DNA of 22,618 bases from a virus: the IMG/VR virus record IMGVR_UViG_3300021181_000043, positions 1 through 22,618 of that record. One strand, 5' to 3'. A program made the translations under genes and the position numbers. Within the stretch, counting starts at the first letter, position 1, and each line of letters starts with the position of its first letter. Positions 1-22,618 of this stretch are shown in pieces. The notes under the pieces were generated by a model. The model searched no databases, was not told where the DNA came from, and saw only the letters and a program-made list of their open reading frames with translations.

Positions 1-460
1 TCACCTTTCCATCGATCGCAAGATGGATTGGGGACACGCCGCTTGCTCCCGACACTTCGGCAAAATAATTACCTGCCACGAGGGTGTTGGGACCGACGAT
101 TGCTTCCTGTCCGCCAGCGAAGTTGGACAATGGTGAGCTATCGATCAACGATCCAGCCGGAATGAACAAAGGTCCCGGGCCGGTTGTAGTGTGGTTGTTA
201 AGGCTGAATACGCCGCCCACAATCTTCTCACTACCGATGCCGCTGTCGCTTACCGACATCGTTACCACTTCTTTGACGGGCAGAGAGAACTCAAAGAACT
301 GCTCGAAGCTGATGCCCGAACCAGGGGTGTCTTCAGCCGGGAGCGCAAGGCTCTCGTTGAATACAGACCCGATGTTCTCAACGCTTACCTGAATTGCCGC
401 TTGAACTGGATTCGCACCGATTGCGGCAAGAATCGTTGCGCCTAACAAAATGCGTCTCAT
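1..460 (-). CDS. Secreted FxDxF/PEP-CTERM-like protein, 3' end beyond the window
   Basis: The frame opens at ATG 458-460 and stays open to the left edge, giving at least 153 residues without a stop. It begins MRRILLGATILAAIGANPVQA, a classic Sec signal peptide with a basic start, a hydrophobic core and an AxA-like cleavage site. The mature part is small, polar and rich in beta-prone residues. It includes FEQFFEFSLP near residue 50 and later GNYFAEVSG, which resemble the FxDxF class of PEP-CTERM exported proteins; this family call is from memory and tentative. An AGGAG lies 7 nt before the ATG, and the conserved phage promoter at 485-513 sits just upstream, so the gene has its own transcription unit. 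The C-terminus, where a sorting signal would lie, is not visible. It could be a host-derived cargo gene or a phage surface protein. Confidence 0.75.
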   Translation of the reverse strand, partial: MRRILLGATILAAIGANPVQAAIQVSVENIGSVFNESLALPAEDTPGSGISFEQFFEFSLPVKEVVTMSVSDSGIGSEKIVGGVFSLNNHTTTGPGPLFIPAGSLIDSSPLSNFAGGQEAIVGPNTLVAGNYFAEVSGASGVSPIHLAIDGKV

Positions 461-484
461 TGACTAGCTCCTGTTTAAGTCCCC

Positions 485-513
485 ATTTTAACACAGCGGG
501 GTCATCCTGTCAA
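485..513 (-). promoter_or_regulatory. Conserved phage promoter P1
   Basis: Read on the minus strand, TTGACA (508-513) is followed by the 17-bp spacer GGATGACCCCGCTGTGT and the -10 box TAAAAT (485-490). The spacer ends in TGT, an extended -10. It lies 25 nt before the start of the secreted-protein gene. Confidence 0.9.
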
Positions 514-531
514 TCCCTCTTTCTTGTATAA

Positions 532-575
532 CGGAACCCCGCGTTTGCCGGGGAGGCCGCAATTGCGGGGTTCCG
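532..575 (-). terminator. Strong hairpin after the Pro/Gly-rich gene
   Basis: The 11-nt arms 532-542 and 565-575 are perfect reverse complements (CGGAACCCCGC with GCGGGGTTCCG). They flank a 22-nt loop that can pair further. The hairpin follows the stop of the gene ending at 605 and precedes promoter P1, where an operon should end. No clear T-run follows on the minus strand, so it may be a weak intrinsic terminator or a 3'-end stabiliser. Confidence 0.6.
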
Positions 576-604
576 ACCCGAACCGTGAGGCAAACGGCTC
601 GAAT

Positions 605-1201
605 TTAGCGCCGAAGTCCCTTCGGCTGTGGGGTTGGCGGTTCAGTCGGTTCGCCGGTTCCCGGCGGCAAGCCCTGATCGGGTGCCGGTGGAGAGATTTG
701 AATCACGACGTAACGATACCCGACGCCTTGAATCCAAACCAACGCGAGTGCCTTGCCAGTTACCGTTCCTGGGGGAAGCGGCGGCCAGACTGTTCCCGGA
801 GGGGGGTCAACCGGAGGATTCGGTTCACCGGGGATCGGGGGCGCAATCGGATGGGTCGGATCAACCGGCCAGACTGGCAATTGACCAGCTTCGCCGCCGC
901 CCTCTTCCTCGATGCCGTAACCGGGATCAACCGGACGACCGGGGCGCGGAAGCCCCTGACCTGGGCGAACTGGCCGGCTTCCGGGAGGACGGTTGCCGGG
1001 ATGCTCGCCGCCCCAGCCTCCGCCTGGACGCCAATCGCCGGAACCGGGGGGCCGATTGCCGACATGTGGCGGACGCCCGCCTGGAAGCCCCTGATCGGGA
1101 TGGCCGCCTTCATCGACGCCCCAATCCGGGTCAACGGGACCCCCGCCATATCCTGGCCGTTCAATCGGGGTAATGTATGCGTAATAACCTTGTCTGGGCA
1201 T
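605..1201 (-). CDS. Pro/Gly-rich phage protein with conserved C-terminal segment
   Basis: This 198-aa protein is dominated by Pro and Gly. Short motifs such as HPDQGLPGG, PGNRPPGS and DQGLPPG recur across residues 15-130. A more ordered segment follows near residues 147-170 (GKALALVWIQGVGYRYVVIQ), and the sequence then returns to Pro-rich linker. There is no signal peptide or membrane segment. AGGAG lies 7 nt before the ATG. It is the last gene of the leftmost minus-strand operon and is followed by a strong hairpin. Proteins with this HPDQGLP-type repeat architecture occur in other phage genomes without an assigned role. The high G content of the complementary strand opens long false reading frames opposite. 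The gene call is firm; function is unknown. Confidence 0.8.
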   Translation of the reverse strand: MPRQGYYAYITPIERPGYGGGPVDPDWGVDEGGHPDQGLPGGRPPHVGNRPPGSGDWRPGGGWGGEHPGNRPPGSRPVRPGQGLPRPGRPVDPGYGIEEEGGGEAGQLPVWPVDPTHPIAPPIPGEPNPPVDPPPGTVWPPLPPGTVTGKALALVWIQGVGYRYVVIQISPPAPDQGLPPGTGEPTEPPTPQPKGLRR

Positions 1202-1262
1202 TTCTTCTCTCCTAGAACACCGCCGAGTGGCGGATTACTTGCGGCGACCCTTTTCAGGGTAC

Positions 1263-1571
1263 TTACCGCCGTGTTTCTTTTCCGTTGCCTTTTCGGACAA
1301 CATTATAGCGACGGCCTGTTTTTGATTTTTTACTTTCGGTCCACTCTTTGAACCCGAATGGAGCTTGCCAGTTTTCCATTTGTGCATTACCTCGCTGGAG
1401 GGCATGGGAAGGTCCTTCTAATGTGTGGATGAACATGACCGGAGCATTGCAGAGGCCCATCCACGCTTCAGCCTCCTCGATGCTCGGGAACGGCCCGATC
1501 ATCTTACGCGATATCAGCAGGATTCCCGGTTCGCTGCTGTGTTCCTGTATGACCTCTACTAGAAAACTCAC
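1263..1571 (-). CDS. Hypothetical protein, coupled to the Ig-like gene
   Basis: This is a 102-aa protein of unknown function. The start is GTG at 1569-1571 and overlaps the TGA of the upstream gene (GTGA, 4 nt). With no good Shine-Dalgarno of its own, translational coupling is likely. The first 60 residues look like a compact alpha/beta fold (SFLVEVIQEH, GPFPSIEEAEAWMG). The last 30 are basic and probably disordered (SKKSKTGRRYNVVRKGNGK). Two short hairpins (CCGCC/GGCGG and ACCC/GGGT) lie between its stop and the next gene. I recognise no family. Its position beside the Ig-like and Pro/Gly-rich genes suggests a shared accessory or virion role, which is inference only. Confidence 0.75.
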   Translation of the reverse strand: MSFLVEVIQEHSSEPGILLISRKMIGPFPSIEEAEAWMGLCNAPVMFIHTLEGPSHALQRGNAQMENWQAPFGFKEWTESKKSKTGRRYNVVRKGNGKETRR

Positions 1572-2125
1572 GCCACGGCGATGCCGTTGGAAATTATCGG
1601 GGCGCTTTCACCGGCAGCATTCACCGCGACTAGTTGCATCGTAACGGTTGTGCCTGAATCAGCTGCAACCAACACGTGGGTTGTCCCGGTTGCGCCAGCG
1701 ATGTTGACTGCGCCACGTCTCCATTGCCGTTGATAGCTAGTCGGGGCGTAATTCCAAGTACCCACCGTCGAACTGAGAGTGGAGCCGACTGTCGCCGTAC
1801 CCGAAATCACCGGCGGAGTGACATTCGTCGGAACTAGTACCTTGCTCATCTCGCCAGTGATCGCGTTCGACATCGCAAGATTTGACAAATTACCCGCCTT
1901 GCCTGCATTAACGTGCCTTAACACGTGGTTGGTGAAGGCCGAATTCAGCCTGTGGCCGGGGCGCAAGCCGGAAACGGCGGTCTTCTTGGTAGTGTCGTGC
2001 GTGATTGTGTCCGGATTCAGTGCCGCAGCAATTGTACTCAATTCGGTGGCGCGATTCGCGTACCACTTGTGATGCTTTACCGCCTGAACGGTGCGGTTAG
2101 TAAACGTAACTACATCCATTGACAT
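1568..2125 (-). CDS. Protein with C-terminal bacterial Ig-like domain
   Basis: This 185-aa protein has two parts. Residues 1-103 are a polar, mostly helical region I do not recognise (TVQAVKHHKWYANRATELST near the start). Residues 104-185 match the Ig-like repeat common in phage structural and bacterial surface proteins: PPVISGTATVGSTLSSTVGTW, then YQRQWRRGAVNIAGATGTT, then VAADSGTTVTMQLVAVNAAG. Such domains usually decorate virions and bind cell surfaces or glycans weakly. A GGAGAG element lies close before ATG 2123-2125; a second ATG two codons later is also possible. The downstream gene is coupled through a 4-nt overlap. A virion or tail accessory role is inferred from the domain alone. 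Confidence 0.8.
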   Translation of the reverse strand: MSMDVVTFTNRTVQAVKHHKWYANRATELSTIAAALNPDTITHDTTKKTAVSGLRPGHRLNSAFTNHVLRHVNAGKAGNLSNLAMSNAITGEMSKVLVPTNVTPPVISGTATVGSTLSSTVGTWNYAPTSYQRQWRRGAVNIAGATGTTHVLVAADSGTTVTMQLVAVNAAGESAPIISNGIAVA

Positions 2126-2181
2126 GTTGCTCTCCGTCCTTGGGAAGAGTGGGGGCCGAAGCCCCCATTACGCACGTACGC

Positions 2182-2610
2182 TTACGCTCTCGGCAATGAA
2201 CCGTCCGGATTACGGACCGGCGCTCTTTGTGGAGTTTCGGTAACTGGATGCGATATTCCCGGCACTCGCCGCCCAACATCGGGAGGCGTATTGAGAACGT
2301 CGCCAATCGGCAAGGCGTCCTTCACCAATACCGGCTGCTCTTCGATCGGACGCTGATCCTGCGAGGCTTTCCATGCCTCGACGCCCATCGTTTCGATTTC
2401 ACGACTCCGCTGCATCTGCTCATTCAGCTGTGGAGGCGCGTCTTCCATTGCGTGGCGGCGCTCTTCTCGAGCCGCCTCCCTGTCGACTCGGTGACCTTCA
2501 CCGGGGCGGCGAGGATCGCGCTCGTGCTCTGGAGCAAGATTGCCGCTCGGGTCCGCTTTCAACGCCAGGGGCGATGAAGTGGAAACGGGTCTCTGTGGTG
2601 TAGTTGCCAT
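2182..2610 (-). CDS. Charged, disordered hypothetical protein
   Basis: This 142-aa protein is rich in Arg, Glu, Pro and Asp, with almost no hydrophobic core, so it is probably largely disordered. A central stretch (REAAREERRHAMEDAPPQLN) could be helical. Its ATG at 2608-2610 shares one base with the stop of the 46-aa gene upstream (TAATG), and the purine-rich AGGAGAAGGA lies inside the end of that gene. Translation is therefore probably coupled. I recognise no family. Similar low-complexity proteins in phage structural clusters can act as assembly or scaffold-like factors, but nothing here proves it. Confidence 0.7.
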   Translation of the reverse strand: MATTPQRPVSTSSPLALKADPSGNLAPEHERDPRRPGEGHRVDREAAREERRHAMEDAPPQLNEQMQRSREIETMGVEAWKASQDQRPIEEQPVLVKDALPIGDVLNTPPDVGRRVPGISHPVTETPQRAPVRNPDGSLPRA

Positions 2611-2750
2611 TACTCTGGGTCCTTCTCCTCATCGAGACGTCCTTGAAGCGTCTCCTGCATCGTCTCAAGGTCATTTATGATGTCCTCAAGATCGATCTGC
2701 TCGGCCTCAGCCTCTTCTACTAAGGCCATTAATCTCTTCATAAAGTCCAA
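2610..2750 (-). CDS. Small acidic helical protein (46 aa)
   Basis: The frame reads MDFMKRLMALVEEAEAEQID and ends LQGRLDEEKDPE. It is strongly acidic and predicted helical with heptad-like spacing, so a short coiled coil is likely. The start chosen is TTG 2748-2750, 5 nt after a perfect AGGAGG. ATG 2739-2741 would give 43 aa but sits 14 nt from that ribosome binding site. Its stop overlaps the next ATG by one base, as expected of a real operon member. It lies just downstream of a strong hairpin with no promoter of its own, so it depends on read-through from the gene at 2816-3244. Function is unknown. Confidence 0.65.
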   Translation of the reverse strand: MDFMKRLMALVEEAEAEQIDLEDIINDLETMQETLQGRLDEEKDPE

Positions 2751-2761
2751 ATCAACCTCCT

Positions 2762-2796
2762 AAGAAAATGGGGGAGGGACTCTACGCCCTCCCCCA
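2762..2796 (-). terminator. Intrinsic terminator or attenuator
   Basis: The arms 2769-2778 and 2787-2796 (TGGGGGAGGG and CCCTCCCCCA) are perfect 10-bp complements around an 8-nt loop. On the minus strand the stem is followed by ATTTTCTTA, a T-rich tail. It comes after the stop of the 2816-3244 gene. A second, 11-bp hairpin (2798-2808 with 2818-2828) overlaps that stop. The genes downstream have no promoter of their own, so partial read-through is likely. Confidence 0.75.
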
Positions 2797-2815
2797 CGAG
2801 AAAGTTCTCGTCGTC

Positions 2816-3244
2816 TCAGAACTTTCTCTCGGCCGTCGATTCGCCCGCAGTCTCCTGCTTGGCCTTTGCAGCGGCTCCGGTCAGGGCAACCTTCGGCAGT
2901 TCGATGTCTACTGCTTCGCCGTCAATATCCCTTAGCTGACCCTCCTTGCGGACGATGGTAGCGAGCATGTTGCGAAGGGTCATCCGCGCCCGACCTTGCG
3001 AGCCGAGACGCTTGGCTTCGACCTGACCCTCGTACATCGCAACCTTGTCTTCGGGCAGCCCGTTCTCGCGGCAGAGCGTGAAGAACTTGGCGTAGTCGAA
3101 TCCTTCCTTGCCGCGGCAGATATCGTTGATGAACTTCGCGAGATCATCGCTGCCACCGTCCTTATATTTGCCGGCGTACTTCGCCGGGACAATCGACTTT
3201 TTGACCTTGGCCTCGCCGTTGCCGGTATCCGTTGCATCACTCAT
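2816..3244 (-). CDS. Recurring-domain protein, copy A (small acidic form)
   Basis: This 142-aa protein of unknown function carries one copy of a domain seen three times in this window. Residues 18-110 hold the signature: a KY..KY start, then SDDLAKFIND, ENGLPEDK, and the best-conserved part QGRARMTLRNMLATIVRK followed by G.L. The related copies are at 7650-8399 and 11764-12261. The C-terminal 30 residues are polar and probably disordered. ATG 3242-3244 was chosen because AGGAG lies 8 nt upstream; a GTG at 3251-3253 lies too close to that site. Promoter P2 is 39 nt before the start. The basic helix RARMTLRNMLATIVRK suggests nucleic-acid binding, which is inference. Copies of this domain are familiar as uncharacterised phage proteins. 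Confidence 0.8.
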   Translation of the reverse strand: MSDATDTGNGEAKVKKSIVPAKYAGKYKDGGSDDLAKFINDICRGKEGFDYAKFFTLCRENGLPEDKVAMYEGQVEAKRLGSQGRARMTLRNMLATIVRKEGQLRDIDGEAVDIELPKVALTGAAAKAKQETAGESTAERKF

Positions 3245-3282
3245 TACACTCACTCCTGTTGACTGACATTAGCGTCGCGCCC

Positions 3283-3311
3283 ATCCTACCACAGCGCGAG
3301 GTTGCTGTCAA
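3283..3311 (-). promoter_or_regulatory. Conserved phage promoter P2
   Basis: TTGACA (3306-3311), the 17-bp spacer GCAACCTCGCGCTGTGG and the -10 box TAGGAT (3283-3288), read on the minus strand. The extended -10 TGG is present. It drives the gene starting at 3244 and, by read-through, the operon down to 605. Confidence 0.9.
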
Positions 3312-3337
3312 GTCCCCCTTCTACCTTGTACGAGCAT

Positions 3338-5827
3338 TCAGAACTTATGCCTCCGTGCGCCTTTCCAAGCGACAATCTTATCGCCGACGTGCTCATTCAG
3401 GCCAAAGTCGCCGGGACCGAATTCAAACTTAGGCTCAAGCGATACTCCGATTGCATCGCCGAATTTAGCCGTCAATTCACCGATGCGCCACTTGAACCGA
3501 AGCTTGCGGCCCTTACCGGCGAATATCTCTTCCAGCATCCCGAGCTTGTCGAACTCTTCAAATACGTACAACGGGCGAGCGTTGTCGTTAATTTTCTTGC
3601 ACAATTCAGCGACTTGGGTGAGGAATTCAGTCTTGGTAAACGGCGTTGATATGTCCAAATCCTCGAATAGATAACCGTTCTCAATTATCATTCGGGCAAT
3701 CTTGCGCGGCTGGCTCAAATTGTGGAGAACGATGTCGGGTTCGCGCGACGATGAATAACGGATATCCTCGATCAGGTGTCGATTCACCGCCATCGACATG
3801 AACATTTGCATGTAGTGTTCCACGACAGTGGGCCGCTTTAGAAAAGTCGTGAAGTCATCGAAAAATGGCTTGTGCGTGATCGCCCAATCGCGGAAAGCAA
3901 TCTGGCTAAGGCCCATAAATTCGGGGGTGTAAGCCTTGGTGACGAATAGCGCGCGATCCGTTACATTCTCCTCGCTAATTCGCGGGTTCATGTCGTTCGA
4001 TGCAAACATCAAGCGGGCGTAAATGTGATAATCCCGCGCGTCGATCCCCTTTAATTCGCCGTGAGTTCTGGTGTTGCGAATCAGCAACTTGATTTCGTTG
4101 ACTGCATCCCGGCTCTTGAATCGCACTTCATCGGCGAATACAAGCATCTTACCGATAAACGGGGAGACGCTGAACCGTTCGCCGATGGATTTGCCGCTCA
4201 CCATTCCATATAGATTACCAAATAGAGCGCTACAAAATACGTTTCCCATAAAAGATTTTCCAACGCCCTGGCCCCCCACAACTACCCAAGCGATCTGCTG
4301 CTTGTCCCCGGGATGTTGAATCGTCCAAGCCAGCCACTGTTTTATCCACTCAGCCTGTTCCTTGCGGTCGCATGTGAGCCAGCCCAGAACTCTATCAAGC
4401 CGCTCTTCGCATTGCTTCATGAGGAGCAGATCGATAATGGCGGGCGGCTTATGGTTCCATCCTCGCCACGTGTTGAACACTAAGTGAGCGTCGTTGCCCT
4501 CAAACTCGTCCGGAACTACACCTTGAGAGCGCGACAATCTGAATATCTCGCCTGGGTCAATCATTGGAAACAGGTCGGCCTCGTGAACTGTCACTCGCAT
4601 CTTGCTCATCTCGAATGACTTGAACGCTTCGCGAGGCTTGCCCGCTATCATGATTGTGTCGGGCTTGTGGAACCGATAAAGATCCTCGGCATCGAATTCA
4701 AATTTGCCGACTGCGGTCTTAAATCCGATTCGGTCAATGTAACGCCCATCGTCTTTGTTATAGACGTATTGCTCGACCAGTTGCATCAGGACGTTGGTAT
4801 CAGTGCCCGGAATGCAAACGTTCCGCAGCGCTTGTACTATCTCCTCCCCCAGGAGCTTTCGCATCGCTGGCCAGCCGGGAATCTTGGCGTCCGGATTTCG
4901 GCTTAACTTGCTGCGCGCATCCTTGTAGACGCGTTTGCGCATAAACGCTTCTTCGTCCCCCGTTGCGTCGCAGATCAATTGAAGCAGCGATTCAGCGATA
5001 TCATCGGTGTCAATCGGACAGCGAACCTCCTGAGACAGCTGCTCGCTGTTATTCATGGCGTAGCTTTCATCGACTACGCGAGCGAGCCATCCGTTGAATT
5101 GGAGGGCGGTTTGCTGTCGGGTTCCGGCGACCCATTGAGGCTTGATGAGGTAGAGGATGGTGCCGAAAGCGATTGCTCGAATGAGCCAATCAAAATTAAC
5201 GCTTCTTGGAGTTGTCTGCGTAAGCTCATTAAGAGACTTAGCGACGCTTCCTTGTCCGTTCCACCATACCGAAATATCAGCTCGACTTCCCTCAACATAG
5301 ATAGAGCCAGGAACAACAGTCTGCTTTGCATCTGCGGATTGATTGTCCCCAGATCGAATTTCAGTATAGAACTTTTGATTCTTAATTCGTACTGGCTTCG
5401 GCTCAAATCGCTTGAAGTCTTCGAACGAGCGCGCTTCCTCTTCCGGGAGTTGGACGAGGAGGTGACACGGCGCTCCGACACTCCGTCTACCAAATGCCAA
5501 TCGGCAATCGACGCCTACGTGTTGCATGGCTTGGTGGATGCACTTGTTGTAGTCCGAATCGTCACCGTCAATGTCGATATCAACCCAGCCTTGCTGCAGG
5601 TTGAATCCGACGTTATTCCACTTGAATAGCTCATTATCAATCCAATCCTGCAAGTTGGTGTCGAGATACTTACTCGCCGACCAGTTGTCATTGACTGGAA
5701 TCTTGCTCGTCGAGCGGAGGTAGACAGCCCCCACCTTGACTATTTCACGATTTACTGAGGTTGTTATCGCCCTTTGGGTATTGACAGCGGACCATTCGTC
5801 GGCTGATAATAGGGCAGGTGGTTCCAT
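3338..5827 (-). CDS. Primase-polymerase / SF3-type replicative helicase
   Basis: This 829-aa replication protein should synthesise primers and unwind the phage replication fork. The N-terminal half looks like an archaeo-eukaryotic primase (prim-pol) domain: WVDIDIDGDD at 81-90 gives the catalytic D.D motif, GRRSVGAPCH at 113-122 the second motif, and QTVVPGS near 169-175 the third. A middle region of about 300 residues links to the helicase. There the Walker A motif is GGQGVGKS (518-525), the Walker B region is MLVFADEV (561-568), the sensor motif is LMFASND (606-612), and R625 in TDRAL is a candidate arginine finger. This arrangement fits DUF5906-type phage primase-helicases. AAGGA lies about 7 nt before the ATG. 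It is alone downstream of promoter P3, behind a long structured leader that can hide its ribosome binding site. No separate DNA polymerase is seen in the window. Confidence 0.93.
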   Translation of the reverse strand: MEPPALLSADEWSAVNTQRAITTSVNREIVKVGAVYLRSTSKIPVNDNWSASKYLDTNLQDWIDNELFKWNNVGFNLQQGWVDIDIDGDDSDYNKCIHQAMQHVGVDCRLAFGRRSVGAPCHLLVQLPEEEARSFEDFKRFEPKPVRIKNQKFYTEIRSGDNQSADAKQTVVPGSIYVEGSRADISVWWNGQGSVAKSLNELTQTTPRSVNFDWLIRAIAFGTILYLIKPQWVAGTRQQTALQFNGWLARVVDESYAMNNSEQLSQEVRCPIDTDDIAESLLQLICDATGDEEAFMRKRVYKDARSKLSRNPDAKIPGWPAMRKLLGEEIVQALRNVCIPGTDTNVLMQLVEQYVYNKDDGRYIDRIGFKTAVGKFEFDAEDLYRFHKPDTIMIAGKPREAFKSFEMSKMRVTVHEADLFPMIDPGEIFRLSRSQGVVPDEFEGNDAHLVFNTWRGWNHKPPAIIDLLLMKQCEERLDRVLGWLTCDRKEQAEWIKQWLAWTIQHPGDKQQIAWVVVGGQGVGKSFMGNVFCSALFGNLYGMVSGKSIGERFSVSPFIGKMLVFADEVRFKSRDAVNEIKLLIRNTRTHGELKGIDARDYHIYARLMFASNDMNPRISEENVTDRALFVTKAYTPEFMGLSQIAFRDWAITHKPFFDDFTTFLKRPTVVEHYMQMFMSMAVNRHLIEDIRYSSSREPDIVLHNLSQPRKIARMIIENGYLFEDLDISTPFTKTEFLTQVAELCKKINDNARPLYVFEEFDKLGMLEEIFAGKGRKLRFKWRIGELTAKFGDAIGVSLEPKFEFGPGDFGLNEHVGDKIVAWKGARRHKF

Positions 5828-5830
5828 TTT

Positions 5831-5917
5831 TGTGTCCTTGGGCCGCCCTTGTAGAGGCGGACCGGGGAACCCCGTCGGGTTGTGACTCCCCTGCCCGCCT
5901 CAAGCTCCAAGGACACA
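5831..5917 (-). promoter_or_regulatory. Structured 5' leader of the primase-helicase mRNA
   Basis: The arms 5831-5841 and 5907-5917 are perfect 11-nt complements (TGTGTCCTTGG and CCAAGGACACA). The start-proximal arm holds the AAGGA ribosome binding site. Nested inside are GAGGCGG/CCGCCTC (5854-5860 with 5895-5901), GGGG/CCCC (5864-5867 with 5888-5891) and AACCC/GGGTT (5868-5872 with 5877-5881). In the minus-strand transcript this makes a long hairpin that would block translation initiation, suggesting a translational switch or autoregulation. The sequence is directly visible; the regulatory role is inferred. Confidence 0.65.
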
Positions 5918-5941
5918 GAGCACGCCTCACGGCGCAGGACC

Positions 5942-5970
5942 ATCTTAGCACACCCGCGTGCGCCTGTCAA
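5942..5970 (-). promoter_or_regulatory. Conserved phage promoter P3
   Basis: TTGACA (5965-5970), the 17-bp spacer GGCGCACGCGGGTGTGC and the -10 box TAAGAT (5942-5947), minus strand, with extended -10 TGC. It gives a leader of about 108 nt before the primase-helicase. A 12-bp palindrome lies 14 bp upstream of its -35. Confidence 0.9.
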
Positions 5971-5980
5971 GTCTACCTTC

Positions 5981-6157
5981 TTACGTTCTAGAACGCATCT
6001 CCTCCAGGATCAGCTTCAAATCGACGTCGGTGAAGAACGTCATCAAGTAAGCTATCAATTCTATGTCAGCCAACTTTAACCTCATTTGTTGCCGCATGAT
6101 CTCAGCAGCCAGCAAATGCCTCGGCTCAACTGGCTTCTTGGGGGTTCGATAATGCAT
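5981..6157 (-). CDS. Small helical hypothetical protein (58 aa)
   Basis: The frame reads MHYRTPKKPVEPRHLLAAE and ends LKLILEEMRSRT. After a basic, Pro-containing start the rest looks like two amphipathic helices (EIMRQQMRLKLADIELIAYL and the C-terminal segment). ATG 6155-6157 is preceded by AGAGGA 6 nt upstream. The gene overlaps the 3' end of the winged-helix gene by 32 nt in another frame, so it is the last member of that operon. Promoter P3 follows directly. I recognise no family. The good ribosome binding site, fully open frame and operon position support it as real. Confidence 0.7.
   Translation of the reverse strand: MHYRTPKKPVEPRHLLAAEIMRQQMRLKLADIELIAYLMTFFTDVDLKLILEEMRSRT
5984..5995. 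repeat. 12-bp perfect palindrome upstream of P3
   Basis: CGTTCTAGAACG is its own reverse complement. It lies 14 bp beyond the -35 box of P3 and overlaps the last codons of the 58-aa gene. The 10-bp core GTTCTAGAAC recurs at 11582-11591. It could be an operator for a dimeric regulator, but this is weakly supported. Confidence 0.35.
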
Positions 6158-6539
6158 GCTCTATCCTCTTCCAATATCCGGTTTTCACCCGCTGAATGAA
6201 CCCAAATTTCTCGAGCCGCACGACCAGCGAATTGATGGAGTCCTTGGCGTAGTTATTTTTGACTAACGCCTCGATCAATTCGGCGGTCGTGTGAGTTTTG
6301 CCGTCGGCTAGAACTTCTATGACAACAGCGTTCATGCCCTTGGTGAGGTCCATCGGCCGCATCTTGCGCACCTTAGCAACACTATCGAACTTAACTTTCT
6401 TGAGCCTCTCAGCGAAAATGGCAGGAGGCGGCGTTTCTATCAACTCCCCCGCTGAAACGATCTCGAACGGGAGATAACGCGCTATCATCTTCATGAACTC
6501 TTCAGACGTTATCCTAATTTTCATTTCTATCTTAGCCAT
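6126..6539 (-). CDS. Winged helix-turn-helix protein
   Basis: This 137-aa protein has a C-terminal winged-helix DNA-binding fold at about residues 66-128. LTKGMNAVVIEVLADGK forms the first helix, TTAELIEALVKNNY with DSINSLVVRLEKFGF gives the helix-turn-helix, and IQRVKTGYWKRI the wing. The N-terminal 60 residues are helical and may serve in dimerisation or partner binding. AGGAG lies 8 nt before ATG 6537-6539, inside the end of the XRE-type gene, which it overlaps by 8 nt. Two DNA-binding proteins encoded side by side upstream of the replication gene suggest early transcription control. It could instead bind the replication origin. Target and partner cannot be read from sequence. Confidence 0.75.
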   Translation of the reverse strand: MAKIEMKIRITSEEFMKMIARYLPFEIVSAGELIETPPPAIFAERLKKVKFDSVAKVRKMRPMDLTKGMNAVVIEVLADGKTHTTAELIEALVKNNYAKDSINSLVVRLEKFGFIQRVKTGYWKRIEHALSNPQEAS

Positions 6540-6858
6540 TTTTGCCTCTCCTGTACCTTGCCATTTGCACTACGTGCCTTACACTCGGCTGCTCCATCGC
6601 TGGCCGAACTTGCACCGGCTCTGAATGCGGGACCACACCAAGCTTGTAGCCAAGCGCCCGCAGAACCGCGTTGATCGACGCTGCTTGCGGACGTTTGGTA
6701 GTTCCGCTAAACCAATTAACGAGCGTCGATTTCGAGACGCCTGATTGTTCGTGAATCCATTGATAGTTCACGCCCGAATCTTCATAAACGGTGCGAATCT
6801 CATCGATGATGGGGTCTTTGTCTACGAAGTTGTATGACTTGTAGGTGAACCCAGCCAT
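6532..6858 (-). CDS. XRE-type helix-turn-helix protein
   Basis: This 108-aa protein has a Cro/CI-like helix-turn-helix near residues 32-55: YQWIHEQSGVSKSTLVNWF, followed by SGTTKRPQAASINAVLRALG, the typical end of an XRE domain. The first 30 residues form an extra helix (IIDEIRTVYEDSG). The C-terminal tail is basic (RHVVQMARYRRGKNG). ATG 6856-6858 was chosen because GGAGG lies 6 nt upstream; an in-frame ATG seven codons earlier has no such site. It lies in the six-gene unit driven by P4 and overlaps the winged-helix gene. It may be a repressor or antirepressor, but no CI-like cleavage domain is present and no integrase is seen, so lysogeny should not be assumed. Confidence 0.8.
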   Translation of the reverse strand: MAGFTYKSYNFVDKDPIIDEIRTVYEDSGVNYQWIHEQSGVSKSTLVNWFSGTTKRPQAASINAVLRALGYKLGVVPHSEPVQVRPAMEQPSVRHVVQMARYRRGKNG

Positions 6859-6859
6859 C

Positions 6860-7078
6860 TCAAACCTCCAATCGTCCATCTTCGAGCAACCTAGTGATCG
6901 AATCGAGAACGATGGAGCGTCGCATCCATTGCTTGGCGAGCTTCACATCCTGCCAATTCTCAGAGATGTGGACGGACTTTTCGCTGCAGATATAAGACAG
7001 CGCGGATATAACCGATTCGAGATCGAATTTATCAATCAACAATTCCAGCTGCGTGACGTACTCTTTGTCTAGTTCCAT
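6860..7078 (-). CDS. Small hypothetical protein (72 aa)
   Basis: This 72-aa, largely helical, acidic protein begins MELDKEYVTQLELLIDKFDL and ends RSIVLDSITRLLEDGRLEV. It carries the segment LESVISALSYICSEKSVHI, which occurs in small uncharacterised phage and bacterial proteins that I know only as hypothetical. AAGGA lies 9 nt before the ATG. It sits tightly between two other operon members, with 1-2 nt gaps. No catalytic motif, membrane segment or metal site is visible. Confidence 0.75.
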   Translation of the reverse strand: MELDKEYVTQLELLIDKFDLESVISALSYICSEKSVHISENWQDVKLAKQWMRRSIVLDSITRLLEDGRLEV

Positions 7079-7079
7079 G

Positions 7080-7304
7080 TCAGTGGTCCTTCCTGTTAGC
7101 TATTTCGCGCAGTTCTTTAGTAGACAGACTCTTCATATCAGCCAAAGCTTCCAACAGAGTCGTGGCTATCTTAGCCTTAACATCCGTCGTGAACTCGGTT
7201 AATGAATCTTGGAGGGCTTCCATCCCTTTATCGGGATCAGACATGGCGATGATACAAGCAGCGGCTTTTGTCACCGCCTCGTTATACAAATTACGCGCTT
7301 TCAT
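7080..7304 (-). CDS. Small helical hypothetical protein (74 aa)
   Basis: This is a 74-aa all-helical protein (MKARNLYNEAVTKAAACIIA at the start, LLEALADMKSLSTKELREIA near the end). ATG 7302-7304 was chosen because GGAGG lies 5 nt upstream; the longer frame starts at a TTG inside that ribosome binding site. The stop of the membrane protein upstream lies within the same stretch (GGAGGCTAATATG), so translation is coupled. No family is recognised. It may be a bundle-forming partner of a neighbour, but no evidence fixes its role. Confidence 0.75.
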   Translation of the reverse strand: MKARNLYNEAVTKAAACIIAMSDPDKGMEALQDSLTEFTTDVKAKIATTLLEALADMKSLSTKELREIANRKDH

Positions 7305-7305
7305 A

Positions 7306-7578
7306 TTAGCCTCCAAACAGTTTTGCGATGAAGTATGCTGCGGTGCACAACATTGCGATGTAGGCGATGCCGGTGAATACAGTGGCTAAAGTTAGCGATT
7401 CGTCGCTCCATCGCCAGTGCTTCGGTGGATCGGGCGGGCGCTTGTGCATGCCTAATCGTTCATGAACGCTCCAAGCGTCTCCGGGCAACATTTCGGATTC
7501 TTGCTCGGTGATTCGCTGCCCCGTTGCGGAATCGAGCTTCTTAGCAGCGGCGAATTGCTGCCATTCTTTCTCTGTCAT
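7306..7578 (-). CDS. Small single-pass membrane protein
   Basis: This 90-aa protein has a soluble, charged N-terminal part (MTEKEWQQFAAAKKLDSATG) and one C-terminal transmembrane helix at about residues 62-86 (LTLATVFTGIAYIAMLCTAA). It ends with a short IAKLFGG tail, giving a tail-anchored topology. Translation should begin at ATG 7576-7578: an in-frame ATG at 7621-7623 overlaps promoter P4 and lies upstream of the likely transcript start. GGAG sits about 12 nt before the chosen ATG, a little far. It is the first gene of the P4 operon. It is unlike a typical holin because it has a single helix and sits among early regulators. Function is unknown. Confidence 0.7.
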   Translation of the reverse strand: MTEKEWQQFAAAKKLDSATGQRITEQESEMLPGDAWSVHERLGMHKRPPDPPKHWRWSDESLTLATVFTGIAYIAMLCTAAYFIAKLFGG

Positions 7579-7613
7579 GTTCACGGTGGTTCTCCAATGC
7601 TCGTGCACGCCCC

Positions 7614-7642
7614 ACATTAACACGGGACGTGCACGCTGTCAA
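7614..7642 (-). promoter_or_regulatory. Conserved phage promoter P4
   Basis: TTGACA (7637-7642), the 17-bp spacer GCGTGCACGTCCCGTGT and the -10 box TAATGT (7614-7619), minus strand, extended -10 TGT. The -10 is the least canonical of the set with P9. It heads the six-gene unit from 7578 to 5981. Confidence 0.85.
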
Positions 7643-7649
7643 TCCCTAC

Positions 7650-8399
7650 TTACTTCTGGAAGCGCTGTGAACTCATCCAATCGGCGCTCATTCGCAATTC
7701 GGTAGTGTCGGGCAGCTTGAGCACGCCGCCATTCGCGTGAACTCGCTTGGCCAGCATATTCCTGCCGGTCATTCGATAGCGCCCTTGCCAACCAGGGCTG
7801 GTTCGATTGTATTTGGTCATATCGACTTGGTTCGCCGCGAGGATAGCGTCAAGGTACTCGATATTCGTCCCTTTAGCGTTCTTGACGAGGTTGTCGATCT
7901 TCATTGCCAGTTCATCGCCGCAGGTGGTTGGATGACCGAGTTCCGCGTAGATTGCGCGGTACTTCGGTTTAACGACGCTGGCTGGCTTTTTTTCTTCCTC
8001 CTCAGGCGGCGGAATCGGCTCATCGGCGGCAGCGTCCCATTCGGTGTTCCACTGCTCAGCTCTTGGGTCATCCTCAGCAAATGGACAATCGCCTGCGACG
8101 TAGCCCTTGTGGTATGCCTGCTTGCCGTTGGTAGGAACGCCCTCGATTGTGTGAACCGGATCCTCAATGAATCTGGCCATCACTTCTTTCTGAAGCCTTA
8201 CCGCCGCGTGGTCGGCTGTGTCGTCTTGATACGCCATGTTCTGCGCCTGTTCCATCAATTCGATAGCTTCCTTGCCATTGGCAGCGAATATCTCTAGGTT
8301 ACGCTCGGGCCAGAACGCACGAATTTGGTTGTCCTGCAGAGTGAGTTGAACGCCGATTCTGGCGGCCTTCTTGACATAAGTGTGGTGCAGTGTTTTCAT
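7650..8399 (-). CDS. Rmf/CrpP-like motif fused to recurring domain, copy B
   Basis: This 249-aa protein has three parts. Residues 1-75 are a small alpha/beta region of unknown type. Residues 92-125 (GKQAYHKGYVAGDCPFAEDD, then RAEQWNTEWDAA) resemble the Rmf/CrpP family: an A-Y--G--AG start, a short polar linker and an R--W---W end. Rmf dimerises ribosomes in stationary phase. A Pro/Glu linker follows. Residues 143-230 are a full copy of the recurring domain: KPKYRAIYAELG, CGDELAMKIDN, ILAANQVD, and NRTSPGWQGRYRMTGRNMLA. It is the only gene of its unit, 25 nt after promoter P5, with GGAGG 5 nt before the ATG. The fusion hints that the recurring domain works on ribosomes or RNA, but that is inference. 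Confidence 0.75.
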   Translation of the reverse strand: MKTLHHTYVKKAARIGVQLTLQDNQIRAFWPERNLEIFAANGKEAIELMEQAQNMAYQDDTADHAAVRLQKEVMARFIEDPVHTIEGVPTNGKQAYHKGYVAGDCPFAEDDPRAEQWNTEWDAAADEPIPPPEEEEKKPASVVKPKYRAIYAELGHPTTCGDELAMKIDNLVKNAKGTNIEYLDAILAANQVDMTKYNRTSPGWQGRYRMTGRNMLAKRVHANGGVLKLPDTTELRMSADWMSSQRFQK

Positions 8400-8423
8400 T
8401 AGAGCCTCCGTGTGAACCTGCGA

Positions 8424-8452
8424 ATTCTAGCATGACCGCAGGTTCCTGTCAA
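8424..8452 (-). promoter_or_regulatory. Conserved phage promoter P5
   Basis: TTGACA (8447-8452), the 17-bp spacer GGAACCTGCGGTCATGC and the -10 box TAGAAT (8424-8429), minus strand. The extended -10 TGC is kept, but the preceding G found in all others is A here. It drives the 249-aa gene. Confidence 0.88.
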
Positions 8453-8464
8453 GATGCGTTTCGA

Positions 8465-8734
8465 CTACTGCCATTCCGGTACCAACGCGCCGAATTCTGG
8501 CCAATCGCGTTTCACAATGGGGTCGTAGCCTGTTCGATAGCCCCGCGTATTCACGAATTCCTCTATGAACGCTGCCGCCTCTTCATGCCCATTGTCGCGG
8601 GCGAGTTTGCAGAGATAACGCTGCCGCTTGGTGACTGGTGTTCGCGGCTTACGGCGCGGCGGATCAGGGATGACCTTAGCCTCCGTCACAAACACCGAAT
8701 TCCCGATCACTTCTAGTTCGATGTGCACTTTCAT
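8465..8734 (-). CDS. Hypothetical protein (89 aa)
   Basis: This 89-aa protein begins with a beta-rich stretch (MKVHIELEVIGNSVFVTEAK). A very basic, Pro-rich linker follows (PDPPRRKPRTPVTKRQR), then a helical C-terminal half (LARDNGHEEAAAFIEEFVN). The basic linker could contact nucleic acid. ATG 8732-8734 overlaps the stop of the upstream gene (ATGA, 4 nt), with a GGAGGACGGAGA ribosome binding region before it. It is the last of three genes under P6, followed by P5. I recognise no family. Confidence 0.72.
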   Translation of the reverse strand: MKVHIELEVIGNSVFVTEAKVIPDPPRRKPRTPVTKRQRYLCKLARDNGHEEAAAFIEEFVNTRGYRTGYDPIVKRDWPEFGALVPEWQ

Positions 8735-9048
8735 TCTCCGTCCTCCTTGGTGTGGAAATCAACGACGATTCTCTTCATGTCGGCCTCGTCTTTCGGATCG
8801 ACGGCAAGTTCGTGCGGGAACGTGACGCCCTTGCCGCGGATCCATTCCATGTTTATGCAATCGCCGCCGTCTGTGATAATGACGCGTTCGGTGATGCCCA
8901 CGCGGCTTGCGACGTTGTTAGTGTAGTGGTGAAACGCTTTTACTGCCTCCTCTCCTGAGACGAATTCGCGGACCTTTTCCTGCCCGCCTCCTTTGAAGAA
9001 CTGGTAGACGCTGAATTCATTAGTGTTCATGACTTTATACTCCGCCAT
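8731..9048 (-). CDS. Hypothetical protein (105 aa)
   Basis: This is a 105-aa soluble protein, probably alpha/beta (EYKVMNTNEFSVYQFFKGGG, then SGEEAVKAFHHYTNNVASR, then GITERVIITDGGDCINMEW). The ending is acidic (DEADMKRIVVDFHTKEDGE). No catalytic motif is visible. ATG 9046-9048 lies inside the 3' end of the SWIM-finger gene (22-nt overlap), with GGAG 8 nt upstream within that gene. Its own stop overlaps the next ATG, so the three-gene unit is translationally coupled. The partnership with a SWIM protein suggests a nucleic-acid context but does not show it. Confidence 0.72.
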   Translation of the reverse strand: MAEYKVMNTNEFSVYQFFKGGGQEKVREFVSGEEAVKAFHHYTNNVASRVGITERVIITDGGDCINMEWIRGKGVTFPHELAVDPKDEADMKRIVVDFHTKEDGE

Positions 9049-9296
9049 CGCTTTGGCTCCACTTTCTCATCGTAATTGAAACGCCAGTCCGAATCGATAC
9101 GCTTTTTGTCCTGGAAGATGCGCACCATTTGTCGATGGCGGCAGTCTTGCTTATTGCTCGCATAACAGGTGCACGTGTCACCCTTGAAGTCTTGAGTGAC
9201 GAAGTAAACGTCCCCCTCGCCGCCGAGCTTGTCATACTTTGTAACGGCGAACTGCCCGTTATACCGACTCACCGAATATGTGTCACCCTTTGCCAT
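9027..9296 (-). CDS. Small SWIM-type zinc-finger protein
   Basis: This 89-aa protein contains the metal ligands of a SWIM finger: C42 and C44 in GDTCTCYASN, then C52 and H54 in KQDCRHRQM, a C-x-C...C-x-H pattern. SWIM fingers bind DNA or protein partners and occur in recombination factors and transposases. The rest is a small beta-rich scaffold (TYSVSRYNGQFAVTKY, DVYFVTQDF). ATG 9294-9296 was chosen over one eleven codons upstream because AGGAGACAGG sits just before it and the upstream ATG overlaps the transcript start of P6. It is the first gene of the P6 unit. A DNA-binding or recombination role is inferred from the finger alone. Confidence 0.78.
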   Translation of the reverse strand: MAKGDTYSVSRYNGQFAVTKYDKLGGEGDVYFVTQDFKGDTCTCYASNKQDCRHRQMVRIFQDKKRIDSDWRFNYDEKVEPKRWRSIKS

Positions 9297-9319
9297 TCCT
9301 GTCTCCTGTGAACTCGTCC

Positions 9320-9348
9320 ATTTTAACACGGCGCGGGATCGCTGTCAA
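9320..9348 (-). promoter_or_regulatory. Conserved phage promoter P6
   Basis: TTGACA (9343-9348), the 17-bp spacer GCGATCCCGCGCCGTGT and the -10 box TAAAAT (9320-9325), minus strand, extended -10 TGT. It drives the SWIM-finger unit (9296 to 8465). Confidence 0.9.
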
Positions 9349-9357
9349 GATTCGATT

Positions 9358-9930
9358 CTACCGAGAATTTCGTAAACGCCGTTTACAGATTGTCAAGCTC
9401 ATCCGGAAACGCAGCAAAATAACGCAGAACATCGTTGATCGTTTCCCACGGCTCGTCTGTGTTCTTGGTCCAACAGTTGAATTTGGGGTACCAATATTGG
9501 AATCCGCCCCTTCAGCTACTGTGGCGTCTGGGTCAGCTTTGAGAATTTCATCTACGTGCTTAATTTTTACAGCAACTGGCGCGCCCTTTGAATTCTTGAG
9601 ATAGTAAGTGCCTGGGCCGGTATCTACGTAATACTCAGGAATGTGCGGATTGCGTGTGCCGCGTTCCATCCGCGCGTTTTCGATTCGCTTCTCGATGTCG
9701 ATCTTCTCTGAATATTGGCCCCACATTCGCTCGACGCCCAGGTTGTTTGATTCCCTGAATACGTCTTTGTAATGGCGCGACCTACCATTCGCGCGACAGA
9801 TCTTGCCTATCGTCTCTTCGTTCACGCCGAATGCGAGCGCTAGTTCTGGGTAGTTATACGATTTATGCCAATGCCCAGCGAAGATTGCGCAACGCGCAGC
9901 GAATGTAAGCTTAGTTCTGTAAGGATTCAC
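9358..9930 (-). CDS. Helix-turn-helix protein with apparent frameshift near its 3' end
   Basis: The open frame encodes 190 aa. Residues 8-60 form a helix-turn-helix unit (LTFAARCAIFAGHWHKSYNY, ELALAFGVNEETIGKIC) related to the gene just upstream. The start is GTG 9928-9930, in a GTGA overlap with that gene, with AGGAG 7 nt before. The last 35 residues (ending RMSLTICKRRLRNSR) look unlike a natural protein. A -1 shift at the GGGG run 9507-9510 instead reads GGFQYWYPKFNCWTKNTDEP and ends YFAAFPDELDNL with TAA at 9383-9385, a far more protein-like tail. The shift can occur only there, because a TGA closes the -1 frame just upstream. This is either a programmed -1 shift, a mutation or a sequencing deletion. 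The DNA target is unknown. Confidence 0.72.
   Translation of the reverse strand: MNPYRTKLTFAARCAIFAGHWHKSYNYPELALAFGVNEETIGKICRANGRSRHYKDVFRESNNLGVERMWGQYSEKIDIEKRIENARMERGTRNPHIPEYYVDTGPGTYYLKNSKGAPVAVKIKHVDEILKADPDATVAEGADSNIGTPNSTVGPRTQTSRGKRSTMFCVILLRFRMSLTICKRRLRNSR
9372..9386. repeat. Inverted repeat upstream of P6
   Basis: GTAAACG and CGTTTAC are perfect 7-nt arms around one base. The centre lies about 31 bp upstream of the -35 box of P6, in operator-like position. If the neighbouring gene ends at 9383 in its shifted frame, the element is largely intergenic. A role in regulating P6 is a guess. Confidence 0.35.
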
Positions 9931-10190
9931 GCTAGCTCTCCTTTATACTTTTCGTACATAGCTTCTAAGCCTAGAGCCTGAAATTCTTGCCACGCGAATT
10001 TGTAGCTGTGCGGATGCGCTCCGGCTATCATTGCGATCGTGGCTGGCGAGACGTTAAAATGATACGCGAGACTTTCCATAAACAATCGGTCTTCTGGAGA
10101 CGGGTGTTTAGGCTTCATGCCTTCGCGTTTGTTGCACGCAGCGAATATAGCAAACTGTTGCGGTAGTGTCAATTTATTAGCTGTCGCCAT
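9927..10190 (-). CDS. Small helix-turn-helix protein, paralogue of the downstream gene
   Basis: This 87-aa protein aligns with the N-terminal part of the downstream gene. LTLPQQFAIFAACNKREGM matches its LTFAARCAIFAG segment, YHFNVSPATIAMIAGAHPHS matches its AFGVNEETIGKICRANGRS segment, and both end in a G-x-E-x-M motif (FQALGLEAMYEKY here). A helix-turn-helix therefore probably lies at residues 43-66. ATG 10188-10190 has TGGAG 6 nt upstream and follows promoter P7 by 33 nt. The pair looks like a tandem duplication in which one copy gained a longer C-terminus. Binding to promoters of this phage is plausible but unproven. Confidence 0.72.
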   Translation of the reverse strand: MATANKLTLPQQFAIFAACNKREGMKPKHPSPEDRLFMESLAYHFNVSPATIAMIAGAHPHSYKFAWQEFQALGLEAMYEKYKGELA

Positions 10191-10222
10191 TTTTGACTCC
10201 AGTGTGTGTCGCCCCTGTGGCT

Positions 10223-10251
10223 ATTTTACCACAGGGGGCGCACGGTGTCAA
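10223..10251 (-). promoter_or_regulatory. Conserved phage promoter P7
   Basis: TTGACA (10246-10251), the 17-bp spacer CCGTGCGCCCCCTGTGG and the -10 box TAAAAT (10223-10228), minus strand, extended -10 TGG. It drives the two related helix-turn-helix genes. Confidence 0.9.
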
Positions 10252-10254
10252 GTC

Positions 10255-10518
10255 CTATTTGCGCATGTGCTGTTCGGCTAGTCGGTTCAGCTGGCGCTTG
10301 TATTCCTCGGGGAGCTTGTTCCAGAACTTGCTCAACGGCGAATCGAAGGTAGGTTCTTCAAATCGCGCCTCTCCGTCGCTTGTGTGAATCGGCTCCTGCA
10401 GTGGAACGATGCGTTCCCACAGGAAGCGATAGATCGAATCGGGAACGCCATCGAGGCATTCGGCGACTTCATCGGCGCGCCAGCAGGTGAATAGACCGTG
10501 TCGTTTGATTCGGCTCAT
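10255..10518 (-). CDS. Hypothetical protein (87 aa)
   Basis: This 87-aa protein begins MSRIKRHGLFTCWRADEVAE and continues with helical segments (PDSIYRFLWERIVPL, FWNKLPEEYKRQLNRLAEQH). The longer upstream extension of the frame is Arg-rich and out of register with the operon, so ATG 10516-10518 is taken. AGGAG lies 8 nt before it, and it forms an ATGA overlap with the gene upstream. It is the last gene of the four-gene P8 unit. No family is recognised and no metal or catalytic motif is evident. Confidence 0.72.
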   Translation of the reverse strand: MSRIKRHGLFTCWRADEVAECLDGVPDSIYRFLWERIVPLQEPIHTSDGEARFEEPTFDSPLSKFWNKLPEEYKRQLNRLAEQHMRK

Positions 10519-10757
10519 ATTGTGATCTCCTGTGCGAATAGACGCATCTTGTCGGTTCCCCACCCGCGAATGGCCTCGCCATCTTCGACTGACTCGTTCC
10601 AAGCTTGTTTCAAATCCACCGAATCGTCCACGATTCCGGCTTCCCACATGGAACGGAGGTTCGCTATGGCTTGCTCTTTGGTGCCGCCCGTTCCGACGTC
10701 ACCCAAGCCATAAGCAACGGTGTCGTTGTCCATCAGATAAGCAATCCACTTTTTCAT
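10515..10757 (-). CDS. Hypothetical protein (80 aa)
   Basis: This 80-aa, acidic, soluble protein begins MKKWIAYLMDNDTVAYGLGD and contains GTKEQAIANLRSMWEAGIVD. The pattern of a beta start and then a GT.EEAI.N..-like helix is common among small phage proteins resembling HicB or DUF-type single domains, but I cannot assign one. ATG 10755-10757 overlaps the stop of the gene upstream (ATGA), with AGGGG about 7 nt before. Both neighbours are coupled to it by 4-nt overlaps, so the unit is probably made at similar levels. Confidence 0.7.
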   Translation of the reverse strand: MKKWIAYLMDNDTVAYGLGDVGTGGTKEQAIANLRSMWEAGIVDDSVDLKQAWNESVEDGEAIRGWGTDKMRLFAQEITI

Positions 10758-10957
10758 TTCGGTGCCCCTGTGTGTTCCGGGAAGACAACGCGCAAGCTGA
10801 TGATTTCCAGCTCTGGCATTAGTTCCTCTGCGTCAGCGAATTTGCGTGCGTCCTGGTATGCTTCGTCATTTAGACAAAACTCCACGGCTTGCATTAGTTG
10901 CTCGATCGTGTGGTCGTTGCCGTCCACTTCGATCTCTACTGGAACAATGAGCTTCAT
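10754..10957 (-). CDS. Hypothetical protein (67 aa)
   Basis: This small 67-aa acidic protein begins MKLIVPVEIEVDGNDHTIEQ, a beta-strand pair leading into helices (MQAVEFCLNDEAYQDARKF), and ends in another strand (LEIISLRVVFPEH). The compact alpha/beta order suggests a single folded domain. GAGGA lies 8 nt before ATG 10955-10957 and overlaps the stop of the gene upstream. Its own stop overlaps the next start. No recognised family. Confidence 0.7.
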   Translation of the reverse strand: MKLIVPVEIEVDGNDHTIEQLMQAVEFCLNDEAYQDARKFADAEELMPELEIISLRVVFPEHTGAPK

Positions 10958-10961
10958 CGAA

Positions 10962-11186
10962 TTAGTCCTCTTTCCATGGCGTGGTGAGCTTGAAGCGATC
11001 GAATAACTCCTCGATTGCTCCGTGGTCGTGTTCAGCGAGGGCGGTGAATAGAATGTCCATGTCGTTTGCTGTCGGTGCCTCGGCGGATTGCCAGAAAGTC
11101 ATGGCAGCTTCAGTTAGTTCTTGCACTGTCTCTTGCACCATCTCGGTGTGTGCTGGGAAGAATTTGGAGTTGTCGTCATTTGTCAT
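10962..11186 (-). CDS. Small acidic hypothetical protein (74 aa)
   Basis: This 74-aa acidic helical protein begins MTNDDNSKFFPAHTEMVQET and ends AIEELFDRFKLTTPWKED. It is the first gene of the P8 unit, 41 nt from the -10 box, with CGGAG about 7 nt before ATG 11184-11186. It has no membrane segment, cysteine or catalytic motif. The high acidity and small size are seen in some DNA-mimic or inhibitor proteins of phages, but no specific similarity supports that here. Confidence 0.7.
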   Translation of the reverse strand: MTNDDNSKFFPAHTEMVQETVQELTEAAMTFWQSAEAPTANDMDILFTALAEHDHGAIEELFDRFKLTTPWKED

Positions 11187-11226
11187 CTAGGCGCTCCGTT
11201 GTGTACGGCGCTCGGGCCGTGAGTGA

Positions 11227-11255
11227 ATTGTACCACAGCGGGGCGGCTCTGTCAA
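11227..11255 (-). promoter_or_regulatory. Conserved phage promoter P8
   Basis: TTGACA (11250-11255), the 17-bp spacer GAGCCGCCCCGCTGTGG and the -10 box TACAAT (11227-11232), minus strand, extended -10 TGG. It drives the four-gene unit 11186 to 10255. Confidence 0.9.
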
Positions 11256-11736
11256 TCCTCGCTTGCCGCAGCGAATACAGAAGGGACCGGAGGCGGAATT
11301 CGTAGAGGTCGTTCTGTGTATCGCCAATAAGGAGTGCGCCGTGTAAGTTTGTGTGTGTCTTTTTTTCGGGGTACGGGGTAAGAACGCGGGATGGAGGGGT
11401 AGGTGCAATGTCGTAACATCGTAAGGCGGGGAGCTTCGGGGGCGGCGGGCGGCGCGGGGGGATCTCTTCGCAGGTACCCCGAACAAAAGCCACGCACGAA
11501 TCGCCACAGCCGCACGCCTAATTCTGCTTACGCCTCTATTTCCGCCTCTACCTCTAAGTCTCATTCGCCCTCTTCGGCGTGGTTCTAGAACAAGGCGAAT
11601 CGATAAGCGCAGCTCGCCGAGCGGAGGCGGAAGGATAAGTATAAGGAGAAGCGCAGGCGGAACGCCGCACACATACGCGAATGCCCCAGCTTGCGCCAGG
11701 GCATTCAGTGTTCTCAGTTGGCGTAGAAGAGAACGA
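11256..11736. other. Non-coding region with G-rich tracts and nested inverted repeats
   Basis: No convincing gene lies here; the open frames are Arg/Pro-rich with no ribosome binding site. A TTTTTTT run (11360-11366) precedes a G-rich zone. Two potential G-quadruplex motifs follow on the plus strand: runs at 11368-11371, 11375-11378, 11388-11390 and 11396-11399; and at 11428-11431, 11438-11442, 11447-11449 and 11456-11461. Nested inverted repeats come next: TTCCGCCTC/GAGGCGGAA (11540-11548 with 11624-11632) and ATTCGCC/GGCGAAT (11563-11569 with 11594-11600). The palindrome GTTCTAGAAC (11582-11591) lies inside them. In a genome with almost no spare space this could be a replication origin, a packaging site or a structured RNA. 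Confidence 0.55.
11540..11632. repeat. Nested inverted repeats around a 10-bp palindrome
   Basis: The outer arms are 9 bp (11540-11548 with 11624-11632) and the inner arms 7 bp (11563-11569 with 11594-11600), both perfect. The palindrome 11582-11591 lies near the apex. Flanking DNA is pyrimidine-rich on the left and purine-rich on the right, which extends the imperfect symmetry. Confidence 0.55.
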
Positions 11737-11754
11737 CGCTCGCTATTGCGAGCG
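11737..11754 (-). terminator. Possible terminator after the 165-aa gene
   Basis: CGCTCGC and GCGAGCG (11737-11743 with 11748-11754) form a perfect 7-bp stem with a 4-nt loop, 10 nt after the stop at 11764. On the minus strand it is followed by TCGTTCTCTTCT, a moderately T-rich tail. A 20-codon open frame across it encodes a hydrophobic peptide (MGELIAWALAIASVVLFYAN) but lacks a ribosome binding site. Confidence 0.45.
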
Positions 11755-11763
11755 CCCAGGCGA

Positions 11764-12261
11764 TTAGTTCGCCCATTTGGCGAGGAATGCGGCGGCTTCT
11801 GCGTCGCCCTCGGTGGCGATCTTGTTCAGGTCGACCGTGTGTTCTGGCGTGCGGAACAGGCCCGACTTGCCGACCACGCCGCGCAGAACGAGTGAACCGC
11901 TCATTCGCACCCGGCCAACCCAGCCGTGGCTTGTGCGGTTCCAGCGCGAGTAGTCCACGCCGTTCGCGTCGAGGATCGCCTCGAAGCGCTGCAGGTCGAA
12001 CCGGCCCTGCTTGTCGCAGGTCTCGGCTTGCAACTCGCGTTGCAACCAATCGCCGTTGCCGCGCCTGCTCGCTTTGTCGGTGAGGCCGCGCGCCTTTGCC
12101 TTGTCCTGGTAGCGATGCTTGTACGCGGTCTTGACGACCGTCTTGGGCGCGGGGGCTACAACCGGCGCGTCGAGCACAACCGGTGCTTGCTCGGGTGCGG
12201 TTGCGGGGGCGCTGTGCACGATTTCGAGCACGTTGCCGCCTTTGTGTGTCTTGCGTACCAT
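11764..12261 (-). CDS. Recurring-domain protein, copy C
   Basis: This 165-aa protein has an Ala/Pro/Val-rich linker (residues 15-44) and then a copy of the domain also found at 2816-3244 and 7650-8399. Its signature is clear: AYKHRYQDKAKARG, GNGDWLQREL, FEAILDANGVD, and NRTSHGWVGRVRMSGSLVLR. The last is nearly identical in pattern to the 7650-8399 copy. ATG 12259-12261 was chosen because AGGAG lies 7 nt upstream; the longer frame begins inside the promoter. It is a single-gene unit under P9. It is the first minus-strand gene next to the divergent region and so may be expressed early. The basic, aromatic-rich core suggests nucleic-acid binding; no function is known to me. Confidence 0.78.
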   Translation of the reverse strand: MVRKTHKGGNVLEIVHSAPATAPEQAPVVLDAPVVAPAPKTVVKTAYKHRYQDKAKARGLTDKASRRGNGDWLQRELQAETCDKQGRFDLQRFEAILDANGVDYSRWNRTSHGWVGRVRMSGSLVLRGVVGKSGLFRTPEHTVDLNKIATEGDAEAAAFLAKWAN

Positions 12262-12271
12262 GGTGGTTCTC

Positions 12272-12313
12272 CTGTGGCTGGCGCTTGCGTTGTGCTCGCC
12301 GTCCCAACCACAG
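12272..12313 (-). promoter_or_regulatory. Leader hairpin touching the ribosome binding site of the 165-aa gene
   Basis: In the minus-strand transcript CTGTGGTTGG (12313-12304) can pair with CCAGCCACAG (12281-12272) through nine Watson-Crick pairs and one U-G pair. GGCG/CGCC can pair inside it. The distal arm covers the first two bases of the AGGAG site. It is a shorter parallel to the primase-helicase leader. Confidence 0.4.
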
Positions 12314-12317
12314 ACGC

Positions 12318-12346
12318 ACTCTACCACGGCGCGACCACGCTGTCAA
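12318..12346 (-). promoter_or_regulatory. Conserved phage promoter P9
   Basis: TTGACA (12341-12346), the 17-bp spacer GCGTGGTCGCGCCGTGG and the -10 box TAGAGT (12318-12323), minus strand, extended -10 TGG. It drives the 165-aa gene leftward from the divergent region. Confidence 0.88.
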
Positions 12347-12529
12347 CGCATCGCGGGTGTACAGTGTTAACCAACTCCGAGTTGTAGACCCCGACAAGGA
12401 GAGCCCTGCAACTCTAGGTAGTTATAGTTTCGCAAAACCCCCTGCAATTCCGGGTTGTTGGCACGCAACTTGCGCGGGACCCGTCGCGCTCGGAACGAAT
12501 ATCCATGTATTACATCCTAGAAAGAATAC
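12347..12529. other. Divergent regulatory region between left and right operons
   Basis: This 183-bp stretch is non-coding and lies between the leftward P9 and rightward P10. It holds two odd-spaced palindromes: CAACTC-C-GAGTTG (12372-12384) and CGCAA-C-TTGCG (12464-12474). It also holds a direct repeat CCCTGCAA[C/T]TC (12404-12414 and 12440-12450) and a sigma54-like element (12458-12473). This is the natural place for operators that balance the two arms. Confidence 0.6.
12458..12473 (+). promoter_or_regulatory. Candidate sigma54 (-24/-12) promoter
   Basis: TTGGCACG, four bases (CAAC) and TTGC match the core sigma54 consensus at all twelve scored positions with the correct spacing, pointing rightward into the packaging operon. 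The -12 half overlaps the palindrome CGCAACTTGCG, so an operator reading is equally possible. No activator site is recognised upstream. Confidence 0.4.
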
Positions 12530-12558
12530 TTGACAGCTGCCCCTGCGTGTGTTAGAAT
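12530..12558 (+). promoter_or_regulatory. Conserved phage promoter P10
   Basis: TTGACA (12530-12535), the 17-bp spacer GCTGCCCCTGCGTGTGT and the -10 box TAGAAT (12553-12558), extended -10 TGT. Transcription should begin near 12565, the A of the HNH start codon. Confidence 0.9.
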
Positions 12559-12564
12559 ATGCCC

Positions 12565-12933
12565 ATGAAAATGTGCAGCCGCTGTAAAATATCTAAGCCC
12601 CCAGAGGAATTTGCTGCGAGCGAGTTCCAAAATTCTGGTGGATGGTGCCGAGAATGTAGACATGTATACAATATGGACCCTAGACTAAAAGCTATGCGCC
12701 GGGAAAATATCCGCAGGCATCGAAGAAATCCTGAGTACATGAAATTAGATTCGGTGAGGGCCAAAACAAATATAGCCATCGCTCGTGGCCACCTCATTAA
12801 GCCGAACAGATGTCAGGGGTGCAATTCAGAGGGTCCGCTGGAAGCTCATCATAAACACTATGATCAGAAAAATTCGCATCTAGATGTAGTATTCTTGTGT
12901 TCCGCATGTCACGACCTGGAACACCCCAGGTAA
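12565..12933 (+). CDS. HNH endonuclease with N-terminal zinc ribbon
   Basis: This 122-aa nuclease has two zinc-binding parts. C4, C7, C28 and C31 (MCSRCKISKP, GGWCRECRH) form an N-terminal ribbon. C83-x2-C86, H95/H96 in LEAHHKHYD, and C112-x2-C115-H116 with H120 (FLCSACHDLEH) form the HNH catalytic core. HNH proteins next to terminase genes often aid genome packaging or cos cleavage; others are homing-type nucleases with this zinc-ribbon layout. The -10 box of P10 ends at 12558, so ATG 12565 lies at the predicted transcript start and would make a leaderless mRNA. ATG 12559 would lie upstream of the transcript, and ATG 12571 is a further alternative. It precedes the TerS gene, which has its own promoter. 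Confidence 0.85.
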   Translation: MKMCSRCKISKPPEEFAASEFQNSGGWCRECRHVYNMDPRLKAMRRENIRRHRRNPEYMKLDSVRAKTNIAIARGHLIKPNRCQGCNSEGPLEAHHKHYDQKNSHLDVVFLCSACHDLEHPR

Positions 12934-12934
12934 C

Positions 12935-12963
12935 TTGACACGCGCCCCCGCGTGTGCTACAAT
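12935..12963 (+). promoter_or_regulatory. Conserved phage promoter P11
   Basis: TTGACA (12935-12940), the 17-bp spacer CGCGCCCCCGCGTGTGC and the -10 box TACAAT (12958-12963), extended -10 TGC. It starts one base after the HNH stop codon and drives TerS and the packaging and portal genes. Confidence 0.9.
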
Positions 12964-12989
12964 TGAGTACGCTGACAATTGGGTGGCCC

Positions 12990-13469
12990 TTGGTCGAATT
13001 TCCTAAGGACCTGATCCCTCTACCCACGTCTCCGTGGGACGAGAGGCCGGACAGTGTCCCTCTGACTGTGGAGGAGGTTCGCACGGCCTTATGGTTAGAG
13101 TCCGGCAGCGTCCCCAAGGCGGCTATTCGCCTCAAGGTCGCCCCTTCTCGGCTTCGCCGGTTTATTAGTAATTCGCCGAGGCTCCTCGCAGAGCAGAATG
13201 AAGCGCGGGAGCAGCTGGTCGACAAGGCTGAAGAGAATATCAAGGACGCATTGTGGGACCCCATCGATTCGGCCCGCCGTGATTCGATGTCAAAATATGT
13301 AGCTAGCTCCCTCGGGCGTAATCGCGGGTATGGCACCGGCCCCGGTAAGCAGATTAATATCAATTCGGAGGGTGGTAACATCCTAATTCAGTGGGCCGAC
13401 GGAACCCCGCTGTCGAACGATGGCGATGATTCGCCTATTATCGAGGGAGAGATGGCAAATGAAGGCTGA
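12990..13469 (+). CDS. terS: Probable terminase small subunit (TerS)
   Basis: TerS proteins recognise the packaging site and hand DNA to the large subunit. This protein of about 159 aa has an N-terminal helix-turn-helix near residues 30-62 (LTVEEVRTALWLESGSVPKA, LKVAPSRLRRFI). A helical oligomerisation region (LLAEQNEAREQLVDKAEENI) and a flexible acidic tail follow. That order, and its place two genes before TerL, fit TerS. The start is uncertain. GTG 12954 gives 171 aa but lies in the spacer of promoter P11. TTG 12990, the first standard start codon after the likely transcript start, is used here with only a weak GGGTGG before it; CTG 12972 is also possible. The 3' end overlaps the next gene by 11 nt. 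Confidence 0.72.
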   Translation: MVEFPKDLIPLPTSPWDERPDSVPLTVEEVRTALWLESGSVPKAAIRLKVAPSRLRRFISNSPRLLAEQNEAREQLVDKAEENIKDALWDPIDSARRDSMSKYVASSLGRNRGYGTGPGKQININSEGGNILIQWADGTPLSNDGDDSPIIEGEMANEG

Positions 13470-13977
13470 ATTCGCTGCAGTGGACGCCGCGTTAGTCATT
13501 CGGAAACTCCGGAGGGCTCTCAATTCGGCCCGCGCGCGGGCGCGCAGTTGGAGAGAAGTGGCGAAACGCCAGCGCGAAGTATTCGCGGCAAGCCAAATCA
13601 TGATGGCCGAAGTGCAGCGTCAACGGGATTTCTTGCTGAACCGCGCGAATCAGCAAGACGAGGCGATAGAGGAATTGCGGGCATATAACAGGGTGCTGCA
13701 ATGGCGCATCGATTCGGCGGTGCGGGAATCATTCGCCATTCGCCATTGCGACCCGCCCCCGCCGGATTCGCGCGTTGCTCAAGCGCAGCAATTGCAACAG
13801 ACTGCGCAACTGCAGAATGCGCAATATGCGCAAGCCATGCAACATCTCGCTATGCAGAATACGCAGAATCTACAGATGAATGCGTATCATAACGTCATCG
13901 GGAGCCAGCTTAATTCGCCGTTGGACTGGTGCAATTGCGTTCCCGCGCGTCACGATATGCTTATCCCGCCGCGCTAA
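13459..13977 (+). CDS. Coiled-coil, Gln-rich protein between TerS and TerL
   Basis: This 172-aa protein has a long basic-to-mixed helix over residues 1-80 (ALVIRKLRRALNSARARARS, EVQRQRDFLLNRANQQDEAI) with coiled-coil character. A Gln/Ala/Asn-rich stretch of about 45 residues follows (QAQQLQQTAQLQNAQYAQAM), then a short Cys-containing end (LDWCNCVPARHD). ATG 13459 was chosen because GGAGAG precedes it at good spacing and it overlaps the TerS end by 11 nt. Thirteen codons upstream there is another in-frame ATG. Its stop shares one base with the TerL start (TAATG). No known family is recognised. Its place suggests a packaging accessory or structural role. Confidence 0.72.
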   Translation: MKAEFAAVDAALVIRKLRRALNSARARARSWREVAKRQREVFAASQIMMAEVQRQRDFLLNRANQQDEAIEELRAYNRVLQWRIDSAVRESFAIRHCDPPPPDSRVAQAQQLQQTAQLQNAQYAQAMQHLAMQNTQNLQMNAYHNVIGSQLNSPLDWCNCVPARHDMLIPPR

Positions 13978-15296
13978 TGGACGCTGAACTGGCAGACGTT
14001 ATTGAGCCTCGCCGAATAGAGATACCCTATGTTCCGCGTAGTCACTTTCGCCCACTTCACGCTTCCGCTAAGCGATTCCAATTCGTGTGCGCTCACCGAC
14101 GCGCAGGCAAAACCGTTGCGGAGTATAACCATCTACTCCGCGCTTCCCTCAAGCTCCAGCGCAAAGATCCCCCGCCGCGATATGCCTACGTTGGACCCAG
14201 TTTCGATCAAACAAAAGACTTGGTTTGGGGTTATGCTAAACACTACGCCGAGCCGATCCCAAATATTCGGTTTTATGAGGGGGATTTGATGACGGTGCTC
14301 CCGAATGGGGCATCGATTCGGTTATATGGCGGATCAGCTGCTTATGAGAGGATGCGCGGTGTTTATTTTGATGGAATCGTACTCGACGAATTTCCTCTTC
14401 TTAATCCTGCTGTGTTCTCTAGCGTCGTTCGGCCATGTCTTGCTGATTATTCTGGATTCGGCATCGTCTCCGGAACCAGCAATGGCGACGATCACTTTCA
14501 CGCATTAATGCAGAAAAATTTGTCCAGCCCCGATTGGGACATTCACATTATTCCGGTAACTGCCACCGATGCTTTGGCCCCGCATGAAGTGGCGCAGATG
14601 CAATCCGACATGTCACCGGAGGAATTCGCTCGTGAGATGCTCTGCTCATTCGAGGCACCAATTGAGGGATCTTATTACGCCGAGACATTGAATCAGATGA
14701 TGGCGGAGGGCCGAATCGACAAAGTGCCATGGGACCTTAATTCGCCGGTGATTACTGCATGGGATTTGGGCATTCACGACGCCATGTGTATCTGGTTTTA
14801 TCAAATATGCGGGCGCGAAGTGCATGTCATCGATTACTACCAGAGCTACGGGCAGCCTCTATCACATTACGCTAGAGTTATCAACAGCAAGAAGCTGGGT
14901 CCAAGCGGGACTGTTCGATACCAATATAAGGCGCATTGTCTCCCACATGACGTGGAAGCGCGCGAACTTGCGACTGGACAATCAAGACGACAGATTCTCG
15001 GAGAGCTTCTCGACGAGCCTATTATTACAGCTCCCCTTGCATCTCCCGAGGACGGAATCGCCGCTACTCGCGGCATTCTTGGAATTTCCTGGTTCAACAA
15101 GGACACAACTACCAAGGGAATGTCTGCTCTACGTGCCTATAAGCGCTCCCGTCTCGGCAGACCTGTACACGATTGGGCGTCTCATCCTGCTGACGCTTTT
15201 AGAACCCTCGCCACCAGTTTCCACTTGGTCGCCGGATATGCAAGCTCCGCGCGACACCAAGGACCACTTCGCCGACGCCTTAGAGGAACAATATAA
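13977..15296 (+). CDS. terL: Terminase large subunit (TerL)
   Basis: TerL is the ATP-driven motor that packages DNA into the procapsid and cuts it. This 439-aa protein has the N-terminal ATPase with Walker A CAHRRAGKT (38-46) and Walker B GIVLDEF (133-139). Its C-terminal RNase H-like nuclease shows the acidic residues D263 in AWDLGIHD, D325 in PHDVEARE, and D406 in SHPADAF. The length fits compact TerL proteins. ATG 13977 was chosen over a GTG 16 codons upstream because it forms a TAATG overlap with the preceding stop. No strong ribosome binding site is seen, so coupling is likely. The Acb2/Tad1-like gene follows with another TAATG overlap. Confidence 0.95.
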   Translation: MDAELADVIEPRRIEIPYVPRSHFRPLHASAKRFQFVCAHRRAGKTVAEYNHLLRASLKLQRKDPPPRYAYVGPSFDQTKDLVWGYAKHYAEPIPNIRFYEGDLMTVLPNGASIRLYGGSAAYERMRGVYFDGIVLDEFPLLNPAVFSSVVRPCLADYSGFGIVSGTSNGDDHFHALMQKNLSSPDWDIHIIPVTATDALAPHEVAQMQSDMSPEEFAREMLCSFEAPIEGSYYAETLNQMMAEGRIDKVPWDLNSPVITAWDLGIHDAMCIWFYQICGREVHVIDYYQSYGQPLSHYARVINSKKLGPSGTVRYQYKAHCLPHDVEARELATGQSRRQILGELLDEPIITAPLASPEDGIAATRGILGISWFNKDTTTKGMSALRAYKRSRLGRPVHDWASHPADAFRTLATSFHLVAGYASSARHQGPLRRRLRGTI

Positions 15297-15529
15297 TGGA
15301 TGAGCCGGTGATGAGCTTCGGCAAACGCGCCGTCGGATATACCTTCAACCCCAGCGGCGACGATGCGGTGCTCGGGCTGAAAGCTGCGGCGGCGTTCTTT
15401 ATTGATCTTTGCCATCAAGCGCGCGAAGAGTCGGATAATCCCGAAGTGAAACGCATGTATTCGGTCGCGATTACCGAGGCGCAGACTGCTCAGATGTGGG
15501 CCGTGAAAGCGGTGACGTGGAGAAGTTAA
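15296..15529 (+). CDS. Acb2/Tad1-like cyclic-nucleotide sponge (probable anti-CBASS / anti-Thoeris)
   Basis: This 77-aa helical protein matches the small Acb2/Tad1 family that I know from phage anti-defence work. GYTFNPSGDD (14-23) is followed by a helix with K29 (AVLGLKAAAAFFIDL), and the second helix ends in AITEAQTAQMWAVKAVT (58-74). Family members assemble into oligomers that bind and sequester the signalling nucleotides of CBASS and, in some cases, Thoeris systems, so the host effectors stay silent. The NPSG and MWAVKA blocks are the basis of the call; no search was possible. GAGGA lies 8 nt before the ATG. It is coupled to TerL upstream, and its stop abuts the next start. Expression from P11 would be with the packaging genes. 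A purely structural role is the main alternative. Confidence 0.75.
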   Translation: MDEPVMSFGKRAVGYTFNPSGDDAVLGLKAAAAFFIDLCHQAREESDNPEVKRMYSVAITEAQTAQMWAVKAVTWRS

Positions 15530-16279
15530 ATGGCCAGTCAGAATCCTCCGTGGCTTGATGCGCTGCTCGCTCAAGCTTATCCGGGTGTCGGCAATGATAT
15601 GAGTGCATTCCCCGGTGCGGGCCAACTACCTTCTTCCTCCCCGCGCGCGGGCGCGGACATTACCAATTCGCTGTCGCCTTGGAGCGGGCCAATGCCGGGG
15701 CAGAATGCTGGTCCCGGAATGGGCAATGCGGATCGCCTCGCGCCCATTCAGAACGTTGATGAGCGTCTCCTTCCGGCCGGACCCAATTCACCGTCGCACG
15801 CTTGGCGGCCCCCTGTTGCTGGCCCGCCACGCCCGAACCCATCGAATGTCGGCGGAGCGCCCTCTCCGGGCATTCCCGCGCCCCTAGGCGCGAATCGCAC
15901 TGGGAACAATCTTAACCCCAACTATTCGCTGGTTCAGTACGGCGTCGGTGGGGGCGCTCAAGGCCCTCGCAATGCCCCGATCTACACCGCAGGTAATTTC
16001 GGCGGACCCCAGAACGCTGGTTGGGGGCAGCAAGGACAGTTCCCGCAGCAAGCTCAGCCTCAACAGCAACCGCGAGGCGCGCTCGCAGCAAACCCACAAG
16101 GTGGCGGGAGTGGATTCAACGTCGGTGGCATGTTCCAGAACCTCCCCGATGATATATTCAATAATTCGCCGCAGCCCTCGATGAACAAGCAAGGCTCGAC
16201 GGGCACCCCTTATGGGCCATCTCCTAATGCTCTGCCTCAAGCTCAGAAATACGGCTGGCCGTTCCAGATGGTAGGATAA
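15530..16279 (+). CDS. Pro/Gly/Asn/Gln-rich disordered protein
   Basis: This 249-aa protein is almost wholly low complexity: Pro, Gly, Asn, Gln and Ala with few charged residues. It begins MASQNPPWLDALLAQAYPGV, whose start could form one helix. It ends in short aromatic-containing motifs (GGMFQNLPDDIFNNSPQPSM, QKYGWPFQMVG). GGAG lies 7 nt before the ATG, and the stop of the sponge-like gene abuts it. It precedes portal by 4 nt. Disordered proteins of this type between TerL and portal occur in podovirus-like genomes without a known role. It may be an internal virion protein or assembly factor. Confidence 0.72.
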   Translation: MASQNPPWLDALLAQAYPGVGNDMSAFPGAGQLPSSSPRAGADITNSLSPWSGPMPGQNAGPGMGNADRLAPIQNVDERLLPAGPNSPSHAWRPPVAGPPRPNPSNVGGAPSPGIPAPLGANRTGNNLNPNYSLVQYGVGGGAQGPRNAPIYTAGNFGGPQNAGWGQQGQFPQQAQPQQQPRGALAANPQGGGSGFNVGGMFQNLPDDIFNNSPQPSMNKQGSTGTPYGPSPNALPQAQKYGWPFQMVG

Positions 16280-16283
16280 CGAT

Positions 16284-18482
16284 ATGTCTTACACGCAGCA
16301 AGCCGCTGGGGGTATGGAACGTCTGTTTTATACCTTCAAGGATCAGGGAACAGCTTCGCAGTACGATCCTGGTGATCCCGATTCGTATCAGCAATTCATC
16401 GATTCGCTGATCAACGACACGAGGGATTATGAGAACTCCGTGCTCGCGAAATATCGCGACGAGGCGCAGAAGTATTATTACGGGATGCTTCCAAGCATCG
16501 GGAGCTTGCCTCCGGAAGAGACTTCGAGCATTCTGACCGACCCGAATTTGACATTCGGCGATATTCTGAATGACCGTTACAATTCGGCGACGCTAAACAA
16601 GTCAACGTTTGTGTCTACCGATGTTCGCGATGCGATTCTTAGCATCCTCCCCTCTCTCATCCGCATATTCGCTGCGTCGGAGAATGTCATTACGATCATT
16701 CCGCGCACTGAGCAGGAAATCGCGATCGCCGAACAGGCTACGAACTACGTGAATTACACGTTCTGGCAGGACAATCCGGGATTCCTGATCCTTTACGGCG
16801 CATTCAAAGACGCGATGACGGTTAAGACGGGATTCGTGAAGTGGTGGACCGATGACAATGTTCAGACAGCTTACAAGACATTTGCCAACGTTAACCAGAT
16901 GCAGGTTCAACTGTTACTCCAAGAGTCCCCCGGAGCGAGAGTTGTCCAGGCGGATCCGGTTGATCGCCAAACTGGCCTCTTTCCTCAGGTGGTTATTGAG
17001 TTCACTGTTTCGAAACCGATCATCAAAGTAGCAGGCGTTCCGCCAGAGGAGATGCGTCTTGACCGTTACGCGAGGAGCTTGTCCCGGTCAAGAATCATTG
17101 GCCACGAGCGCATCGTTTACATCGATGAATTGGTCGCGATGGGTTATGACCGCGATATGTGCGCCAACTATATTCAGACGCAGGATATCCACAACTTCAC
17201 GATGGAGGCTCAACTCCGTAATGAAGGTCGCGGAATGTCGACTCGTATTGGCGATGGGGTGATGTATGGGGAATGGTATATTTGGGTTGATCGTGAAGGC
17301 AACGGTTCGACTCAGCTTAGGTATATTTGCACGATGGGTGAAGATCATCACATCGTCAATGACGAGTCTGCAAACCGCGCTAAGTTCGCCTGCTTTAGCG
17401 TTGATCCTATTAGTCACACTATCGTTGGGGATAGTATTGCTGATCTAACGCTCGATATTCAGCGAATTAAGTCAAATATGTTCCGTGGCATGTTGGATTC
17501 GCTGGCGGAGTCTATCAATCCGAAGATGACCGTTAATGAATTAATGACGAATCTCGACGATGCGATGAATGATGATTTGGGCGCTATCATTCGGACGCGC
17601 GGTGATCCGGCAACCGCTGTGTCTTACACTCAGACTCCATTCGTCGGGCAGCAAGTCCTTCCGATTATCCAGCAGCTTAACGAAGTGTTGCAGCGACGAA
17701 CCGGCCTCTCCGATGCGGCAAAGGGTCTTGACCCCAAGGCATTGCAGTCTTCGACCATGATTGGCGTTGATGCGATCATCTCCGGCGCTCAGGAACGCAT
17801 CGAGTTGGTGGCTAGGGTTCTCGCGGAGACGGGATTTAAGGACCTGTTCCAGGGTCTATTTTGTGAAATCTGTGAGAACCCGAACCCACCGCGGATTCTC
17901 CGAGTCAACGGAAGCTTCCAGCAATTCGATCCGAGCACTTACGACGCGACGATGAACGTCGAGGTTAATCCGACTCTAGGCAAGGGCACCGACGTTACGC
18001 GGATGATGGCGCTCACGCAGATCAAGCAGGATCAGCAGACGTTGGTCAGTCAGATGGGGTTGAATAATCCGATATGTGGAATCCCCGAAATGTTGAATAC
18101 GGTTACGGACATGTTGGAGATGCTCAACATCAAGAATGTGAGCCGATACTTCAAGATGCCGGACCCGCAAACGCTGCAAGCTATGCAATCTGCGCCGAAG
18201 GAACCCGATCCGATGACGGTTGCTTCCAAAGCGCAATACGAGAAAGTCAAGGCGGACGCTGCCGCGAAAATTGGCCAGCAACATATCGAGACGGACAAGA
18301 ACAATGCTACCGCTCTGCTGCAGCGAGCGCAGCTCGAGCAGAAAGCAGATTATGATCAGCAAAAGCTGGAAATTGAACGCCAGAAGCTCGCTCTCGAACA
18401 CATCCAAGAGTTGCAGAAGGGCCAGATTGAGCGGGAGAGAATAGCGATGGAGGCGGCGAAACCGGCGGCTGGTAGCGAATGA
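16284..18482 (+). CDS. Portal protein
   Basis: The portal is the dodecameric ring at one capsid vertex through which DNA enters and leaves. It is the docking site for TerL and then the tail. This 732-aa protein has the size and layout of P22/SU10-type portals. Its N-terminal part includes VRDAILSILPSLIRIFAASE and the following VITIIPRTEQEIAIAEQATN and FLILYGAFKDAMTVKTGFVK segments. A central stem and crown follow (GDSIADLTLDIQRIKSNMFR, RTGLSDAAKGLDPKALQSST). The C-terminal 100 residues are a long Gln/Glu/Lys-rich coiled coil. AGGAT sits close before ATG 16284. The end overlaps the next gene by 4 nt (ATGA). It is under P11. Confidence 0.88.
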   Translation: MSYTQQAAGGMERLFYTFKDQGTASQYDPGDPDSYQQFIDSLINDTRDYENSVLAKYRDEAQKYYYGMLPSIGSLPPEETSSILTDPNLTFGDILNDRYNSATLNKSTFVSTDVRDAILSILPSLIRIFAASENVITIIPRTEQEIAIAEQATNYVNYTFWQDNPGFLILYGAFKDAMTVKTGFVKWWTDDNVQTAYKTFANVNQMQVQLLLQESPGARVVQADPVDRQTGLFPQVVIEFTVSKPIIKVAGVPPEEMRLDRYARSLSRSRIIGHERIVYIDELVAMGYDRDMCANYIQTQDIHNFTMEAQLRNEGRGMSTRIGDGVMYGEWYIWVDREGNGSTQLRYICTMGEDHHIVNDESANRAKFACFSVDPISHTIVGDSIADLTLDIQRIKSNMFRGMLDSLAESINPKMTVNELMTNLDDAMNDDLGAIIRTRGDPATAVSYTQTPFVGQQVLPIIQQLNEVLQRRTGLSDAAKGLDPKALQSSTMIGVDAIISGAQERIELVARVLAETGFKDLFQGLFCEICENPNPPRILRVNGSFQQFDPSTYDATMNVEVNPTLGKGTDVTRMMALTQIKQDQQTLVSQMGLNNPICGIPEMLNTVTDMLEMLNIKNVSRYFKMPDPQTLQAMQSAPKEPDPMTVASKAQYEKVKADAAAKIGQQHIETDKNNATALLQRAQLEQKADYDQQKLEIERQKLALEHIQELQKGQIERERIAMEAAKPAAGSE

Positions 18483-18751
18483 GTATCCCTGATCCGCCTC
18501 ATAAACCGGATATTGAGCCTATCCGCGAGCGCGCTGAGCTAGCGAAGCAACTGCTTGAAAACAAAGCGTTTCAACACTCTATTCTTGAGCTTAGGAAACG
18601 ATGGTTCCAGGAACTCCTAGAGAACGGTGGTGGGGACTTGACAGGCGCGCGGCTGTGTGCTAGAATTGTCGCCCTAGAAGGCCTTGCTACTGAGTTAGCA
18701 ATCCTCATCAATGATTATAAGATGGCCTTAAAGAATGCCCGAGGGAATTGA
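18479..18751 (+). CDS. Hypothetical protein (90 aa) carrying promoter P12
   Basis: This 90-aa, mostly helical protein (PIRERAELAKQLLENKAFQH, ILELRKRWFQELLENGGGD, IVALEGLATELAILINDYKM) starts with an ATGA overlap with portal. The 3' end overlaps the scaffold gene by 17 nt. Its codons for DLTGARLCARI also form promoter P12, so the DNA carries both messages. Small helical proteins at this position between portal and scaffold are frequent in P22/SU10-like head clusters, but I cannot assign a function. Confidence 0.75.
   Translation: MSIPDPPHKPDIEPIRERAELAKQLLENKAFQHSILELRKRWFQELLENGGGDLTGARLCARIVALEGLATELAILINDYKMALKNARGN
18638..18666 (+). promoter_or_regulatory. Conserved phage promoter P12, inside a coding region
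   Basis: TTGACA (18638-18643), the 17-bp spacer GGCGCGCGGCTGTGTGC and the -10 box TAGAAT (18661-18666), extended -10 TGC. It lies within the 90-aa gene, 69 nt before the scaffold start. It should boost scaffold and capsid transcription over the portal and terminase genes. Confidence 0.85.
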
Positions 18752-19958
18752 TCAAGCTGCTGGTGCGTTTCGAAACGCTCTCGAGAGTACTGAGCGTGTC
18801 CAAACCCGCGACCAAGCTGGCCGATTCGCCGAGGCGCGTTCCAGGCCCGAGCCTTTGTTCTCCGAGCGTCAGACTGAAGGCGACGAGTTTGGCGACACCA
18901 GAGATGGTGGCGAAGACGCTCGTATGCGTCGCCAAGAGGAGAGAGCGAATGGCGACCCCTTCGAAGATGGATCGACTTCCACACGATCCGGCAAAACGTC
19001 CTCCCAAAATGAAAGGCAGGGTCGCCAACGTTCTCGCTCCGATGAAGCGGGACGCGACGATGCCTCCGCCGACGACGGACACTTCGGTGAAACGGGTAGG
19101 CAAGGGGACGGTGACGACGAGTCCGAGTCACAAGGTGAAGGGATACTTCCAGACGGCGACGGGGAGACCGAGGGCGGGGAGCAGTTGCCCGACGGGGACG
19201 CCGAGCAAGACACCGAAAGGTATGAGGTAGTCGTAGATGGGAAACCGATGGAGGTTTCCCTAAAGCAAGCGTTAGAAGGGTACATCCGCACCGAGACGTT
19301 CCATCAGCGGATGAATAAAGTAAACGAAGCTTCTCAGACAGTCATGGCCGAAGCGCAAAGAGTTGCGCAGGCTCGTGACCATTACATAAACCAGAACGCG
19401 GCGTTGGAGCAGGAAATTCTTACGCTTATCCCGCAACAGCCGAACTGGGACGAGGAGTTCACAAGAGACCCTAAATCAGCCCACATGCTTCGAAAACAAT
19501 ATGAGGCGGTGGACCAAAAACTGAACACGCTGCGGCAGCAAAGAGCGGCGGCGATGCAAGAGCGGGCGGCAGAACAAGCCCGCGTCACGGAAACCTACGC
19601 GAAGGATCAATTCGCGAGGTTCGTCATGGATAATAAGATCCCTGACGAGGCTTCCCTCCGGAAGGAAATCAATTCGATGCGGCGAACAGCCATGTCGCAT
19701 GGTTTCACGGAACAAGAGGTCGCGACAGTATACGATTCGCGAATGCTTAGTGTTCTCCGGAAGGCAAGCAAATACGACCGGTTGATGGCGGCAAAACCAA
19801 GAGCGGTTATCCCCGGAAAAGGCAGAGCGTTGACACCCGGTTCCGCACCCCGAATAGGGAACGCGGGACGCCGGAATATCGACGAAGCCCAGAGCCGATT
19901 GGCTAAATCAGGTCGCTTAGACGATGCGGCCTCGGTCTTCGAGAAGATAATCCGATGA
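18735..19958 (+). CDS. Scaffolding protein
   Basis: Scaffolding proteins guide capsid assembly and are then released. This 407-aa protein has the expected composition. Residues 1-162 are very acidic, Gly/Asp/Glu/Arg-rich and disordered. YEVVVDGKPMEVSLKQALEG (163-182) and the following IRTETFHQRMNKVNEA match the conserved opening of many phage scaffolds. A long helical and coiled-coil region follows (AQARDHYINQNAALEQEI, LNTLRQQRAAAMQERAAEQ). The C-terminal basic segment (RAVIPGKGRALTPGS) may touch the capsid protein. It sits directly before the major capsid gene. ATG 18735 overlaps the upstream gene by 17 nt without a strong ribosome binding site. It is expressed from P12 and by read-through from P11. 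Confidence 0.85.
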   Translation: MPEGIDQAAGAFRNALESTERVQTRDQAGRFAEARSRPEPLFSERQTEGDEFGDTRDGGEDARMRRQEERANGDPFEDGSTSTRSGKTSSQNERQGRQRSRSDEAGRDDASADDGHFGETGRQGDGDDESESQGEGILPDGDGETEGGEQLPDGDAEQDTERYEVVVDGKPMEVSLKQALEGYIRTETFHQRMNKVNEASQTVMAEAQRVAQARDHYINQNAALEQEILTLIPQQPNWDEEFTRDPKSAHMLRKQYEAVDQKLNTLRQQRAAAMQERAAEQARVTETYAKDQFARFVMDNKIPDEASLRKEINSMRRTAMSHGFTEQEVATVYDSRMLSVLRKASKYDRLMAAKPRAVIPGKGRALTPGSAPRIGNAGRRNIDEAQSRLAKSGRLDDAASVFEKIIR

Positions 19959-19967
19959 GGGATCAAC

Positions 19968-20969
19968 ATGGCCAAAGTTACCAACGCCTTTACTACGTAT
20001 CAGGCGACGGCGAATCGCGAAGATTTGTCGAACGCCATTTACAACATCGATCCGTTCGATACGCCGGTTATGTCGGCTATTCGGCGGCGCAACGTCAAGA
20101 ACCGAATCTTTGATTGGCAGACTGAACATCTTCCGCTAGTCAACGCGGCAAACGCCCAGGTCGAAGGCTTTCAACTTTCGCCCTCGGTTGGAACACCAAC
20201 TGTTCGGGTCAATAACTGCACCCAAATTTCGGAACGCGATGCCACTGTTTCGGGCACTCAAGAAGAGTCCGATGCGGCGGGCAAAGGTTCTGAAATGGCG
20301 CACCAGATGGCAATGGCTGCCAAAGTCCTCAAGTCGGACATGGAAGTTATGCTATGCTCGCGCCAGCCGCGCAACGATGGTTCGGATGCGACGACCCCCG
20401 TCGCCCGCGTTACTGAAGGGTTCTCCCATTGGGTAGCGCGAGCCGTTGATAAGTCGGGCAATCCAGCCGCTGCGATTGCGCCCGGTACGCCGGGAACGCC
20501 AGGAGCACCTGCGACTACTATTCCGATCTTGTCGACTGATCCGTTCCCGGTTCCGGGGACTCCCGTTCAGCTTACAGAAGCGATGCTAAACGATGCGATG
20601 CAGCAAGCGTATACCAATGGCGCGTCGCCCACGATGTGGATTCTGCCTCCAGGACCGAAGCGGACAGCTTCGACCTTTATTGGACGTTCCACCACTCAAG
20701 TCTTGGTCGGCAAGACTGAGGTTGTGTCAACCGTCGATATTTTCGCGACGGATTTCGGTCGGGTGAAAGCTCTGCCGTCTCGTTGGGTTGCGTCGGACAT
20801 CGGGTTGCTTATCGACCCCGATTACGCCGCAGTCGCGTACTTCCGTGCGTTCCGCCAGTATCTGATGGCTCGCATCGGTGATGCCGAGAATCGGATGATT
20901 GTCGTGGAGTGGGGCGTTGAGATGCGCAATAGTCTCGCGCATATCCTCTTCAACGGCATTACGGCGTAA
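19968..20969 (+). CDS. Major capsid protein (SU10 / DUF5309 type)
   Basis: This 333-aa protein forms the icosahedral shell with an HK97 fold. The N-terminal NREDLSNAIYNIDPFDTPVM (16-35), RIFDWQTEHLPLVNAANAQV and QISERDATVSGTQEE segments are typical of SU10-type capsids annotated as DUF5309. A collagen-like insertion (APGTPGTPGAPATT, about residues 171-184) is unusual; it may form a surface loop. The C-terminal part (DFGRVKALPSRWVASDIGLL, IDPDYAAVAYFRAFRQYLMA) is also family-like. GAGG lies 7 nt before ATG 19968. A 15-bp hairpin begins 22 nt after its stop, which may raise capsid mRNA stability. Confidence 0.93.
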   Translation: MAKVTNAFTTYQATANREDLSNAIYNIDPFDTPVMSAIRRRNVKNRIFDWQTEHLPLVNAANAQVEGFQLSPSVGTPTVRVNNCTQISERDATVSGTQEESDAAGKGSEMAHQMAMAAKVLKSDMEVMLCSRQPRNDGSDATTPVARVTEGFSHWVARAVDKSGNPAAAIAPGTPGTPGAPATTIPILSTDPFPVPGTPVQLTEAMLNDAMQQAYTNGASPTMWILPPGPKRTASTFIGRSTTQVLVGKTEVVSTVDIFATDFGRVKALPSRWVASDIGLLIDPDYAAVAYFRAFRQYLMARIGDAENRMIVVEWGVEMRNSLAHILFNGITA

Positions 20970-20981
20970 GTAGTCAAGGAC

Positions 20982-21278
20982 GTGGAGCGGAAGTCAGTCA
21001 TAAGGGACCATGACGGTGTTCGTCGTACCCTTATGACTGACTCCGAAGACCCGACACGGTTCCACGTCATTACTGAACAGAATGTCGATGAAGTTTTAGA
21101 GGGCATTAAGCGCGACGCGGAAAATCATCGCGAGCGCACAACCAATAAATTGTTAGCCCGCATCCCACTTACGGTTTATGAGACAGCAATTGCGCAAGGT
21201 TGGGATGAAGATGACTGGAAGCGCTACCTCAATTCAAGCGAGGCGGCCCCGTTTAGAATCTGGAAGGGGCGGGTATGA
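20982..21278 (+). CDS. Head-completion-region hypothetical protein (98 aa)
   Basis: This 98-aa soluble protein reads SVIRDHDGVRRTLMTDSEDP near the start and IPLTVYETAIAQGWDEDDWK towards the end. A similar VIRDH.G...-led protein occurs after the capsid gene in related phages that I recall only as hypothetical. The start is uncertain: GTG 20982 is used because the segment before the internal ATG 21032 reads as natural protein. However, the AAGGA upstream is only 1 nt away, and no better site is seen. The codons for residues 4-20 coincide with a 15-bp inverted repeat, so translation could be controlled by RNA structure. It overlaps the next gene by 4 nt. Confidence 0.7.
   Translation: MERKSVIRDHDGVRRTLMTDSEDPTRFHVITEQNVDEVLEGIKRDAENHRERTTNKLLARIPLTVYETAIAQGWDEDDWKRYLNSSEAAPFRIWKGRV
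20992..21042 (+). promoter_or_regulatory. 15-bp perfect RNA hairpin after the capsid gene
   Basis: AGTCAGTCATAAGGG (20992-21006) and CCCTTATGACTGACT (21028-21042) are exact complements around a 21-nt loop. No T-run follows, so it is not an intrinsic terminator. It lies between the capsid stop and the body of the next gene and overlaps that gene's first codons. It may be a processing or stabilising site, or a translation block. Confidence 0.7.
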
Positions 21279-21445
21279 GCAACCCCATCGTAGTTATTCT
21301 GGTCGTGATCCTGGTCCTCGCATTGCTTGGCGGTTCCGGTCGATTCGGCCTGCCTTATGGCTATGGCTACGGTAATTATGGCCTTGGAGGCGTCGGTACT
21401 ATTCTGGTGATCTTGCTTATATTAGCGCTGTTAGGTTACCTCTGA
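21275..21445 (+). CDS. Small two-TM membrane protein (DUF3309-like)
   Basis: The frame encodes 56 aa: a hydrophobic helix (PIVVILVVILVLALLGG), a Gly/Tyr-rich loop (FGLPYGYGYGNYGLGG), and a second hydrophobic helix (GTILVILLILALLGYL). This hairpin of two helices joined by a Gly/Tyr loop resembles the small bacterial membrane proteins annotated DUF3309; the assignment is from memory. ATG 21275 overlaps the previous stop (ATGA), and its own stop overlaps the adaptor start (TGATG), so it is tightly coupled. It could act in host membrane modification or DNA entry. A holin role is possible but unsupported, since no lysis genes are nearby. Confidence 0.75.
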   Translation: MSNPIVVILVVILVLALLGGSGRFGLPYGYGYGNYGLGGVGTILVILLILALLGYL

Positions 21446-22080
21446 TGCCGATGCAGCTAACTACTCTTACCAATCAGCTTATGGATTGGGCAAATCGCGG
21501 CGATTGGAGCGGAACCCCCGGCCTTACTCAATCGTATGTTACATTTGCTGAGCAGAAGTTTAATTCGGACTTGCGCGTCAGCCAGATGCTCACCCCGTCC
21601 GTCAACACGGTCACGCAGAGATGTTCCACGCTTCCTGATGACTGGCTGGAAATGTATCTAGTAAGCATCGCGACGACATATGCGCCGAATGGATGGTCCC
21701 CGATTCGCTACAAGTCGAATGATGAGTTCTTCAATCTCCGTGATTGGGCGGCGTTCGGATATTACACCATTGTTGGTCGGACCATCAATTTTGGCGGAAC
21801 GCCGGACAATGTGGAGGGCATTCAGTACCAGATTGTCTATTACGCCGAAGTCCCGCCGCTGAATGACACCACAGACAGTTGGGTCTATACAAAGTACCCG
21901 AACATGTATCTTTGGGAGTGCTTGCGCAACGCGGCATTCCACGCAGTCGGCGAAGAAGGGCCGGCGAGTAACTTTGGTCAGATGGCCGACGCTATCATCA
22001 CCAAGCTGAATAATGATTGGGCTAAGGCCAAGGCATCTGGTTCCCGCGTCACCCGAACTCGAACGCGGAGCTTCGGATAG
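21445..22080 (+). CDS. Head-tail adaptor protein
   Basis: This 211-aa protein resembles the SU10/P22-like adaptor that sits under the portal and links it to the tail nozzle. Its start LTTLTNQLMDWANRGDW, SYVTFAEQKFNSDLRVSQML, and the middle WSPIRYKSNDEFFNLRDW are typical, with the helical end MYLWECLRNAAFHAVGEEG and MADAIITKLNNDWAKAKA. ATG 21445 shares one base with the preceding stop. A second ATG two codons on is also possible. The tail-fibre gene follows with a 1-nt overlap. The family call is strong from context and sequence pattern. Confidence 0.85.
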   Translation: MPMQLTTLTNQLMDWANRGDWSGTPGLTQSYVTFAEQKFNSDLRVSQMLTPSVNTVTQRCSTLPDDWLEMYLVSIATTYAPNGWSPIRYKSNDEFFNLRDWAAFGYYTIVGRTINFGGTPDNVEGIQYQIVYYAEVPPLNDTTDSWVYTKYPNMYLWECLRNAAFHAVGEEGPASNFGQMADAIITKLNNDWAKAKASGSRVTRTRTRSFG

Positions 22081-22618
22081 TGACTGACCAATGGGTTCCT
22101 AGTCCGCCCGCTCCAAGCCCGCCTTGGACCAATCCCATTCCGCCATCCAATGAGTGGAGTGAAATTCCTCCTTGTGCCAATAACTCTGGCCCTTCTATAG
22201 TTAATGGCATCATTATAAGAGATATTCCGGCTGTAATTCTAGCACCGAATGCTTGGGGAATCACTCTTAACGATGGGGATTCGCCGCCAAATTTTACTAT
22301 CGATCATTATGATGGCACTGGAGCTTACATCGACAGCCCGATGGAACTGTCGGGGGTTGATGGCACTGTTCAATTCAACGCCCCAGTTTTGTTGAGCCGT
22401 GATCCGGTTCAGGCGATGGAGCCGGTCACCCTCGAATATTTAGAATCGCACTCGGTCGGCATTTCAGAGCCACCCGACAATCAGACTTACGGGCGTGCGT
22501 TAGGGGTCTGGAATCTCGTTGTCCCCGCGAGTGGCGGCACCTTCACGGGTCAGACCAATCTAAGCGCGGGCGGCGCTGTTACAGGGGGTGCTCTTTTATT
22601 CGCTGGAGGCGCTGTCTG
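22080..22618 (+). CDS. Tail fibre or spike protein, C-terminus beyond the window
   Basis: The frame opens at GTG 22080 (TAGTG, 1-nt overlap with the adaptor stop) and stays open to the right edge, giving at least 179 residues. GGAG lies 9 nt upstream. The start is Pro-rich (TDQWVPSPPAPSPPW). It then becomes beta-rich, with SRDPVQAMEPVTLEYLESHS, close to the DPT.ALHAATKQYVD linker found in many tail fibres. VVPASGGTFTGQTNLSAGGA follows, like the repeats of trimeric fibres. It should bind the host surface. A role as a neck or tail-tube protein cannot be ruled out from the N-terminal part alone. Confidence 0.72.
   Translation, partial: MTDQWVPSPPAPSPPWTNPIPPSNEWSEIPPCANNSGPSIVNGIIIRDIPAVILAPNAWGITLNDGDSPPNFTIDHYDGTGAYIDSPMELSGVDGTVQFNAPVLLSRDPVQAMEPVTLEYLESHSVGISEPPDNQTYGRALGVWNLVVPASGGTFTGQTNLSAGGAVTGGALLFAGGAV

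Follow-up and report, generated by a model that had tools for sequence, protein, structure and literature searches.

A conserved leader that can mask the ribosome-binding site of a phage primase-polymerase mRNA, a candidate RNA switch

Feedback that acts through RNA to control phage replication genes is best known from T4-like phages. Protein-binding hairpins of the HIV TAR type combine a bulge, a 4-bp helix and a 6-nt loop. The gene for the DNA polymerase of phages T4 and RB69, gene 43, carries an autogenous translational operator for which protein binding is proven, and T4 gene 32, which also encodes a replication protein and has a structured 5' leader, is translationally repressed (PMC3014915). 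In translational riboswitches with a platform that sequesters the Shine-Dalgarno sequence (SD), alternative pairings expose or mask the SD. In the leaders of hok/sok, aapA3 and the MS2 maturation gene, successive folds during transcription may differ in SD exposure (PMC6733600). Here we describe a primase mRNA leader that has likenesses to each of these systems. As in gene 43, where control acts on translation (PMC3014915), a hairpin with a conserved loop lies about 40 nt before the start codon of a gene for a replication enzyme; as in gene 32, a replication protein is preceded by a structured 5' leader; and as in the riboswitches and the hok/sok-like leaders, competing folds would decide whether the SD is accessible.

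The DNA under study, referred to as the window, is a viral stretch of 22,618 nt (IMG/VR record IMGVR_UViG_3300021181_000043). On its minus strand it encodes a primase-polymerase/helicase of 829 aa (3338..5827, ATG at 5827; DUF5906, PHROG DNA primase) that is 46% identical to the DNA primase-polymerase (QIG66078.1) of Ochrobactrum phage vB_OspP_OH (OH). The promoter TTGACA-17-TAAGAT, with a TG preceding the -10 hexamer, is located at 5970..5942 (minus), and the same promoter type is found ahead of the leaders of relatives. From the promoter position the 5' end of the mRNA was placed near 5935, which gives a leader of 108 nt up to the ATG (5828..5935, minus). This leader is the whole RNA element, and homologous leaders occur in ~30 related phages. 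It had been described as the longest among twelve promoters. This holds for the clear cases, since most other promoters of the primase type in the window have leaders of 17-50 nt, but those at 18638 (+) and 10172 (-) show longer apparent distances with uncertain start assignments. The promoter-like copy TTGACAGGCGCGCGGCTGTGTGCTAGAAT at 18638-18666 (+), which resembles the primase promoter, lies within the 3' part of the open frame preceding the 18735 gene.

Some further features were observed around the primase gene. An open frame of 58 aa (MHYRTPKKPVEPRHLL...YLMTFFTDVDLKLILEEMRSRT, 5981..6157, minus) ends shortly before the primase promoter, and a similar small protein (MYRTPKKPTEPR...YLMAYFTNVDLKLILESM) is encoded at the corresponding place in the relative L136; the frame is possibly a conserved small gene that was missed. 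At the end of this upstream frame, just ahead of the primase promoter, the palindrome GCGTTCTAGAACG(T) (5982-5995) could be a repressor operator; it is kept in the relative L005. The gene that comes after the primase ends just ahead of a strong hairpin, GUGGGGGAGGG...CCCUCCCCCAU (2768-2797, minus), with a trailing UUUCUU; this is a likely terminator of the early region.

Folding of the window leader yielded a minimum free energy of -64.4 kcal/mol, compared to -49.4 ± 3.7 kcal/mol in dinucleotide shuffles (z -4.0), and none of 200 shuffles matched its stability. The outer stem is formed by an 11-bp perfect complement between the 5' arm, or anti-SD, UGUGUCCUUGG (5917..5907, minus) and the SD arm CCAAGGACACA (5841..5831, minus), which includes the SD AAGGA at 5835-5839. 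In the computed ensemble the unpaired probability of the SD is 0.00. Within the outer stem, the fold contains a 9-bp helix and a 4-bp GCUU helix, and further in a GGGG/CCCC helix and the apical helices. The original prediction had described an 11-nt complement covering AAGGA and further nested stems, among them a 7-bp GAGGCGG/CCGCCUC that is included in the 9-bp helix; this structural observation is confirmed. Upstream of the arm, the hairpin GCGCC-GUGA-GGCGU with a GNRA-type loop (5922..5935, minus) has the counterpart ACGCC-GCGA-GGCGU in the relative L137 and is variable across the family. Opening by temperature, which had been suggested as one way to leave the masked state, is unlikely given the stability of the leader. 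An RNA thermometer would have a marginally stable SD helix that melts near growth temperature, which does not fit the G+C-rich 11-bp outer stem and the low free energy.

The central part of the leader is a core hairpin that recurs in the relatives as a long stem, a 5'-side bulge (mostly A-rich, 4-6 nt), a 4-bp helix and a 6-nt loop, starting 42-67 nt upstream of the start codon. In the window the core as matched by covariance model R1 spans 5858..5896 (minus; 30.6 bits, E 2.3e-4, with the window among the sequences used to build R1). An alignment of 30 cores places the 5'-side bulge AGUCAC at 5882..5887 (minus), and the apical helix and hexaloop AACC-CGACGG-GGUU occupy 5868..5881 (minus). The hexaloop is CGACGG in the window, OH and others and (C/U/A)GGCC(A/G), abbreviated NGGCCR, in the remaining relatives. 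A covarying 4-bp apical helix with a CGACGG or NGGCCR hexaloop defines the family, and the window has both features.

Covariation in the homologues, the lack of which would have spoken against the original prediction, is extensive. All 112 cells of the 4-bp apical helix are paired in 28 sequences (112/112), with 43 double changes, compared to 60% in shuffles; none of 500 shuffles reached the observed covariation. In a gap-free subset (n = 9), pairing across the whole 12-bp core reaches 99% and there are 25 double changes. G-U pairs are present in the core helices. The lower stem aligns less well (68% of cells in the model-fitted alignment, 31 matches) because the bulge length varies. In its conservation the central hairpin looks like a recognition site, and it is a putative binding site. 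Several other functions of the loop were considered and discarded: a pseudoknot between hexaloop and upstream hairpin, judged by eye, loses its complementarity across the relatives; CGACGG loops are not self-complementary, as a kissing dimer via the GGCC loop would require; and the loop is without the GGA of CsrA-type control. In one subgroup (L256, L253, L238, L245 and L252) the C-rich anti-SD is located in the loop of an upstream hairpin, e.g. CUUGCAC-CACCCCCGU-GUGCAAG, and its pairing with G-runs would therefore form a pseudoknot.

Relatives were reached via capsid and portal searches, followed by primase alignments. The closest relatives of the window are almost identical to it. Related primases were found from 71% down to ~45% identity, including that of OH, and most of them share the layout of promoter, leader, central hairpin and SD. 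OH is an isolate that infects Ochrobactrum sp. POC9. Among primases at 31-33% identity (L139-L147) no recognisable element was found, and no related primase turned up when the collection of bacterial and archaeal genomes was scanned with patterns. The pattern GTCCTTG..AGCT..GGCGGG was discarded, as its 63 viral stretches were mainly chance matches. The leader of L005 (81% primase identity) differs by one change in 108 nt, but this similarity proves nothing alone, because it lies inside a block of ~95% identity (window 4850-5940; flanks 60-80%) that covers the leader together with the initial third of the primase. The block runs on into the coding region and is a probable recent recombination; the conservation in L005 was hence dropped as evidence.

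Model R1 matched 27 of 36 records, each genome only once and in every case within the primase leader; the records used to build R1 match by construction, so that for them the genome scan adds only the absence of extra copies. R1 had no match in 46 capsid relatives without this primase or with a distant one. In a held-out test, neither the window clade nor OH contributed sequences to the model, R3. This model recovered the window-clade members L137 (E 0.007) and L138 (E 0.004) and ranked the OH leader first in its 8.5-kb region (E 0.017). On the core of the window itself, R3 gave E ~1 and rank three within the window, and a model from GGCC-loop members alone missed this core. The ties of the window to the family are mainly its clade relatives with an identical apical 14-mer, the position and the primase homology. 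As judged from sequence, the window leader is a diverged family member.

Mapped onto a primase tree, the leader goes along with the primase and was lost at least twice. Five leaderless relatives (L231, L232, L233, L235 and L242) nest within leader-bearing clades; in these the promoter abuts the start codon and a structured leader is absent. They are apparently natural deletions of the putative switch, which would therefore be useful but dispensable.

The SD differs among leaders, with AAGGA, AGGGA and GGGGA among its versions, and its changes are matched by changes in the upstream arm. In 27 non-redundant leaders the own arm pairs with the SD segment at a mean of -14.0 kcal/mol, compared to -10.4 kcal/mol for swapped arms (p ~1e-5). 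A proximal segment located between core and SD is a second partner of this arm, at -14.3 kcal/mol for own and -10.1 kcal/mol for swapped arms (p ~1e-5, n = 27), and the mean energies of the two pairings are thus nearly equal. Both duplexes draw mostly on one set of arm nucleotides, with an overlap of 0.71 compared to 0.52 for shuffled proximal segments. When the arms are shuffled instead and members are treated as independent, the combined p is ~1e-16 for the proximal and ~1e-17 for the SD pairing; the sequences being related, all these p-values serve as guides. Stem boundaries, and the SD position in some leaders, were assigned manually. Kinship makes swapped arms more alike, and the contrast between own and swapped arms should therefore be conservative. 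OH-like leaders such as L215 and L270 repeat 3' words that do not resemble an SD (ACCACAG, CUCUCAC), and the similarity of the two segments is therefore not a by-product of shared SD resemblance. Three leaders without a canonical loop (L228, L244 and L268), which were excluded from the analysis, carry both complementarities with varying support.

For the window alone the SD pairing is strong (p 0.005), while the pairing with the proximal SD-mimic CAAGGGC (5845..5851, minus) is present at p 0.46, not better than chance. Folds of the growing window transcript have the proximal pairing at lengths of 95-100 nt; once 105 nt are reached, the SD pairing is formed. The computed preferred state varies by phage; it is closed in the window and open in OH and several others. 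The off state that had been predicted for this mRNA holds in part: complementarity between SD and anti-SD is kept family-wide with co-changing arms, but the proximal pairing equals or wins in most relatives. Opening by a protein or ligand, and an autoregulatory control of replication onset, are candidate functions only. The original prediction did not include the two-state arrangement or the conserved core with bulge and hexaloop. These comparisons give good support to a conserved leader that masks the SD of the primase mRNA, and the dual complementarity suggests a two-state translational switch.

From the computed structure and its covariation, from its occurrence in single copy before the primase gene and from the two complementarities of the arm we infer an exchange of pairings in vivo, a change in translation and the nature of the trigger. 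Our main reading, to which we assign a probability of about 0.6, is that the leader is a cis-acting RNA in which two mutually exclusive arm pairings set the translation of the primase-polymerase, and that a phage protein biases the choice. Pairing of the 5' arm with the SD segment would block ribosome entry (closed), and pairing with the proximal mimic would free the SD (open). The phage protein would bind the central hairpin with its 5' bulge, 4 bp and hexaloop and thereby bias the choice. Most simply, the binder would be the primase-polymerase itself, acting in negative feedback by analogy with T4 gp43 and gp32; this is the simplest proposal because the element occurs only before the primase gene. 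As for the trigger, our leading guess is accordingly a phage protein, which may be the primase.

The core could also bind a metabolite, e.g. a nucleotide, and in this way select between both pairings. A conserved core joined to a two-state expression platform is indeed the build of translational riboswitches, but there is no match to an Rfam riboswitch, the core is one small hairpin of ~35 nt with two loop versions, and the element precedes a single phage gene and no metabolic genes. We consider such a small-molecule riboswitch unlikely. Control could do without any ligand if the nascent leader formed the proximal pairing, allowed early translation and later closed over the SD. The shift in the growing-transcript folds of the window is in line with this, and there is precedent for metastable leaders that mask the SD, e.g. 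that of aapA3 (PMC6733600). Purely kinetic control would, however, not need a strictly conserved bulge and hexaloop, and in many relatives the proximal state is more stable, so that closing would not follow; it is an improbable explanation of the element.

Inverted repeats close to replication genes are often origins or operators, and on this ground the hairpin of a replication origin, or a palindrome bound by a repressor, might be expected beside the primase gene. The element, however, lies without exception between promoter and start codon, on the strand that is transcribed, its SD and arm co-change, its core helices contain G-U pairs, and two competing 3' partners are ill-suited to a DNA cruciform, which makes a role at the DNA level very unlikely. 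Structured RNA immediately downstream of a promoter might instead act on transcription or mRNA life, as an attenuator, an antitermination site like put of HK022 or a stability hairpin. Against this, no U-tract follows the stem or core in the window and no terminator is called there, the co-change of SD and anti-SD exceeds that of swapped arms, and the element is found on the primase gene only; this possibility, too, has very little to recommend it. The translational switch biased by a phage protein remains our preferred reading. As ~30 related phages keep the fold with different letters, the leader is very likely a genuine RNA switch, not catalogued before, that controls a key enzyme of replication. 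More tentatively, and on balance doubtfully, it may represent a new class of phage switch in the primase-polymerase mRNAs of one lineage, in which a protein-recognised bulge-4bp-hexaloop would move a strand between the SD and an encoded mimic, coupling primase supply to replication demand.

In a search of the window with Rfam 15 nothing reached the gathering score, and the leader and its relatives gave only weak sub-threshold matches to unrelated families. The genome paper of phage OH does not mention promoters or leader structure, and no report of such a primase leader was found in the open-access literature. The primase-leader RNA family thus appears to be new, whereas SD-masking structured leaders, possibly autogenous, are of a known kind. 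The T4 gene 43 hairpin has no switching arm that pairs with the SD, its gene encodes a B-family polymerase, and the loop UAAC/CAAC of the T4/RB69 operator is not matched by the CGACGG or NGGCCR of the primase leader. T4 gene 32 differs by a pseudoknot and an unstructured A+U-rich binding tract without an SD-mimic switch, while the window leader is G+C-rich. Translational riboswitches are set apart by the lack of an Rfam class match and by the small single-hairpin core, and the leaders of hok/sok, aapA3 and the MS2 maturation gene are without the conserved bulge-hexaloop core. To HIV TAR there is an analogy in shape only, with a different sequence and no known relation. The core is possibly a new RNA-protein recognition module. 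The putative two-state SD/mimic switch comes with ~30 natural variants, and the leader losses offer built-in comparisons. Conserved, single-copy, covarying and also present in the isolated phage OH, the primase leader provides a second testable system beside the T4-like phages.
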